Source: Parvibaculaceae bacterium (lineage in GTDB: Bacteria > Pseudomonadota > Alphaproteobacteria > Parvibaculales > Parvibaculaceae). From it: a DNA stretch of 64,000 nt. Location of the stretch: assembly GCA_028283765.1 (NCBI GenBank), contig JAPWJY010000009.1, positions 62,001-126,000 on the forward strand, in the 5' to 3' direction. Positions within the stretch are counted from its first letter, which is position 1, and every line of letters begins with the position of its first letter. A model generated the notes under the pieces. It was not told the origin of the DNA. It searched no databases and was given only the letters and a program-made list of their open reading frames with translations. This document shows, one piece after another, positions 1 through 64,000 of this stretch. Both the position numbers and the translations under genes were made by a program.

Positions 1-612
1 GAATTGCTGGGTCTCGATCTTCCCATCGAGGAATGGGCTGCCGAGGAAGGCATCGCCGACGAGGAAATCCGCGAGCGCCTGCGCGACCATGCCGACCGGG
101 CGATGGCGGCCAAGGCCGCCCAGATCGGGCCCGAGCTGATGCGCCAGATCGAAAAGGCCGTGCTGCTCCAGACCATCGACCAGCACTGGCGCGAACATCT
201 GATGATGCTCGATCATCTGCGTCAGGCGGTAGGCCTGCGCGGCTATGCCCAGCGCGATCCGCTGAACGAATACAAGTCGGAAGCCTTCGCGCTGTTCGAG
301 AGCCTGTTGCAGCGCCTGCGCGAGGATGTCACCCGCCAGATCATGAACATGCAGTTCATGGCCGAGCCGCCGGCCCTCGAAGAGCCGTCATTGCCGGAAA
401 TGCAGGCCCATCATGTGGATGCGACGACCGGCGAGGACGAGTTCACGGCCGTGTCGGACGCGCCCGCCACGGTTCTGCGCACCGTCCGCAATGACCCGGG
501 CGTCGCCTTCGATCCGCTGAGTCCGGCCACATGGGGCAAGATCAACCGCAACGCGCTCTGCCCTTGCGGTTCAGGCAAGAAGTTCAAGCATTGCCATGGC
601 GTTCTGGCGTAA
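1..612 (+). CDS. secA: SecA preprotein translocase ATPase, C-terminal part
   Basis: The window opens inside this gene; 203 codons remain. SecA is the ATPase motor that pushes unfolded preproteins through SecYEG at the inner membrane. The visible part starts in the helical wing/scaffold region (sequence around [19 protein letters not shown] and [20 protein letters not shown] is typical of SecA), passes through a variable acidic linker, and ends in the SEC-C zinc-binding tail [14 protein letters not shown], which binds SecB and phospholipids. A strong terminator follows within 35 bases. The frame is continuous with the first base of the window, so the true start lies upstream. Identification is firm. 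Confidence 0.97.
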
Positions 613-642
613 AAGCCCGGCCGCCAGGTCATAATACGCAAT

Positions 643-679
643 AAAAAGCCCGATACGGATGATCCGTACCGGGCTTTTT
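643..679. terminator. Bidirectional Rho-independent terminator after secA
   Basis: AAAAAGCCCGATACGGAT (643-660) pairs with ATCCGTACCGGGCTTTTT (662-679) over 18 positions with one mismatch. The A-run on the left and T-run on the right let it work in both directions, closing secA (+) and the convergent MFS gene (-). The T-run is followed by CATGTC, a tail shared with four other terminators in the window. Confidence 0.9.
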
Positions 680-694
680 CATGTCGATGCGCCT

Positions 695-2011
695 TCAGAC
701 TTTCGACGGATGGTGCTCCGCCTCCATGCGCCGCACGTCCTCGGGATAGGTCTTGCCCGCCCAGTAATAATGAACCGCCGCCCACACCCCGATGAAGGAG
801 GTGAGGAACAGGGCATAGCGCAGGCTTTCCTCGCCATAGTGCGGATGCAGCAGATCGCTGATGATGCCGACCGCGAGCGGCCCGAAACCAAGGGCGATGA
901 AGTTGAGGATAAACAGCATGACCGCCGAAGTGAGCGAGCGCATATGCAGCGGCGTCATGCTCTGGATCATCGCGAACGACGGCCCGAGGTAGAAGGCGCC
1001 AAGCAGGGTGGAAACCACGTAAAGCGGCATCATGACGCTGAGGTTCGAGGACATGTAGAAGACGACGGTAAGCGGCATGCCTATCACCTTTGCGAGCGCA
1101 ATCATCCAGCTGTTCCAGCGCATGTCGCGTTTCGCCAGATAATCGGCGAGAAAGCCGCCGCTGATGGCGCCGATGCCACCCACAATACCTGCGACCGGGC
1201 CCAGCAGCAGACCGGCGGCCTGGGGCGAGAGACCGAGGCTCCGGGCGAAAAAGGACGGCCCGAAAGTGAGGCCGCCATAGCCCACGAAGGAAACGAGCGT
1301 GAGGCCGATGACGATGTGCCGGGCCGACTTCGTGTTCCACAGATGCCTGAACACATGCAGCACGTTCGCGCGCACCTGCGTGTCATGGACCATGCCATCG
1401 GCATGGCCGCGTACCGGTTCCTGAATGGTGAAGCGGACCAGCAACGCGATCAGCAGACCGGGAATGCCCATGACGAAGAACGTTTCCCGCCAGCCATAAT
1501 GGGTTGCGACATAGCCGCCGCCGACAAGACCGATCATGGCGCCGAGATAAACGCCCACGGAATAGAACGACATGGCGGTCGAGCGGTTTTCCTTGGGATA
1601 AATATCGGAAAGCATGGAATGCGACGGCGGGCTCGATCCGGCCTCGCCGATGCCGACGCCGATGCGGGCGGCCACCAATGCAGGGAAACTGCCCGCCAGA
1701 CCGCACAGGGCCGTCATGGCACTCCAGATCGTGACCGAAAGAGAGATGATGTTGCGCCGGTTGGAGCGGTCGGCCCACATGGCGACGGGAATGCCGAGCG
1801 TGGCGAACAACACCGCGAAGGCGAGACCGGAAAGCAGCCCCAGCGCCGTATCGCTGACATGGAACTCGTTCTTGATGGGCTGCATCACGATATTGATGAT
1901 GCCGCGGTCGATATGGCTCGATGTATAGGCGAGCGTCAGAATGATGAGCGCATAATGTCGTTTCAGGAAAGACACCTTGAGGGGTGCCTCTCCTGCGATT
2001 TCCCGGGCCAT
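695..2011 (-). CDS. Spinster-like MFS transporter
   Basis: A 438-aa inner-membrane permease with about 12 hydrophobic helices. The early DRGIINI segment after helix 1, and the loop WADRSNRRNIIS between helices 2 and 3, fit the major facilitator signature; IGVGIGEAGSSPPSHSMLSD is typical of spinster-like MFS proteins common in alphaproteobacteria. The start at 2011 is chosen because GAGGA stands six bases upstream of ATG; an in-frame start further upstream adds 44 residues that look non-coding. It is divergent from two epoxide hydrolase genes across 166 bases, so it may import or export their substrate, but the substrate is not evident from the sequence. Confidence 0.9.
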   Translation of the reverse strand: MAREIAGEAPLKVSFLKRHYALIILTLAYTSSHIDRGIINIVMQPIKNEFHVSDTALGLLSGLAFAVLFATLGIPVAMWADRSNRRNIISLSVTIWSAMTALCGLAGSFPALVAARIGVGIGEAGSSPPSHSMLSDIYPKENRSTAMSFYSVGVYLGAMIGLVGGGYVATHYGWRETFFVMGIPGLLIALLVRFTIQEPVRGHADGMVHDTQVRANVLHVFRHLWNTKSARHIVIGLTLVSFVGYGGLTFGPSFFARSLGLSPQAAGLLLGPVAGIVGGIGAISGGFLADYLAKRDMRWNSWMIALAKVIGMPLTVVFYMSSNLSVMMPLYVVSTLLGAFYLGPSFAMIQSMTPLHMRSLTSAVMLFILNFIALGFGPLAVGIISDLLHPHYGEESLRYALFLTSFIGVWAAVHYYWAGKTYPEDVRRMEAEHHPSKV

Positions 2012-2177
2012 ATTTTCCTCATAACCGAAGGTAATTCTTAATTTTAGGTAGCTTAGCGGCAGGCGGTGTGCACGGCAAACTTTCTTACGGTCCGACAGAA
2101 CAATCTGCATAACCCTTGCCGCGCTGCATGGAATCTCTACCATTCAGTTCAAGGAAAAACAGGCGGGGAAACGAACA

Positions 2178-3359
2178 ATGGCCGGAGCGACACCTTTCAA
2201 GATCGACATTCCGCAGCAGAAGCTGGACGAGATCCTCGCCCGGGTGCGCGGCTATACGTGGCATGAGATGCCGGACATCGCCGAGGGCGGCGACCGCTGG
2301 GCCTATGGCACGGACATGGCGTACCTCAAGGAGCTATGTGCCTACTGGACAGACGGCTATGACTGGCGCGCCCGCGAGAGGGAACTGAACCGCTACCCGC
2401 ATTTCAAGGCGAAGCTGGACGATCTGGATATCCACTTCATCCACGTGAAAGGATCGGGCGCCGCCCCCGCCACGCTGCTGCTGACCCACGGCTGGCCCGG
2501 CTCTTTTTTCGAGTTTTATGACGTCATCGACAGACTCGCTCACCCCGGGCAGTTCGGCGGCAACGCGGAAGACGGCGTCAATCTCGTCATTCCCTCGCTG
2601 CCCGGCTATGCCTTTTCCTCCAAACCCGGAAAGCCCATAGGGCCGCGCTATACCGCAACCCTGTGGGACCGGCTGATGCGCGACGTGCTCGGCTATGACA
2701 GCTACATCGCCCAGGGCGGCGACTGGGGTTCGCTGGTCACGGGCTGGCTTGGCTATAATCATTCGCCGGCCAAGGGCGGCGGCTGCGAGGCGATCCACCT
2801 CAACATGATGGGCCTGCGCCCGGCGGTTTTCCCCGAAACCGGCGAAGAGAAGAAATGGGCCGAAGAAAGCGCGCTGAACTTTGAGATGGAAGGCGCCTAT
2901 TTCCGCCTGCACGCCACCAAGCCGCAGACGCTCTCCTACGGGATGATGGACAGCCCCGTAGGCGCGGCCGGCTGGATCATCGAAAAATTCCACACATGGT
3001 CGGACAAGCGCGCACCGGGGAGACCTGACTCGATCGAGAACGCCTACAGCAAGGATCAGTTGCTCACCAACCTGATGCTCTATCTCGTCACCGGCAGCTT
3101 CAACACGGCCACCTGGTTCTATCGCGGCTTCATGGAGGAAGGCGGCGCGATGGCACCGGGCACCCGCGTTGAAGTGCCGACGGCCGTGGCCAATTTTCCC
3201 AAAGAATTCATATCATGGGCGCCGCGCTCAATGGTCGGGAAAGGCTACAACATCGTGCGCTGGACCGACTTCGAGCATGGCGGCCATTTCGCCGCGATGG
3301 AAACGAAAGCCACGTTCGCCGGGGATGTCGCCGCCTTCGTCAGGCAGATCCGGGGATAA
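2178..3359 (+). CDS. Epoxide hydrolase (EHN-type), first of a tandem pair
   Basis: A 393-aa alpha/beta hydrolase with the N-terminal epoxide hydrolase domain (roughly 1-110). The oxyanion-hole motif HGWP is at 104-107, the nucleophilic aspartate in GGDWG is D182, and the C-terminal histidine is H370 in EHGGHFAA. These are the three hallmark sites of microsomal/juvenile-hormone-type epoxide hydrolases, which open epoxides to trans-diols. No signal peptide is visible, so it is probably cytoplasmic. It sits two bases upstream of a second epoxide hydrolase and is clearly co-transcribed with it. The ribosome site is weak (GGGG about nine bases before ATG). Natural substrate unknown; terpene or aryl epoxides are possible. 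Confidence 0.92.
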   Translation: MAGATPFKIDIPQQKLDEILARVRGYTWHEMPDIAEGGDRWAYGTDMAYLKELCAYWTDGYDWRARERELNRYPHFKAKLDDLDIHFIHVKGSGAAPATLLLTHGWPGSFFEFYDVIDRLAHPGQFGGNAEDGVNLVIPSLPGYAFSSKPGKPIGPRYTATLWDRLMRDVLGYDSYIAQGGDWGSLVTGWLGYNHSPAKGGGCEAIHLNMMGLRPAVFPETGEEKKWAEESALNFEMEGAYFRLHATKPQTLSYGMMDSPVGAAGWIIEKFHTWSDKRAPGRPDSIENAYSKDQLLTNLMLYLVTGSFNTATWFYRGFMEEGGAMAPGTRVEVPTAVANFPKEFISWAPRSMVGKGYNIVRWTDFEHGGHFAAMETKATFAGDVAAFVRQIRG

Positions 3360-3361
3360 GC

Positions 3362-4561
3362 ATGCCCCATCCCGTCGTGCCCGCCGATCCGTTCACGCTC
3401 GCCATTTCCGATGCGGAAATCGCCGATCTGAAACATCGCCTCGCCAACACCCGTTTTCCCAACGAGCCCGAGGGGAACGATCACTGGGACTATGGCACCA
3501 GCCTCACCTACATGGAGCGGCTGGTGAGTCACTGGCGCGACAAATACGACTGGCGGCCGCAGGAAAAATGGCTCAACAGCTTCCCGCAATTCCGCGCCAC
3601 CCTCACCGGCGATGAGGGTGAAGACCACACCATCCATTTCGTGCATATGAAGGGGTCGGGCGGCGATGCCGTGCCGCTCATCCTGACCCATGGCTGGCCC
3701 TCCACGTTCCGGGAATTTCTCGATGTCGCGGACCGGCTCGCCCACCCGGAAAAATACGGGCACGGCGGCCCCTCGTTCGACGTGGTGATCCCCTCGCTCA
3801 TCGGCTACGGCTTCTCATCGAAGCCCCGCAAGCCCATCGGCCCGGCCGCCATCGCCGATCTGTGGCACCGGCTGATGACACAGGTGCTGGGCTACGACAC
3901 ATATGCGGCGCAGGCGGGCGACTGGGGCAGCTTCGTCACCTCGCGCCTCGCCCTCCAGTATCCGGACAGCCTGCTCGCCATTCACCTGACCATGCTGCCG
4001 CTCCGCCCCTTCCTCAAGCATGCCTCCCAGCCGCCCGTGAGCGAGGAGGAAAGCGCGTGGATCAGGCGGATGAACGCCTGGTGGCGGCAGGAAGAAGGCT
4101 ATCGCTCCATCCAGTCCACCAAGCCGATGGCGCTCGCCTTCGGGCTGATGGATTCGCCCGCGGGCCTCGCGGGCTGGCTTGCGGATAAATATTACCGCCT
4201 CGGCGACACCGACAAGTCACATACCCATGAAGGCATGGAGAAGCGCTTTGCGTTCGACACGATCCTGACCCAGTTTTCGATCTACTGGTTCTCGGGCACG
4301 ATCAATTCGGCCAATACCCTCTATAAGGCAGGTCCGGCGGAAGGTTCCGGCGCTCTCAAGCCCGGCGAGCGCGTGACCGTACCGACCGCCTACAGCGAAT
4401 ATCCGATGGATGAACTGCCCGACACGCCGCGCTCATGGGCGGAGCGGAGCTACAACATCGTGCGCTGGCGCAGGATGGACAAGGGCGGGCACTTCGCGGC
4501 GATGGAGGAGCCCGAGCTTTTCGCCGATGACGTGCGCGAAGCGTTCAGGCAGATGCTGTGA
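3362..4561 (+). CDS. Epoxide hydrolase (EHN-type), second of a tandem pair
   Basis: A 399-aa paralogue of the preceding protein, with HGWP at 110-113, nucleophile D187 in AGDWG and histidine H377 in KGGHFAAM. The start is taken at the ATG two bases after the upstream stop, which gives an N terminus matching the neighbour; a longer reading frame upstream is only the shadow of the first gene. Both proteins share blocks such as GFSSKPRKPIGP and the closing GHFAAME segment, so the pair probably arose by tandem duplication and then diverged in substrate range. Tail-to-tail with accA after 26 bases with no obvious terminator between. Confidence 0.92.
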   Translation: MPHPVVPADPFTLAISDAEIADLKHRLANTRFPNEPEGNDHWDYGTSLTYMERLVSHWRDKYDWRPQEKWLNSFPQFRATLTGDEGEDHTIHFVHMKGSGGDAVPLILTHGWPSTFREFLDVADRLAHPEKYGHGGPSFDVVIPSLIGYGFSSKPRKPIGPAAIADLWHRLMTQVLGYDTYAAQAGDWGSFVTSRLALQYPDSLLAIHLTMLPLRPFLKHASQPPVSEEESAWIRRMNAWWRQEEGYRSIQSTKPMALAFGLMDSPAGLAGWLADKYYRLGDTDKSHTHEGMEKRFAFDTILTQFSIYWFSGTINSANTLYKAGPAEGSGALKPGERVTVPTAYSEYPMDELPDTPRSWAERSYNIVRWRRMDKGGHFAAMEEPELFADDVREAFRQML

Positions 4562-4587
4562 GGATAAAGGCGGGTCCGGACTCGGAG

Positions 4588-5553
4588 CTAGCCTGAACGG
4601 CCTATCGCGAGGAACTTCTCCCGGCGCTGCTTGCGGATCGTGGCGGCGTCGAGCTTTTCAAGGTCACGCAACTCTTCGTCGATGGCGTCGCCGGTCACCC
4701 TGATGATGTTGTCGGGCTCGCGGTGCGCGCCCCCCACCGGCTCGGGAATGATCCGGTCGATCACGCCATATTCATAGAGGCTCTGGGCGGTGATCTTCAT
4801 CGCCGTCGCCGCGTCCTGCGACTTGGCTGAATCGCGCCACAGGATCGAGGCGGCCCCTTCCGGCGAGATGACGCTGTAGATCGAATGTTCGAGCATCAGT
4901 ACACGGCTGCCTGCGGCAAGGCCGACTGCGCCGCCCGATCCGCCCTCGCCGATGATGACGGCGATCAGGGGCACGCCGAGCGACAGGCACCGGTCCGTCG
5001 AGCGGGCAATGGCCTCCGCCTGCGCGCGCTCCTCGCCCTCGCGGCCCGGATAGGCCCCGGCGGTATCGACCAGCGTGATCACGGGAATGTTGAAGCGCTC
5101 CGCCAGCGACATCAGCCGCACGGCCTTGCGGTAGCCGTCGGGCTTGCCCAGGCCAAAATTATGAGCGATCCGGCTCTGGGTGTCCCAGCCCTTCTCATGG
5201 CCGATAACCATCACCGAACGGCCCCGGAAGCGGCCGAGGCCGCCCAGAATCGCCGGATCGTCCGCGAAAGCGCGGTCGCCCGCGAGCGGGGTGAAATCCT
5301 CGATCAGCTTGCCGACATAATTCACGAAATGGGGGCGGGCAGGGTGGCGCGCGACCTGAACCTTCTGCCAGGGCGTGAGCGCGGCATAGGTTTCCTTGAG
5401 CTGTTGGCCGACCTTCTGCTCAAGACGGCCAATCTCGTCCTGCATGTTGACGGAGGAACCCTGCTGGGCCCCCTGGGTCGCGAGCGCCTTGAGCTCCTGG
5501 ATCTTGCCTTCCAGCTCGGCGATCGATTTCTCGAAGTCGAGATAGGTGTGCAT
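4588..5553 (-). CDS. accA: Acetyl-CoA carboxylase carboxyltransferase subunit alpha
   Basis: A 321-aa protein of normal family length. With AccD it moves the carboxyl group from carboxybiotin on AccB to acetyl-CoA, the committed step of fatty acid synthesis. The N terminus opens with the family start YLDFEKSIAELEGKI, and the core carries GEGGSGGAVGLAAG and SIYSVISPEGAASILWRD, characteristic of the alpha subunit crotonase-like fold. The ATG has GGGAG five bases upstream. It lies downstream of xerD on the same strand, an arrangement common in alphaproteobacteria, but separated by 328 bases, so it probably has its own promoter. Confidence 0.97.
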   Translation of the reverse strand: MHTYLDFEKSIAELEGKIQELKALATQGAQQGSSVNMQDEIGRLEQKVGQQLKETYAALTPWQKVQVARHPARPHFVNYVGKLIEDFTPLAGDRAFADDPAILGGLGRFRGRSVMVIGHEKGWDTQSRIAHNFGLGKPDGYRKAVRLMSLAERFNIPVITLVDTAGAYPGREGEERAQAEAIARSTDRCLSLGVPLIAVIIGEGGSGGAVGLAAGSRVLMLEHSIYSVISPEGAASILWRDSAKSQDAATAMKITAQSLYEYGVIDRIIPEPVGGAHREPDNIIRVTGDAIDEELRDLEKLDAATIRKQRREKFLAIGRSG

Positions 5554-5881
5554 CGCGCTCCCGGCCGCGGGCCTGCAACTGCTGGCGCCGACAACAATAT
5601 TATGAAAACTTTAAGGCCATGCGATGGCCCGAAGAACCGCGGCACACTGGCTTGAGGAGGGGCCCTTGTCAACCACAAGCCCCCGGTTCCGCAGCCGCCT
5701 CCCGCAATCGGGAGGCAGAAATGCCCGCTGCGCCGTCTGAGCCTCCCAACAGGAAGAAACCGCCGGAAAAGCCCCCGGAAACCGGGCCGATCCGAAATCA
5801 GGCGCGGACGCAGGGTTTGCCTGCGCTCAACGAGCCCATGGCGTCGGAGCCGGACCTGACGCCATGGGCCGGAGTGAAACC
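5554..5881. other. Intergenic region between accA and xerD
   Basis: A 328-base stretch with no convincing gene. It must hold the accA promoter. The only structure I can define is a 12-bp perfect inverted repeat at 5834-5869 near the xerD stop. Open frames crossing it are proline/arginine-rich and run antisense into xerD, so I do not call them. Confidence 0.5.
5834..5869 (-). terminator. Hairpin downstream of xerD
   Basis: GCCCATGGCGTC (5834-5845) and GACGCCATGGGC (5858-5869) form a perfect 12-bp stem around a 12-base loop, 13 bases beyond the xerD stop. On the minus strand there is no T-run after it, so it is either a Rho-dependent end/RNA-stabilising hairpin or an operator-like site upstream of accA. 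Confidence 0.4.
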
Positions 5882-6835
5882 TCAGCTCTTCGAGGCGTCC
5901 GAGAGCGGATGGTGCGTCTGCACCAGCGCCTTCAGCTTGTCGTCCAGCACATGGGTGTAGATCTGGGTGGTCGAGATATCGGCATGTCCCAGCATCTGCT
6001 GTACCGCCCTCAGATCAGCCCCGTTGGCCAGAAGATGGCTGGCGAAGGCATGGCGGAGCGTATGTGGCGACACCCGGGCCGGGTCTATCCCCGCCACCAT
6101 CGACAGTTCCTTGAGAAGCTGGGCGAAACGGTGCCGGGTCAGGTGGCCCTGCTGGCCGCGCGAGGGAAACAGCCAGTCGGATGGCTGCCCATCCAGCCTG
6201 CGCTCCCGCAGGGGTAGATAGATGTCGATGGCGCGGCGTGCGGCGGGCGACAGCGGCACGAGACGCTGGCGTCCCCCCTTGCCGTCAACCGTCAGGTGCC
6301 GCTCATCGCCCTGCACCGAATGGATGGGAAGCCCGACCAGTTCCGAGACACGCAGGCCCGAGGCATAGAGGACTTCCATCAGGCAGACGATGCGCGCGCG
6401 CTTGTAGGCCCGCACGGCCTCCTCCTGCGCCCGCCCGTCCTCGATCTTGCGGGCGGCCTCCAGCAGGCCGTCCACCTCTTTCACCGACAAGGTCTTCGGC
6501 AAGGGCCGCACCCGGCGCGGGCCTTCGATCGATGAACAGGGATCGTCCGATCTCAACCCCTCGGCATAGAGGAAACCGTGGAACTGGCGGATCGCCGAGA
6601 GCCGCCGGGCCGCCGTCGAAGCGGAGAAGCCCTGCGCCTCGATTTCCTCCAGATAGTTCCGGATGCCGTCAGGGCCGGCCGCCGTCAACTCAACCTTGCC
6701 GGCTCCCAGGAACCGCGCAAAATCGCTCAGATCGCGCCCGTAGGCATCGAGGGTATTCTTTGCCGCGCCCCGTTCGGCGCTCAACATCTCAAGAAAAGCG
6801 TCAATGTGCTTCTCGCCTTCACCCGTGTGTCGCAT
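5882..6835 (-). CDS. xerD: Tyrosine recombinase XerD
   Basis: A 317-aa site-specific recombinase that, with XerC, resolves chromosome dimers at dif. It has an N-terminal SAM-like core-binding domain (AERGAAKNTLDAYGRDL) and a C-terminal catalytic domain with all expected residues: Arg in ASGLRVSEL, Lys in DGKGG, HTLR, the late His in LGHADIST, and Tyr in QIYTHV (R162, K186, H258, R261, H284, Y293 with this start). The ATG at 6835 lies four bases past the upstream gene's stop; a GTG at 6856 would add seven residues. The context beside accA and aroK is that of housekeeping XerD, not a phage integrase. Confidence 0.93.
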   Translation of the reverse strand: MRHTGEGEKHIDAFLEMLSAERGAAKNTLDAYGRDLSDFARFLGAGKVELTAAGPDGIRNYLEEIEAQGFSASTAARRLSAIRQFHGFLYAEGLRSDDPCSSIEGPRRVRPLPKTLSVKEVDGLLEAARKIEDGRAQEEAVRAYKRARIVCLMEVLYASGLRVSELVGLPIHSVQGDERHLTVDGKGGRQRLVPLSPAARRAIDIYLPLRERRLDGQPSDWLFPSRGQQGHLTRHRFAQLLKELSMVAGIDPARVSPHTLRHAFASHLLANGADLRAVQQMLGHADISTTQIYTHVLDDKLKALVQTHHPLSDASKS

Positions 6836-6839
6836 GGTA

Positions 6840-8786
6840 TCACCCGCGTCCAACACGACTCCGCGCCAGGAGTGCTTCTGCCGCTACACGGCGCGCGTCG
6901 TTTTCCAAACCAACTGCCTTCAGAACTGCAACTGCCTGGGAAACGACAGGAGGGGCCGCCGATGTAGGCCCTCCGCGGCCGAGCGCAATGAGGGATACGA
7001 GCACGGTTTCGCCAAGTGAGCCCGTGGGGCTCACCGAGGAAGGAAGCTGCGGCGCCGTCCGGTCCGGGGCCACGCCGTTGAGGGCGTCGCCGGGATTGAG
7101 CGAGGCGTTGGAAAGCGCCGGGATGCCCGACATGCCGAGCGCATTGAGCAGTTCCGCCTCAAGCACCGCAAACGCGACATTGTCGGGAATATCGGAATGG
7201 ACGTCAGCGCCGATGTCTGCGGATTCGATGCCCGCATCGAAGGGCTGCATGCTGGCGTCGGCGACATGGAGCAGCGCGCCCAGTTCGCGCAGATCGCGTC
7301 CCAGGCTCGGCCCGCCATTCTTCAGGACTCCATACCAGTTCTGCGCATCGGGCAAATCGCCCGCATAGAGAAAGGCGCGAGCCGCAACCGGTGCAAGCCT
7401 CGTGTAGGTGGATGAGGGCGCAAAGCCCTGCAAGACCGGCAGGACCGCCTGCACGAAAGGCTGATAGCCGCCCGCCTTGCCGGTGGCGATGAGCCCGCCC
7501 GCCAGCAGATCGGCCCGGGCCGCCAGATCCGTTTCATTGATGATCGACTGATAATAAAGCGCCCTCAGCAACCCGCCTGTCTGCGCAGGGTGGCCCTGTT
7601 TCAGTGCAGCGAAATCGGCAGCGCCGAGCGGAACGCTCTGGTAGAGCTGGGCCAGATCCGTCCCGGCCATGACGCCGTTGCTGACCGCGCGTTCGGCCGC
7701 GCCAATGCGCTGGTCGATCTTGAGATCGGTCCGGTTGGCAAGGGCGCCCATCAGCGACGGCGCTGCAATATCCACGATATTGACCGGCAGCGGGCCATTG
7801 GCGAGGCCGATCAGGGCATAATCTATTTCATCGACGCGCGACGGCGTACCGGGCTTGAGCGTGATGCCCGCCGCCGCCTTGCTGGCAAGAGCGAAGAAAA
7901 GCGGGTCATCCAGCCCTTCCTCGCGGGCCAGATCGAGCGAGAGGTTGGCCTGATCCTTCTGGCCCTTGACGATCTGGCAGAAGGTGGTGAGTTCAAGCCC
8001 GAAGGCCGCCGCCTGCGCCTGAGAAGGGTCATCGCCCACCGGCATCGCCGGAACCAGAGCGCAGGCCGCCTCATGGTCGCCACTGGCCAGCGCCGCCCGG
8101 GCGCGGGCAATAGCGATATGAGGATCATTGGCGGCGGATGAATCGGCCGACAGCGTCAGGACGGAAGCGACATCGCCCATCTCGACCAGCTTTTCCAGCC
8201 GGGCACCCTGAACGGAGACAGTGCCCGGAGACGCCTGCGCCGCCCCTTGCGGCGGCTGCGCGCCCGTCAGGAGCAGGCGGCGCGTCATGTCGGCCATGAC
8301 CGGCGAGCCGGTATCGACCGGAAGCTTCCCCAATTCCCCCGCAAGGGCGGCCGCATCCGATCCGCCCTGCCACATCTGGTCGCCGTAGCCGCCCTGGGCG
8401 TCGCTCAGCAGGCCCTGGGTGGTATCGCTGACGCTCCCCAGCGCGCCAACCTGGATACCGGCGTCCCCGGCCATGCCCGGCACGCCCGAGACGGTGCGGC
8501 CCTGCGCATCGCCGGCACCAGTGCTGCCAGTGCCGGCCTGGCCGGCCGGTACCGGGGACGACCCCGCCACCGCGCCACCGGCGGGAGAAGCCGGCAGTTG
8601 CCCGGCGAAACTCTTGTCCACCCCCTGGGGGACGATGCTGACCGGCGCCTCGGACGAATCACTGGCCGCCCCGGTTTCATCCGCGCGCGCCGGGTCCCCG
8701 GCCGCGAGCATCGCAATCAGGGCAAGCCATGCGAACGGCCTGCGCCTTCTGCGTCTGTACCGGCAATCAGTTGGGGAACTGGCCAT
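6840..8786 (-). CDS. Unknown exported protein, alanine/glycine-rich, upstream of xerD
   Basis: A 648-aa protein that I cannot assign to a function. The N terminus has an arginine-rich stretch (YRRRRRRPFAW), a hydrophobic segment LALIAMLAAG and an ARADE junction, reading as a Sec signal peptide with cleavage after about residue 35. It is followed by about 130 low-complexity residues rich in Ala, Gly, Ser and Pro, and then a mostly helical, Ala/Leu-rich region to the end, possibly repeat-like (TPR/solenoid-style), which I infer only from composition. Its start overlaps the small upstream gene by 20 bases and its stop is four bases from xerD, so the three are probably translationally coupled. 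Genes of this kind occur beside xerD in related bacteria, but I know of no role. Confidence 0.75.
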   Translation of the reverse strand: MASSPTDCRYRRRRRRPFAWLALIAMLAAGDPARADETGAASDSSEAPVSIVPQGVDKSFAGQLPASPAGGAVAGSSPVPAGQAGTGSTGAGDAQGRTVSGVPGMAGDAGIQVGALGSVSDTTQGLLSDAQGGYGDQMWQGGSDAAALAGELGKLPVDTGSPVMADMTRRLLLTGAQPPQGAAQASPGTVSVQGARLEKLVEMGDVASVLTLSADSSAANDPHIAIARARAALASGDHEAACALVPAMPVGDDPSQAQAAAFGLELTTFCQIVKGQKDQANLSLDLAREEGLDDPLFFALASKAAAGITLKPGTPSRVDEIDYALIGLANGPLPVNIVDIAAPSLMGALANRTDLKIDQRIGAAERAVSNGVMAGTDLAQLYQSVPLGAADFAALKQGHPAQTGGLLRALYYQSIINETDLAARADLLAGGLIATGKAGGYQPFVQAVLPVLQGFAPSSTYTRLAPVAARAFLYAGDLPDAQNWYGVLKNGGPSLGRDLRELGALLHVADASMQPFDAGIESADIGADVHSDIPDNVAFAVLEAELLNALGMSGIPALSNASLNPGDALNGVAPDRTAPQLPSSVSPTGSLGETVLVSLIALGRGGPTSAAPPVVSQAVAVLKAVGLENDARRVAAEALLARSRVGRG

Positions 8787-8910
8787 CGGGCAGAACTTTC
8801 TCCACATGCTGGACAGAGGGCTGGGCCACTCCGGCGAGATAGGTAAAGCCTCCGATGACAACAACGGCAAATACGGCCAAAACCGTCACAAGGCGGGATA
8901 GTTTCGTCAT
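8767..8910 (-). CDS. Small single-pass membrane protein
   Basis: A 47-aa protein: a short basic start (MTKLSR), one hydrophobic helix (LVTVLAVFAVVVIGGFTYLAG) and a periplasmic tail ending VEKVLPDGQFPN. The tail pattern VEKVLPDxxFP looks conserved among small alphaproteobacterial proteins, which argues that it is real despite its size. An alternative ATG at 8949, with GAGG eight bases upstream, would add 13 residues. It overlaps the start of the unknown exported protein and is divergent from aroK. Function unknown. Confidence 0.7.
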   Translation of the reverse strand: MTKLSRLVTVLAVFAVVVIGGFTYLAGVAQPSVQHVEKVLPDGQFPN

Positions 8911-9201
8911 GGGATGCACTCGCGGCTTGAGCCGCCCGGGGTCCAGCATACCGGAAGCCTCGGACGATTTCTGTTAAATTAAGGTCCGGATACGGCGAAA
9001 ATGGGGCTCAAAACATGAATTCCCGGCAATGAAATTGCCCGAAAAACAGCCAGACCGGCCCAAGTCTGTTGATTCGCAACGCACCATGGCCCAAGAGTTG
9101 CGCATATAGAAGGGGCGATGCAATCAGATAGAATGGGACAGATGCAGGACTGGCCCCTTTCCCGGCACGATCCGCCCGCGCGGAACCGAAAACAGGACGA
9201 A

Positions 9202-9855
9202 ATGAGACCCACGAACGCCAATGGCCCCGCCTCTGCCCTTGATGCCCCCCCGACCAGAGGGCAATCCGGAGAAAGCTGTGCCGTGAAAGCCAGCCAGATG
9301 GCCGGACCGTTGCTCGACCATCTCGGCCGGCGCTCCATCGTGCTGGTCGGCCTGATGGGGGCTGGCAAAACCACCGTCGGCAAGCGGCTGGCACAGGCGC
9401 TGGCCCTTCCCTTCGTCGATGCCGACGCCGAAATCGAGAAGGCGGCGGGTGAAACCATCCCCGAAATCTTCGAGCGCCATGGCGAGGCTTATTTCCGCGA
9501 TGGCGAGCGCCGCGTGATCGCCCGGCTGCTGGACGAAGGCCCCTATGTGCTGGCGACCGGTGGCGGCGCCTTCATGGACGCCGCGACCCGGGCGCGCATC
9601 GCCGAGCGGGGTGTTTCCGTCTGGCTGCGCGCCGACCTCGACGTGCTGCTGAAGCGCGTGGCGCGCCGCTCCAACCGGCCCCTGCTCCAGCAAAGCGACC
9701 CCCGCGCCGTGATGGAGCGCCTGATCGAGGAACGCTACCCGGTCTACGCCCAGTCTCACGTCACCGTGGAAAGCATCGAGGGGCCGCACGAGGCGGTCGT
9801 CGAGGCGATCATTCTGGCGCTCGACAGCTATTTCAATCATCAGAAGGCAACATGA
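9202..9855 (+). CDS. aroK: Shikimate kinase
   Basis: A 217-aa enzyme phosphorylating shikimate at O3 with ATP in aromatic amino acid synthesis. Walker A GLMGAGKT is at 50-57, the Asp pair D73/D75 and F98-R99 of the shikimate site follow, and ATGGGAF carries the glycine loop (G120-G122). Several in-frame ATGs lie upstream; I chose 9202 because AGGA sits six bases before it. This still leaves about 40 N-terminal residues more than the minimal enzyme, as often seen in alphaproteobacteria. The stop overlaps the aroB start as ATGA, showing coupling. Confidence 0.95.
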   Translation: MRPTNANGPASALDAPPTRGQSGESCAVKASQMAGPLLDHLGRRSIVLVGLMGAGKTTVGKRLAQALALPFVDADAEIEKAAGETIPEIFERHGEAYFRDGERRVIARLLDEGPYVLATGGGAFMDAATRARIAERGVSVWLRADLDVLLKRVARRSNRPLLQQSDPRAVMERLIEERYPVYAQSHVTVESIEGPHEAVVEAIILALDSYFNHQKAT

Positions 9856-10976
9856 CCCAGGATTCGACCAAGACCGTTCGCGTGGAACTCGGCGACCGGG
9901 CCTATGACATTCTGGTCGGCCCCGGGCTGGTGGGCCGGGCAGGCGCGCTTGCCGCGCCCCTGCTGCGCCGCAAGCGCGTCGCCATCGTCACCGACGCCCA
10001 TGTCGCCGCGCACCATCTCGACACGCTGAAAGCCTCCCTTGATGGAGCCGGCATCCGCCATGACAGCGTGATCCTGCCGCCGGGCGAGCAGACCAAGTGC
10101 TTTTCGATCCTTGAAAGCCTGATGGGCGATCTGCTCCAGATGGGGCTTGAGCGCGGCGACATGCTGATCGCCTTCGGCGGCGGTGTGATCGGCGACCTGA
10201 CCGGCTTTGCCGCCTCGATCCTCAAGCGCGGCATCGACTTCATCCAGATTCCGACCACCCTGCTCTCGCAGGTCGACAGCTCGGTCGGCGGCAAGACCGG
10301 CATCAACACGCCGCAGGGCAAAAATCTGGTCGGCACCTTCTACCAGCCGCGCCTTGTGCTCGCCGACACCGATGTGTTGAAGACCCTGCCGATGCGGGAG
10401 TTTCTGGCAGGATACGCCGAGGTGGTGAAATATGGCCTCATCGCCGACCGCGCCTTTTTCGACTGGCTCGAAACCAGCCTCGATGCGCTAAAGGCGGGCG
10501 ATCAGGCCGCGAGGATCGAGGCCATCGAAACCAGTTGCCGCTGGAAGGCGAAGATCGTGGCGCAGGACGAGCGCGAAGGCGGCGTGCGCGCCCTGCTCAA
10601 TCTGGGGCACACGTTCGGCCATGCGCTGGAAGCGGCCACCGGCTTTTCCTCCGACAGGCTCGTGCACGGGGAAAGCGTTGCCATCGGCATGGTGCTGGCC
10701 TTCGATCTCTCCGCCCGTCTCGGCCTTTGCCCGGGTCAGGATGCGATGCGGATGCGCCGCCATCTGGAGCGCGCCGGCCTGCCGACGCGTCTCGATCAGG
10801 TCGCGGGCGGCCTGCCGGACGCCCACGCGCTGATCGAATTGATGGGACACGACAAGAAGGCCGTGGACGGCAGGCTCACCTTCATTCTCGCGCGCGGCAT
10901 CGGCGAGGCCTTCATCACGCAGGACGTGAGCCACGCCGACCTGATGGCGGTGCTCACCCGGCAACAGGCCGCCTGA
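9852..10976 (+). CDS. aroB: 3-dehydroquinate synthase
   Basis: A 374-aa NAD- and zinc-dependent enzyme that cyclises DAHP to 3-dehydroquinate, second step of the shikimate pathway. The NAD-binding GGGVIGD is at 109-115; metal ligands are expected at E190 (GYAEVVKYG), H253 (LGHTFGHALE) and H272 (VHGESVAIG). The substrate-binding PTTLLSQVDSSVGGKTG segment is intact. It overlaps aroK by four bases and the next gene by one base, so aroK-aroB-CNNM/CBS is one operon. Confidence 0.96.
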   Translation: MTQDSTKTVRVELGDRAYDILVGPGLVGRAGALAAPLLRRKRVAIVTDAHVAAHHLDTLKASLDGAGIRHDSVILPPGEQTKCFSILESLMGDLLQMGLERGDMLIAFGGGVIGDLTGFAASILKRGIDFIQIPTTLLSQVDSSVGGKTGINTPQGKNLVGTFYQPRLVLADTDVLKTLPMREFLAGYAEVVKYGLIADRAFFDWLETSLDALKAGDQAARIEAIETSCRWKAKIVAQDEREGGVRALLNLGHTFGHALEAATGFSSDRLVHGESVAIGMVLAFDLSARLGLCPGQDAMRMRRHLERAGLPTRLDQVAGGLPDAHALIELMGHDKKAVDGRLTFILARGIGEAFITQDVSHADLMAVLTRQQAA

Positions 10977-12274
10977 TGTCGCTGGAACTGGGCCTGACAC
11001 TCGCCGTCGTCATCGCCCTGGTGGTGGTGTCGGCCTTCTTCTCCGGGTCCGAAACCGCGATCACCGCCGCCTCGCGCGCCACCATGCACAAGCTGGCGGA
11101 AGACGGGAACCGGCGCGCCCGGCTGGTCCGCCGCTTCATGGAAAAGCCCGAACAGGTGATCGGCGCGCTGCTGCTCGGCAACAATGCCGTCAATATCCTC
11201 TCCTCGGCGCTTGCGACCAGCGCGCTGCTCACGATTTTCGGCCGCGCGGGCATCGTCTACGCCACCATTCTCGTCACCATCCTCGTTCTCATCTTCGGCG
11301 AGGTCATGCCCAAGACCTACGCCATCGCCAACCCGGACCGGGTGGCGCTCGCCATCGCCCCGGCGCTCCGCTTTTTCATCGTCCTTTTCTCGCCGGTCAC
11401 GCTTGCCGTGCAATTCATCGTCAAGCGCGCGCTGCGCCTGCTCGGCGTGCGCGTGGGCGAAACCATCGGCATCGTGACGGCCCATGACGAACTGCGCGGC
11501 GCCATCGATCTGCATCACCGTGAAGGCGGCGTGATCAAGGATGACCGCGACATGCTGGGCGGCATCCTCGACCTGCGCGAGCTTGAGGTGACCGACATCA
11601 TGGTCCACCGCAAGAGCATGGAGATGATCGACGCCGGCCTGCCCATGGCGGAGATCGTCAATCTGGTGCTGGCAAGCCCCTATACCCGCCTGCCCCTGTG
11701 GCGTGAGGAGCCAGACAACATCGTCGGCATCCTGCACGTCAAGGACCTGCTGCGCGCCATCGCAGGCACCGGCTGGAACCTCGACGAGATCAGCCTGAAG
11801 ACCATCTCGACAAAGCCCTGGTTTATCCCCGAATACACGAGCCTTCAGGACCAGCTCAACGCCTTCCTGCGCCGCAAGGCCCATTTCGCCCTTGTGGTCG
11901 ATGAATACGGCGCGCTGATGGGCCTGATCACGCTTGAGGATATTCTGGAGGAAATCGTCGGCAACATCACCGACGAGCACGACATCGACCTGCCCGGCGC
12001 GCGCCCGCAGGCGGACGGCAGCGTGATCGTCGACGGTTCCGTGCCGATCCGCGACCTCAACCGCACCTTCGACTGGCAGTTGCCGGACGACGAGGCGGTG
12101 ACCATCGCAGGCCTCGTCATCCATGAGGCGCAGGCCATCCCCGATCTCGGCCAGACCTTCACGTTTTACGGTTACCGGTTCACCATCGTCGGCAAGCAGA
12201 TCAACCAGATCACGTCCCTGCGGATCATGCCCCTGAAGGCACGGCCCGCAAATCCGCCGCTCACCGGGCGCTGA
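10976..12274 (+). CDS. CNNM/CBS-domain (HlyC/CorC family) membrane protein
   Basis: A 432-aa integral membrane protein: an N-terminal DUF21/CNNM domain with about four helices (FFSGSETAITAASRATMHKL is the hallmark), two CBS motifs around 200-320 (VTDIMVHRKSMEMID and HFALVVDEYGALMGLITLEDILEEIVG), and a C-terminal CorC/HlyC transporter-associated domain (about 340-420). Such proteins are linked to magnesium/cobalt efflux or ion homeostasis; the hemolysin name is historical. The start overlaps the aroB stop (TGATG). The 3' end overlaps the convergent hisG by 14 bases. Confidence 0.9.
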   Translation: MSLELGLTLAVVIALVVVSAFFSGSETAITAASRATMHKLAEDGNRRARLVRRFMEKPEQVIGALLLGNNAVNILSSALATSALLTIFGRAGIVYATILVTILVLIFGEVMPKTYAIANPDRVALAIAPALRFFIVLFSPVTLAVQFIVKRALRLLGVRVGETIGIVTAHDELRGAIDLHHREGGVIKDDRDMLGGILDLRELEVTDIMVHRKSMEMIDAGLPMAEIVNLVLASPYTRLPLWREEPDNIVGILHVKDLLRAIAGTGWNLDEISLKTISTKPWFIPEYTSLQDQLNAFLRRKAHFALVVDEYGALMGLITLEDILEEIVGNITDEHDIDLPGARPQADGSVIVDGSVPIRDLNRTFDWQLPDDEAVTIAGLVIHEAQAIPDLGQTFTFYGYRFTIVGKQINQITSLRIMPLKARPANPPLTGR

Positions 12275-13238
12275 TGCGCGCCAGCAATCTTTCGCGCAAG
12301 GGGTTTCCCGCCTCGAAAATGAATTCCGTGCGCGCCGCCGTCACCGTCTCGCGGCCCTGCGTGTAAAGATAGGCCACCAGATCGTAGAGATTGCCCGCCG
12401 GGCAATGGACGACGCGCACCGGCGCTTCCCGGAAGGCCCGGGCATAAGGCACAGTGGCGGCGAAACGCCGCTCAAGCTCGCCCAGCAGCGCCGCATCGTC
12501 GCCGCCTTCAAAGCGCACTTCCATCATGTCCCCGGCCCGGCGTTCGGCGGCGATGCGATCCAGCACCTGGGTCGCGGCGGCCAGCGCCCCCTCGCTCCAG
12601 CCGGCGCGCAGGCTCGCGACCAGATTGGCCTGACTTTTCAGGATCACGCCATCGTCGAGAATCTTGAGGTTGTTCGCCGCCAGCGTCGCCCCGGTCGTGG
12701 TGATGTCCACGATGATCTCGGCCGAGCCCGCCGCGGGCGCGCCCTCGGTCGCACCGAGACTCTCGACGATCCGGTAGTCGGAAATGCCGTGCTCCGCGAA
12801 AAAACCCCGCGTCAGGTTGATGTATTTGGTGGCGACACGCAGCCGCTTGCCGTGGCGGCGGTGGAAGGCCAGCGCCACATCGTCAAGGTCCGCCATGGTG
12901 GCGACATCGATCCAGCTTTGCGGCACGGCGACGATGACATCGGCATAGCCAAAGCCGAGCGGCAGCAGCAATTCGACCTTGCTGTCCGGCGCGGTGATTT
13001 CCTCGCGGATCAGGTCCTCGCCGGTGACGCCGAAATGAATGCCGCCGCTTTCAAGCTGGCTGGCGATCTCGGAGGCCGACAGGAACGCGACCCTTGCGTT
13101 GCCGATGCCCGCCAGACGGCCGACATATTCGCGCCCGCCGGAATGTTTGACCGCAAGCCCGGCCCTCGCGAAGAAGGCGTTGGCGTTTTCCTGCAAGCGC
13201 CCCTTGGAGGGGATGCCGATGATGAGCGTATCAGACAT
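12261..13238 (-). CDS. hisG: ATP phosphoribosyltransferase
   Basis: A 325-aa enzyme for the first step of histidine synthesis, joining ATP and PRPP. The start IGIPSKGRLQENANAFFARAG and the PRPP loop IIVDITTTGATLAANNL are diagnostic. It is longer than the roughly 210-230-aa HisZ-dependent short form, with about 100 extra C-terminal residues (from ADMMEV-like GDMMEVRF onward), as in several alphaproteobacteria that still keep hisZ. I take ATG 13238, with GGGAG nine bases upstream; ATG 13244 would add two residues but leaves only three bases. Its start lies inside the 3' end of hisZ, so the two are coupled. Confidence 0.95.
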   Translation of the reverse strand: MSDTLIIGIPSKGRLQENANAFFARAGLAVKHSGGREYVGRLAGIGNARVAFLSASEIASQLESGGIHFGVTGEDLIREEITAPDSKVELLLPLGFGYADVIVAVPQSWIDVATMADLDDVALAFHRRHGKRLRVATKYINLTRGFFAEHGISDYRIVESLGATEGAPAAGSAEIIVDITTTGATLAANNLKILDDGVILKSQANLVASLRAGWSEGALAAATQVLDRIAAERRAGDMMEVRFEGGDDAALLGELERRFAATVPYARAFREAPVRVVHCPAGNLYDLVAYLYTQGRETVTAARTEFIFEAGNPLRERLLARISAR

Positions 13239-14444
13239 TGGCATCTGCTCCCGCCGGGGTCGTTGTTCCGGAATCCAGCGCCCGCACCAACCTCTCGACA
13301 TTTATGGCGCAGCCGACGGCGGGAACGGTTTTTTCCGAACCGAGACTTTTCAGCAATCCGTCATAGCGCCCGCCGCCCGCGACATGCTCGCCCGCATCCA
13401 GTCCGGGTGCGCGCAACTCGAACACGAAGCCGGTGTAATATTCGAGCTTGCGGCCGAAGCCCGTGTCGAAGCGGGCCTTTGACACGTCGATGCCGCGCGC
13501 CGCGATCAGTTCAAGCCGTTTCTCAAAGGCGGCGATCTGCGGCTCGATGGAAATGCCCGCCGCCCCGGTGAGCTTGCGCAGAATGGCCGGAACCTCGGGC
13601 GCAAGGGCGCTCACCGCCAGAAACGCCTCGATCAGTTCGACGGCGGCGGCGGCAGGGCGCTCGCCCGCTCGGCGGCCTGTTCGAGAAAGCGCTCGGAAAT
13701 CTCGGCCACGCTGCGCCCGCCCACGGGTGCGATGCCCGCCAGTTCCAGCACATCCTCGATCAGCACCCGGGCGCGTTCCGGCTCGACGGCGCTGAGCGCG
13801 GCAAAGAGCCCCTCACGCGCGCTCGCGCCTCCATCCTTATCCCCGCTTTTGCCGTTGAGGCCGCGCAGCAGTTCACGGAAATAGTCTGGCCGCCAGAAGT
13901 GGCGCTTGAGCCTTGCCGCCCACGCCGATGGAATGTCGAGCGCGTCGATCAGCGCATCGAACAGGGCAAGATCGCCCAGTTCGATCTCGAAACGCTCAAG
14001 CCCCGCCGCACGCACGGCCTCGATGCAGAGGCCCACCGCCTCCGCGTCCGCGCCCGCCCGATCCTCATGGCCGAAGAACTCCGCGCCGGTCTGCAGGAAT
14101 TCCGACGGACCGCCATCCTCGCGGTAGCGGAAGGCAAGGCCGCAATAGGTGTAGCGCGCCGGACCGCCGTTCGAGCCTGCGCTGTCGAGATAGTGGCGGC
14201 AGGCGGGGATGGTCAGGTCAGGGCGCAGGCACAATTCCGCCCCGCCCGGATCGTTGAACAGATAAAGGCGGCGGCGGATATCCTCACCTGACCGGTCGAG
14301 AAAAAGCTCGGCGGGTTGCAGGATCGCGGGCTCGATGGGCGCGCAGGCGGCGCGCCCGAACACGTCGCGCGCCTTCAAGGCGGCAGCGTTGCGCGCTGCG
14401 GAAACCCGGGCCGGAGGAACGGGGGTCGTGTCAGTTTGCGTCAT
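13231..14444 (-). pseudogene. hisZ: hisZ, ATP phosphoribosyltransferase regulatory subunit, interrupted by a frameshift
   Basis: HisZ is a HisRS-like regulatory partner of HisG. The 5' part (14444 to about 13650) encodes a class II synthetase-like fold (ELCLRPDLTIPACRHYL; GLAFRYREDGGPSEFLQTGAEFFG) and runs into a premature TGA at 13632 after LPPPPSN. The remaining family sequence (VELIEAFLAVSALAPEVP, then FDTGFGRKLEYYTGFVFE and GGGRYDGLL) continues in the next frame to a stop at 13231. Adding one base within the CCG-repeat near 13643-13656 restores a single protein of about 404 aa. Either a single-base deletion has inactivated it or the assembly lost a base in a GC-rich repeat. No other fault is visible in either half. 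Confidence 0.85.
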
Positions 14445-14519
14445 GAAACTGGCCTGTTTGCAGCAATCCACCAGAGGCGGACGATATATCATGGATCGGG
14501 ACGGGAAACGAAAAGCGGC

Positions 14520-16067
14520 TCAAAGGCCGCTTCTATGGAGCCCATGGCGGGCGAGAATGTCCTTCACCGCCTGCACCAGGTCCGCGCGCGGCACGCTGAC
14601 CTGCGCGGGCTGGCCCTCGCGCCATTTGGCGTTATCCTCGATTTCGCGCGACATTTCCGCCCCGAGGATCAGATCCTTCAGGGTGACGATGCCCTGGGCG
14701 CGCTCATCCTCGCCCTCGATGACGGCGACCGGCGCGCCGCGCTTGTCGGCATATTTGACCTGCGCGCGCATCCCCGACCCGCCCAGATACATCTCGGCGC
14801 GGATGCCGGCCTCCCGCAGATCCCGGACCATGGACTGGCTGGCGGCCATGTCGCCCAGCGTCAGCACCACCACCGGCGCGACCGCGCTGTCGTGCCGGAT
14901 CTGCCCCAGCAGATCGAGCGCGGTGTAAAGGCGGCTGATGCCGATGGAAAAGCCCGTGGCCGGCACCTTCACGCCCTTGAAGCGTTCGACGAGATCGTCA
15001 TAGCGCCCGCCCGAGCCGACCGAACCGAAACGGACCGGATTGCCCTTCTCGTCCTTGACCTCGAACAAAAGCTCGGACTCGAACACCGGGCCGGTGTAAT
15101 AGCCAAGGCCGCGCACGATCCATGAATTGAACTCGATCCGGTCGATGCCATAGCCCGCCGAGGCGAACAGCGCGTCCATCTCCAGCAACTCGTCGATGCC
15201 CTCATTGCCCCGCGCGCTTGCGCCGACAACGGCCCGCCAGCCTTCCAGCACGGCCTTTCGGTCGCCCGCATCGGAGCCAACAGCACCAAGACCGGATTCG
15301 ACGTAATCGAGAACCCGGGCGATCTGGCCGGGCTCCAGGCCCGCGCCCTTGGTGAAGTCGCCCGATTCATCCTTGCGGCCAGCCCCCAGCAGAAGCTCCA
15401 CCCCGAAACGGCCCAGCTTGTCGAACTTGTCGATGGAGCGCAGCACGGTCATGCGCGTGGCGACGGCTCCGGCCTCCTCGCCCGCGATGCCGATGGTTTC
15501 GAGCAGCCCGTCCAGCACCTTGCGGTTGTTGACCCGCAGCCGGTAGCCGCCGCGCGCGATGCCCAGCGCCTCGAAGCAATCCGCCGCCATCATGCACATC
15601 TCGGCATCGGCGGCGACGGTCGGCGTGCCCACGGTGTCGGCGTCGAACTGGGTGAACTGGCGGAAACGGCCCGGTCCCGGCTTTTCATTGCGCCAGACCG
15701 GCCCCACCTGATAGCGCCGGAAGGGCTTGGGCAGGCCGTCGAAATGCTCGGCGACGTAGCGGGCCAGCGGCGCGGTCAGGTCATATCGCAGCGCCATCCA
15801 CTGCTCGTCATCGTCCTGAAAGGCGAACACGCCCTCATTGGGACGGTCCTCGTCGGGCAGGAACTTGCCGAGCGCATCGGCATATTCGATGGCCGAGGTT
15901 TCCAGCGGATCGAAGCCATAGCGCTCGTAAACCTCGCGGATGCGGGCAAGCATCTGCGCTTCCGCGCGCACGGTGGCGGCGGAAATGTCGCGAAAGCCCT
16001 TGGGCACGCGCGCCGAGGGGCGGTGCACCTTGCTGGAGGGCTTCGTGGATGGTTCGCCTTTGCTCAT
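14520..16067 (-). CDS. hisS: Histidyl-tRNA synthetase
   Basis: A 515-aa class II aminoacyl-tRNA synthetase. Motif 2 is in [21 protein letters not shown] with QFDADTVG after it; the histidyl-specific [12 protein letters not shown] and [10 protein letters not shown] segments and a C-terminal anticodon-binding domain ([13 protein letters not shown] onward) follow. The N-terminal 20 residues are polar and basic. It is upstream of hisZ-hisG on the same strand with a 75-base gap, probably forming a hisS-hisZ-hisG transcription unit, and is divergent from cioA. Confidence 0.96.
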
Positions 16068-16258
16068 CGGGTCCGGTTTTGCTGGTGAGGCCTCAGGTCT
16101 GGTGGCGGATACCTACCGGATCGGGGCAGCCCGGGCAAGCCGGGCCTGATCCGGCTGCGGCACAGCGCCCTGCGTCGACGCACCCCAGAGGCGAAATGAC
16201 GATTCATTTTCTACCAGATCCGGGGCTATAGTGACCGTCCAGAACAGGAGATCGCCCC

Positions 16259-17650
16259 ATGTCCGACCTCGATCCCGTGTTGCTTGCCCGCCTTCAGTTC
16301 GCTTTCACCATCAGTTTCCATATCCTGTTTCCGACCCTGACCATCGGGCTGGGCGGTTTTCTGGCCTGGTGCGAGGCGCAGTGGCTGCGGACGGGCCAGC
16401 CGGTCTATGTCCACCTCTACAAGTTCTGGGTGAAGGTCTTCGCCCTTTCCTTCGGCATGGGTGTCGTCTCCGGCATCGTCCTTTCCTATGAATTCGGCCT
16501 CAATTTCTCGGAATTCTCGCGCATCGCGGGCCCCGTCGTCGGCCCGCTGATCGCCTATGAGGTGCTGACCGCCTTTTTCCTCGAAGCCGGTTTCCTGGGG
16601 ATCATGCTGTTCGGCTGGGACAAGGTAGGGCCGAAGCTCCATTTCCTCGCCACCTGCCTCGTCGCGGGCGGCACGCTCGTCTCGGCCTTCTGGATTCTCT
16701 CGGCCAACAGCTGGATGCAGACGCCTGCGGGCGCGGTGTTCGACGTCGCGGCCGGGCATTTCGTGACCACGGACTGGTTCAAGGCCATCTTCAACCCCTC
16801 CTTCCCCTACCGCCTCGCCCATATGGTGACGGCGTCCTACCTCACCACCTCCATTCTGGTGTCGGGCATTTCGGCGGTCTATCTGCTGCGCGGCGAGCAC
16901 CTCGCCATCGCGCGCAAGGGCTTTTCCATGGGCATGTGGGCGCTGATGGTACTGGCCCCCCTCCAGATCGTGCTGGGCGACGCCCATGGGCTGGAAGTCT
17001 TCAAATACCAGCCGATGAAGACGGCGGCGATCGAGGCCAACTGGGACAGGCAGCCCGGCGCGCCCCTCATCCTGTTCGCCCTACCCGACGCGAAGGCCGA
17101 GAAGAACCATCTGGAAATCTCGATCCCCAAGCTCGGCAGCTTCATCAACACCCATGAGATGGAAGGCGTGCTCCCCGGCCTCAAGGACGTGGCCGCCGAA
17201 GACCGTCCGCCGGTCGGCCTCGTTTTCTGGGCGTTCCGGGTGATGGTCGGGCTCGGCTTCTGCTTTCTCGGCATCGCGTTGTGGGGCGTCCTCGCCCGCC
17301 TCCGGGGCAAGCTCCATGACTGGGTCTGGCTGCACCGGGCCTCGGCGCTGTTCCTCCCGGCAGGCTTCGTCGCCACGGTGGCGGGCTGGTGGGTCGCCGA
17401 AATCGGCCGTCAGCCCTATACCGTCTATGGCCTCCTCAGAACGAAGGACAGCGTTTCCCCGGTCATCGACGCCCAGACCATCGCGGTCAGCCTGACGGCT
17501 TTCCTGCTCGTCTATGGCGCGCTCTTCGGGGCCTATCTCTACTACATGGTCAAGCTGATCCGGCGCGGCCCCGATCTGCCCCTCGACCCGGGCGACGCGC
17601 CCGAAGCGATCCAGGGCGCGCGCCCCGGTCTCGTCATCCCCGCGGAATAG
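16259..17650 (+). CDS. cioA: Cyanide-insensitive cytochrome bd oxidase subunit I
   Basis: A 463-aa quinol oxidase subunit of the inner membrane, carrying hemes b558, b595 and d. Expected ligands/conserved residues are present: H21 (ISFHILFP), E101 and E109 (AYEVLTAFFLEAG), and H188 (YRLAHMVTASY). The protein is short because the Q-loop lacks the long insert of E. coli CydA, which places it in the CIO (cyanide-insensitive) group; GWWVAEIGRQPYTVYG is typical. CAGGAG stands eight bases before the ATG. It heads a three-gene operon with cioB and a small subunit and is divergent from hisS across 191 bases. Confidence 0.93.
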   Translation: MSDLDPVLLARLQFAFTISFHILFPTLTIGLGGFLAWCEAQWLRTGQPVYVHLYKFWVKVFALSFGMGVVSGIVLSYEFGLNFSEFSRIAGPVVGPLIAYEVLTAFFLEAGFLGIMLFGWDKVGPKLHFLATCLVAGGTLVSAFWILSANSWMQTPAGAVFDVAAGHFVTTDWFKAIFNPSFPYRLAHMVTASYLTTSILVSGISAVYLLRGEHLAIARKGFSMGMWALMVLAPLQIVLGDAHGLEVFKYQPMKTAAIEANWDRQPGAPLILFALPDAKAEKNHLEISIPKLGSFINTHEMEGVLPGLKDVAAEDRPPVGLVFWAFRVMVGLGFCFLGIALWGVLARLRGKLHDWVWLHRASALFLPAGFVATVAGWWVAEIGRQPYTVYGLLRTKDSVSPVIDAQTIAVSLTAFLLVYGALFGAYLYYMVKLIRRGPDLPLDPGDAPEAIQGARPGLVIPAE

Positions 17651-17663
17651 GAGAGAGACGGCC

Positions 17664-18674
17664 ATGGAACTCCTCACCCTTATCTCGGCGGCGGCCATCG
17701 CCTTTGCCATCCTCATGTATGTGATGCTGGACGGGTTCGACCTCGGCGTCGGCATCCTGTTCCCGTTCGCCCCCGACGACCGCGCCCGCAGCACCATCAT
17801 GAATTCCGTCGCCCCGATCTGGGACGGCAACGAAACCTGGCTCATTCTGGGCGGCGGTGGGCTCCTCGTGCTGTTCCCGCTCGCCTACTCGATCGCGCTT
17901 CCGGCCTTCTATATTCCGCTCTTCACCATGCTGCTCGCCCTCATCTTCCGGGGCGTCTCGTTCGAGTTCCGCCATTCGGCCCACACAAGCATCCACATCT
18001 GGAACCGGGCCTTCTTCGGCGGCTCGCTGGTCGCCGCCTTCATGCAGGGCATTCTGGTCGGCGGCGTCGTTCAGGGCGTGACCGTGGCGAACGACCGTTT
18101 CGCGGGCGGCGTGTTCGACTGGTTCACCCCCTTCACGGTGCTGACGGGGCTTGGCGTGGTTGCCGCCTACACGCTTCTGGGCGCCACATGGCTGGTGATG
18201 AAGACGCAGGGAGAACTCGCGGACTGGGCGCGCCGGATCGGCGTCGCCATGGGCGGAGCCATGCTGATCCTGCTCGGGGCCATCAGCGTGATCACCCCCG
18301 CCATGCACCCGGAAATCGCCGACCGCTGGTTTGCCGGGCTGAACCCTCTCTATGTCCTGCCGGTACCCCTGCTCGCCGTGCTGCTTGCCGCCGCCCTGTT
18401 CTACGGGCTGCTTTCAGGCAAGGAACGGCTGCCGTTCTTCTGCGCGCTCGGCCTCTTCATCTGTGCTTTCGCGGGTTTCGGCATCAGCATGTATCCCAAC
18501 CTGCTGCCGCCCTCCGTCACCATCTTCAACGCCATCGCACCACGCTCAAGCGTCGTCTTCTCCCTGATCGGCATCGCCATTTCCATGCCCATGGTGCTGT
18601 TCTACACGGTCTATGCCTACAGCGTGTTCAGGGGCAAGGTCGGCACTGAAGGCGGCTATGCCCATCATGACTGA
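17664..18674 (+). CDS. cioB: Cyanide-insensitive cytochrome bd oxidase subunit II
   Basis: A 336-aa partner of CioA with about eight to nine membrane helices. The start ISAAAIAFAILMYVMLDGFD is the signature of subunit II (DLGVGILFPF follows), and WDGNETWLILGGGGLLVLFP is a family landmark near residues 53-72. GGAGAGAGACGGCC precedes the ATG, 13 bases after the cioA stop. The 3' end overlaps the following small gene by eight bases. Confidence 0.93.
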   Translation: MELLTLISAAAIAFAILMYVMLDGFDLGVGILFPFAPDDRARSTIMNSVAPIWDGNETWLILGGGGLLVLFPLAYSIALPAFYIPLFTMLLALIFRGVSFEFRHSAHTSIHIWNRAFFGGSLVAAFMQGILVGGVVQGVTVANDRFAGGVFDWFTPFTVLTGLGVVAAYTLLGATWLVMKTQGELADWARRIGVAMGGAMLILLGAISVITPAMHPEIADRWFAGLNPLYVLPVPLLAVLLAAALFYGLLSGKERLPFFCALGLFICAFAGFGISMYPNLLPPSVTIFNAIAPRSSVVFSLIGIAISMPMVLFYTVYAYSVFRGKVGTEGGYAHHD

Positions 18675-18810
18675 GCCAGAGACTGCACAGGGCAGGAAAC
18701 CCGGGGAGACGCGCAAGCGCCTCCTCTGGTTCGGCGCGCTCTGGCTTGGCGGCGTGCTGGCGCTTGGCGTCTTCTCGTTCGCCATCCATGCGGTCTTTCC
18801 CTCGCCCTGA
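18667..18810 (+). CDS. Small DUF2474-like subunit of the bd oxidase
   Basis: A 47-aa single-pass protein: a polar N terminus (TEPETAQGRKPGETRKR) and one helix LLWFGALWLGGVLALGVFSF, matching the pattern of DUF2474 proteins that follow cioAB in many proteobacteria and play a role like CydX in stabilising the oxidase. It overlaps cioB by eight bases. An ATG at 18658 would add three residues. Too short to be confident on sequence alone, but its position and length fit well. Confidence 0.8.
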   Translation: MTEPETAQGRKPGETRKRLLWFGALWLGGVLALGVFSFAIHAVFPSP

Positions 18811-18813
18811 TGG

Positions 18814-20259
18814 TCACGAGCCGTCCACAGCCCGCCCGAACGGCGAGATGCCGCGGACATGCTCCTCGACCATGAAGCGCTTCTTGAGGGGCGGAAAGGC
18901 GCGCTGGGAGCAATTGGTCCGCTCGCACAGCCGGCAGTTGACGCCGATGGGCGTCGCGGCACGCTCATCGTCCAGATCATAGCCCTGGCTGTAGATGAGC
19001 TTGCGGGCATGGGCGATGTCGGAGCCCAGACCGACCACATACTGATCCCCCGGCACGCCGATCCCCGAGCCCGCGCGGCTGACGGTGCGGGCGATGGAAA
19101 AATAGCGGGTGCCGTCCTCCATCTGGACGACCTGGGTATAGATCTGGCCCGGCACGCGGAAAGCGTCATGCACGTTCCAGCGCGGGCAGGTGCCGCCGAA
19201 GCGGGCAAAATGGAACCCGGCGGCGGAAAAGCGCTTGGAGACATTGCCCGCATTGTCGATGCGGATCAGGAAGAACGGCACCCCGCGCGCGCCCGGCCGC
19301 TGCAAGGTGGTGAGCCGGTGGCAGACCTGCTCGAAGCTGGTGCCGAAACGCCGCCCCATCAGGCGGATGTCATAGCCGGTATCCTCCGCCGTCTTCAGGA
19401 AGGCGGCATAGGGCATGAGCAGGGCGGCGGCAAAATAATTGGCGAGCATGACCCGGCCGAGCCTCAGCGATTCCTCGCTGTCGAGGCCGGACTGGTCGAG
19501 GATCGTCTCGATGGTGCGGGCTTCCTCGAAATAGCCGAGCTGATAGGCAAGCTGGAACGAGCGGCCGGGCTGATCCAGCAGTTCCGAGAGGAAAATGGTC
19601 TGGCGATGCCGGTCGTAGCGGCGCAGTTCGGTCATGACATCGGCGGGCGCGACCCGCGTGGTGACCCCATGGGCATCGCGCAGATAGTTGCGCAGGGTGA
19701 CATAGGGCTCGTCCGCCCCCAGCCCCGCCTTGCGGTAGAGGCTTTCGGCCGCCTCATCGAGTTCCGGGAAATGGTTGTTGCGGCTGTTGATGAAGTCGCG
19801 CACCTCCTCCAGCGGCAGGCCATTGACCTCGACCCCGTCGCCCACGTCGCGGTCGACCAGGCGCTCCGCCAGCATGGAGGAGTTGGTCACCGCATCCCTG
19901 TAAAGCTGGTAGAGGTGCACCACCGCATCGGCCAGCACGGGGCTGACGGAGGCCGTTTCCTTCAGATCGAGGTTGGTGATCGGGGAATCCCGGAACGCCG
20001 GGTCTGAAAAAACCTCCTTCAACCCTGCAAGGGCGCGCGCCTCATCGTCTCCGGCAAGGCTGCGCAGCTCCACATCATAGGTTTCGGCGAGCTTCATCAG
20101 CACCTGGGCGGAGATCGGCCGCTGGTTGCGCTCGATCAGATTGAGGTAGCTGGCGGAAACGCCCAGATCTTCCGCCATGCGCACCTGGGTGAGGTTGAGG
20201 CTACGCCGCAACCGCCTAACCCGTGGGCCGACAAAGACTTTTTTACCTGCTTCCGCCAT
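18814..20259 (-). CDS. ScfR/RamB-type transcriptional regulator of short-chain fatty acid metabolism
   Basis: A 481-aa cytoplasmic regulator. An XRE-type helix-turn-helix occupies about 13-66 (LRRSLNLTQVRMAEDLGVSASYL is split across it), followed by an IrrE/M78-like region in which no zinc HExxH is seen, and a C-terminal domain ending in the cysteine cluster CRLCERTNC with SQRAFPPL. Members such as RamB, PrpR and MccR bind acyl-CoA and control acetate/propionate assimilation. It is divergent from aceB-aceA, the expected targets. AAGGAG lies seven bases before the ATG. It is tail-to-tail with the cio operon after three bases. Confidence 0.9.
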   Translation of the reverse strand: MAEAGKKVFVGPRVRRLRRSLNLTQVRMAEDLGVSASYLNLIERNQRPISAQVLMKLAETYDVELRSLAGDDEARALAGLKEVFSDPAFRDSPITNLDLKETASVSPVLADAVVHLYQLYRDAVTNSSMLAERLVDRDVGDGVEVNGLPLEEVRDFINSRNNHFPELDEAAESLYRKAGLGADEPYVTLRNYLRDAHGVTTRVAPADVMTELRRYDRHRQTIFLSELLDQPGRSFQLAYQLGYFEEARTIETILDQSGLDSEESLRLGRVMLANYFAAALLMPYAAFLKTAEDTGYDIRLMGRRFGTSFEQVCHRLTTLQRPGARGVPFFLIRIDNAGNVSKRFSAAGFHFARFGGTCPRWNVHDAFRVPGQIYTQVVQMEDGTRYFSIARTVSRAGSGIGVPGDQYVVGLGSDIAHARKLIYSQGYDLDDERAATPIGVNCRLCERTNCSQRAFPPLKKRFMVEEHVRGISPFGRAVDGS

Positions 20260-20291
20260 TTCCGCGCTCCTTCAGGAAATGAGCATATTTT

Positions 20292-20332
20292 ACAAGATTT
20301 ACATTTTCAACCGATTCAATCACAAATCTTGT
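20292..20332. promoter_or_regulatory. Candidate ScfR operator between scfR-like gene and aceB
   Basis: In an AT-rich 190-base divergent intergenic region, ACAAGATTT (20292-20300) and AAATCTTGT (20324-20332) form a perfect 9-bp inverted repeat with a 23-base spacer. The position between the regulator and the glyoxylate shunt genes suggests the autoregulatory/aceB operator. Function is inferred from position only. Confidence 0.5.
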
Positions 20333-20450
20333 CAACATATTTACTTTAATGATTTCAATGGGTTGGGTTTAGCGTGACAAGAGCCTGTTGAATCTGTATG
20401 ACCCCTGCGCAATAGAGATCACTCCCACCGCGCGGATAGGAAACATACAG

Positions 20451-22070
20451 ATGAGCCAGTCAGGTTCGCCCGTTACGGCACATGGCATTGAGGTCAAGGG
20501 GCCGCTGAAGCCCGGCTTCGACGCCGTGCTGACGCCCGAGGCGCTGGCCTTCGTCGCGGAACTGGAACGCCTGTTCGGCGGCCGCCGCCGCGAGCTCATC
20601 GCCGCCCGCGCCGAGCGCCAGAAGCGTTTCGACGCCGGCGAACTGCCGGACTTCCTGCCCGAGACGCGCAACATCCGCGAAGGCGACTGGCGGATCGCCC
20701 CCATTCCGGCCGACCTGCTGGATCGCCGGGTCGAGATCACCGGCCCCGTGGACAACCGCAAGATGGTCATCAACGCGCTCAACTCCGGCGCGCAATCCTA
20801 CATGACCGACTTCGAGGACGCCGCTGCCCCTTCATGGGACAACATGATCGGCGGCCAGATCAACATGATGGCCTACTGGGCGGGCGACATCGGCTTCACC
20901 GAAGCCAGTTCCGGCAAGAGCTACGCCGTCAAGGACAAGCCCGCCGTGCTCAATGTGCGGCCGAGAGGCTGGCACCTTGAGGAAGCCCACGTCGAGGTGG
21001 ATGGCGCGCGCATGTCGGGCTCGCTGTTCGACTTCGGGCTCTATTTCTTTCATTGCGCGAAGAAGTCCATCGCCCGGGGCGCGGGCCCCTATTTCTATCT
21101 GCCCAAGATGGAAAGCCACAAGGAAGCCCGCCTGTGGAACGACGTGTTCGTCCATGCGCAGAAGAAGCTCGGCATCCCCCAGGGCACGATCAAGGTCACG
21201 GTCCTGATCGAAACCCTGCCCGCCGCCTTCGAAATGCACGAAATCCTCTATGAGCTGAGGGAGCATATCGTCGGCCTGAACTGCGGGCGCTGGGACTATA
21301 TTTTCAGCTACATCAAGCGGCTCGGCAAAAACCCGAACTATCTGCTGCCCGACCGCGCGCAGGTGGTGATGGGCAAGTCGTTCCTTTCCGCCTATTCGCT
21401 GATGCTGGTGAAAACCTGCCACCAGCGCGGCGCCTTCGCCATGGGCGGCATGGCCGCCCAGATCCCCGTGAAGGGCGACGAGGCGGCGAACGAGGCGGCC
21501 TTCAACAAGGTCCGCGCCGACAAGGAGCGCGAGGCGACCAACGGACATGACGGCACCTGGGTCGCACACCCCGATCTCGTCAGGGTCGCGATGGAAATCT
21601 TCGGCAAGCTGCCGGACAAGAACCAGCTCACCCGCCAGCGCCAGGACGTGAACTACGGCCAGAAGGAAATGCTGGAGCCGCACACCGGCGAGCGCACCGA
21701 GGAAGGCATGCGCGAATGCTGCCGCGTCGGCGTCCAGTATATCGAGGCCTGGCTCGGCGGGCGCGGCGCGGTGCCGCTCTACAATCTGATGGAAGACGCG
21801 GCCACGGCGGAGATCAGCCGGACCCAGATCTGGCAGTGGATTTTCCACGGGGCGGCGCTGGCCGACGGCCGCAAGGTCACCCCTGAGCTTTTCCGCGAAA
21901 CGCTGGCCGATGAAATGAAGACCCTGCGCGCGACGCTGGGCGAGACCATCTGGAACAACGGCCACTTCGCGGACGCCATCGCCCTTTTCGACGATATGGC
22001 GACGGCGGCGGACTGCCCCGAATTCCTGACGCTCCCCGCTTACGAACTTCTGATTTCCCGCACCAACTGA
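20451..22070 (+). CDS. aceB: Malate synthase A
   Basis: A 539-aa enzyme condensing glyoxylate with acetyl-CoA to malate. The TIM-barrel landmarks are present: YMTDFEDAAAPSWDN, VRPRGWHLEEAHVEVDG, PYFYLPKMESHKEARLWND and, near the C terminus, VPLYNLMEDAATAEISRTQIWQW split over the active-site aspartate region. The length fits isoform A, not the 720-aa isoform G. The start at 20451 follows AGGAAA; an earlier in-frame ATG lacks a ribosome site. It forms an operon with aceA 36 bases downstream. Confidence 0.96.
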   Translation: MSQSGSPVTAHGIEVKGPLKPGFDAVLTPEALAFVAELERLFGGRRRELIAARAERQKRFDAGELPDFLPETRNIREGDWRIAPIPADLLDRRVEITGPVDNRKMVINALNSGAQSYMTDFEDAAAPSWDNMIGGQINMMAYWAGDIGFTEASSGKSYAVKDKPAVLNVRPRGWHLEEAHVEVDGARMSGSLFDFGLYFFHCAKKSIARGAGPYFYLPKMESHKEARLWNDVFVHAQKKLGIPQGTIKVTVLIETLPAAFEMHEILYELREHIVGLNCGRWDYIFSYIKRLGKNPNYLLPDRAQVVMGKSFLSAYSLMLVKTCHQRGAFAMGGMAAQIPVKGDEAANEAAFNKVRADKEREATNGHDGTWVAHPDLVRVAMEIFGKLPDKNQLTRQRQDVNYGQKEMLEPHTGERTEEGMRECCRVGVQYIEAWLGGRGAVPLYNLMEDAATAEISRTQIWQWIFHGAALADGRKVTPELFRETLADEMKTLRATLGETIWNNGHFADAIALFDDMATAADCPEFLTLPAYELLISRTN

Positions 22071-22106
22071 CGCGAACGACCTTATCCCCTGCAAAGGATT
22101 CCACCC

Positions 22107-23396
22107 ATGAGCAAGACCTTTTACGACATCATCCCGAGCGCGCCCAAGGGCCGCTTCGACAATGTGAAGCGCAACTACACGGTTGAAGACGTGGAGAAGC
22201 TGCGCGGCTCGTTCCCGATCGACTACACGCTCGCCACCCGTGGCGCGAACAAGCTGTGGGAGCTGCTGCACTCCGGCGGCTATGTCCATTCGCTGGGCGC
22301 TCTCTCGGGCAACCAGGCCATGCAGATGGCCCGCGCCGGCCTCAAGGCCATCTACCTCTCGGGCTGGCAGGTTGCCGCCGACGCGAACACCGCCGGCGCC
22401 ATGTATCCCGACCAGTCGCTCTATCCCGCAAACGCCGGCCCGGAACTCGCCAAGAAGATCAACCGGGCGCTGAAGCGCGCCGACGAGATCGAGCATTCTG
22501 AAGGCGGCGCCAAGCGCGACTGGTTCCTGCCCATCGTGGCCGACGCGGAAGCCGGTTTCGGCGGCCCGCTCAACTGCTTTGAAATCATGAAGGCCTACAT
22601 CGAGGCTGGCGCGGCGGGCGTGCACTACGAAGACCAGCTCGCCTCGGAAAAGAAGTGCGGCCATCTCGGCGGCAAGGTTCTGATCCCGACCCGCGCCCAT
22701 GAGCGCAACCTGAACGCCGCGCGCCTCGCCGCCGACGTTTCCGGCGTGCCGACCCTGATCATGGCCCGCACCGACGCCGAATCCGCGAACCTCATCACCT
22801 CGGACATCGACGAGCGCGACCACGAGTTCATCGACTTCGACAAGGGCCGCACGGTTGAAGGCTTCTACCGCCTGAAGCCCGGCACGGGCGTCGATCATTG
22901 CATCAAGCGCGGTCTGGCCTTCGCTCCCTATGCCGACCTGCTGTGGTGGGAAACCTCGGTGCCGAACCTCGCCGACGCCAAGCGTTTCGCGGAAGCCGTC
23001 CGCAAGGAATATCCCGACCAGTTGCTCGCCTATAACTGCTCGCCTTCCTTCAACTGGGAAGCCAAGCTCGACAAGGAAACCATCGCCAAGTTCCAGCGCG
23101 AAATCGCGGCGATGGGCTACAAGTACCAGTTCGTGACGCTGGCCGGTTTCCATCAGCTCAACCACGGCATGTTCGAGCTTGCCTCGGGCTACCGCGACCG
23201 CGGCATGGCGGCCTATTCGGAACTCCAGCAGGCCGAGTTCGCCTCGGAAGCCAAGGGTTACACCGCCACGCGCCATCAGCGCGAAGTCGGCACCGGCTAT
23301 TTCGATCTGGTCTCGCTGGCAGCCGCCGGTGGCGAAAGCTCGACCACGGCGCTGGGCGACTCGACCGAAGCCGCGCAGTTCGCCGAGCAGCACTAA
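22107..23396 (+). CDS. aceA: Isocitrate lyase
   Basis: A 429-aa enzyme splitting isocitrate into succinate and glyoxylate, the entry to the glyoxylate shunt. The active-site motif KKCGHLGGK is at 182-190, with catalytic C184; [20 protein letters not shown] and YNCSPSFNW are further family signatures. AAAGGA precedes the ATG. A strong terminator follows. Together with aceB it allows growth on acetate, fatty acids or other C2-yielding substrates. Confidence 0.98.
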
Positions 23397-23416
23397 AAGC
23401 TGACCTTATAAAGACG

Positions 23417-23446
23417 AAAGGCCGCGGATCACTCCGCGGCCTTTTT
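23417..23446 (+). terminator. Rho-independent terminator after aceA
   Basis: GGCCGCGGA, a TCAC loop and TCCGCGGCC form a perfect stem flanked by AAA on the left and TTTTT on the right, then CATG. It probably also stops the convergent monooxygenase gene, whose stop codon lies 27 bases further on. Confidence 0.92.
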
Positions 23447-23473
23447 CATGCCTGCCATCCGGCCCGGATGGGC

Positions 23474-24967
23474 CTATTCCGCCGCAATCGCCTTCTGAGC
23501 GGAAGACCGCTTGCGCAGATTATATTCGGCGAAATCGGGACGCCGCGTCCGCCACCAGTATTTGAACGTGTAGTTCGCCCAGTTGTTGGTGACCTTGCCT
23601 TCCTCCGTTTTATACCAGCTCGTGCAGCCCGCATTGAAAACCGAGTTTTCATTATCGTTCTGCACCGAGAGGTTCGAGGCCCTGAGCGCTTCCGGCTTCA
23701 CATCGAGATAGAGCAGATCGTCATCCTTCAGTTTGCGGACGCACTGGACGATGTAGTTCGCCTGACACTCGATCATGAAGATGATGGAGTTATGCCCGAG
23801 ATTGGTGTTCGGTCCATAAAGCAGGAAGAAGTTGGGGAAGCCCGGCACGGTCATGCCATGGTGAGCCTCCGCCCCTTTTTTCCAGACGTCCTTGATGTCA
23901 GCGCCGCCAAGGCCCGTCACCTTCATCGGCCCGAGGAAATGGGTGGTGTCGAAACCCGTGCCATAGATGATCGCATCGAGCGGAACGTCCCTGCCGCTTT
24001 TCAGCCTCACGCCCGTCGCCGTGATCGTCTCGATGGGGTCCGTCACGACATCGAGATTGCTCCGTCCCATGGCGGGCCACCAGTCGTTGGAGAACAACAC
24101 GCGCTTGCAGCCCGGCGCATAATCCGGCGTCAGCGCCGCCTGCTTTGCCGGATCGGCGACATCGGCCTTCATCGCCTCGATGGCCATTTCCCTGATCTTG
24201 TCGCCGCTCTTGTGGAAGGCATAGAACAGCAGTTCGCCGCTCCAGTAGATCTTCCAGCGCTGCAACCGCATGAAGGCGGGCACCGCGCCATAGAGCGATT
24301 TTTCCCAGGGCGCGAAATCGCGCTGCGGACGCGGCACGACCCATGCGGGCGTGCGCTGGAACAGGCTGAGCCGCGCGACTTTCCTGGCGACCTCCGGCAC
24401 GAACTGGATGGCGCTGGCCCCGGTGCCGATCACACCGACATGCTTGCCCGCGAGATCGTACCCATGGTTCCAGTCCGCCGAATGCCAGCTTGGCCCCTGA
24501 AAGCTTTCCCGCCCGGGAATGGCCGGATAAAGCGGACGGTGAAGCTGCCCCGTGCCCGCCGCGATCACATCGGCCTCGAAGCTTTCGCCCGCGCCGCGCA
24601 AACGCCAGACGCCGCGCGCCTCGTCGAAGCTTGCCTCCTCGATCTCGGTGTCGAAGCGGATGAAAGGACGCAGACCATATTTGTCCACGACCTTTTCCAG
24701 ATAGGCCTTGATGTCGGCCGACGTGACAAACTTCCTGTCCCAGCCCGGATCGAGTTCGAACGAGAACTGGTACATGTGCAGCGGCACATCGCAGGAGCAG
24801 CCAGGATAGGTGTTCTCCCGCCACGTGCCTCCGATTTCGGACGCCTTTTCATAGATCGTGAAATTCCGGTTGCCCGCCGCCAGAAGCTTGATGCCCGTGC
24901 AGATGCCGGCCACGCCCGCGCCCACGATGGCGACGGAAGGCCCGTCGGTTCTCTGCTGTAACGCCAT
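23474..24967 (-). CDS. FAD-dependent Baeyer-Villiger-like monooxygenase
   Basis: A 497-aa two-dinucleotide-fold flavoprotein. The FAD motif GAGVAG is at 16-21, the NADPH fold GTGAS at 181-185, and between them the Baeyer-Villiger fingerprint FxGxxxHxxxW (F156-W166, FQGPSWHSADW). GGTWRENTYPGCSCD is typical of the cyclohexanone/phenylacetone monooxygenase family. It inserts oxygen beside a ketone using NADPH and O2. GGGAGGAGC sits five bases from the ATG. It is divergent from the RraA-like gene. Substrate unknown; cyclic or long-chain ketones are reasonable guesses. Confidence 0.9.
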   Translation of the reverse strand: MALQQRTDGPSVAIVGAGVAGICTGIKLLAAGNRNFTIYEKASEIGGTWRENTYPGCSCDVPLHMYQFSFELDPGWDRKFVTSADIKAYLEKVVDKYGLRPFIRFDTEIEEASFDEARGVWRLRGAGESFEADVIAAGTGQLHRPLYPAIPGRESFQGPSWHSADWNHGYDLAGKHVGVIGTGASAIQFVPEVARKVARLSLFQRTPAWVVPRPQRDFAPWEKSLYGAVPAFMRLQRWKIYWSGELLFYAFHKSGDKIREMAIEAMKADVADPAKQAALTPDYAPGCKRVLFSNDWWPAMGRSNLDVVTDPIETITATGVRLKSGRDVPLDAIIYGTGFDTTHFLGPMKVTGLGGADIKDVWKKGAEAHHGMTVPGFPNFFLLYGPNTNLGHNSIIFMIECQANYIVQCVRKLKDDDLLYLDVKPEALRASNLSVQNDNENSVFNAGCTSWYKTEEGKVTNNWANYTFKYWWRTRRPDFAEYNLRKRSSAQKAIAAE

Positions 24968-25132
24968 AACGCTCCTCCCGGCCGGGTTTGCATTTCCGAA
25001 ACATCCCGGCCCTACAATGATTATCTGTTTACAGGTTAATCCGATTTGCCCCTCCATCAAGGGCATGTGATCGGCTAGACTGAACCTCCACGCAAAGTGG
25101 AAGCAGACGTTACGGCAATTGGGGACCGCTGA

Positions 25133-25612
25133 ATGAGCACCGCCACCACCGACCTGTCCGACGCCCATGGCAGCCTTGTGCGCCACTGCGCGCCGGTCTT
25201 CCGCGACTTTGGCGGACGCATCGCCTTTTCCGGCCAGATCGTCACGCTGAAGGCCTTCGAGGACAACACCAAGGTGCGTGAACTGCTGGAGATGTCGGGC
25301 GAGGGCCGCGTGCTCGTGATCGATGGCGGCGGTTCGCTCAATTGCGCCATGGTCGGCGGCAATCTCGGCGTTCTGGCCGAGCAGAACGGCTGGACCGGCA
25401 TCCTCGTCAACGGCTGCGTGCGCGACACCGCCGAACTCAACGATTGCGATGTCGGCATCAAGGCGCTGGCCGCCCATCCCAGAAAGACGGAAAAGCGCGG
25501 GCTTGGCGATGCCGGCGTGTTCGTGAGCTTCGCCGGCGTCACCTTCGCGCCTGGCGACTGGCTCTATGCCGATGCCGACGGCGTGATCGTCTCTTCAACG
25601 AAACTGGACTGA
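25133..25612 (+). CDS. RraA-family protein
   Basis: A 159-aa protein of the RraA/HMG-aldolase-like fold: [28 protein letters not shown], the [14 protein letters not shown] glycine/arginine segment and [13 protein letters not shown] (parts of the conserved core). E. coli RraA inhibits RNase E; many relatives are instead 4-hydroxy-4-methyl-2-oxoglutarate/oxaloacetate aldolases, which use the conserved GxxxxD-R-D residues seen here in CVRD. Which role applies is open. Divergent from the monooxygenase and convergent with speE (15 bases apart). Confidence 0.85.
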
Positions 25613-25627
25613 GAGATGGCGGACGCC

Positions 25628-26494
25628 TCAGGCGCCCGCCACGATTTCCTTCACATAGACCGGATGGGCGAAGGCCGCCTTGTGGACTTCCGGCGTGTAA
25701 TATTTCGTCGCGAACCCGGCGACGGCAAAACGCGCCTCCAGCGTTTCGAGCGGCACCGAAAGCAGGCTTTCGTCATTGGTGCCGAAGCCCATCGCCATCG
25801 GCCCGCCGACATAGGTGGGCACGGTCGCGAGGTAGCAGGTGGCGACGGTGAACAGCTTGCGGAACTTCTCCATGGTGGAACGCAGTTCGTCCGCCTGCAT
25901 GAAAGGCACGCCGTTCTGCGTGATGACGACCCCGCCTTCGGCAAGGCAGCCCTTCACGTCGCGGTAGAATTCCTGCGTGAACAGCACGGCGCCCGGCCCG
26001 ATGGGATCGGTCGAGTCGACAATGATCACATCATATTTGAGCGGCGGCTTCTTCACGAAAAGCGAACCGTCGGCAATAACCAGATCGAGACGCGGATCGT
26101 CGAAGGCATTGCGGCAGATCACGCCCAGATGAGTTTTGGCGAAATCGACCACGCCCTTGTCGATCTCGACCATGGTGATCTTTTCAATGCCCTTGTGGCG
26201 CGTGACCTGATGCAGCATGCCGCCGTCGCCGCCACCGATGATGAGCACGTTCTTCGCCTTGCCATGAGCAAGGATCGGCACATGCGCCATCATCTCATGG
26301 TAGATGAATTCGTCGCGTTCCGTCACCTGGGTGACGCCGTCGAGAGACATCATCCGGCCGAAGCGGGCGTTCTCGTAGATCACGAGATTCCACTGGCCGG
26401 TGCCTTCCTCGTAATAGACCTTGTCCGCGCGATAGGCCGTCAGATAGCCCTCGTGCAGACGCTCCGTCATCCAGCGCTGGGGCGTATCGCTCAT
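25628..26494 (-). CDS. speE: Polyamine aminopropyltransferase (spermidine synthase)
   Basis: A 288-aa enzyme moving an aminopropyl group from decarboxylated SAM to putrescine. The nucleotide-binding GGGDGG is at 87-92 and the catalytic aspartate segment DSTDPIGPG starts at D160; MTERLHEGY and YHEMMAHVP are family landmarks. The start overlaps speD as ATGA, so speD supplies its co-substrate from the same message. Confidence 0.95.
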   Translation of the reverse strand: MSDTPQRWMTERLHEGYLTAYRADKVYYEEGTGQWNLVIYENARFGRMMSLDGVTQVTERDEFIYHEMMAHVPILAHGKAKNVLIIGGGDGGMLHQVTRHKGIEKITMVEIDKGVVDFAKTHLGVICRNAFDDPRLDLVIADGSLFVKKPPLKYDVIIVDSTDPIGPGAVLFTQEFYRDVKGCLAEGGVVITQNGVPFMQADELRSTMEKFRKLFTVATCYLATVPTYVGGPMAMGFGTNDESLLSVPLETLEARFAVAGFATKYYTPEVHKAAFAHPVYVKEIVAGA

Positions 26495-27000
26495 ACCATC
26501 CCGCTTCCGCGGCGGATCTCATCGACGCGGATTTCAGAAGGATTGAAGGCCTCGCGCAGAACCTCGATGGAGTTGAGAGGCTGCGCCTCGCCACACATGA
26601 AGACGTCGAGCGCGGCATAGTCGGCTTCAGGCCACGAGTGGATCGAGATATGGCTTTCAGACAGCACGGCCACGCCCGAGACGCCGCCGTTGGGCGTGAA
26701 GTGATGCAGATGGATATGCAGCAGAGTCGCACCGGACACTTCCACACAGCGCTTGAGCGCGCGCTCGATATGATCGAGATCGTCAAGCCGGCTCGCCCCG
26801 ATCAGATCGATGATCAGATGGGTGCCGGCGAAGCGCTCGCCATCGCGCTCGATGAAAAAATCCTTGCGCTCGTCGGATGACGTGCGCGGGCTCACTTCTG
26901 CGCCAACGGCAACAGGAAACTCGATTACTTCCGCCTGGGTCTGCCTTGAACCGTGATTCAAGTCGATCCCCAATTGGAAGAGGGCGTCGGTCTGCGACAT
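26491..27000 (-). CDS. speD: S-adenosylmethionine decarboxylase proenzyme
   Basis: A 169-aa pyruvoyl enzyme that decarboxylates SAM for spermidine synthesis. The self-cleavage site is between E115 and S116 in LSESHISIHSWPE; Ser116 becomes the pyruvoyl group. H-rich HIHLHHF and C136 in FMCGEAQP are the usual catalytic neighbours. The protein has an N-terminal extension of about 50 residues beyond the minimal class 1B enzyme (core starts near GTHLIIDL). GGAGG is seven bases before the ATG. The gene is preceded by a long leader with an upstream ORF and hairpins. Confidence 0.94.
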   Translation of the reverse strand: MSQTDALFQLGIDLNHGSRQTQAEVIEFPVAVGAEVSPRTSSDERKDFFIERDGERFAGTHLIIDLIGASRLDDLDHIERALKRCVEVSGATLLHIHLHHFTPNGGVSGVAVLSESHISIHSWPEADYAALDVFMCGEAQPLNSIEVLREAFNPSEIRVDEIRRGSGMV

Positions 27001-27108
27001 GATGCGCCTCCCCAACCAGTAGATGGACCAGACCGGTAAGAGAGGCGGGAGCCGCTCTTGCGCCGGTCACTGATGATTTTCGCGAGATAAACGCGACAGG
27101 TGCCGAGT

Positions 27109-27129
27109 ATCAGAATGAAACATTCTGAT
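27109..27129 (-). other. Perfect hairpin in the speD leader
   Basis: ATCAGAATG and CATTCTGAT (9-bp perfect stem, 3-base loop) lie 108 bases upstream of speD. There is no T-run after it on the minus strand, so it is more likely a regulatory RNA stem or a protein site than a terminator. Confidence 0.45.
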
Positions 27130-27206
27130 GTTCTCGCTGCTTGTCTCATTTTCTTGTTAAGGAAAAATGAACTTTTGCAGGCAAGGCTCGACTTCGATCA
27201 GGGGCG

Positions 27207-27233
27207 TCAGCCCCTAAGACTATAAACCGGCAT
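27207..27233 (-). promoter_or_regulatory. Candidate leader-peptide uORF MPVYSLRG upstream of speD
   Basis: ATG CCG GTT TAT AGT CTT AGG GGC TGA encodes MPVYSLRG. GAGGGAG stands exactly seven bases before the ATG, one of the best ribosome sites in the window. The last two codons and stop lie inside an AGGGGC/GCCCCT hairpin, so ribosome position would decide whether the hairpin forms. Translation is inferred, not shown. Confidence 0.5.
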
Positions 27234-27374
27234 AAGCATTCTCCCTCGGGGAACCGCAGGATGGCCCGACGGGCCAATCTCAAACAATTGCCAAAAGAGA
27301 CGCGTACGCCGTTACATAGCCAGGTGCCGAAGCGCGAGGAAAGGGGCACGTGCGATTGCGTTCTGTCGGGCGTG

Positions 27375-27401
27375 TCTATAGATCGCGCGCCCGGGTGTCA
27401 A
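27375..27401 (-). promoter_or_regulatory. Candidate sigma-70-type promoter for speDE
   Basis: On the minus strand TTGACA (27401-27396) is followed after 15 bases by TATAGA (27380-27375). The spacing is slightly short but both boxes are close to consensus. It would start a leader of about 370 bases before speD. Confidence 0.45.
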
Positions 27402-27538
27402 TTAATTTGCATGGATGACGGGTAGAATCCCGCCTCTCCCCTCTCTTAACGGTCCCATGAAATTTGTTGAAATTTTAGTTGCGAGTAATTCTCAGTTTCA
27501 ATATCATGACTTCAGATGAGCGAGCCCGGAGGAGCATG

Positions 27539-28051
27539 ATGAAGCCCACCAACTATGTAGAGCTTACGGAACGCACCCCGGCCCACCCGAGCTACAAGCC
27601 CGGCCAGTCCATGGAGACGCTCGGTTTTCCCGAGCAGTTCGTCGTCTGGGCGGTACGGATCGGCTGGGCCCATCACAGCGGCAGCCGCGATGCGCAGATG
27701 CTGCTGCATGGCGCCTTCGACAAGCTCGATATGCCCGAAGGGGCCGAACTGATTGACGACCTCATCAGCCGGCTCGGCGCCACCATCGCGCGTCCCCTCG
27801 CCTTCCCCTGCCCGAAATGGCGCAGCCTCACGGGCGATGAAGCGCGGCTTCTTTCCTTCCTCGCGGCACTCCAGAGTCAGGGCAACATGCCCTTCGATGA
27901 GTGTCCGGCATCGCTCGACATGCGCTGGCCTTCCCAGCTCTGGCGGGCGAGCCACCGGTTGGCTCTGGCGCTCAGTGCGTCAGGGCTTTATCTCGGCATC
28001 GGGTTTGGCGGCTCGGGGGCCTTCCCGAACTCGATGCCGAGCGTTCACTGA
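27539..28051 (+). CDS. Conserved-looking hypothetical protein divergent from speD
   Basis: A 170-aa soluble protein I do not recognise. The start ATG at 27539 has GGAGG six bases upstream; a second ATG three bases earlier is too close to it. Features: VVWAVRIGWAHHSGSRDAQMLLHGAFDKL, a helix-rich block with two adjacent histidines (split here over residues 37-65), LAFPCPKWRSLTGDEARLLS, and a glycine-rich end (GIGFGGSGAFP). No signal peptide or membrane helix. Codon use resembles its neighbours, and the opposing frame looks like a shadow. Confidence 0.7.
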   Translation: MKPTNYVELTERTPAHPSYKPGQSMETLGFPEQFVVWAVRIGWAHHSGSRDAQMLLHGAFDKLDMPEGAELIDDLISRLGATIARPLAFPCPKWRSLTGDEARLLSFLAALQSQGNMPFDECPASLDMRWPSQLWRASHRLALALSASGLYLGIGFGGSGAFPNSMPSVH

Positions 28052-28079
28052 AGCGTAGATACCAAAGAAAACCTGGGGG

Positions 28080-29018
28080 TCAGCCGAACGTGCGTGCCCC
28101 CGCCAGCCCTCCCATACGCCCGGCGATGGCGAAGAACCCGGCGACGGTTTCATCGATGATTTCCTTCGCCGTCCTGATCGAGTCGATCAGGCCGACGGTC
28201 TCGCCCGCCAGCGCCGGGGCGGCTTCCATGTTTCCGCCGAAATAGACGTCGCGGATATTCGAGAATATGTCGGCGGGCATTCGCCCTTCCGCATAGATTT
28301 CATCCATGCGCTCGCTTTTCAGTGCGCGGATGCAGGGCGTCGACTTCTTGTTCAGCACATAGGTGCCCGTTTCCTTCGACGTCACGATCCTGTTCTTGTA
28401 ATTTTCATGGACCGGGCTTTCAGCTGAGCTGACGAAGCGCGTGCCCATCTGCACCGCCTCGGCCCCGAGCGCGAAGGCGGCCGCCATGCCGCGCCCGTCG
28501 CAGATGCCCCCGGCAGCGACCAGCGGCACATCGACCTTTGCCCGGACCGCCTGCAACAGCACCAGCGTGGACACCTCCTCCGGGTTCTTGAAGCCCCCGC
28601 CTTCGGCCCCCTCGACCACAAGCCCGTCAACCCCCGCCGCCACGCATTTGATCGCGGCATCCACCGTCGGTACCGCGTGATAGACGACGATGCCCGCCGC
28701 CTTGAGCGGCCCGACGAATTTGGCCGGGCTTCCCGCCGAGGTGGTGACGAACTTCACCCCGCTCTCGCAGACGAATTTCAGCATGGCGTCGTCGCGCAGG
28801 AACATGATCGGCAGATTGACGCCGAAGGGCTTGCCGGTGAGTTCCTTCATTTTCAGTATCTCGGCCTTGCAGGCCTCCGTCTCCCCCGACGAGGTTTCGA
28901 TGATGCCGATGCCGCCCGCGTTGGAGACCGCCGAGGCCAGCTGCGAACGGGCGATCCAGCCCATCGGGGCCTGAATGATCGGATATTGGGCGCCGGTATG
29001 GGCAAGCACGCGGTTCAT
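28080..29018 (-). CDS. Nitronate monooxygenase family protein
   Basis: A 312-aa FMN TIM-barrel protein of the 2-nitropropane dioxygenase/nitronate monooxygenase family. The barrel landmarks are QAPMGWIARSQLASAVSNAG at the start, VEGAEGGGFKNPEE, the phosphate-binding LVAAGGICDGRGMAAAFALG (both shortened here) and GTRFVSSAESPVHE. Such enzymes oxidise alkyl nitronates with O2; related FabK enoyl reductases share the fold. GGGAGG precedes the ATG. It is the last gene of a three-gene operon with two GST-like proteins, which suggests detoxification. Confidence 0.88.
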   Translation of the reverse strand: MNRVLAHTGAQYPIIQAPMGWIARSQLASAVSNAGGIGIIETSSGETEACKAEILKMKELTGKPFGVNLPIMFLRDDAMLKFVCESGVKFVTTSAGSPAKFVGPLKAAGIVVYHAVPTVDAAIKCVAAGVDGLVVEGAEGGGFKNPEEVSTLVLLQAVRAKVDVPLVAAGGICDGRGMAAAFALGAEAVQMGTRFVSSAESPVHENYKNRIVTSKETGTYVLNKKSTPCIRALKSERMDEIYAEGRMPADIFSNIRDVYFGGNMEAAPALAGETVGLIDSIRTAKEIIDETVAGFFAIAGRMGGLAGARTFG

Positions 29019-29073
29019 TGGTTTCCTCCCAGAAACAGTCCGATGTGAATATCAGCGCTCCATCCATATACGC

Positions 29074-30087
29074 TCAGGCAGCGGCACTCAAAGGACCTGC
29101 AAGACCGAACTCGTCGAACACCGGCATCAGACCGCTCCTCGCGGCGGGCGGCAGGGCGGCGAACCGCGCGCGCAGTTCGGCCAGACAACGAAGCTGGTAG
29201 CGAAATGTCCCCTGCTCATATTCGTGCCCGCGCGCCTTCAGGGAAAATGTCTGCGCGCCGCGCGCCAGGGCTTCCGCATTCGCCAGCAGGAACGGCAGGT
29301 AAACCTCCCCGGCAAGCTTCAGCAACCCCCGGACAGCATCCGGAAACGGCTTGCCCGGGTCGCGCCATGTCCCCTCGACACCCGACGCATCGTCAAGCTG
29401 GGCCAGCCAGCGGAACGTGAACGGAGCGGATGCGCGCAGCAGGGCGGCAGGCGTGGGATCGACCGCAAGCTGGGAAAACTGGCCGAGCCAGCCGAAGTCC
29501 GCAAGCGACGGGCGCGATCCGAAAAGATAGGGCTCTTCCATGATGTGACGCTCGAAAAGCGCCAGCACCTCATCGCATGTTTCCTCGATCAGCGCCCGGT
29601 TCTTTTCCGTGCATCCCACCAGCGCCATCCGGCCTGTCTGGCGCTCAGCAAACTCCGCCGCATAGGATCTGATGCGCGCCTCGCCCTGGCCCGCGAGCCG
29701 GTCGAAAGATAGCCATTCGCTCATCTGTTTCTGGTCGACGGGCCGGAACCAGCGGTAATGGAACATCATCTTCGTGCCCCATTCATCCGCCATATCCTCG
29801 ATCAGGAAGGCCAGAAAGGCTTGGCCCGCATCATCCGGCACGATGGAACGGCTCTCCGGATGTCTTCGTTCCAGCTCGAAGATCATGGGCGTGGAATCAT
29901 TGTGATAGCTGCCGTCGGGAAACTGGATGACCGGAATGACCGGCGCGCGCACGTTCGCCATCTCGTGCATGTTGGCTTCATTGATCTGGCACCAGATATG
30001 CGGCAGGCGGCGATAGCGCAGGATCGCCCGCATCTTCATGGAATAGGGTGAGCCCAGCCCGCCCAGAATCCTGTAATGACCATTCAT
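29074..30087 (-). CDS. Long glutathione S-transferase-like protein 1
   Basis: A 337-aa protein with an N-terminal thioredoxin-like GST domain: LGGLGSPYSMKMRAILRYR (shortened) carries the usual SPYS catalytic turn near residues 13-16, and PVIPVIQFPDGSYHNDST supplies the cis-proline and the glutathione-binding D-S/T pair. The helical C-terminal region (about 90-337) is more than 100 residues longer than in classical GSTs, with EEPYLFGSRPSLADFGWLGQ corresponding to the N-capping box. GGGAGG precedes the ATG. It shares this architecture with the next gene upstream. Confidence 0.82.
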   Translation of the reverse strand: MNGHYRILGGLGSPYSMKMRAILRYRRLPHIWCQINEANMHEMANVRAPVIPVIQFPDGSYHNDSTPMIFELERRHPESRSIVPDDAGQAFLAFLIEDMADEWGTKMMFHYRWFRPVDQKQMSEWLSFDRLAGQGEARIRSYAAEFAERQTGRMALVGCTEKNRALIEETCDEVLALFERHIMEEPYLFGSRPSLADFGWLGQFSQLAVDPTPAALLRASAPFTFRWLAQLDDASGVEGTWRDPGKPFPDAVRGLLKLAGEVYLPFLLANAEALARGAQTFSLKARGHEYEQGTFRYQLRCLAELRARFAALPPAARSGLMPVFDEFGLAGPLSAAA

Positions 30088-30133
30088 GCCGCTTCCTCCC
30101 GAAGTCTCGTCGTTTTATTGGTTTGTCCGTCCG

Positions 30134-31294
30134 TCAGTTCGCCCGGCCCCATACTTCCACATAATCCCTGCGTTCGATGCGCCGCGTGCAGCGCGCCGTG
30201 AGCAGCGGCCGCAGGCCGGTCCGTTCGAGCAATACATCCACCGCATCTCTGTCCGCCGCGGGCAGGGCATCCCAGGCATCCTGAATACGCTGAAGCATCC
30301 ATATCTGATAATGGCGGACGCCCTGCCGGGCCGCGACGCCGCGAATCTCCGGCGCATGGGAGGCCAGCGCCTTGCGCGTGCCCTTCGGCACAATCGGCGC
30401 GCCCTCCTCGACCGGGTTCGCCTCAAGCCAGCGATTGACGGCATCAACCGTCGAAAGGATGACCGGCAGATGATCCGTCGCCATGAGCCGGAGCACGGGT
30501 TCCAGCGTTTCCGGAATTGCGTCTTGATCCAGAAACGCGGCAGGCATGGCGGCAAATTCCGGCATATCGGAATCCGCCGCGCTCATCCGCTCGACCCAGC
30601 GCGCGACCCGGGATGCCGTGCACTTCATCTGGAATGAAGGCACCGGGTCACGTCCCAGATGGGCATGGAAAGCCGCGATCATGCCGTAATCGCCGATAGA
30701 GGGACGGCCACCCAGCAGATAGGGCATCTGGTGCAGATGGGCATCCATCGCCGCGAGAAGTTCCCGGTACGAATCCTCGATCTGGGGAATGGTTTCCGGC
30801 GTAATCCCCAGCGCGGGCAGATAGGCGCTCATTTGCGACATGGGTATTTCCGCAAGCCTGAACTGATCTTCCCGCGGCGTGCCCGGCGCCATGAAGCTGC
30901 CGAACTCTCCGCGGATGAAGTCGCCCTGCCGGTCGAGGAAATTCCAGCGATAGTGCATCACGGTGCGCAACAGCCCTTCGTCGCCGAAGAACTCCATCAT
31001 GAGAGCGATGATCCGCTGCCGCGGCGTCTGCGGATAGCAGCTCTCACACCCATATTCCGCTTCCAGAAAATCGATGATCTCCGTCGTATCCTGCACGATC
31101 CGCCCGTCCGGCATCTCGATGACCGGCAGCCAGATGCGCCCGAGCACCGGAATCACGACCGATTGATAATGTCCGTCGGCGGGCAGGCGCTCGACATAGG
31201 CAATCGCGTTCTTGCGCAGAAAGGAGCGGATCTTGCCCGCGAACATGGAGGGAGGACAGCCATAAAAATGAACCAGGGACGCCGGGGGAGCCAT
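30134..31294 (-). CDS. Long glutathione S-transferase-like protein 2
   Basis: A 386-aa protein, first gene of the operon. The thioredoxin-like part has VHFYGCPPSMFAGKIRSFLR and LPVIEMPDGRIVQDTTEIIDFLE (each cut short here), the second containing the cis-proline and the D-T pair that binds glutathione's gamma-glutamyl group. QMPYLLGGRPSIGDYGMIAA is the GST C-domain landmark. The helical tail is even longer than in its neighbour. GGAG is eight bases from the ATG. A near-consensus promoter overlapped by a palindrome lies just upstream. Confidence 0.82.
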   Translation of the reverse strand: MAPPASLVHFYGCPPSMFAGKIRSFLRKNAIAYVERLPADGHYQSVVIPVLGRIWLPVIEMPDGRIVQDTTEIIDFLEAEYGCESCYPQTPRQRIIALMMEFFGDEGLLRTVMHYRWNFLDRQGDFIRGEFGSFMAPGTPREDQFRLAEIPMSQMSAYLPALGITPETIPQIEDSYRELLAAMDAHLHQMPYLLGGRPSIGDYGMIAAFHAHLGRDPVPSFQMKCTASRVARWVERMSAADSDMPEFAAMPAAFLDQDAIPETLEPVLRLMATDHLPVILSTVDAVNRWLEANPVEEGAPIVPKGTRKALASHAPEIRGVAARQGVRHYQIWMLQRIQDAWDALPAADRDAVDVLLERTGLRPLLTARCTRRIERRDYVEVWGRAN

Positions 31295-31321
31295 TACGCA
31301 TTCTCCATTTGTTTGGTGCAG

Positions 31322-31356
31322 AGCATAGTTTTGGCATTTATAATGTCAAAACATTA
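31322..31356 (-). promoter_or_regulatory. Promoter of the GST-NMO operon overlapped by a likely TetR operator
   Basis: On the minus strand TTGACA (31349-31344) and TATGCT (31327-31322) are separated by 16 bases. A palindrome TAATGT-CAAA-ACATTA (31341-31356) covers the -35 box. A divergent TetR gene starts 118 bases away, so this reads as a classic repressor site blocking RNA polymerase. Confidence 0.65.
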
Positions 31357-31473
31357 GCGCGCCGCTCCCGGAAGCATCGTTCAGGATGAGGCCGGAAAAG
31401 AAAGCTGATAGACTTTCCATTGGCCGGGTCCCGGCGCCGGAGCCGCCTCATTTGTGTAACGGATAAAAGTACG

Positions 31474-32094
31474 ATGAATTCCACCCAGCCCGGCAAGGAG
31501 CCGGATGGCCGTCATCAGCGATCGGCCGAGAGCCGCCGCCGCATTATCGAGGCCATGATCCGGCTGGTGCGCGCAGGCATGGTCGAGCCCAACGCCGAAG
31601 CCGTCGCCGGTGAGGCCGGCGTGGGGCTTCGCACCGTGTTCCGGCTGTTCAGGGACATGGACAGCCTCTTTGCGGAAATATCCGGTTTCATCATGGATGA
31701 GATCCGCCCCCTGATCGAGACTCCCCTTCCCGATGGCCCATGGCTCGAACAACTCGACCGGCAGATAGGACGGCGCGGCCGCCTCTACGACAGGATCATG
31801 CCGTTCAAGACGGCGGCGGAAGCGGGCAGGCACCGCTCGCCCTTTCTTCAGGCCGACCACGAGCTGATGAACGGCAAGCTGCGCGCCGCCCTGAAGGGCA
31901 TTCTCCCCCGCGACGCGATCGGGGACAAAATCCTGCTGGAGGCGCTGGATGCCACGCTCAGTTTCGAAACCTGGCGGCGGTTGCGGCAGGATCAGAAACT
32001 GTCATCCGTCCGCGCCACCGCCACCATGAAGCGGATGGCCCATGCGCTGGCCGCCAGCGAACCGGATCAGCCCTGTATGCCGGTTACGCCATAA
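31474..32094 (+). CDS. TetR-family transcriptional regulator
   Basis: A 206-aa repressor. The N-terminal helix-turn-helix spans about 42-61 (AVAGEAGVGLRTVFRLFRD), the typical TetR recognition region; the rest is a helical ligand/dimer domain without a family-specific motif I can name. The start ATG is preceded by weak GGAT. It is divergent from the two GST-like genes and the nitronate monooxygenase, which it probably represses. The 3' end overlaps uppP by 28 bases tail-to-tail. Confidence 0.85.
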   Translation: MNSTQPGKEPDGRHQRSAESRRRIIEAMIRLVRAGMVEPNAEAVAGEAGVGLRTVFRLFRDMDSLFAEISGFIMDEIRPLIETPLPDGPWLEQLDRQIGRRGRLYDRIMPFKTAAEAGRHRSPFLQADHELMNGKLRAALKGILPRDAIGDKILLEALDATLSFETWRRLRQDQKLSSVRATATMKRMAHALAASEPDQPCMPVTP

Positions 32095-32891
32095 AGCGCG
32101 AACCAGCCGAGCAGCAGCAAGCCCAGCACAATCCGGTACCAGCCGAACACGACAAAAGTGTGCTGGCTGACGAACCCGATCAGCCATTTGACGACGATGA
32201 GCGCCGAGACGAACGCCAGCACGAAGCCAACGGCGATGGTCAGGCCATAATCAGGGTCGAGCAGGTGGCGCGCCTTCCACAGGTCGAGCACCGTCGCGCC
32301 CAGCATGGTCGGGATGGCGAGGAAGAAGGAGAACTCCGCCGCCGTCTTGCGATCCACGTTCAGCATGTAGGCGCCCAGTATCGATGCCCCGGAGCGCGAT
32401 ACGCCCGGGATCATGGCCAGACACTGGATGAAGCCGATGGCGACAGCCCGCCCATAGGGGATGCGCTCGACACTATGGAAAAGCTGTTTTGGGTGAATGC
32501 GCTCGATCGCCAGAATGGCGATGCCGCCGATGATGAGCGAGGAACAGACCACATAGGGCGAAAACAGCACCGCCTTGATGAAATCATGCAGCAGAAAGCC
32601 GATCACGGCGGCGGGCAGAAAGGCCGCAACGATCAGCAGCACGAAGCGCCGCGCGTCGGGATCGGATGGCAGGCGCACCAGCACGCCCCATAAGCGCTGG
32701 AAATAAAGCACGCAGATGGCGAGGATTGCGCCAAGCTGGATCACCACGTCGAAGACCGTGGCGATCGGCCCGTCAAACCCCACAAGCTCGCCCGCGAGAA
32801 TGAGATGCCCGGTGGAGGACACGGGCAGAAACTCCGTCACCCCCTCGACAACCCCGAGAAAGGCGGCTTGCAGCAAAGTCGTATCAATCAT
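32067..32891 (-). CDS. uppP: Undecaprenyl-diphosphatase (BacA type)
   Basis: A 274-aa inner-membrane enzyme with about eight helices that removes one phosphate from undecaprenyl diphosphate to recycle the lipid carrier for peptidoglycan and polysaccharides; overexpression gives bacitracin resistance. Motif 1, EGVTEFLPVSSTGH, is at 16-29 and motif 2, PGVSRSG, at 162-168, both intact. The ribosome site is weak. Its end runs 28 bases into the convergent TetR gene. Confidence 0.95.
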   Translation of the reverse strand: MIDTTLLQAAFLGVVEGVTEFLPVSSTGHLILAGELVGFDGPIATVFDVVIQLGAILAICVLYFQRLWGVLVRLPSDPDARRFVLLIVAAFLPAAVIGFLLHDFIKAVLFSPYVVCSSLIIGGIAILAIERIHPKQLFHSVERIPYGRAVAIGFIQCLAMIPGVSRSGASILGAYMLNVDRKTAAEFSFFLAIPTMLGATVLDLWKARHLLDPDYGLTIAVGFVLAFVSALIVVKWLIGFVSQHTFVVFGWYRIVLGLLLLGWFALYGVTGIQG

Positions 32892-33083
32892 GAGAACACT
32901 CGATCCCGGCCCGGGCGGCGCGGCTTCAGTTGCGGTGAAAACCCCGGAAACTCAACCACATGGGCCGAGACGATGCCAGTTGGAATTACCCCGCCGCGGC
33001 ATGAAGTAAGCTGAACCGGCCAGGAGCCGGACCGGACGAGGAACGAATTGCGTGCACCCGCCCGCCTCCTGTAGACTCCCGCC

Positions 33084-33099
33084 TAGGGTAATCACCCTA
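33084..33099. promoter_or_regulatory. Palindrome upstream of the LLM oxidoreductase operon
   Basis: TAGGGT-AATC-ACCCTA is a perfect 6-bp inverted repeat with a 4-base centre, 65 bases before the flavin oxidoreductase start. It has the size of a dimeric regulator site. No regulator gene adjoins it, so the cognate protein is unknown. Confidence 0.45.
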
Positions 33100-33163
33100 A
33101 ACAAGGGCCCAGGCACCCCGAAAAGGGGACGACCAGAACAAGGGTCCACGGGAGGAATGCAAT

Positions 33164-34429
33164 ATGAAATTCACCTGGTTCAACCTGATGCCATGGCCCT
33201 ATCTGCCCGATGACTTCCGCGAGAAGCATCGCTCCGTATGGGTCGACATCGATTCAAAACTGTTCGACCCGGCAAAGAGCCATGAAGTCTACAATATGTA
33301 CATGGACCTGCTGGAATATGCCTCGACGCTGGGCTTCGACGGCGTGGGCGTCAACGAGCACCACCAGAACGGCTATGGCATCATGCCGTCGCCCAACATC
33401 ATCGCGGCAGGTCTGGCGCGGCGCACGAAGGATGCCGCCATCGTCGTGCTCGGCAACTCCATCGCGCTCTACAATCCGCCCGTGCGCGTGGCGGAGGAAT
33501 TCGCCATGCTGGACTGTATCAGCGGCGGACGTCTCGTCGCGGGCTTCCCGGTCGGCACCTCGATGGACACCAACTATTGCTATGGCCAGATCCCGGCGCT
33601 GACGCGCGAGAAATATGGCGAGGCGCACGATCTGATCAAACGGGCATGGGAAGATCCAGAGCCCTTCGCTTTCAACGGCCGCTACAACAAGCTGCGCCAC
33701 GTCAACATCTGGCCGCGTCCGATCCAGAACCCGATGCCGATCCATATTCCCGGCGGCGGCTCGGTCGAGACCTATGATTTCTGCATCGACAATACCTACT
33801 CCTATTCCTACCTGTCCTTTTCCGGCTATATCCGGGCAAAGGCGCTGCTGCAGGGCTACTGGGACCGCGTCGCCGAGCGCAATACGCCCGACGAAAGCCC
33901 CTACCGGGCGGGCTTCGCGCAGACCATCTGCGTGGCGGAAACCGACGAGGAAGCGGAACGTCTCTATTCGGAGCATGTCAGCTATTTCTACAACCGCTGC
34001 CTCCATGTCTATCCGGGCTTCGCGGACGCGCCCGGCTACCGCACCATCAAGACCATCCAGTCAGGCGCGCTGTCGCAATATGCCCCGCCGAAGGGCGGCT
34101 ATGGCACGTTGAGCTGGAAGGATCTGGTCGAGCAGGGCCACATCATCGCCGGAAGTCCCGAAACCGTGCGCCAGCGCATGGAGGAACTGATCAAGGGTCT
34201 CAATGTCGGCAACATCTTCTGCCTGCTGCATGTCGGCAACATGCCGAAGGACAAGTGCATGTATTCGACCAAGCTCTTCGCCGAGAAGGTCATGCCGAAA
34301 CTTCGCCACATGTTCCCCGACTATGCCGATGACGACCGTTTCTGGTGCAAGCCGCTCTCCCGCCGCGTCACGCCGGGCGACCTGCCCGCCGAGCGCGATC
34401 TGGCGGGCCTGATGGCCGGAAAGGATTGA
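33164..34429 (+). CDS. LLM-class flavin-dependent oxidoreductase
   Basis: A 421-aa bacterial-luciferase-like TIM barrel. TLGFDGVGVNEHHQNGYGIM (with the conserved NEHH), LGNSIALYNPPVRVAEEFAMLD (shortened) and SGGRLVAGFPVGT are the characteristic blocks; the flavin is FMN or F420. Relatives include limonene and alkanesulfonate monooxygenases and many uncharacterised xenobiotic oxygenases. GGGAGG lies nine bases before ATG. It is followed after four bases by an alpha/beta hydrolase, so the two very likely act in sequence, oxygenation then hydrolysis. Confidence 0.88.
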   Translation: MKFTWFNLMPWPYLPDDFREKHRSVWVDIDSKLFDPAKSHEVYNMYMDLLEYASTLGFDGVGVNEHHQNGYGIMPSPNIIAAGLARRTKDAAIVVLGNSIALYNPPVRVAEEFAMLDCISGGRLVAGFPVGTSMDTNYCYGQIPALTREKYGEAHDLIKRAWEDPEPFAFNGRYNKLRHVNIWPRPIQNPMPIHIPGGGSVETYDFCIDNTYSYSYLSFSGYIRAKALLQGYWDRVAERNTPDESPYRAGFAQTICVAETDEEAERLYSEHVSYFYNRCLHVYPGFADAPGYRTIKTIQSGALSQYAPPKGGYGTLSWKDLVEQGHIIAGSPETVRQRMEELIKGLNVGNIFCLLHVGNMPKDKCMYSTKLFAEKVMPKLRHMFPDYADDDRFWCKPLSRRVTPGDLPAERDLAGLMAGKD

Positions 34430-34433
34430 GCCC

Positions 34434-35216
34434 ATGACGATCACCCTTAAAACCATCCAGACCCATCATGTGCCCGTCCAGTATTACGAGGGCGGCGAAG
34501 GCCAGCCGCTCGTCTTCCTGCACAGCGCAGGCGGCATCACGGGCGAGGATCCTTTCCTCAAAAAACTTGCGGAAAAATATCATGTCTACGCCCCGCTTCT
34601 GCCGGGCTATGGCGACAGCGAGGAATGCGCCGAACTCCGTGACATGCTGGACATCACCCTTCACACCGCCGACGTCATCGACGCGCTGGGGCTGAAGGAC
34701 CCGATCCTCGCCGGTCACTCCATGGGCGGCATGATCGCCGCCGAGCTTGCCGCCATCGCGCCCCATGATGTGAGCCGTCTGGCGCTCATCTGTCCGGCGG
34801 GGCTGTGGCTCGACGACCATCCGGTGCCAGACCTTTTCTCACTCATGCCCTACGAGATGCCGCAATATCTGTTCCATGACGTGGAAGCCGGCACGGCGCT
34901 GATGACGGCGGGCGTCGCCATCGACGACAGCGAATGGCTGAAGGCCTATCTGGTGCGCAACGCAAGGCAGATGGGCATGGCGGGCAAGATCCTGTTCCCG
35001 ATTCCCGACCGTGGCCTTTCCCAGCGGCTCTACCGCATCAAGGCGAAAACCGTGCTCGTCTGGGGCGACAGCGACCGCCTCACCGTGCCCGCCTATGCCC
35101 ATGCCTTCAAGAAGGCGATCTCCGGCGCGGAACTCGTTTCCATCGCCGAGGCGGGCCATTACGTCACCCTTGAAAAAAGCGATCAGGTCGTCGCCGCCAT
35201 CGGACGGCTCGGCTGA
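34434..35216 (+). CDS. Alpha/beta hydrolase
   Basis: A 260-aa hydrolase with the nucleophile elbow GHSMGG (Ser96), an oxyanion region LVFLHSAGG, a late acid in VWGDSDRLTVP and histidine H242 in EAGHYVTLE. No signal peptide. It is the second gene of an operon with the LLM oxidoreductase and is followed by a strong terminator. It could hydrolyse a lactone or ester made by that oxygenase; the substrate is not evident. Confidence 0.88.
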   Translation: MTITLKTIQTHHVPVQYYEGGEGQPLVFLHSAGGITGEDPFLKKLAEKYHVYAPLLPGYGDSEECAELRDMLDITLHTADVIDALGLKDPILAGHSMGGMIAAELAAIAPHDVSRLALICPAGLWLDDHPVPDLFSLMPYEMPQYLFHDVEAGTALMTAGVAIDDSEWLKAYLVRNARQMGMAGKILFPIPDRGLSQRLYRIKAKTVLVWGDSDRLTVPAYAHAFKKAISGAELVSIAEAGHYVTLEKSDQVVAAIGRLG

Positions 35217-35252
35217 CCCCATCAAGAACAAGAAACGAAAACCAGACTGGGA

Positions 35253-35274
35253 GGGCCGCTTGCGCGGCCCTTTT
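35253..35274 (+). terminator. Rho-independent terminator after the LLM-hydrolase operon
   Basis: GGGCCGC, TTGC loop, GCGGCCC, then TTTTCATG. A perfect 7-bp GC stem with a four-T run. Confidence 0.9.
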
Positions 35275-35296
35275 CATGTCCGCCCGATAGCATCAC

Positions 35297-35938
35297 CTAG
35301 TAACCGGCCGTGAAGCGTTTCCGGATATGGCGCGGATTTTCAAGCTCATCGACGATGGCGACAGCGAGGTCCTCCACCGAGATGCGGCTTTCTCCCTTCG
35401 CGTCGAAGAGCGGCGCGTCGTCCCCAAGGCGGAACTGGCCGGTGCGGGCTCCCGGCTCCAGCAGCAGGGAGGGCGAGACGAAGCTCCAGTCGAGAGTCTT
35501 TTCTTGCCTCAGAAGCGTCAGGGCCTCGCGCGCGCCCCGGGCGCCCTCGCGCCAGACTTCGGGAAATTCCGGCGTATCGACAAGCTGCACCCCCGGCTTT
35601 ATCTCAAGGCTGCCCGCGCCGCCGACCACCAGCAGGCGCTTCACGCCGGATCGCCGGACGCCCTCGTAAATAGCCTTCGTCGCAGCGACGAAGCGGTTGT
35701 AGACATCCGATCCGTCCTGCATGGAATTATAGGCGCTGACGACCGCATCGTGGCCCGCGACGAGGCGTGCAACCGCCGCTGGATCGTTCACATCGCCCGC
35801 GACGGCAACGAGATTCCTGCCGGCGGGCAGCTTGCCCGTATTCCGCGCGATGGCGGTGACGCTGTGGCCGCGCGCGAGCGCCTCGGCCAGAACCTTCGAG
35901 CCGACGAATCCCGTGGCTCCGATCAGTGCGATTTTCAT
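35297..35938 (-). CDS. NAD(P)-binding oxidoreductase (atypical SDR, YwnB-like)
   Basis: A 213-aa protein with an N-terminal Rossmann motif GATGFVG (residues 7-13) and LLVVGGAGSLEI in mid-chain, typical of NAD(P)H-binding flavin-reductase/NmrA-like proteins. It lacks the classical SDR YxxxK pair. AGGAG is six bases before the ATG at 35938. It is divergent from an HxlR regulator, a common pairing in which the regulator responds to reactive electrophiles or oxidants and controls the reductase. Confidence 0.85.
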   Translation of the reverse strand: MKIALIGATGFVGSKVLAEALARGHSVTAIARNTGKLPAGRNLVAVAGDVNDPAAVARLVAGHDAVVSAYNSMQDGSDVYNRFVAATKAIYEGVRRSGVKRLLVVGGAGSLEIKPGVQLVDTPEFPEVWREGARGAREALTLLRQEKTLDWSFVSPSLLLEPGARTGQFRLGDDAPLFDAKGESRISVEDLAVAIVDELENPRHIRKRFTAGY

Positions 35939-35989
35939 GACATCTCCTGCTGGTTCGCTTTCCCTTATCAAAGGAACTGAAAGCTATTA

Positions 35990-36006
35990 AGTTACTGATG
36001 GTAACT
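35990..36006. promoter_or_regulatory. Candidate HxlR operator
   Basis: AGTTAC-TGATG-GTAACT, a perfect 6-bp inverted repeat with a 5-base centre, sits midway in the 153-base gap between the reductase and the HxlR gene. Size and placement fit a winged-helix dimer site. Confidence 0.5.
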
Positions 36007-36091
36007 ACATGGCAGAGCGGCCAGGGCGTTTAAAGAAGGCACGCGAACCTCACCAGGTTACCATGAGAGAACCGCCGCACCGGGGAAACCG

Positions 36092-36496
36092 ATGAAGAAA
36101 GCCGCCTCTTTGGTCACGAAATCCGTGGATGAAAGTTTCGAGCCGCTGGCCCCATGGGAGGGGAAATGCCCGGTGCGCGACGTGCTCGACCGGCTGGGCG
36201 ACGCATGGAGCGTGCTCGTGGTGCTGCGTCTCGCCGAAGGCCCCCGGCGCTTCAACGCCCTGCGCCGCGAGATCGACGGCATTTCGCAGCGGATGCTGAC
36301 GGTGACCCTGCGCCATCTGGAACGCGACGGCCTCGTGATCCGCACCGTGTTCCCGACCAATCCGCCTCAGGTCGAATATGGCCTGAGCGAACTGGGGCTC
36401 ACCCTTGCCCCTGCGCTCAACGCGCTGACCCGCTGGGCCTTCACCCATCAGCCGGAAATCAACCGCGCCCGCATCAGCTTCGACAGCCGCGGCTAG
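36092..36496 (+). CDS. HxlR-family transcriptional regulator
   Basis: A 134-aa winged-helix protein. C26 in EGKCPVRDVLDRLGDAWS is the conserved N-terminal cysteine used for redox sensing in YodB/HypR-type members; ISQRMLTVTLRHLERDG (64-80) is the recognition helix region, and RTVFPTNPPQVEYGLSELG the wing. Divergent from the NAD(P)-binding reductase. Its TAG stop overlaps the stop of the convergent exporter gene within CTAG. Confidence 0.9.
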   Translation: MKKAASLVTKSVDESFEPLAPWEGKCPVRDVLDRLGDAWSVLVVLRLAEGPRRFNALRREIDGISQRMLTVTLRHLERDGLVIRTVFPTNPPQVEYGLSELGLTLAPALNALTRWAFTHQPEINRARISFDSRG

Positions 36497-37710
36497 CTCT
36501 CAAGCCTTGGCGCCAGCGAGTGGGCGGTGAAGGCGAGGATGGCGGCCAGCACGATCACCAGCGTCATGGGCAATGCGCTGACACTGCCAAGCGCGCCGAC
36601 GAGACTGCTGGTGCAGGCCGCAAGGGCGAAAGGCAGCACGCCGGAAAGGGCGGCCGCGGGCCCGACATAAGAGCCTGCCGTTGCCATGGCGGCGGCCATG
36701 GCGTTGGCGCCGACAAAGCCGATGGTCGAGAGAAAGGCGAAAAGCGGCAGCGCCACGCCCCACATGCCGCCCCAGCCGGTCGCCGCCATCACCACCAGCA
36801 ACAGCGCCGCGGCGAGGCTTGCCCGGATCGAAATGCGCAGGATGGCGCGCGAACGGTATGTGCGCAGCAGGAAGCCATTGATCTGCGACGCGGCGATAAG
36901 CCCGGCCGCATTGGTGCTGAACAGCACGGCGAAGCCGATGGGGGACAACCCGTAATGCTCGATGAACACGAAAGGCGCGCCGGTGATATAGGCGAACAGC
37001 CCCGCCGACAGAAAAGCCGAACTCGAGGCGTAGGCAAGAAAGCCCCGGTTCCGCAACAGCGACAGATAGGCTTCGAAAACGTACCAGAGCGTATCGCCGA
37101 TCCCGCCCTTCGTGCGCTTCGTGCGCGGCAGGGTCTCGCCCAGCCACAAGGTGACCATGACAAGACAGAGCATGCCGAACCCCGCCAGCATCCAGAACAG
37201 GGAGCGCCAGCTCGTGGCTTCGAGTATGGCGGTGCCGGTGACCGGCGCGAGAATGGGTGCCACGCCCATGACGAGCATCAGCAGGGAAAAGGTCCGTGCG
37301 GAATCCTGTTCGTTGAACAGGTCGCGCACCATCGCGCGCGAGGTCACGAGCCCCGCGCACCCGCCCAGCGCCTGAAAGAAGCGGATAACCGCGAGCATTC
37401 CGATGGTCGGGGCGAAGGTGGCCGCCACCGACGCGGCGATATAGAGCACGATGCCCGTGACCAGCGGCGTCAGCCGTCCGAACTTGTCGGAGAGCGGGCC
37501 GATGACGAGCTGGCCGATAGAAAGCCCGGCGAAGAACGCCGCCAGCGTCGTCTGCACCTCGCCCGGCGTGGCGTGATAGGCCGCCGCGATGGCGGGGAAG
37601 GCCGGCAGATACATGTCGATGGAAAAGGGCGCGAATGCCGTCAACGTGCCGAGAATGAGGGTAAGGCGCAGATAGGAGGCCTTGCTGCCATCGAAATATT
37701 TAGTGGACAT
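36493..37710 (-). CDS. Bcr/CflA-family multidrug efflux MFS transporter
   Basis: A 405-aa permease with 12 predicted helices. FAPFSIDMYLPAFPAIA near residues 25-41 is the signature of the Bcr/CflA drug:proton antiporters, followed by the MFS loop GPLSDKFGRLTPL and RFFQALGGCAG. Members export bicyclomycin, chloramphenicol or related drugs. The ribosome site is weak. It is convergent with the HxlR gene. Confidence 0.9.
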   Translation of the reverse strand: MSTKYFDGSKASYLRLTLILGTLTAFAPFSIDMYLPAFPAIAAAYHATPGEVQTTLAAFFAGLSIGQLVIGPLSDKFGRLTPLVTGIVLYIAASVAATFAPTIGMLAVIRFFQALGGCAGLVTSRAMVRDLFNEQDSARTFSLLMLVMGVAPILAPVTGTAILEATSWRSLFWMLAGFGMLCLVMVTLWLGETLPRTKRTKGGIGDTLWYVFEAYLSLLRNRGFLAYASSSAFLSAGLFAYITGAPFVFIEHYGLSPIGFAVLFSTNAAGLIAASQINGFLLRTYRSRAILRISIRASLAAALLLVVMAATGWGGMWGVALPLFAFLSTIGFVGANAMAAAMATAGSYVGPAAALSGVLPFALAACTSSLVGALGSVSALPMTLVIVLAAILAFTAHSLAPRLES

Positions 37711-37998
37711 GAAAGTTTCACCCGGGGCGGAAACCCCGCCCTCGTGCGCGCGGCAATGCGCCCTTGTAAAGCCCGACCGGGACCGGCGACAACATAATTG
37801 TGTCCCCTGCCCCAGGCCGCAGGGATGCAGCGGGGATCACCGGCCGGAACCGGATGGAGCCCCCGGACGTTGGATGAACGGCATTATCCTTCCCCGTCCA
37901 TCTTCCAGCCATTATGGTCATTCTGCTGGCGGATGAAGGAGCGGGCGGCGATTCTGCCTGTTTGCGTCCTGCGAAAACAATCTGGAGCGCCCTCACCC

Positions 37999-39104
37999 AT
38001 GCCCATCGCATCGCACCCGGCAAAAAAACACCGACGGCAGGCGAGAATGGCCGCGCCGGGCCTGCTGTCCTGCGCCCTGATGCTGGGCGCCATGATGGTT
38101 CCACCCGGCCCGGCTTTCGCCGCGGATACGGCGAGCGAGGCCGCGCAGCCGGATAACGGCTTCATCACGCTCCAGAGCGAAAACGACAAATATGCCTTCA
38201 ACCCGACCGACAGGCATTACACGAACGGCATTCAGGCTTCGTGGCTTTCGGGGCCCCGCGAGGACATGCCCGAATGGCTGAAGGAGATCGCCGCGCCGCC
38301 GCTGCTTGCCGATCCCAACCGCATCGCGACCGAGAACCACCGGGTCGGCGTCTCCTTCGGTCAGGTGATCTTCACGCCTGAAGATACGCAGGCCCGCCAG
38401 CCTCTTTACAAGGATCGCCCTTATGCGGCCTGGACCCATCTCACCTTTTCGCTGCTGAGCGTGCGCACCACGGCGCTCGGCTCGGCATGGCAGGATCGAT
38501 GGAACCTCGACGTCGGCATGGTCGGCCCCGCCGCTCTGGGGCGGCAGGTGCAGAACGGGTTTCACAGCCTGATCGATGTGGATACGGCCAAGGGCTGGGA
38601 CAACCAGATAAAGAACGAACCGGGACTCAACCTCACCTTCGAGCGGGCGTGGCGCTCCAGCGTCTTCGACACGCCGCAGATTCTGGGCATGGACACCGAT
38701 TTCATTCCCTATGGCATGGCCGCGCTCGGCAATATCTCGACCCTTGCGGGCGTGGGCGGCACCTTTCGCATCGGCCCCGATCTGCCGGATGATTTCGGCC
38801 CACCCGCATCTATCCCGGCATCGGCGGATCGGACTGGTTTCACACATCGAAGGAGTTCAGCTGGTATTTTTTCGGCGGCTTTGAAGGCCGCGCGGTCGCC
38901 CGCGATATTTTCCTCGACGGCAACAGTTTCCGCGACAGCATGAGCGTGGACAAGAAGCCGCTGGTCGGCGATCTGCGCGCCGGCGTCGTGGTGGTGCTGG
39001 GCCGGGCGCGCCTGAGCTTCACGCAAGTGCTGCGTTCGGAAGAGTTCCACGGGCAGGACGGACCCGATCAATTCGGTTCGCTATCGCTCAGTCTGGCGTT
39101 ATAA
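37999..39104 (+). pseudogene. LpxR-like lipid A deacylase gene with a frameshift near the 3' end
   Basis: The protein begins with a signal peptide (KKHRRQAR, then hydrophobic LLSCALMLGAMM, cleavage near AFA-AD) and an outer-membrane barrel of the DUF2219/LpxR family, with QSENDKYAFNPTDRHYTNG holding the conserved N-D and YTNG. After DLPDDFGPP the frame goes into non-family sequence and stops at 38943. One extra C in the CCC run at 38803-38805 would restore RIYPGIGGSDWFHT, FGGFEGRAVARDIFLDGN and a C-terminal LSLSLAL strand up to TAA at 39104, a normal barrel end. So a single base is missing, by mutation or assembly error. The start is uncertain; 38047 is an alternative. Confidence 0.8.
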
Positions 39105-39162
39105 AATACCCAGAACGACATCAAAAAAATAACGAGACCAAGAAAATTCAGGGAACGAAACC

Positions 39163-40623
39163 ATGACAGTCATGCCAATCGGGCGCATTCCCGCCTTCTG
39201 GGCGGAGAGCGACCCGGATGCGCCCGCGCTCAGCCATGAAGGCGAAACCATCAGCCGGGGCGCCTTCGAGCGCCGCACCAACCGCCTCGCCCGGGCCTAT
39301 GAGGCGCTGGGCGTGCGGGAAGGCGATATGGTCACCATCGGCCTGCCCAACGGCATCGAGTTCTTCGAGGCCTGCTTTGCCACATGGAAGCTTGGCGCAA
39401 CGCCTCAGCCGATTTCTGCGCGCCTGCCCCGCATCGAGCGCGACATGATCGTCGAGGTCGGCAATCCCCGTCTGGTCGTGGGCGTGCCGCAGGGTACTCA
39501 TGGCGATACCGTCTGTCTGCCCATCGGCTTCGAGCCCGATCCCGCCCTTTCCGACGCGCCGCTGCCGGAGCGGGTTTCGCGCTACTGGAAGGCCCCGACC
39601 TCGGGCGGTTCCACGGGCCGTCCCAAGATCATCGTGTCGAACGATCCCGGCCTGTTCGATCCGATGGAAAAGCCGCTCCAGATGGAAACCGGCCGCACCC
39701 AGCTCGTGCCCGGTCCGCTTTACCATAACGGCCCCTTCTCCTTCTCGATGCGCGGCTTCTGCTCCGGCAACCACATCATCATCATGACGCGCTTCGACGC
39801 CGAGGAAACGCTGGGCCTGCTCGCCAACCACAAGGTCGACTGGGTCAATCTCGTGCCGACCATGATGCACCGCATCTGGAATCTGCCCGCCGAAATCCGC
39901 AACAAATATGATCTCTCGTCGCTGCGCATCGTCCTCCATCTGGCCGCGCCCTGCCCCGCATGGCTCAAGGAGGAGTGGATCAACTGGCTCGGCCCCGCCC
40001 GCATCCACGAGCTTTATGGCGGCACGGAAGCGCAGGGCTTCACCTGGATCACCGGCGAGGAATGGCTCCAGCACAAGGGCTCGGTCGGCCGCATCGGCGC
40101 GGGCTCGCAGGTCAGGATCGTCGATGAGGCGGGCAACGTCCTGCCAGCAGGCGAGATCGGGGAAGTCTTCTTCATGCCCGACAGGGGCCCCGGCAGCACC
40201 TATCATTATATCGGTGCGTCGCCCAAGCAGATCGACGGCGGCTGGGAATCCATCGGCGATGTCGGCTGGCTCGACGAGGATGGCTATCTCTACCTCGCCG
40301 ACCGCCACACCGACATGATCCTGAGCGGCGGGGCGAACATCTATCCAGCCGAAATCGAGGCCGCCATCGAGGCCTTCCCCGGCATCCGCTCCTCCTGCGT
40401 CATCGGCATCCCGGACGACGACATGGGCAATCTCGTGCACGCCATCATCGATGTGCCCGAACCCATCGACACCGAAGCCCTTACCAGCCATCTGGCCGAG
40501 CGTCTGGTGCGCTACAAGATTCCGCGCACCTTCGAATATGTGAGCGAGCCCCTGCGCGACGACGCGGGCAAGGTGCGCCGCTCGCAGCTCCGCAAGGAGC
40601 GGATCGAGGCGAGGGCTTCCTAA
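39163..40623 (+). CDS. AMP-binding acyl-CoA ligase (bile-acid/cyclic-acid type)
   Basis: A 486-aa adenylate-forming enzyme. The P-loop TSGGSTGRPK is at about 145-154, the adenine motif is ELYGGTEAQGF, and the hinge/ribose segment GDVGWLDEDGYLYLADR; the catalytic lysine is in DDAGKVRRSQL near the C terminus. It activates a carboxylic acid to the acyl-AMP and then acyl-CoA. The active-site pattern resembles bile acid-CoA and cyclohexane-carboxylate ligases more than long-chain acyl ligases, which is a weak inference. AGGGA precedes the ATG. Its stop overlaps that of the convergent kup. Confidence 0.88.
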   Translation: MTVMPIGRIPAFWAESDPDAPALSHEGETISRGAFERRTNRLARAYEALGVREGDMVTIGLPNGIEFFEACFATWKLGATPQPISARLPRIERDMIVEVGNPRLVVGVPQGTHGDTVCLPIGFEPDPALSDAPLPERVSRYWKAPTSGGSTGRPKIIVSNDPGLFDPMEKPLQMETGRTQLVPGPLYHNGPFSFSMRGFCSGNHIIIMTRFDAEETLGLLANHKVDWVNLVPTMMHRIWNLPAEIRNKYDLSSLRIVLHLAAPCPAWLKEEWINWLGPARIHELYGGTEAQGFTWITGEEWLQHKGSVGRIGAGSQVRIVDEAGNVLPAGEIGEVFFMPDRGPGSTYHYIGASPKQIDGGWESIGDVGWLDEDGYLYLADRHTDMILSGGANIYPAEIEAAIEAFPGIRSSCVIGIPDDDMGNLVHAIIDVPEPIDTEALTSHLAERLVRYKIPRTFEYVSEPLRDDAGKVRRSQLRKERIEARAS

Positions 40624-42524
40624 ACCGCGGCTTTCGTGCCCAGTTCGACAACCCGGTTCGGCGGCAGTCCAAAAAACTCCGTCGGACCGAGGGCATAATC
40701 CGTCAGCAGAATGAATAGCCGAGACTGCCAGCGCGGCATGGCCGAAGGCTTGGCGGGCACCAGCGTCTGGCGGCTGACGAAATAGCTGGTTTCCATAGGC
40801 GGAAACTCAAGGCCATAGGGACGGCAGCGCACCAGTTGCTGGGGCACATCCACCGTCTGCATGAAGCCGTGACGGATCTCGATGCGGGCGAAGCCATTGT
40901 CCAGCAGCTCGACCTTCAGCATCTCGTCCAGCGGCACGCGCGGGCTGTCCTCGACGCTGACGCGCAGCATCGCCACGCGCTGGTGCAGCACCTGATTGTG
41001 CTTGAGATTATGCAGCAGCGCGGTCGGCACGGAATCGAGATCGGCGGTCAGGAATACGGCCGCGCCCTTGACGCGCGGTATCTTCTGGTCCGACAGACGT
41101 TCGATGAAGGAGCGCAGCGGCACCGCGCCATTGAGGAAGCGGCGGGCGAGAATCTGGCGGCCTCGCCACCATGTCCGCATCACCATGAACATCAGGATGC
41201 CGATCATGATGGGCAGCCAGCCGCCCTGCTCGACCTTGACCAGATTGGGAATGAGAAACGAGAAATCGAGAAAGGCGAAAGCGCCGCAGAGCGCGATGGC
41301 GGGCAAGAAGCCCCAGCCCTTGATCCGGCGCACCACGACGAAAAAGAGAAAGGTCGTAAGCACCATGGTGCCGGTGACCGCCACGCCATAGGCTGCCCCC
41401 AGATTGGCTGAACTCTTGAACGTGAGCACGGTCGCCAGCACGCCCAGCATCAGCGCGGTGTTGACCTGTGGCACGAACACCTGCCCCACTTCGGACGCGG
41501 ACGTATGCAGCACGCGCAGGCGCGGCAGCCAGCCAAGCTCAACCGCCTGGCTGGTCATCGAAAAGGCCCCTGAAATAACCGCCTGCGAGGCGATGATGGC
41601 GGCAAGGGTGGCGAGCCCGACCATGGGCAGGCGCAGCATTTCGGGCACGAGCAGGAAAAAAGGATTGGCGATCGCCGCGGGATTGGACAGCAGCAGCGCC
41701 CCCTGCCCGAAATAGTTGAGGGCAAGCGCGGGCCAGACCATGGCGAACCAGACATGGCGGATCGTGTTGCGGCCGAAATGCCCCATATCGGCATAAAGCG
41801 CCTCGGCGCCGGTGACGGACAGCACCACCGCGCCCAGCAGCTCGAAGGGTGCGACATGGCCGCTGAACAGGAGCCTGACGCCATAAACAGGGTTGAGCGC
41901 CTTCAGCACCACCGGATTGTTGATGATGCCGTAAATGCCCAGCGCCGCGATGACGATGAACCAGACGATCATGATCGGCCCGAACCAGGCTCCTATCCCC
42001 GCCGTGCCGCGCTTCTGGGCCAGAAACAGGACCACCAGCAGGACCGCGGCGATCGGCGTCGCACTCTGGTCGAGCACCGGTGAAATGACATGAAGGCCCT
42101 CGACGGCCGAAAGCACGGAAATGGCGGGCGTCAGCACTCCGTCGCCATAAAACAGCGCCGCGCCCAGCATGCCCGCCGCGATAATGACGGTGGCGGAGGG
42201 CCGCACCGTGCCTTTTCCCTTGCGCGCGATGATGGCGGCAAGCGCCATCGCGGCAAGGGCGAGCACGCCACCCTCCCCCCTGTTGTCGGCGCGCATGACG
42301 AAGATGACGTATTTGACCATCACCACCAGCGTCAGCGCCCAGAACACCAGCGAAAGAATGCCGAGAACGCCGGCTTCGCCAGCCTTCAGTCCCACCACGG
42401 GATCGAAGCACTGACGGATCGTATAGAGAGGGCTGGTGCCAATATCGCCAAAGACGACCCCGATGGCCGCGGCATGAAGAGCAAGCCCTTTACTCGGCTG
42501 CTCCCGGGACGAGACGATGCTCAA
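40620..42524 (-). CDS. kup: Kup-type potassium uptake permease
   Basis: A 634-aa K+/H+ symporter with about 12 helices. GVVFGDIGTSPLYTI near the N terminus and ALFYGDGVLTPAISVLSAVEG (cut to family core) are the KUP signatures, with MRADNRGEGG between. The long cytosolic C terminus is present. No ATG fits: I chose TTG at 42524, with GGAGG eight bases upstream; another TTG at 42548 would add eight residues. Non-ATG initiation may keep expression low. Confidence 0.93.
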   Translation of the reverse strand: MSIVSSREQPSKGLALHAAAIGVVFGDIGTSPLYTIRQCFDPVVGLKAGEAGVLGILSLVFWALTLVVMVKYVIFVMRADNRGEGGVLALAAMALAAIIARKGKGTVRPSATVIIAAGMLGAALFYGDGVLTPAISVLSAVEGLHVISPVLDQSATPIAAVLLVVLFLAQKRGTAGIGAWFGPIMIVWFIVIAALGIYGIINNPVVLKALNPVYGVRLLFSGHVAPFELLGAVVLSVTGAEALYADMGHFGRNTIRHVWFAMVWPALALNYFGQGALLLSNPAAIANPFFLLVPEMLRLPMVGLATLAAIIASQAVISGAFSMTSQAVELGWLPRLRVLHTSASEVGQVFVPQVNTALMLGVLATVLTFKSSANLGAAYGVAVTGTMVLTTFLFFVVVRRIKGWGFLPAIALCGAFAFLDFSFLIPNLVKVEQGGWLPIMIGILMFMVMRTWWRGRQILARRFLNGAVPLRSFIERLSDQKIPRVKGAAVFLTADLDSVPTALLHNLKHNQVLHQRVAMLRVSVEDSPRVPLDEMLKVELLDNGFARIEIRHGFMQTVDVPQQLVRCRPYGLEFPPMETSYFVSRQTLVPAKPSAMPRWQSRLFILLTDYALGPTEFFGLPPNRVVELGTKAAV

Positions 42525-42685
42525 CAGTCCAGCCTCCGGCTGTCGCAAACGGGAGGCAAAGGGATACGCAACAGCTCACGACAGGTCAAGCGACCCATAT
42601 CGTGCGTTGTCGAGGCCCCAACCCCTCTGGTAGAGCAACACTACAGTAACTTCAAATCAACAGTATAGCCCCGAGGGAGAATCCC

Positions 42686-43510
42686 ATGTCCGCAGAGCCG
42701 AAAGCCGCCGACGAACCCATCGTTCTGGTCGAAAAAAGGGGCGAAATCGCCCTTGTCACCCTCAATCGCCCCCGGGCGATGAATGCACTCTCCCGGCCGC
42801 TGCGCACCGCCATCGCGGACACGTTCGAGGCGCTGGAAGCCGATCCCGCCGTGCGCGTCGTCGTGCTGACGGGGGCGGGCAAGGCGTTCTGCGCCGGCCT
42901 CGACCTCAAGGAACTGGGCCAGGACGCCAGCGCGGCGGGCGGGGAAGCAGCGGGCGGCGTCAACGCCACCATCAACGACAAGGACCCGGTTACCTCCATC
43001 AACCGTTTCTCCGGCCCGGTCATCGGCGCCATCAATGGCGTCGCCATCACCGGCGGTTTCGAACTGGCGCTCGCCTGCGACGTGCTGATTTGCGCGCCCG
43101 AGGCCCGCTTCGCCGACACCCATGGCCGCGTCGGCATCCTGCCGGGCTGGGGCCTGTCGCAGAAGCTGTCGCGGGCCATCGGCCTCTATCGCGCCAAGGA
43201 ACTGTCGCTGACGGGCAATTTCCTCTCCGCCGCCCAGGCTGCCGAATGGGGCCTCGTCAACCGGGTCGTGCCCGCCGACGAACTGATCTCCGCCAGCCTC
43301 AAACTGGCGGAAGACATGCTGTCCCTCGTCCCGGAATGCCTGACCGGCTACAAGAGCCTGATCAATGAGGGCTTCGCCCAGAGCTTCGGCGATGCGCTTG
43401 CCACCGAAAAGCGCGTTTCCGGCGCGGCCAACAAGGCGGTCTCATCATCGGCCATCGAGGATCGCCGCGAAGCCATCCGCCAGCGCGGGCAGACGCAGAC
43501 AGGCAACTGA
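42686..43510 (+). CDS. Enoyl-CoA hydratase/isomerase family protein
   Basis: A 274-aa crotonase-fold protein. The oxyanion-hole segments are AFCAGLDLKEL (about 67-77) and GVAITGGFELALACD with Glu126. The second catalytic glutamate of classical hydratases (in the FGQPEI block) is replaced: the aligned sequence is FADTHGRVGILPGWG, placing His146 there. It may therefore be an isomerase or other CoA-acting enzyme and not a standard hydratase. GAGGGAG precedes the ATG. A long hairpin follows. Divergent from kup. Confidence 0.87.
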   Translation: MSAEPKAADEPIVLVEKRGEIALVTLNRPRAMNALSRPLRTAIADTFEALEADPAVRVVVLTGAGKAFCAGLDLKELGQDASAAGGEAAGGVNATINDKDPVTSINRFSGPVIGAINGVAITGGFELALACDVLICAPEARFADTHGRVGILPGWGLSQKLSRAIGLYRAKELSLTGNFLSAAQAAEWGLVNRVVPADELISASLKLAEDMLSLVPECLTGYKSLINEGFAQSFGDALATEKRVSGAANKAVSSSAIEDRREAIRQRGQTQTGN

Positions 43511-43517
43511 ACCCTGT

Positions 43518-43557
43518 GGCCGTGTCAGGACTGTCCGCGGACAGCCCTGACACGGCC
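43518..43557. terminator. Long perfect-armed hairpin after the enoyl-CoA hydratase-like gene
   Basis: GGCCGTGTCAGG (43518-43529) pairs with CCTGACACGGCC (43546-43557); inside it the 14-base palindrome CTGTCCGCGGACAG adds a further seven pairs after one mismatch. There is no T-run, so it may be a Rho-assisted end or an RNA-stabilising structure. It isolates the small gene downstream. Confidence 0.55.
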
Positions 43558-43558
43558 G

Positions 43559-43678
43559 CACCCAGGCACAAATTAAGTACAGTTAAGTATTAATAGATTA
43601 TACTCTCTATATATTCAATTTTTATTAGGAATAAGCTTTTATACTTGTGTCTTCTACTGCGTTTGACAGGAGGAAGTC
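43559..43678 (+). promoter_or_regulatory. AT-rich upstream region of the small peptide gene
   Basis: Between 43571 and 43650 only 16 of 80 bases are G or C, in an otherwise GC-rich window. Two copies of TTAAGTA (43573-43579 and 43583-43589) are spaced exactly 10 bases, one helical turn. ACAGTTAAG (43579-43587) matches the loose published consensus for LytTR regulator boxes, which is suggestive only. TATACT hexamers at 43600 and 43641 are possible -10 boxes. Confidence 0.5.
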
Positions 43679-44014
43679 ATGACATCGCAAGGTTTCTCAC
43701 CGTCTCTGGATGACCGGGTTCTCAGCCCTCGACAGATCGAAGCCGTCTCGGGCGGTGGCGGGGTCAATGGGGCCGCCTACAATGACCTCATAGCGAAAAA
43801 CCACCAGCTCCGGGACCAGAGGAATGCCCAGCTCTCCGCCGCGCAGGCCGCAGCCCCTGCCGCAACGCCCCAGTCACCAAGAGGAGGGATGCTGAACTTC
43901 AGGCTGAACGCCGATGGTACAATTCAAGGCCTTGAAGGTCTCTATGGAGGCGGCGGCGGGATTGGCGGCGTAGGCGGCGCCGGTGCGGGGGCCGGCGGGG
44001 CGGGCGGTTCCTAG
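43679..44014 (+). CDS. Small glycine-rich peptide with a double-glycine-type leader
   Basis: A 111-aa protein with one of the best ribosome sites in the window (AGGAGG seven bases from ATG). Residues 1-26 look like a bacteriocin/microcin leader: LSPRQIEAVSGG fits the pattern of polar/hydrophobic spacing ending in Gly-Gly (G25-G26) that C39 peptidase transporters cut. The rest is an Asn/Gln/Ala-rich segment (NHQLRDQRNAQLSAAQAAAP) and a tail with long glycine runs (LYGGGGGIGGVGGAGAG). No signal peptide or membrane helix. No transporter, modifying enzyme or immunity gene adjoins it. Coding status rests on the ribosome site, leader pattern and isolated promoter-like region; toxin activity is inference. 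Confidence 0.7.
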   Translation: MTSQGFSPSLDDRVLSPRQIEAVSGGGGVNGAAYNDLIAKNHQLRDQRNAQLSAAQAAAPAATPQSPRGGMLNFRLNADGTIQGLEGLYGGGGGIGGVGGAGAGAGGAGGS

Positions 44015-44116
44015 AGCCCTCACAGCACCCTTCCCGGCTGGAAGGGCTAACGCGGACCTTCGCACTGCGCCGCATTCGCGCTAAACTCCCGGAAAACAAA
44101 TTCCGGGAGGACAGCC

Positions 44117-45859
44117 ATGCACGATATCATCATCCGCGGCGGCACCATTTACGACGGCTCCGGCGGCAAGCCGTTCAAGGGCGACGTCGCCATCGACGGC
44201 GGCGTCATCACCGCCGTCGGCACCGTCACCGGCCCGGCCCGGGAGGAAATCGACGCGACCGGCCAGATCGTCACCCCCGGCTTCATCGATGTTCACACCC
44301 ATTATGACGGGCAGGTCACCTGGGACCCCTATCTCCAGCCCTCGACCTTTCACGGCGTCACCACCGCCGTCATGGGCAATTGCGGCGTCGGCTTCGCGCC
44401 CTGCAAGCCGGAACAGCGCTCCTGGCTGCTGGGCCTGATGGAAGGGGTCGAGGATATTCCCGGCACGGCGCTCGCCGAGGGCATCAAGTGGAACTGGGAA
44501 AGTTTCCCGCAATATATGGATGCCGTGGAGGCCTCGCCGCTGGCCCTCGACGTCGGCCTTCAGGTGCCCCACGCCGCCGTCCGCGCCTATGTGATGGGCG
44601 AGCGCGCCACGCCGCTTGAGCCTTCAACCGCCGAGGAAACCGCCGAGATGGGCCGTCTGGTCGTCGAGGCCCTTGAAGCGGGCGCGCTCGGCTTTTCGAC
44701 CTCGCGTACCCTCAAGCACAAGGATGTGAAGGGCGCGCCGACCCCGACGCTGGAGGCCGAGGCCGCCGAACTGCACGGCATCGCCCGGGCCATGGGCGAG
44801 GCGGGCAAGGGCGTGCTCCAGCTCATCGCCGACTTCAAGCAGACGGACGAGGAATTTTCGATCCTGCGCGGCATGGTCGAGGTGTCGGGCCGCCCGCTCT
44901 CGATCACCATCGAACAGGACGACCGCTGGCCGACCGTCTGGAGCCGCGTGCTCGACAATATCGCCGCCGCCAATGCCGCCGGGCTGCCGGTCAGGGGCCA
45001 GGTGCCGCCGCGCGCCACGGGGCTTCTTCTGGGCCTGACCTCGTCCCTCAACCCGTTCGTGATGCACAAGACCTTCCGCCAGATCGGCCATGCCCCGCTC
45101 GATGAGCAGCTTGCCGCCCTGCGCGATCCCGCTTTCCGGGCGCAATTGCTGGCGGAAGAGCCCGCCTACCCGAAGGGCGAGATCATCGAGATGATCTGCA
45201 CCCATTATCACAAGATGTTCGCGCTCGGCGAAACGCCCAACTATGAGCCCGCGCCCGAGGAAAGCGTGAAGGCCCGGGCCGGACGGGCGGGGAAAAACCC
45301 GCGCGAAATCGTTCTGGACCTGATGCTGGAGCAGGATGGCCGCGCGCTGCTCTATTTCCCGCTGATGAACTACAGCTGCGGCAGCCTCGACGATGTCGAG
45401 ACCATGCTGACCCACCCCAACACCGCCTTCGGCCTCAGCGACGGCGGCGCGCATTGCGGCATCATCTGCGACGCGAGCTTCCCGACCACGATCCTGACCC
45501 ATTGGGGCCGCGACCGGACAAGGGGCTCGAAACTGCCGCTCGAATGGCTGGTCCATGGCCTCACCGGCCGCAACGCCGAGCTGATCGGCCTGCTGGACCG
45601 GGGCATCCTTGCTCCCGGCATGAAGGCGGACGTCAACGTCATCGACTTCGACGGATTGCGCCTTTACTCCCCGCAGATCGTCTATGATCTGCCGGCAGGC
45701 GGCAAGCGGCTGATCCAGAAGGCGGACGGCTATACCGCCAGCATCGTTTCGGGTGCCGTGGCGTTCCGGAACGGCGTGCCGACCGGCGTGCTGAACGGCC
45801 GCCTCGTGCGCGGCGCCCGGCAACGCCCCGCGCAGGCCCGGGGCGTTGCCGCCGAATGA
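44117..45859 (+). CDS. N-acyl-D-amino-acid deacylase-type amidohydrolase
   Basis: A 580-aa metal-dependent hydrolase. It opens with IIIRGGTIYDGSG and has the metal motif HTHYDGQ (H60, H62), then VMGNCGVGFAPC, typical of D-aminoacylase-like enzymes, and a late metal site in FGLSDGGAHCG followed by LGHWGRDR-like THWGRDR. A C-terminal dihydroorotase-like strand (GMKADVNVIDFDGL) closes the beta-sandwich. GGGAGG lies six to seven bases before ATG. The natural substrate is unknown; many members are misnamed. It stands alone between the peptide gene and the glucan synthase. Confidence 0.88.
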   Translation: MHDIIIRGGTIYDGSGGKPFKGDVAIDGGVITAVGTVTGPAREEIDATGQIVTPGFIDVHTHYDGQVTWDPYLQPSTFHGVTTAVMGNCGVGFAPCKPEQRSWLLGLMEGVEDIPGTALAEGIKWNWESFPQYMDAVEASPLALDVGLQVPHAAVRAYVMGERATPLEPSTAEETAEMGRLVVEALEAGALGFSTSRTLKHKDVKGAPTPTLEAEAAELHGIARAMGEAGKGVLQLIADFKQTDEEFSILRGMVEVSGRPLSITIEQDDRWPTVWSRVLDNIAAANAAGLPVRGQVPPRATGLLLGLTSSLNPFVMHKTFRQIGHAPLDEQLAALRDPAFRAQLLAEEPAYPKGEIIEMICTHYHKMFALGETPNYEPAPEESVKARAGRAGKNPREIVLDLMLEQDGRALLYFPLMNYSCGSLDDVETMLTHPNTAFGLSDGGAHCGIICDASFPTTILTHWGRDRTRGSKLPLEWLVHGLTGRNAELIGLLDRGILAPGMKADVNVIDFDGLRLYSPQIVYDLPAGGKRLIQKADGYTASIVSGAVAFRNGVPTGVLNGRLVRGARQRPAQARGVAAE

Positions 45860-46080
45860 GCGATAGACTAAAAGCCGAAGCTGGTGCCGGTCTGTCGCGA
45901 TGATTGCTGAAGGGGAAAATCCCGCCGGGTTTGCCATAATTCGGTCACGGCGGCCCCTGATGCTCCACCAACACACAGGCGCCATCGGGCAATGTGCAAG
46001 ATGAGCCGGTACATGTATGCAATGGGCCTCCCGGACGGCCCGGAACGATCCGCCCGGGATCACAAAAGCATGAGTTTTTT

Positions 46081-48774
46081 ATGAACCAACCTGCCGAAAA
46101 GCCGTCACGCTTTGCAGCACTCTTTCGGCTCGCCGCCTTTCTGGTGATCGTGCTGCCGCTGGTCATCTTCGCCAATCTGGCGGTCTGGTCCGCCTTCAAC
46201 CAGCCGCATTCGGCTGAATCCTGGACCGGGGAAATCGTCGGCTACGATTACAGCCCCTATCGTTTCGGCCAGAATCCGAACAAGGGCAGCCAGCCCACGT
46301 CCGAACAGATCGATCAGGACCTGAAGCTGCTGTCCCAGCACGCGCAGGCGATCCGGACCTATTCCACCATCGACGGGCTCGACGTCATACCCGACATCGC
46401 CGCGAAATATGATCTGTCGGTTGCGTTGGGCGCCTGGGTCGACCAGCGCAGGGACCGCAACGACGAGGAAGTCAAAAACCTCATCAGGCTCGCCTGGAAA
46501 AAGAACGTCGTCCGCCTGATCGTCGGCAATGAAGCCATCCTGCGCGGCGATCTCGAAGCCTCCGACATCATCACCTATATCCGTCAGGTCAAGCAGACGG
46601 TCTGGAAGCCGGTCAGCACCGCCGAACCGTGGCACGTCTGGCTCAAGCATCCCGAACTCGTCAAGGAAGTGGACTATATCGCCATCCACCTGCTGCCCTA
46701 CTGGGAAGGTGTGGATATCAAGCGCTCGATCCCCTACATCCTCGACGAGATGCAGCAGGTCCACGACCGCTATCCCGACAAGCCCATCGTCATCACGGAA
46801 GTGGGCTGGCCCAGCAGCGGCAAGGTGTTCCCGCGCCGCCTGGCGCCCAACTCGCCCAAGGAGCAGTGGGACGAGGAGGCCGTGCCCTCCCTCGTCAACG
46901 AGGCGACCTTCCTGCGCGAATTCATGAACGAGGCCAAGGCGCGCCACCTCACCTATTATGTGATGGAAGCCTTCGACCAGCCGTGGAAGATCGAGAACGA
47001 AGGCGCGGCGGGCGCCTTCTGGGGCGTTTATGACGCCAACCGCCAGCCCAAATTCCCCATGGCGGGCGAAATCATCGAGGCCCCGCACTGGCGCATCTAT
47101 GCCTCGATCGCGGTCGGCCTCGCCATGATCCCCGCCGTGCTGTTCGTGCTGCGGCGTCATCACGTGAAACCGGCCGGCGTCATCATCTTCATGATCCTGA
47201 CGCAGATCGCGGCATCCGCCATCGCCTGGGCTGGCCTCTCCGCCACCGGCCTCTATTTCACGACGACGCAGATCGTGGTCTGGAGTTTCCTGTTCCTGTG
47301 TCAGGGCCTGTTGCTGATCGTGCTGCTGGCGGAAGCCATCGAGTTCGTCGAGGTCATCTGGACGCGCGAGGGCAACCGCTCGTTCAAGCCGTTCGCGCAT
47401 GATGTCGACTATCCCAAGAACAAGATCTCGATCCACGTCCCTATCCATAATGAACCGCCCGAGATGGTGATCGAGACGCTCAATGCGCTGAACCGTCTCG
47501 ACTACCCCAATTTCGAGGTTCTGATCCTCGACAACAACACGAAGGATCCCGCGGTCTGGGAGCCGGTGCGCGATCATTGCCAGAAGCTCGGCGCGCACTT
47601 CCGCTTCTTCCATCTGGAAAACTGGCCGGGCTTCAAGGCGGGCGCACTCAACTACGGCCTGACCCAGACAGCGGAGGACGCCGACATCGTCGCGGTCATC
47701 GACAGCGACTATCAGGTCATCCCCTCGTGGCTGCGCACCATGGTGCCCTATTTCGAGAAGCAGGATGTCGCTATCGTGCAGGGTCCGCAGGACTACCGCG
47801 ACGGCCATGAGAGCCTGTTCAAGAACATGGTCTACTGGGAATATGCGGGCTTCTTCCATATCGGCATGGTGCAGCGGAACAATTTCAACGCGATCATCCA
47901 GCACGGCACCATGACCATGGTGCGCAAGACCGCGCTTCAGGGGGCGGAGGGCTGGGCCGAATGGTGCATCTGCGAGGATGCGGAACTGGGCCTCAAGCTC
48001 TACCGGCAGGGTTACGACTCTGTCTATGTCAGCGACAGCTTCGGCAAGGGCCTCACCCCCGATACGCTGGCGGGCTATATCGGCCAGCGCTTCCGCTGGG
48101 CCTATGGCGCGGTCCAGATCGTCAAGCACCACTGGAAGGCGCTACTGCCGTGGAATTCCAAAGGTGGGCTCACCGCCGCCCAGCGCTATTACTTCATCGC
48201 CGGCTGGCTGCCCTGGTTCGCCGACGGCCTCGCCCTCGTCTTCACGGTCACGAGCTTCTTCGTTTCCGTCTGGGCGCTGATCGACCCCAAATCGGTTTCG
48301 CTGCCGGTCGCGGCCTTCCTCATTCCGACCATCGGCAGCTTCGCCTTCAAGTTCATCCGCTCGCTGGCGCTCTATGCCGTGCGTGTGCGGGGGGCCGGGT
48401 TCTGGAACTCGCTGGGCGCGGGCGTGGCGGCGCTCGCCCTCACCCACACCGTCGCCAAGGCCGTGTTGCAGGGCTTCATCACGAAGGACAAGCCTTTCTT
48501 CCGCACCCCCAAGCTTGAAGACCAGCCGGGACTTTCGGCCATCTTCATTCAGGTGCGCGAGGAAACCGTGATGCTGATCATCATCTGGGGGCTGGCCATC
48601 GCCTTCCTGCTCAGCCCCTCCTTCTCGGACACGCAATCGCGGCTCTGGGTCGCGGTTCTCTTCGTCCAGTCGATCCCCTATGCGGCGGCCGTCCTGCTGT
48701 CGTTCATCAATGTGCTGCCCGCCCTTTTCCGCAAGCGCACCGCCAGCGACAAGGCGGCCATCCCGGCGGAATAA
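46081..48774 (+). CDS. GH17-GT2 fusion, NdvB-like beta-1,3/1,6-glucan synthase
   Basis: An 897-aa inner-membrane protein. After one N-terminal helix (about 18-37) comes a periplasmic GH17 domain (about 55-345) with both catalytic glutamates, in IVGNEAILRG and VITEVGWPSSG. Further helices lead to a cytosolic GT2 domain (about 440-690): HVPIHNEPPE, ILDNNTKD, the DxD in VIDSDYQ, EDAELGLKL and the QRFRW processivity motif; a helical C-terminal part follows. Size and two-domain order match NdvB of Bradyrhizobium, which makes cyclic beta-1,3/1,6-glucans for hypo-osmotic adaptation. No ndvC-like partner adjoins. The start is taken at 46081 just before the hydrophobic segment; its ribosome site is poor. 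Confidence 0.87.
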   Translation: MNQPAEKPSRFAALFRLAAFLVIVLPLVIFANLAVWSAFNQPHSAESWTGEIVGYDYSPYRFGQNPNKGSQPTSEQIDQDLKLLSQHAQAIRTYSTIDGLDVIPDIAAKYDLSVALGAWVDQRRDRNDEEVKNLIRLAWKKNVVRLIVGNEAILRGDLEASDIITYIRQVKQTVWKPVSTAEPWHVWLKHPELVKEVDYIAIHLLPYWEGVDIKRSIPYILDEMQQVHDRYPDKPIVITEVGWPSSGKVFPRRLAPNSPKEQWDEEAVPSLVNEATFLREFMNEAKARHLTYYVMEAFDQPWKIENEGAAGAFWGVYDANRQPKFPMAGEIIEAPHWRIYASIAVGLAMIPAVLFVLRRHHVKPAGVIIFMILTQIAASAIAWAGLSATGLYFTTTQIVVWSFLFLCQGLLLIVLLAEAIEFVEVIWTREGNRSFKPFAHDVDYPKNKISIHVPIHNEPPEMVIETLNALNRLDYPNFEVLILDNNTKDPAVWEPVRDHCQKLGAHFRFFHLENWPGFKAGALNYGLTQTAEDADIVAVIDSDYQVIPSWLRTMVPYFEKQDVAIVQGPQDYRDGHESLFKNMVYWEYAGFFHIGMVQRNNFNAIIQHGTMTMVRKTALQGAEGWAEWCICEDAELGLKLYRQGYDSVYVSDSFGKGLTPDTLAGYIGQRFRWAYGAVQIVKHHWKALLPWNSKGGLTAAQRYYFIAGWLPWFADGLALVFTVTSFFVSVWALIDPKSVSLPVAAFLIPTIGSFAFKFIRSLALYAVRVRGAGFWNSLGAGVAALALTHTVAKAVLQGFITKDKPFFRTPKLEDQPGLSAIFIQVREETVMLIIIWGLAIAFLLSPSFSDTQSRLWVAVLFVQSIPYAAAVLLSFINVLPALFRKRTASDKAAIPAE

Positions 48775-48792
48775 CCAGCCATCGACCAAAAT

Positions 48793-48821
48793 AAAAGGCC
48801 GGTATCGCTACCGGCCTTTTT
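48793..48821 (+). terminator. Rho-independent terminator after the glucan synthase
   Basis: GGCCGGTA, TCGC loop, TACCGGCC, flanked by AAAA and TTTTT, then CATG. Serves both the glucan synthase (+) and the convergent SDR gene (-), whose stop is 18 bases away. Confidence 0.92.
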
Positions 48822-48838
48822 CATGTCCGCTCCGGCGA

Positions 48839-49603
48839 TCAGATGCCGCCGCCGTCGATGTTGATCTTCTGTCCGTTGGCGTAAGGATTGGCGTCGGAGA
48901 CAAGCCAGAGCACGGCGGCCGCCACATCCTCGGGCACCGAGACCCGCCCGAACGGATAGAGCTTGTCCAGATCGTGAATGTCGCTGACACCGGAACGCGC
49001 CGTCGCCAGACGCCGTCCCATTTCCGTATCCGTGAGGCTGGGCGCGACGATATTGGTGCGGATGCCGTGGACGCGCTCCTCCCTGGCGAGCGTCAGCGCC
49101 AGCGCCTCCATCGCGGCCTTGCCCATATTGTAGGGCGCGCCGTTCGCCGCCATGCGCAATGTCGCCACCGAGGAGATCATGATGATGTCGCCCCGCTTCT
49201 CCTTGCGCATGTGCGGCACCACGAGGCCGGAAAGAAAATGCGGTGCGAGCGCATGCACCCGCATGACGCGCTCAAGCTCGGCAGGATCGGTATCGGCAAT
49301 CGCCCGGCCCCGGCTCGCGATGCCCGCATTGTTGACGAGAATGCCGATCGAGCCGAAATCCTTCAGCACATCGGCGACCAGCGCCTGAACCTCGTCGAAA
49401 TTTTCGACCGACGCCTGATAGGCCTTCGCCTTGCGGCCAAGCTTCCCGATATCCGCTACGGTTTCGGCCGCCGCCTCCCCGTCACGGCGATAGTTGATCG
49501 CCACGTCCGCGCCCGCGCCTGCAAGCGCCAGCGCAATCGACCTGCCAATGCCCCGGCTGCCGCCGGTCACAAGCGCGACACGGCCCTTCAACGAGATTTC
49601 CAT
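48839..49603 (-). CDS. Short-chain dehydrogenase/reductase (FabG-like)
   Basis: A 254-aa classical SDR: cofactor motif TGGSRGIG (13-20), NNAG (91-94), and the catalytic set S145 (ISSVA), Y158 and K162 (YNMGK). ATG at 49603 has GGGAGG in good position; an earlier ATG would put this site inside the gene. NAD(P)H-dependent ketone/alcohol conversion; the substrate is not evident. It follows an acyl-CoA ligase on the same strand after a terminator-like hairpin. Confidence 0.88.
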   Translation of the reverse strand: MEISLKGRVALVTGGSRGIGRSIALALAGAGADVAINYRRDGEAAAETVADIGKLGRKAKAYQASVENFDEVQALVADVLKDFGSIGILVNNAGIASRGRAIADTDPAELERVMRVHALAPHFLSGLVVPHMRKEKRGDIIMISSVATLRMAANGAPYNMGKAAMEALALTLAREERVHGIRTNIVAPSLTDTEMGRRLATARSGVSDIHDLDKLYPFGRVSVPEDVAAAVLWLVSDANPYANGQKINIDGGGI

Positions 49604-49719
49604 ACATCCTCCCATGAACGGCTTTGCATTCTTCCTGCCGCCGCTCTTTGCGTCTGTTTTCAGATGCGCCGAATCTAGCAGCTATTCCCCCGGTTTGAAG
49701 CGCAGGCATCCGGCATCGC

Positions 49720-49753
49720 AAAATGAAAGAAGCGGCCCCTTGAGAGGGCCGCT
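49720..49753 (-). terminator. Terminator downstream of the acyl-CoA ligase
   Basis: On the minus strand AGCGGCCC, a 7-base loop and GGGCCGCT form a perfect 8-bp stem, followed by the T-rich TCTTTCATTTT. It lies about 38 bases beyond the ligase stop. Confidence 0.75.
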
Positions 49754-49790
49754 CCGTCCAGACTTGCCAGATGCTGGCGCGCTTTTCCGC

Positions 49791-51557
49791 TCAGACCGCC
49801 GTTGCGTATTTCTTCATGTCGTCCCGCAGCGTGCCCTTCAGGATCTTGCCATTGGCGTTGCGCGGCAGCGGCTCGGTGCGGATTTCGATCTTCACCGGCA
49901 CCTTGAAGGCGGCCAGCAGCTTGCCGACATGAGCCTTCAGTTGCGCCTCGTCGATTTCCTTGCCCGGCGCGACCTGCACGATGGCGCCCACCTCCTCGCC
50001 CAGCACGCGATGCGGGATGCCGACGACAGCCGCATCCATCACGCCCTCGAAGGCATAAAGCACGCTCTCGACCTCGACGCAGTAGATGTTCTCGCCGCCG
50101 CGGATCAGCATGTCCTTGGCGCGGTCGAGAATATAGATGAAGCCTTCCTCGTCGATGCGCACCAGATCGCCGGAGTGGAACCAGCCCCCCTCGGTGATGG
50201 CCGCCGCCGTCGCCTCGGGCTTGTTCCAGTAGCATTTCACGATATTGGGACCCTTGATCCAGAGTTCCCCGATTTCGTTGACGCCGACGGCCTCGCCCTT
50301 CTCGTTGACGGCCTTCACATCGCAGACGGGCACGGCGGGGCCGCAGCTGTCCGGGCGGTTGACGTAATCCTCGGCGGAATTCATCGTCGTGATCGAGGAC
50401 GTTTCCGTCAGGCCGTAGCCGTTCGAGGGCGCAGATTTCGGGAACAGTTGCTTGATGCGGGCAACAAGCTCCGGCGCGGAAGGTGCGCCGCCATAGCCGA
50501 CGCCATCGACGCTCGACGTGTCGTACTTATCGAAGTCCGGGCTCTCGATCACCTGCCAGACCATGGCGGGCACACCGCCGAAAGTGTTGACCTTTTCCTG
50601 CTCGATCAGTTGCAGCGCGCGTTCGGGATTCCAGCGGTGCATCATCACCACGCGCGCGCCGGTGGCATAGTTCGCGACCAGAATGGAGTGGCAACCCGTG
50701 GCATGGAACAGGGGCACGGAGAGCAGCATCACCCGCTGCGGCCCGGCCGGATCCGGCGGCTGGGGGATTTCGCCCCGGCGCATCATGGCGCGCGCAGGGC
50801 CAAACATGGCGTTGATGAGATTGGTGCACATGTTGCGGTGCGTGCCGAGCGCACCCTTGGGCCTGCCCGTGGTGCCCGAGGTGTAGAAGATCGTGGCGTC
50901 GTCATCGGGATCGATGGCGACGTCCGGGAAGGAGTCCCCCGGCAGGCTGGCGTATCCGTCCGGCGAACCGATCAGGTCCTCGAAGGCGTCAGCGCCGCCG
51001 CGCAGGTTCGCGGGCGTGCGCACGGCGACCACGCCGGCGAGCTTCAGACTGGGCAGGCCGGGCGCGATGCGCTCCAGCCGCTCGCCATCGACGACGGCGA
51101 CTTTCGAGCCTGAGTCCGAGATGCCATATTCGAGTTCATCCGCCGTGCCCCAGGCATTGAGCGGCACGATGACCGCGCCCAGCGCGACCGTCGCCCAGAA
51201 AACGATGGACCATTCCGGAAAATTGCGCATGGCAAGGGTGACATGGTCGCCCTTCCTCACACCATAACGGTCCGCAAGCACCCGCGCGAAGGCCGTGACC
51301 GCACGATAATGGTTCTCGAAGTTCAGCCGCTCGCCTTCATAGACGATGAAATCGCGCGCACCGAAAGCCCGGCCCGCATCGAGGATCACGCGCAGGTTGG
51401 ACGGCGTGCTCTTGTAGACGCGGGTGGGAACGCCGCGAACATCCACGGTTTCCATCTCGAACGGCGTCCCGGGAGAGGTCAGAAACGCAATCGTGTCCTT
51501 CATGCTCAGCACCGGCCAATTGTCGGGGAGGCCGGGGTTTCTGGCTGTATCCGTCAT
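49791..51557 (-). CDS. AMP-dependent acyl-CoA synthetase/ligase
   Basis: A 588-aa adenylate-forming enzyme with P-loop YTSGTTGRPKG (about 226-236), the adenine motif NGYGLTETSS, GWFHSGDLVRIDEEGFIYI (short form) and the C-terminal lysine segment LPRNANGKILKGTLR. The complete linker and C domain fit fatty- or aryl-acid CoA ligases. ATG 51557 is chosen because GGGAG is six bases upstream, while the in-frame ATG at 51563 abuts it. Its roughly 50 N-terminal residues before the first core helix are longer than usual. Confidence 0.9.
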   Translation of the reverse strand: MTDTARNPGLPDNWPVLSMKDTIAFLTSPGTPFEMETVDVRGVPTRVYKSTPSNLRVILDAGRAFGARDFIVYEGERLNFENHYRAVTAFARVLADRYGVRKGDHVTLAMRNFPEWSIVFWATVALGAVIVPLNAWGTADELEYGISDSGSKVAVVDGERLERIAPGLPSLKLAGVVAVRTPANLRGGADAFEDLIGSPDGYASLPGDSFPDVAIDPDDDATIFYTSGTTGRPKGALGTHRNMCTNLINAMFGPARAMMRRGEIPQPPDPAGPQRVMLLSVPLFHATGCHSILVANYATGARVVMMHRWNPERALQLIEQEKVNTFGGVPAMVWQVIESPDFDKYDTSSVDGVGYGGAPSAPELVARIKQLFPKSAPSNGYGLTETSSITTMNSAEDYVNRPDSCGPAVPVCDVKAVNEKGEAVGVNEIGELWIKGPNIVKCYWNKPEATAAAITEGGWFHSGDLVRIDEEGFIYILDRAKDMLIRGGENIYCVEVESVLYAFEGVMDAAVVGIPHRVLGEEVGAIVQVAPGKEIDEAQLKAHVGKLLAAFKVPVKIEIRTEPLPRNANGKILKGTLRDDMKKYATAV

Positions 51558-51714
51558 CTTCATCTCCCTTGCCGGAGCGGCAGCTCCGGCGCTTTCCGCG
51601 CCGTCGCGTATCGCACGGCTTTGATTGGAATTGTTGGGAGGTTTGATAGCGGGTTTGCCGCCGTTTTTGAAGCGGAGAACATGATTTTCCCAAGGGTCTG
51701 CCGCGAGAATGGCC

Positions 51715-53322
51715 TCACGCCGGGCCCATCACCTCCAGCTTCGGCTCATGGGCGGCGGGGAGATTGTCATAGAGATCGGCGATCAGGTCGCCCCGGATGC
51801 TCTTGTGGGCCGGATCGTCCCACAGGTTTTCCCATTGATGGGGATCGTTGCCGACGTGATACAGCTCACCCTCCGTGCCGTCATAGGCGATGGAGCTGTG
51901 CGCCTCGAAAATGGCGCTGAGCGGCGTATCCCTGAAGGCTTCCTGCATCTTTTCCATGCCGTTGGGCTCGCCGACGGTCGAGGGCTCGTAGCGGGTCAGA
52001 AGCCAGCCGTCGCGATAGATCGAGCGCATGTGCATGCCGTAGCCGGGGAACTGGCTGTCCCATTCACAGATCATCCGCTCGCGGGTTTCGCTGCGCGACA
52101 CGGGGAACGCCGTACCCTGCATCCATGAGGCGGGCTCGACGCCCGCGATCCGGCAGAATGTCGGTGCCAGATCGACCTGGCCGACCGGCGCGTCGATTTC
52201 CGCGGGCGTCATGCTGGCGGAGGGAGCGGGCCGCCAGATCATGGGCAGGCGCATCAGCGCGTCCACGTGGAACGGCCCCTTGTAGATCATGCCGAAGTCG
52301 CCCTGCATCTCGCCATGGTCCGTGGTGAAGATGACGTCCGTATCCGCGTCCCAGCCCCGCGCCCCGATCCGCGCCATGACCCGCCCGACCGCCTCGTCGA
52401 TCAGTTCGTTCATGACGTGAACCTTGGCGTTGATCTCCCTGATATTGTCGTGGCTGATGCCCTTTGGCCGGTAGTTGGCGGGGCCCCCTTCCTGATTGAC
52501 CCAGGTGCCTTCATAACAAGCCAGCCAGTGGGCGGGCTTGCGGGAGAGGATCTTCACGAGTTCCTCTTCCGAGCCGGGATGGCCGTCCGGCAGCGGCTGG
52601 TCGCGCCAGTCGTGGCGTCCGACTTCCGAGGCCGGCGGATCCCAGGGATGGTGGGGATCAGGAAAGCTCATCCAGACGAACCAGTCGTCTTCAGCATCGA
52701 GCCCGTCCAGGAATTCGATGGTCCGGTCCGCCACCCAGTCGGTGTGATACATGCCGCGCGGGATGGGGTTGTTCTTGGCTTCGGGCGCGCCGGTGTCGCC
52801 GCCGCCGCTCGCATCCAGAAGCGTCGCGAAGTCGTTGAAATGGTCGGGATGGTTCTGCTTCAGCCAGCGCCCGTAATGCCCGACCGGGCGGCCGAAGAAA
52901 TTCGCGGTGTGGGTGGCGTGGATGGCCCGGTCGAAGCCGCGCCACGGTCCAAAATCGCCGGTCGCCTGCCGGATATTCTCCTTGAAGCGGCCCTGAAAAT
53001 CCATGTTCGGCTCGAAATGCGCCTTGCCGAGCAGCGCGGTCTTGTAGCCTGCCTTGTCCTTCAGATATTGCGCGACCGAGGGCGCGTCCTCCGGCAGCGG
53101 CACGCCATTGGCATAGACGCCATGGGTGCGGGCATATTGCCCCGTCAGCATGGTCGAGCGCGCGGGCATGCACACCGTGTTCTGGTTATAGGCCCGCCTG
53201 TAATTGAATCCGGCGCGCGCCAGCCCGTCGATCACCGGCGTCCGGGCGAATTTGTTGCCGTTTATTCCCAGCCCGTCGAACCTTTGCTGGTCCGTGGTGA
53301 TGAAAAGGATTTTCCGTCCCAT
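51715..53322 (-). CDS. Sulfatase (type I, formylglycine-dependent)
   Basis: A 535-aa alkaline-phosphatase-fold hydrolase. The activation motif CMPARSTMLTG begins at C51, the CxPxR sequence in which cysteine becomes formylglycine; metal ligands are expected at D11 (ITTDQQR) and in IFTTDHGEMQGD. No signal peptide is visible, so it probably acts in the cytoplasm. GGGAG lies six bases from the ATG. No formylglycine-generating enzyme adjoins it. The substrate may be an alkyl or aryl sulfate ester or a phosphonate ester, as such enzymes vary. Confidence 0.9.
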   Translation of the reverse strand: MGRKILFITTDQQRFDGLGINGNKFARTPVIDGLARAGFNYRRAYNQNTVCMPARSTMLTGQYARTHGVYANGVPLPEDAPSVAQYLKDKAGYKTALLGKAHFEPNMDFQGRFKENIRQATGDFGPWRGFDRAIHATHTANFFGRPVGHYGRWLKQNHPDHFNDFATLLDASGGGDTGAPEAKNNPIPRGMYHTDWVADRTIEFLDGLDAEDDWFVWMSFPDPHHPWDPPASEVGRHDWRDQPLPDGHPGSEEELVKILSRKPAHWLACYEGTWVNQEGGPANYRPKGISHDNIREINAKVHVMNELIDEAVGRVMARIGARGWDADTDVIFTTDHGEMQGDFGMIYKGPFHVDALMRLPMIWRPAPSASMTPAEIDAPVGQVDLAPTFCRIAGVEPASWMQGTAFPVSRSETRERMICEWDSQFPGYGMHMRSIYRDGWLLTRYEPSTVGEPNGMEKMQEAFRDTPLSAIFEAHSSIAYDGTEGELYHVGNDPHQWENLWDDPAHKSIRGDLIADLYDNLPAAHEPKLEVMGPA

Positions 53323-53419
53323 GTCTCGCTCCCGGAAGCCGCTGTTTCCAGCTTGTTAATGCCATGCATTAAGCCTTGGAGGCGCCGGTCAGACAAGAAA
53401 AATCGTAAATAAAGATTAT

Positions 53420-53878
53420 CTAGCCGAGCAGGCCATCCTCGCCGGGAAATCCGTGGACGGCGATGGTGGCGAGCGCCAGCCGCAGCTTGCCGGGCGTGCC
53501 GGCGTCGAAGGCATGGAGAGCGAGGAGAGGCAGGCGCACGCCCTCGATTTCAACATGACGCGGCTCGGGCAGCCTCGGCACCTCGTCGCGGGCGACCAGA
53601 TCGACGACGATGTCTATGGACCCCTCCTCCATGTGCGGCACGCGCGCAAGACCGAGGCCGCGCACCTCCAGCAACCCGGCAATCACATCGGGCGGGCGGG
53701 CCATGAGCCGTCCCTCCCGCGCCGTCAGACAGACCTGATCGTCGGCAATCAGCCGGGCATCCGTGAAGCGCTGCAACAGCCGGAAGGCGAGATCGGACTT
53801 GCCGCGGCCGGAGGAACCGCGCAACAGAGCGCCGCGCCCGCCGGCAAAAACCGCTGTCGCATGAAGGCGAACCGTCAT
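53420..53878 (-). CDS. hprK: Short HPr kinase/phosphorylase
   Basis: A 152-aa protein corresponding to the C-terminal catalytic domain only, as usual in alphaproteobacteria. Walker A GSSGRGKS is at 21-28, with LIADDQVCL and the HprK-type MEEGSIDIVVDL segment after it. It phosphorylates HPr of a regulatory PTS and often acts with ChvG/ChvI. The ATG overlaps the chvG stop as ATGA. In many relatives EIIA and HPr genes follow; here the next gene is a sulfatase. Confidence 0.93.
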   Translation of the reverse strand: MTVRLHATAVFAGGRGALLRGSSGRGKSDLAFRLLQRFTDARLIADDQVCLTAREGRLMARPPDVIAGLLEVRGLGLARVPHMEEGSIDIVVDLVARDEVPRLPEPRHVEIEGVRLPLLALHAFDAGTPGKLRLALATIAVHGFPGEDGLLG

Positions 53879-55668
53879 CTGCCCCTGGGCTCCGCATCGG
53901 CGGCGGGCAGGTCGACGATGAAGCGTGCGCCCGCGCCCTCTTCGCCGGCCAGAGCCCGGTTTTCCGCCCATATCCGGCCCTTGTGCGCCTCCACGATCTG
54001 TCTGGAGATGGAAAGACCAAGGCCGGAATGCTTGCCGAAGGAATCAGGCCTGTCGGTCAGGAACCGGTCGAAAATCCGCGCCAGATTGTCCGGCGGAATG
54101 CCCGGCCCCTCGTCCTCGACGAGGATGCGCACCTGATCGCCCGCCCGGCGCAGTGTCACCGCCACCTTGCCACCCGGCGGGCTGAAGGAAAGCGCATTGT
54201 CGATCAGGTTCCGCATCACCTGCCCCAGGCGGCTGTCGAACCCCTTGACCAGAAAGCCCTTCAGCCCCTTCGGTCCCTCCTCGACATTCAGGCGGACGCT
54301 CATCCCCTCCTCGCTCCCCGTCTCGTTGAAGAGATCGACCACGGTTTCGAGCAGCGTCACCACCTGCACATCGGCCATGTCCCGGCGCGACAGCTCGGCA
54401 TCGAGCCGCGAGGCGTCGGAAATATCGCTGATCAGCCGGTCGATGCGGCGCACATCGTCCTGCACGATCTGCATCAGCCGCGCGCGCGCACCGGCATCCC
54501 GGGCCAGATCCAGCGTCTCGATGGCGCTGCGCAGCGAGGTGAGCGGGTTTTTCAGCTCGTGCGCCACATCGGCGGCGAAGCTTTCGATGGCGTCGATCCG
54601 CAGATAGAGCGAATTGGTCATCTCCCGCAACACGCCGGAAAGATTGCCGATTTCGTCGCGGCGCGAGGTGAAGTCCGGGATCTGGGCGCGGGCGATCTTG
54701 CCACGCCGCACAATCTCGGCGGATTCCGCCAGCCTGCGCACGGGCTCCGCGATGGTGCCCGCCAGCACCACCGAGAGCAGGATGGAAACCCCGAGCGCCA
54801 CCAGCGCCACCTGCAGGATCGCAAACCGCTCGGCGCGGACGATCTTGTCGATGTCGCCGCCCTGCGTGGACAGCATCAGCGCGCCCAGCACTGCGCGATA
54901 GCGCTGGATCGGCACGGCGACGCTGACGATCAGCTCGCCCCGGTCATTGATGCGCTCCATACTGGAGGGCACCCCCTTGAGCGCGCGCGAGACCTCATCG
55001 TAAATGGTCCCGTCCTGGCTGCCCGCCTCGCGATAGCGCGGCAGGTCCCGGCCCGGCAGCAAGGACCACGCCCACGCCTCAAGACGGGTAAAAGGTCCCT
55101 GCCGGTCCTGCCAGTCGGGCGGCGGCAGTTCGAAAGCGACGATCTGGCCGGTATCGGTAAGGTTGCGGCTGTCGAGCAGCAGCACCGCATCGTCATCATA
55201 GAGCCGGGCCCGGGTCTGGGTCGGCACCACGAGGCGGCGCAGGATGGGCGAGGCATCCTCAGGGATAATCGGCAGGTCCTCGTCGGCCGGGGGCGGCGGA
55301 CTGGGCCGCTTTTTCCGGCTCTTGCGGCCCGTGTCGCGCCGCTCCAGCGGGTCGATCACGTCAGGCGGCATGACATCGGTCGCCGACTGGGCGATGGCGC
55401 CCGCAATGATCTCGGCCTGGGTCAGCAGGCTCTGGCGGCGGGCGTCGATCAGGCCTTCGCGAAACTGGTTGAGATAGAGCACGCCGCTGACCAGCGCGAT
55501 CAGTCCCACCATATTGAAGGCGATGATGCGCCCGGTCAGGCTGTAGAAGCGGCCCTGGGCAAGGAGCAGAAGGAATGCGCGAGATGCCCCGCGCAGACGC
55601 CGGGACACCGTTTCACGGAACGACCCGGCAACCGTCTGATCCGTCTTTTCCCCGGCCGGTTCCGCCAC
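53875..55668 (-). CDS. chvG: Sensor histidine kinase ChvG
   Basis: A 597-aa membrane kinase: a first helix (about 44-67), a periplasmic domain of about 220 residues with a proline-rich basic patch (RKKRPSPPPP), a second helix (about 282-306), HAMP, HisKA with VAHELKNPL (H370), N box NLIDNALSF, and G boxes DEGPGIP and HSGLGLSI. With ChvI it responds to acid or envelope stress in Hyphomicrobiales. I chose GTG 55668, with GAGGGG six bases upstream and a 10-base gap after chvI; an ATG at 55710 inside chvI would add 14 residues. Confidence 0.92.
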   Translation of the reverse strand: MAEPAGEKTDQTVAGSFRETVSRRLRGASRAFLLLLAQGRFYSLTGRIIAFNMVGLIALVSGVLYLNQFREGLIDARRQSLLTQAEIIAGAIAQSATDVMPPDVIDPLERRDTGRKSRKKRPSPPPPADEDLPIIPEDASPILRRLVVPTQTRARLYDDDAVLLLDSRNLTDTGQIVAFELPPPDWQDRQGPFTRLEAWAWSLLPGRDLPRYREAGSQDGTIYDEVSRALKGVPSSMERINDRGELIVSVAVPIQRYRAVLGALMLSTQGGDIDKIVRAERFAILQVALVALGVSILLSVVLAGTIAEPVRRLAESAEIVRRGKIARAQIPDFTSRRDEIGNLSGVLREMTNSLYLRIDAIESFAADVAHELKNPLTSLRSAIETLDLARDAGARARLMQIVQDDVRRIDRLISDISDASRLDAELSRRDMADVQVVTLLETVVDLFNETGSEEGMSVRLNVEEGPKGLKGFLVKGFDSRLGQVMRNLIDNALSFSPPGGKVAVTLRRAGDQVRILVEDEGPGIPPDNLARIFDRFLTDRPDSFGKHSGLGLSISRQIVEAHKGRIWAENRALAGEEGAGARFIVDLPAADAEPRGR

Positions 55669-55678
55669 GTCGAGCCCC

Positions 55679-56377
55679 TCAGGCCTCCTTGTAGCGATAG
55701 CCGACACCATAAAGCGTTTCGATCATGTCGAAGTCCGTATCCACTTCCTTGAACTTCTTGCGCAGACGCTTGATGTGGCTGTCGATGGTCCTGTCGTCCA
55801 CATAGACCTGATCGTCATAGGCGGCGTCCATGAGCGAATCCCGGCTTTTGACATAGCCTGGCCGCTGGGCCAGCGCCTGGAGGATGAGAAATTCCGTTAC
55901 CGTGAGCACGACGCTCTTTTCATCCCAAGTACAGGAATGGCGTTCGGGATCGAGCCGGAGCTTGCCGCGCTCGACCGCGCCGACGCCGGGCTCCACCGGC
56001 ACGCCCTCGGCCTTGGGCTGCGAGCGGCGCAGCACCGCCTTCACCCGCTCGACCAGCAGGCGCTGGGAGAAGGGTTTGCGGATATAATCGTCGGCGCCCA
56101 TCTTGAGCCCGAACAATTCGTCGATCTCATCGTCCTTGGAGGTGAGAAAAATGACCGGCAGCTCCGATTTCTGGCGCAGGCGGCGCAGCAGTTCGATCCC
56201 GTCCATGCGCGGCATCTTGATGTCGAACACGGCCATGTCGGGCGGATTGGCCGAAAGGCCCGCCAGCGCCGCAGCCCCGTCATTATAGGTCTGGACGTGA
56301 TAGCCCTCGGCTTCGAGCGCAATAGAGACCGATACCAGAATGTTGCGGTCATCATCCACGAGCGCGATTGTCGGCAT
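55679..56377 (-). CDS. chvI: Response regulator ChvI
   Basis: A 232-aa OmpR-type regulator. The acidic pocket DDD (8-10), phospho-acceptor D52 in [12 protein letters not shown]79/S80 and K101 are present, followed by a winged-helix domain ([14 protein letters not shown]). ATG 56377 has AAGG five bases upstream and gives the family start [14 protein letters not shown] 56401 would add eight residues. It leads the chvI-chvG-hprK operon and is divergent from pckA. Confidence 0.94.
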
Positions 56378-56951
56378 ATGCGCCTTGTCCTTTTCGGCCA
56401 TCACGAAACTACCAGCCTCCCGTCATCAGGCACCAAACCCTGCTCTAGGGCCGGTTTTAGCCCAAATTGTGGCAATATGGTAACCCTTCAGACGGACGCC
56501 GGATACGGCTGCGTGTCAAGGAGCGGCGGGGCCGGGACGCCGGCTGCCCCGCCGGGCCTCCCCCGGCCGGGCAGATGGAAAAACCTTTTTTCACGCAAAT
56601 GAGAGTCATTGCGCCAATTCGACGCTCAAATTATTGTGGATTTTCACCTCGGAATGAGGTTTTCAAGAGGGACATGAGTCGAAGACCCGCGGCAGGCCGC
56701 CAGCCCGCCCCGTAAATCGCTCACCCGCGGAGAGAAAAACCGGGCAACCGGCTGCGCGGGACGTCGGGGGACGAAGTCGTTAGGGTCCAACCAGACAGAT
56801 TTTGGCATGGACCGGTGGCCCGATCAGGGCGCCGGGCCTAGAAATTGATGAGGGCCTGGCCCTCCGGCAGGCATTCCCCGAGAACCGGCATCGGTTCCCG
56901 GCAGGGCCGGGACGGGGCGGAGAACAGCCTCGACACATATGGAGAAGAAGT
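56378..56951. other. Intergenic region between chvI and pckA
   Basis: About 570 bases with divergent promoters and no convincing gene. A part near 56590-56680 is AT-richer than the rest (CAAATTATTGTGGATTTTC). Closer to pckA are small stems: GAGGGCC-T-GGCCCTC near 56850 and GAACCG-GCAT-CGGTTC near 56885, which would lie in the pckA leader. An 82-codon frame at 56467-56715 has no ribosome site and is Arg/Pro-rich; I do not call it. Confidence 0.5.
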
Positions 56952-58553
56952 GTGAAACAGACCGGGCCCTACATCAGCAAGCATGGTGTCGAGGAAAGCG
57001 GATTTAAAAATCTCGCCGCGGCGCATTGGAACTATCGTCCCGCGGCCCTCTATGAAGAGGCGATCCTGCGGCATGAAGGCCATGTGGCGGCGGACGGGCC
57101 GTTCGTGGTCAAGACCGGCGTGCACACCGGCCGCTCCGCCAAGGACAAGTTCATTGTCCGCGACGCCTCGACCGAGAACACCGTGTGGTGGGATGGCAAC
57201 AAGGCCATGACGCCCGAGCAGTTCGACGTTCTCCATGCCGACATGCTCAAGTTCGCCGAAGGCCGCGAGCTTTTCATTCAGGACCTGTTCGGCGGCGCCG
57301 ATCCAATCCATCGCCTGCCGACCCGCGTGTACACGGAACTGGCCTGGCATTCGCTCTTCATCCAGGATCTGCTGATCGAACCGGCAGTGGAAGAACTCGC
57401 CGATTTCCAGCCGAAGTTCACGATCATCAACCTGCCGAGCTTCAGCGCCGATCCGGCCCGCCACGGCGCGCGCACCGAAACGATGATCGCCTGCAACTTC
57501 GCCAAGCGGATCGTCCTGATCGCGGGCACCTCCTATGCCGGCGAGACGAAGAAATCCGTCTTCTCGATGCTGAACTATGACCTGCCGGCCAAGCGCGTGA
57601 TGCCGATGCACTGCTCGGCCAATGTGGGCGACAAGGGTGACACGGCCATCTTCTTCGGCCTGTCCGGCACCGGCAAGACCACACTTTCGGCCGTTTCCAC
57701 CCGCACGCTGATCGGCGACGACGAGCATGGCTGGTCGGAAAGCGGCGTCTTCAACTTTGAAGGCGGCTGCTACGCCAAGATGATCAAGTTGTCGCCGGAA
57801 GCCGAGCCCGAGATTTACGCCACGACCAAGCGGTTCGGCACGGTGCTCGAAAATGTGGTGATGGACCCCGAGACCCGCCAGCTCGATCTCGACAGCGCGG
57901 CGCTTGCGGAAAACAGCCGTGGCGCCTATCCGCTTTCGTTCATTCCGAACGCCAGCGCCACCGGCCGCGCTCCGCACCCCAAGAACATCATCATGCTGAC
58001 GGCCGACGCCTTTGGTGTGCTGCCGCCCATCGCCAAGCTGACGCCCTCGCAGGCCATGTACCACTTCCTGTCGGGTTACACCGCCAAGGTCGCGGGCACG
58101 GAAAAGGGCGTGACCGAGCCCGAAGCCACCTTCTCGACCTGCTTCGGCGGCCCGTTCATGTCGCGCCACCCCACCGTCTACGGCAACCTGCTGCGCGACC
58201 TGATCGCCGAGCACAAGGTGGACTGCTGGCTGGTCAACACCGGCTGGACCGGCGGCGCCTATGGTACCGGCTCGCGCATGCCGATCAAGGCAACCCGCGC
58301 GCTGCTCGCCGCCGCCCTTGACGGCAGCCTCGCCCACGCCGAGTTCCATCTCGACCCCAACTTCGGCTTCCAGGTTCCGGTCGCGGTGCCGGGCGTCGAT
58401 ACGAAGATCCTGAACCCGCGCGACACATGGGCCGACAAGGCCGCCTATGACGCGCAGGCCCAGAAGGTTGTGAAGATGTTCATCGCCAACTTCGAGAAGT
58501 TCATCGACCACGTCGATCCCGACGTCATCGACGCGGCCCCCGCCGCCGAATAA
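56952..58553 (+). CDS. pckA: Phosphoenolpyruvate carboxykinase (ATP)
   Basis: A 533-aa enzyme converting oxaloacetate and ATP to PEP, the entry to gluconeogenesis. The kinase P-loop GLSGTGKT is at 236-243, with [20 protein letters not shown] (shortened) holding the metal-binding aspartate, and [16 protein letters not shown] near the end. The start is GTG at 56952, with GGAG seven bases upstream; earlier in-frame ATGs add about 50 unrelated residues. Divergent from chvI, which controls pckA in several relatives. It complements aceA/aceB for growth on two-carbon units. Confidence 0.96.
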
Positions 58554-58575
58554 TCGTCAGGTCAGTCTGAACATG

Positions 58576-58605
58576 AAGGCCGGTTCCACAGGGACCGGCC
58601 TTTTT
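58576..58605 (+). terminator. Rho-independent terminator after pckA
   Basis: GGCCGGTTCC, ACA loop, GGGACCGGCC (10-bp stem with one wobble pair), then TTTTTCATG. It reaches the stop codon of the convergent unknown gene. Confidence 0.92.
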
Positions 58606-59459
58606 CATGCCCGCATCGCCGCGCACCAGGCCTTGTCGAGGGCGATCAGTTCATGAAAGCCCGCCTTGAGCGCACAGTGCATCCGCCGGGCAAGGGCGGC
58701 AAAGCTGTCGCGCAACGGTTTTTTTACCCCCGCATGGCCGATATTGACCATGTCGCTGAGCAGAAAGAGAATTTTTTCGATGTCGGCAGCCTCGGCCCGC
58801 ACCGTCTCGAAACATTCCATGATCCCGCCGATGCGCGGCGAAAGGCCGGATACCGGTGAGCGCCCTTGAGGGAAAAGAGCCGCCATCAGTTCCGGTCCCG
58901 GCAGGGCGGCGACGAGTGCTTCGAGGTCGGCCCGCAATCCGTCTGCCAGATCGTGCGTGATCCGGCGGTTGAACTTTTTCTCACCCAGAAGCTGGAGCAG
59001 TTGCCAGATGCGGCGGATCAGCCGCACCGAGAGGGCTGGCAGATCGGGTATTTCCCAAACCTGATCCTCCTCCCCGCCTTCCCCGTTTTTGTGCCTGCGC
59101 CGGAACACCCGCGACGCCAGCCGCTGCTCCCGCGCCTTGCGGACAAAGGCGGCGGCGGCCGCCGCCGGGGTGCCGGCCTGCGGGAAATGCCGCGAGAAAA
59201 GCTCCGCCATGCTGGAATCGACCGGCACGAAGCGGGCGTTCTGGCCGAACAGCGCCGGGCGAGGCGCATCGAAGGCGGAGGGCCGCGCGCGCGCCTGAAT
59301 GCAGAACCCCGATTCCTCGCTCGCGGCGTTCATGTCGGGCACGAAGAAGCGCCCGTCGGGCGAACGCCGTCCCGCCCCCTCGCTCGCGAACGGACTGATG
59401 GGCCTCGCCGCATTGGCCGCAAAAGGGGCGGCCATGGGCGGGATGGGGCCGGACGCCAT
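58605..59459 (-). CDS. Unknown protein between pckA and polA
   Basis: A 284-aa protein I do not recognise. ATG 59459 has GAGG six bases upstream. The first 80 residues are Ala/Pro-rich and look disordered; the C-terminal two thirds is helical, with an Arg-rich patch (RRRHKNG) near the middle, IWQLLQLLGEKKFNRRITHDL (shortened core) and a leucine/aspartate-rich end DIEKILFLLSDMVN. No signal peptide, membrane helix or catalytic motif. Opposing frames on the plus strand are Arg-rich shadows. Its stop touches the pckA terminator. Confidence 0.6.
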   Translation of the reverse strand: MASGPIPPMAAPFAANAARPISPFASEGAGRRSPDGRFFVPDMNAASEESGFCIQARARPSAFDAPRPALFGQNARFVPVDSSMAELFSRHFPQAGTPAAAAAAFVRKAREQRLASRVFRRRHKNGEGGEEDQVWEIPDLPALSVRLIRRIWQLLQLLGEKKFNRRITHDLADGLRADLEALVAALPGPELMAALFPQGRSPVSGLSPRIGGIMECFETVRAEAADIEKILFLLSDMVNIGHAGVKKPLRDSFAALARRMHCALKAGFHELIALDKAWCAAMRA

Positions 59460-59549
59460 GCTTAGCCTCGTGAAACCGGATCCTGCGCCCGATCATGCAC
59501 CCGGCGCGGGCGAGGCGGAACCGTCACGCGGGGGAAAATGATGCCGCGC

Positions 59550-62462
59550 TCAGTGCGCTTCGTCCCAGTTCAGGGCAGCCCGGGCCTCGACTTCAAGCGG
59601 CACCGAGAGCGCGAGCGCCGGATGGGGCGCATCGACCATCACTTTCGACACCAGCTTGCAGGTTTTTTCCGCGTCCTCCTCTGGCACCTCGAAGATAAGC
59701 TCGTCATGCACCTGAAGCAGCATCCGGGTCGAATGAAGTCCCGCCTGTTCCAGGGCGTCAGGCATGCGGATCATGGCGCGGCGGATGATGTCGGCGGCGG
59801 ACCCCTGAATCGGCGCATTGATCGCGGCACGCTCCATGAAGGCCCGTTCGGCGGGATTGCGGGAATTGATCGCGGGCAGCGAAATCCGCCGTCCGAACAC
59901 GGTTTCGACATAACCCTGGGCGTGGGCCGTCTCCCTGGTCGCGTCCATATAGGCCCGGATGCCGGGGAAGCGCGCGAAATAGGTGGTGATATAGTCGCCC
60001 GCCTCCTGCCGCGAAATGCCGAGTTGCTGGGCAAGGCCGAAGGCGGAAATGCCATAGATGATGCCGAAATTGATCGCCTTGGCCCGGCGGCGTACCGACG
60101 GATCCATCTTTTCCAGCGGCACGTTGAACATTTCGCTCGCCGTCATGGCGTGAATGTCGAGCCCGTCCGCGAAGGCCTGCCGCAAGGCCGGAATGTCGGC
60201 GATATGGGCAAGCAACCTCAGTTCGATCTGGCTGTAGTCGGCGGAAACCAGCCGGTTGCCCGGCTCGGCGATGAAGGCCGTCCGGATTCTGCGCCCCTCC
60301 TCGGTGCGGACCGGGATGTTCTGCAAATTGGGCTCGCTCGAGGCGAGCCGCCCTGTCGTGGTCGAGGCCAGCGAATAGGAGGTGTGGACGCGCCCGGTTT
60401 CGGGATTGATGAAGGTCGGCAGAGCATCGGTATAGGTGCTCTTGAGCTTGGCGAGGCCGCGCCAGTCGAGCACCGAGCGGGCGAGCGGCACACCCTGCAC
60501 CACGGCCAGCGTCTCCAGCGTGTCCGCGTCCGTGCTCCATGCGCCGGTCTTGGTTTTGCGCCCGCCTTCGAGCCCGAGCTTGCCGAACAGCAGATCGCCA
60601 AGCTGCTTGGGCGAGCCGATGTTGAAACGCTCGCCCGCGAGTCGGTAGATTTCCTCCTCCATGCCTTCCATCTTCTGGGCGAAGCCTGCGGACAGCCGCG
60701 CCAGCACCTGACGATCGATCTTGACGCCCGCCCGCTCCATCTCGACCAGCACCGGCACCAGAGGCCGCTCCAGCGTCTCGTAGAGCGTCGTCATGCGTTC
60801 GGCGACCAGCCGGGGCTTGAGGTGCCGCCACAGGCGCAGCGTCACGTCGGCGTCTTCCGCCGCATAGGCCGTGGCCTTGTCGATGGGCACCTTGTCGAAG
60901 GTGATGGCGGCCTTGCCGGTGCCCGCCACCTGCGAATAGGGGATGGGCTTGTGGCCCAGATGGCGCTCGGAAAGCTCATCCATGCCATGGCCGTGGCGGC
61001 CGGCGTCAAGCGCATAGGACATCAGCATGGTGTCGTCGATGGGCGACACCTCAAGCCCGTGCTGACGCAGCACCAGCATGTCGAACTTGAGGTTCTGGCC
61101 GATCTTCAGCACGCCGGGATCGGCCAGCAGCGGCTTCAGGGCGGCCAGCGCCTCCTTCAGCGGTATCTGGGCCGGGGCGTTCTCGCCTGAAAAATCGAAC
61201 CCCTCGCCCGCGCCATGCTGCAGGGGCACATAACAGGCCCTGCCCGGCTCGACGGACAGCGAAAAGCCGACCAGCCGGGCCTGCATCGCATCGAGCGAGT
61301 CGGTTTCCGTATCGATGGCGACGAAGCCCTTTTCCCGCGCCGCGTCGAGCCAGCGGTCGAGTTCGGCAAGATCGGTGACGCAGACATGCTCGGCCGTGGC
61401 GAAATCGCCATCCCCGCCGGGACAAGGCACGCCCGGTATGCCCCCGGGCGACTTTCCGGCATCGTGGGCAGCCTCCTGCGGCGCCTCCTCGCCCAGGACC
61501 TCATCGAAAGCGTGGTGGCTGGCCGAAACCGGAACATCGGCTATGTCCACATCGAGATCGGCCGCGACCCGGCGGGTCAGGGTCTTGAACTCCATGTCGC
61601 GCAGGAAGGAAACCAGCAGCCTGCCGTCGGGCTTGTGCACGGTCATGTCCTCGAAAGGCACCTCGACCGGCACATCGCCGTCAAGCTGGACCAGACGCCG
61701 CGAAACCCGCGCCAGATCGGCGAATTCGGTCAGATTTTCGCGCCTTTTCGGCTGCTTTATCTCGCCCGCCCGGGCCAGAAGCTGCTCCAGATCGCCATAT
61801 TCGAGGATAAGCTGCGCCGCCGTCTTGATGCCGATGCCGGGCACGCCGGGCACATTGTCGACCGAATCGCCCGACAGGGCCTGCACGTCGACGACCTTTT
61901 CAGGCGGCACCCCGAACTTCTCGACCACCTCGGCCGGGCCGATGGTTTTCATCTTCATGGTGTCGAGGAGATCGACCCCCTCGCCCACAAGCTGCATCAG
62001 GTCCTTGTCCGAGGAAACGATGGTGACCCGGGCTCCGGCGGCGCGGGCAAGCCGGGTATAGGTCGCGATCAGATCGTCGGCCTCATAGTTCACCAGCTCG
62101 ATGCAGGGCACCCCGAAGGCGCGCACCGCATCGCGGATCAGGGCGAACTGGGGCACCAGATCCTCCGGGGCGGGCGGACGGTTGGCCTTGTATTCAGGAT
62201 AGATATCGTTGCGGAAAGTCTTGCCGGAGGCGTCGAAAATGACCGCCAGATGGCTTGGCTCGAACTCGTCCCGGGTGTCGCAGATCAGCTTGTAAAGCAT
62301 GTTGCAGAAGCCCGAAACCGCGCCGATCGGCATCCCGTCCGAACGGGTCAGAGGCGGCAGCGCATGGTAGGCCCTGAAAATATAGCCCGATCCGTCGATC
62401 AGGAAGACATGGTCCTGACGCCCCGGCGCATGGCCCTTTTCCGAACCGCTCCCGCTTGTCAT
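59550..62462 (-). CDS. polA: DNA polymerase I
   Basis: A 970-aa, complete three-domain enzyme. The 5'-nuclease domain begins FLIDGSGYIFRAYHAL and continues to SGDSVDNVPGVPGIG; the proofreading domain (about 370-560) keeps the catalytic acids in VAIDTETDSLD; the polymerase domain has motif A (SADYSQIELRLLAH), motif B (RRRAKAINFGIIYG) and motif C (LQVHDELIFE). AAGGAGG lies nine bases before the ATG. It fills gaps in repair and removes RNA primers. Confidence 0.97.
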   Translation of the reverse strand: MTSGSGSEKGHAPGRQDHVFLIDGSGYIFRAYHALPPLTRSDGMPIGAVSGFCNMLYKLICDTRDEFEPSHLAVIFDASGKTFRNDIYPEYKANRPPAPEDLVPQFALIRDAVRAFGVPCIELVNYEADDLIATYTRLARAAGARVTIVSSDKDLMQLVGEGVDLLDTMKMKTIGPAEVVEKFGVPPEKVVDVQALSGDSVDNVPGVPGIGIKTAAQLILEYGDLEQLLARAGEIKQPKRRENLTEFADLARVSRRLVQLDGDVPVEVPFEDMTVHKPDGRLLVSFLRDMEFKTLTRRVAADLDVDIADVPVSASHHAFDEVLGEEAPQEAAHDAGKSPGGIPGVPCPGGDGDFATAEHVCVTDLAELDRWLDAAREKGFVAIDTETDSLDAMQARLVGFSLSVEPGRACYVPLQHGAGEGFDFSGENAPAQIPLKEALAALKPLLADPGVLKIGQNLKFDMLVLRQHGLEVSPIDDTMLMSYALDAGRHGHGMDELSERHLGHKPIPYSQVAGTGKAAITFDKVPIDKATAYAAEDADVTLRLWRHLKPRLVAERMTTLYETLERPLVPVLVEMERAGVKIDRQVLARLSAGFAQKMEGMEEEIYRLAGERFNIGSPKQLGDLLFGKLGLEGGRKTKTGAWSTDADTLETLAVVQGVPLARSVLDWRGLAKLKSTYTDALPTFINPETGRVHTSYSLASTTTGRLASSEPNLQNIPVRTEEGRRIRTAFIAEPGNRLVSADYSQIELRLLAHIADIPALRQAFADGLDIHAMTASEMFNVPLEKMDPSVRRRAKAINFGIIYGISAFGLAQQLGISRQEAGDYITTYFARFPGIRAYMDATRETAHAQGYVETVFGRRISLPAINSRNPAERAFMERAAINAPIQGSAADIIRRAMIRMPDALEQAGLHSTRMLLQVHDELIFEVPEEDAEKTCKLVSKVMVDAPHPALALSVPLEVEARAALNWDEAH

Positions 62463-62572
62463 GCGCCGCGTCCTCCTTATGTTGGGTTGGCCCGCCACTA
62501 TATAACCGGGGCCTGCGCGAGACATAGCCTGTGCGAACCGGCAATGACAGCATCTGGAAGCCTGAGAAAATC

Positions 62573-63568
62573 ATGTCCTATCTGCCCGATCCCGAAGTTC
62601 TTGCCGTTCCCCAGGCTCCCGAACCCGTCAAGGCACCTGAAATCCCCAACGCCATCGAGGCCCGCGCCCTGCGCAAGGTCTACCGCGCCTCGAACGGGCA
62701 GCCCGCCAAGGAAGCGCTGAAAAGCATCGATCTCGCCATTCCCAAAGGATCGATCTTCGGTCTGCTGGGGCCGAACGGGGCGGGCAAATCGACCTTCATC
62801 AACATTCTCGCCGGGCTGGTGATGAAGACCTCCGGCGACGTCTCGATCTGGGGCTTCGACATCGACGTCAATCCGCGCATGGCCCGCGCCTCCATCGGCA
62901 TCGTGCCGCAGGAACTGACCATCGACCCGTTTTTCACGCCATTCGAGGCGCTGGAGCTTCAGGCGGGCCTTTATGGCGTGCCCAAAAAGGAGCGCCGGAC
63001 CATGGAAATCCTCGACGCCATGGGGCTCGCCGACAAGGCCCGGGCCTATGCCCGCACCCTTTCAGGTGGCATGAGGCGGCGTCTGCTGGTGGCCAAGGCC
63101 ATGGTTCACAACCCGCCGGTGATCGTGCTGGACGAGCCCACCGCAGGCGTGGACGTGGAGCTGCGCCGCCAGCTCTGGGACTATGTGAAAGGCCTCAACG
63201 ACCGGGGCACGACCATCGTGCTCACCACCCATTATCTGGAAGAAGCGCAGGAACTGTGCGACCGCATCGCCATCATCAACCATGGCGAGGTGGTGACCAA
63301 TGAGCCGACCAGCCAGCTTCTGGCCCGGCTTTCCGACAAGCAGCTCGTGATCCGGGCCGCCCGCCCGATCACCAGCCTGCCCGGAGGGCTCGACGATCTG
63401 AAGCCCGAGCTTCGCCGGGACGGACAACTGGCGCTGCACTACAGTCCCAAGGACAGTCCCGTCCCCGCCGTGCTTGCCCGCCTCGCCGCGCTGGGCATCG
63501 AGGTCGTGGACCTCACGACCGAGGAATCGACGCTGGAAGATGTCTTTTTACAACTGACGGCAGGGTAA
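62573..63568 (+). CDS. ABC transporter ATP-binding protein (ABC-2 type)
   Basis: A 331-aa ATPase. Walker A GPNGAGKS is at 66-73, the Q-loop at VPQE (111-114), the signature LSGGM at 163-167, Walker B VIVLDEP ending D187-E188, and the H-loop in TTHYLEEAQ. A C-terminal extension of about 100 residues follows. This is the pattern of daunorubicin/multidrug or polysaccharide ABC-2 exporters, whose permease is a separate protein; none lies within the next 430 bases. The N terminus has about 28 proline-rich residues before the domain. Divergent from polA. Confidence 0.9.
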   Translation: MSYLPDPEVLAVPQAPEPVKAPEIPNAIEARALRKVYRASNGQPAKEALKSIDLAIPKGSIFGLLGPNGAGKSTFINILAGLVMKTSGDVSIWGFDIDVNPRMARASIGIVPQELTIDPFFTPFEALELQAGLYGVPKKERRTMEILDAMGLADKARAYARTLSGGMRRRLLVAKAMVHNPPVIVLDEPTAGVDVELRRQLWDYVKGLNDRGTTIVLTTHYLEEAQELCDRIAIINHGEVVTNEPTSQLLARLSDKQLVIRAARPITSLPGGLDDLKPELRRDGQLALHYSPKDSPVPAVLARLAALGIEVVDLTTEESTLEDVFLQLTAG

Positions 63569-63619
63569 TTTGCCGACCATCAACGTTTATTTGCTGTAAA
63601 TTTCCTCTCCTTTTGCAAT

Positions 63620-63629
63620 ACAATATTGT
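63620..63629. promoter_or_regulatory. Palindrome in AT-rich DNA upstream of the last gene
   Basis: ACAATATTGT is a perfect 10-bp palindrome in the AT-rich stretch that follows the ABC ATPase, 75 bases before the next start codon. It may be an operator; nothing else supports it. Confidence 0.35.
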
Positions 63630-63704
63630 GACATTGTAATCATCTTATCTGTCTGGGGTTTCGCTTCTATGGCGATATGTGAGACGGCATAGGGGGGAGT
63701 CCAC

Positions 63705-64000
63705 ATGTCCACAACTCCCATTATGCAAAAAATTGCGACAATAGGCCGTCTTGTCCGACATCTGAGCCTGTTGCCCATAATTCACGATCAAACCCGGCCA
63801 TTAACGCCGGAATCCCCCGGAATCATCAGTCCTGACGTGATTGCGCAGATCACCGGAGCCCTGTCCGATAAAATTGAAACGATGACGGCGAAGCTGGAAG
63901 GCATGAGTGCCCATGAAGCAGAACCGTCCCCCGGCCATAGCCTGTCTGATGAAATCGCGGCCTGCCGCCAGATTGCGGAGCGGTGCATTTTTATTCTGGG
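63705..64000 (+). CDS. 5' part of an unknown gene running off the window
   Basis: An open frame of 98 codons begins at ATG 63705, with GGGGGGAG six bases upstream, and is still open at the end of the window. It starts STTPIMQKIATIGRLVRHLS and continues with a helical, Glu/Asp-containing stretch (VIAQITGALSDKIETMTAKL). I do not recognise it. The region is less GC-rich than the rest of the window, and third positions are less GC-biased, suggesting a recently acquired or variable gene. The product cannot be judged from this part. Confidence 0.6.
   Translation, partial: MSTTPIMQKIATIGRLVRHLSLLPIIHDQTRPLTPESPGIISPDVIAQITGALSDKIETMTAKLEGMSAHEAEPSPGHSLSDEIAACRQIAERCIFIL

Follow-up and report, generated by a model that had tools for sequence, protein, structure and literature searches.

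The window, that is, the whole 64-kb stretch of DNA analysed here, carries on its forward strand a gene for a 111-residue precursor peptide (43679-44014), which begins with ATG at 43679 and whose stop codon ends at 44014. An AGGAGG ribosome-binding site (43668-43673, same strand) lies 5 nt before the ATG. Upstream is an AT-rich pocket, presumably the promoter region (43567-43646), whose 16 G/C are the minimum for 80 nt in the window (start 43567); the 90 nt from 43567, with 20 G/C, are also the lowest of that length, and the sole other stretch of the window with no more than 30% GC per 90 nt is found at 20265-20377. The pocket contains a direct repeat, TTAAGTA-N3-TTAAGTA, with a 10-base period (43573-43589, forward strand), which might serve as an activator site. 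The heptamer occurs in the window only as these two copies (43573 and 43583) and has no copy on the other strand. Further upstream, after the stop codon of an enoyl-CoA hydratase gene, a 23-bp inverted repeat (43515-43560, forward strand) forms a hairpin with arms (43515-43537 and 43538-43560) that are 91% complementary; its minimum free energy (43505-43570) is -40.7 kcal/mol, equalled by none of 200 shuffles. By the scan used, this hairpin is not a canonical intrinsic terminator because no T run follows it. Scanning around the gene for consensus sigma-70 promoters and terminators gave no site, and an Rfam search of 43400-44250 gave no match. The open reading frame, its 26-residue leader and the AGGAGG site described by the original prediction can be read directly from the DNA, and the AT-rich region, hairpin and repeat that it listed all lie where it placed them.

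The four nearest genes encode an enoyl-CoA hydratase, an amidohydrolase, a Kup-type K+ transporter and a glycosyltransferase, so that the precursor gene indeed stands, as predicted, without an adjoining peptide exporter or immunity gene (four nearest genes identified; open reading frames of 38000-50000 listed). Its third-position GC is 0.67, below that of the genes on either side (0.85 and 0.87). The ribosome-binding region in front of the amidohydrolase gene overlaps a nine-pair hairpin (44086-44109), whose stem the congener keeps unaltered (z -5.1 and -4.0) and which possibly serves translational control. At 45994-48774, a long open reading frame joins a glycosyl hydrolase family 17 match to a glycosyltransferase family 2 domain in a glucan-synthase-like layout.

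Residues 1-26 (43679-43756, forward strand) form a double-glycine leader ending LSPRQIEAVSGG, with a predicted cut after Gly26. Double-glycine leaders have hydrophobic residues at positions -12, -7 and -4 and glycine at -2 and -1. In the comparison of leaders, the window peptide carries all of these; it departs at position -8, which holds Gln, or Arg in the congener, instead of the Glu or Asp seen in most leaders of the comparison. A regular expression for the leader, written after the leader had been seen, finds one match among the window's 1964 nested start positions, the peptide itself; a looser version matches 11. With a hidden Markov model that drew on six leaders, all from other genera, the window peptide ranked first of 469 open reading frames in the window, at a non-significant E of 0.75. 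A leader profile of 8 rows, 2 of them from the own genus, matches a single protein in the own genome, the window peptide (E 2.1e-7), and the genome-wide search for further proteins with this leader thus yielded no second candidate.

The predicted mature peptide (residues 27-111; 43757-44011, forward strand) has 85 residues, about 8.0 kDa and a pI of 8.5; it is hydrophilic, contains 27% Gly and lacks Cys. It consists of a predicted Ala/Gln/Asn-rich helix (residues 30-57; 43766-43849), a block NADGTIQGLEGL (residues 77-88; 43907-43942), all 12 codons of which are identical in the congener, and a glycine-rich tail (residues 90-110; 43946-44008) that is predicted to be disordered and differs in length in the congener; the chain ends in this tail with GGS. 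The hydrophobic moment of the helix does not rise above that of shuffles (88% and 87% as high). Structure prediction from two sequences gave a mean pLDDT of 58.9 and a pTM of 0.29, with moderate confidence only for the helix and a short hairpin. Neither Pfam nor NCBIfam returned a match to the peptide at E<=10.

Conservation was assessed in one congener, a metagenome-assembled genome (MAG) that is 68% complete. It has a syntenic orthologue in the same frame upstream of the same amidohydrolase, 74% identical overall, with the AGGAGG site kept, three indel-containing regions that are all in frame and a dN/dS of 0.30 over 110 codons (0.24 in the leader and 0.29 in the remainder); the flanking amidohydrolase gives 0.05. 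The leader is the most conserved part of the peptide, with 24 of 26 residues identical (92%), in agreement with the expected conservation of the VSGG leader among relatives, and its dS, from small samples, is lower than that of the rest (0.15 and 0.71). Judged by such comparison, 43679-44014 is a real gene, the solid evidence being the congener orthologue and its dN/dS.

At E<=0.001, the peptide is found in 2 of 98 genomes, its own and the congener, and the other 38 family genomes searched yielded no orthologue (the 40 order genomes of the profile search all belong to one family). A profile match in one of these 40 genomes (G008; E 0.0046, four stops) was rejected by eye as low-complexity. In the class-wide profile search of 385 genomes, five matches beyond the own genome (E 0.0006-0.007), three with internal stops and two that form part of longer frames (317-338 aa), were taken as composition hits and rejected by eye, without a formal test. 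A plasmid search for the peptide gave no match; viral contigs held 123 pattern stretches with no relative among them, and genome contigs 30, with one relative, the congener. Outside the genus, 28 amidohydrolase loci were compared: 11, from four genera (G002, G003, G004, G006, G007, G015, G016, G019, G020, G027 and G039), lack the peptide, with a hydratase at a distance of 77-163 nt, three have the hydratase ~1.1-1.3 kb away, and 14 have no hydratase in the flank covered or have a cut flank. The corresponding distance in the window is 606 nt. Because the 11 loci of four other genera keep the flanking pair without the peptide, the simplest reading is that the gene was probably gained in the own genus. 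The gained part includes the AT-rich upstream region, and no flanking duplication around it was evident in a repeat search.

The own genome contains exactly one PF03412 match at E<=10 (115.5 bits). It belongs to a 702-aa C39-ABC exporter encoded on another contig (G000:C3, ~1.38 Mb; locus L007, 12781-14889), directly downstream of a HlyD-type adaptor gene (HlyD_3; 11530-12780), and for TolC-type outer-membrane domains the genome has 10 OEP stretches in five open reading frames. A C39 transporter with a HlyD partner, for which the original prediction proposed a search, is therefore present. The exporter aligns over its length with the PDB chains of ComA and of an 'ABC-type bacteriocin transporter' of the PCAT1 type; among the 25 NCBIfam subfamilies shown, it reaches the cut-off of none, the best listed being TIGR03796 with 475.7 of 853.3 bits. 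No leader peptide was detected within 19 kb around it, and a motif shared between the upstream regions of peptide and exporter was not significant (488 and 146 of 1000 shuffles scored as high). PF03412 is matched in 7 of the 40 family genomes. In five of them, all from other genera, the triad Cys and His are missing, so that within this set both the peptide and a Cys-bearing C39 domain are confined to the own genus. This co-occurrence rests on one genus and so possibly reflects one event.

Six related exporters passed E 1e-150 in 385 evenly drawn class genomes, and five of them have a leader peptide 0.1 to ~4.4 kb away. Three are found near the closest homologue of the own exporter (G182), two in G319, and one clear and one weak in G053, with E-values for these three genomes that are in-sample because their leaders are rows of the profile; G337 and G064 have one each at weak E (0.157 and 0.315 for the two), and in G195 none was found near the exporter. 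G053 has two further leader peptides, short and alike, in tandem on another contig (L073 and L077, ~1501), which contain Cys and have acidic or Pro-rich mature parts. An exporter is absent from the ~1.5-kb flanks searched around this pair, which is thus, as far as such short flanks show, a precedent for unlinked cargo. In G337, directly behind the C39 exporter, a peptide (L069, 1501-1770) has a leader ending VSGG and then a long Gly-Asn/Asp-rich tail.

Given these data, the gene at 43679-44014 likely encodes the precursor of a secreted peptide that is exported in trans by the orphan C39 exporter; pairing, cleavage and export are inferred from sequence. In this model, the sole exporter would recognise the 26 leader residues with its N-terminal C39 peptidase domain and cut the precursor after Gly25-Gly26. 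The remaining 85 residues, rich in glycine, would then leave the cell by way of the exporter, the adaptor and the product of one of the five TolC-type genes; exporter and cargo, encoded on different contigs, would meet in trans. The idea of a stand-alone double-glycine precursor served from elsewhere is thereby supported by the single C39 exporter on another contig and by the conserved leader of the congener.

Some results speak against export in trans: the residue at leader position -8, the non-significant leave-out model, the want of a Pfam or NCBIfam match, the co-occurrence in a single genus, the lack of a significant shared upstream motif, and features of the exporter in both the own genome and the congener. 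The exporter also bears on an alternative that we regard as unlikely, namely that the leader is a relic or lookalike, with a protein that is not cargo of the C39 exporter but acts intracellularly or leaves by another route. The exporter's peptidase domain has the triad residues Cys27 and His100, with Asn116 at the third place, where the catalytic Asp is expected, and the D121N change in CvaB abolished colicin V secretion, according to the part of that report cited here (PMC3335142). The closest homologue also has Asn at this place, with leader peptides nearby, and the other five relatives have Asp; the Asn would then be a natural variant rather than a sign of decay. At the exporter locus of the congener (L010, 6457-9836), the exporter has Tyr in place of Cys27, and the adaptor gene is broken into four pieces of reading frame. 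Internal stops are absent from the five neighbouring orthologues compared there, one of which is the exporter, and the locus looks like a secretion system being lost. Another exporter may be missing from view because this MAG is 68% complete. The intact peptide gene in a genome with such an exporter and adaptor favours a relic, as do the Asn at the place of the catalytic Asp and the weak E of 0.75 when own-genus leaders are left out of the model; however, a relic leader fits poorly with the leader being the most conserved part of the peptide and the sole leader-profile match in the genome.

It is rather improbable that the peptide is a double-glycine bacteriocin or a Cdz-like glycine-zipper toxin that kills competitors. 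In favour of a toxin are the leader layout, the glycine-zipper peptides near the nearest exporter relatives, the GxxxGxxxG pattern, which the mature part shows three times, and a gene that is small, resembles an insertion and follows an AT-rich pocket. However, neither an exporter nor an immunity gene is among the four nearest genes, and Gly, Ala, Val and Ile make up 52% of the mature part, compared with 75% of glycine plus small hydrophobics in CdzC/D, as given in the cited part of the Cdz study (PMC5380434). The best 19-residue Kyte-Doolittle mean is 0.62, below the 1.64-2.15 of four peptides near related exporters, although a fifth such peptide, that of G337, is at -0.74 more hydrophilic still. 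Of the likeness to class II bacteriocins or microcins that the original prediction pointed out, the leader layout stands; such a role is not supported, given the hydrophilic mature part, the want of an adjacent immunity gene and the lack of a family match in Pfam and NCBIfam. There is a weak indication, from a mature part that is hydrophilic, glycine-rich and free of Cys, of a surface or matrix peptide and not of a bacteriocin that inserts into membranes.

That the reading frame arose by chance in an intergenic insertion, as its rapidly changing low-complexity core and its want of a Pfam or NCBIfam family might suggest, is very improbable, since the frame is open in the congener with in-frame indels, a dN/dS of 0.30 and the ribosome-binding site kept.

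Returning to export in trans, the solitary cargo and the solitary, unlinked exporter might represent a genus-specific one-cargo pair with a natural Cys-His-Asn peptidase and a surface or matrix product, of which the congener is losing the exporter but keeping the cargo; this fuller picture is a doubtful one. Plausibly, the window encodes a secreted peptide that is new but belongs to a known general type. Mining for such peptides commonly looks beside the exporter, and a precursor far from the sole candidate exporter is what these surveys miss. Where exporter and candidate cargo are each present once in the genome, their pairing would be easy to test.

Several known systems resemble this putative pair, and in the portions of the literature on them drawn on here, the window peptide is not described. 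The Cdz system of Caulobacter crescentus (exporter CdzA/B, peptides CdzC/D) shares a small glycine-rich precursor with a leader ending G[G/A/S] and an alphaproteobacterial exporter with a HlyD-type partner and without a linked TolC. The Cdz survey, as far as the cited part tells, used 60-151 residues and such a leader, both of which the window peptide has, and searched ~10 kb around the exporter (PMC5380434). The window peptide differs in lying more than 10 kb from the exporter, the sole C39 match being on another contig, in having no adjacent immunity gene and a hydrophilic mature part, and in its end: GxxxGxxxG is present at a hydropathy of only 0.62, and the chain runs out in a Gly tail, with no short terminus of charged or polar residues behind the zipper. 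A linked immunity gene, a feature of class II bacteriocins and microcins, is likewise absent from the locus, though an unlinked one may exist. CvaB/CvaA of colicin V, in the part of the literature considered, similarly combines a C39-ABC exporter, with triad Cys and His, and a HlyD-type adaptor; the own exporter differs by Asn instead of Asp at the third triad place and by a cargo outside the cluster. The nearest likeness of the cargo is the G337 peptide, with its leader ending VSGG and its long hydrophilic glycine-rich tail; unlike the window peptide, it lies directly downstream of its exporter, is acidic and has two Cys, the mature parts being compared by composition only. Finally, EbfG1-4, exported by PteB in Synechococcus elongatus, are small double-glycine secreted proteins with no bacteriocin role in the cited part of the report; their secretion needs the C39 Cys for efficiency, and their mature parts have no known homologues (PMC4997328). 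The four EbfG peptides form a cluster and, by gene number, adjoin the exporter (1134 and 1133), whereas here there is one, unlinked. The window peptide likewise has a double-glycine leader and a mature part without known homologues, and a surface or matrix role, as with the EbfG proteins, is the preferred guess, held with low confidence.
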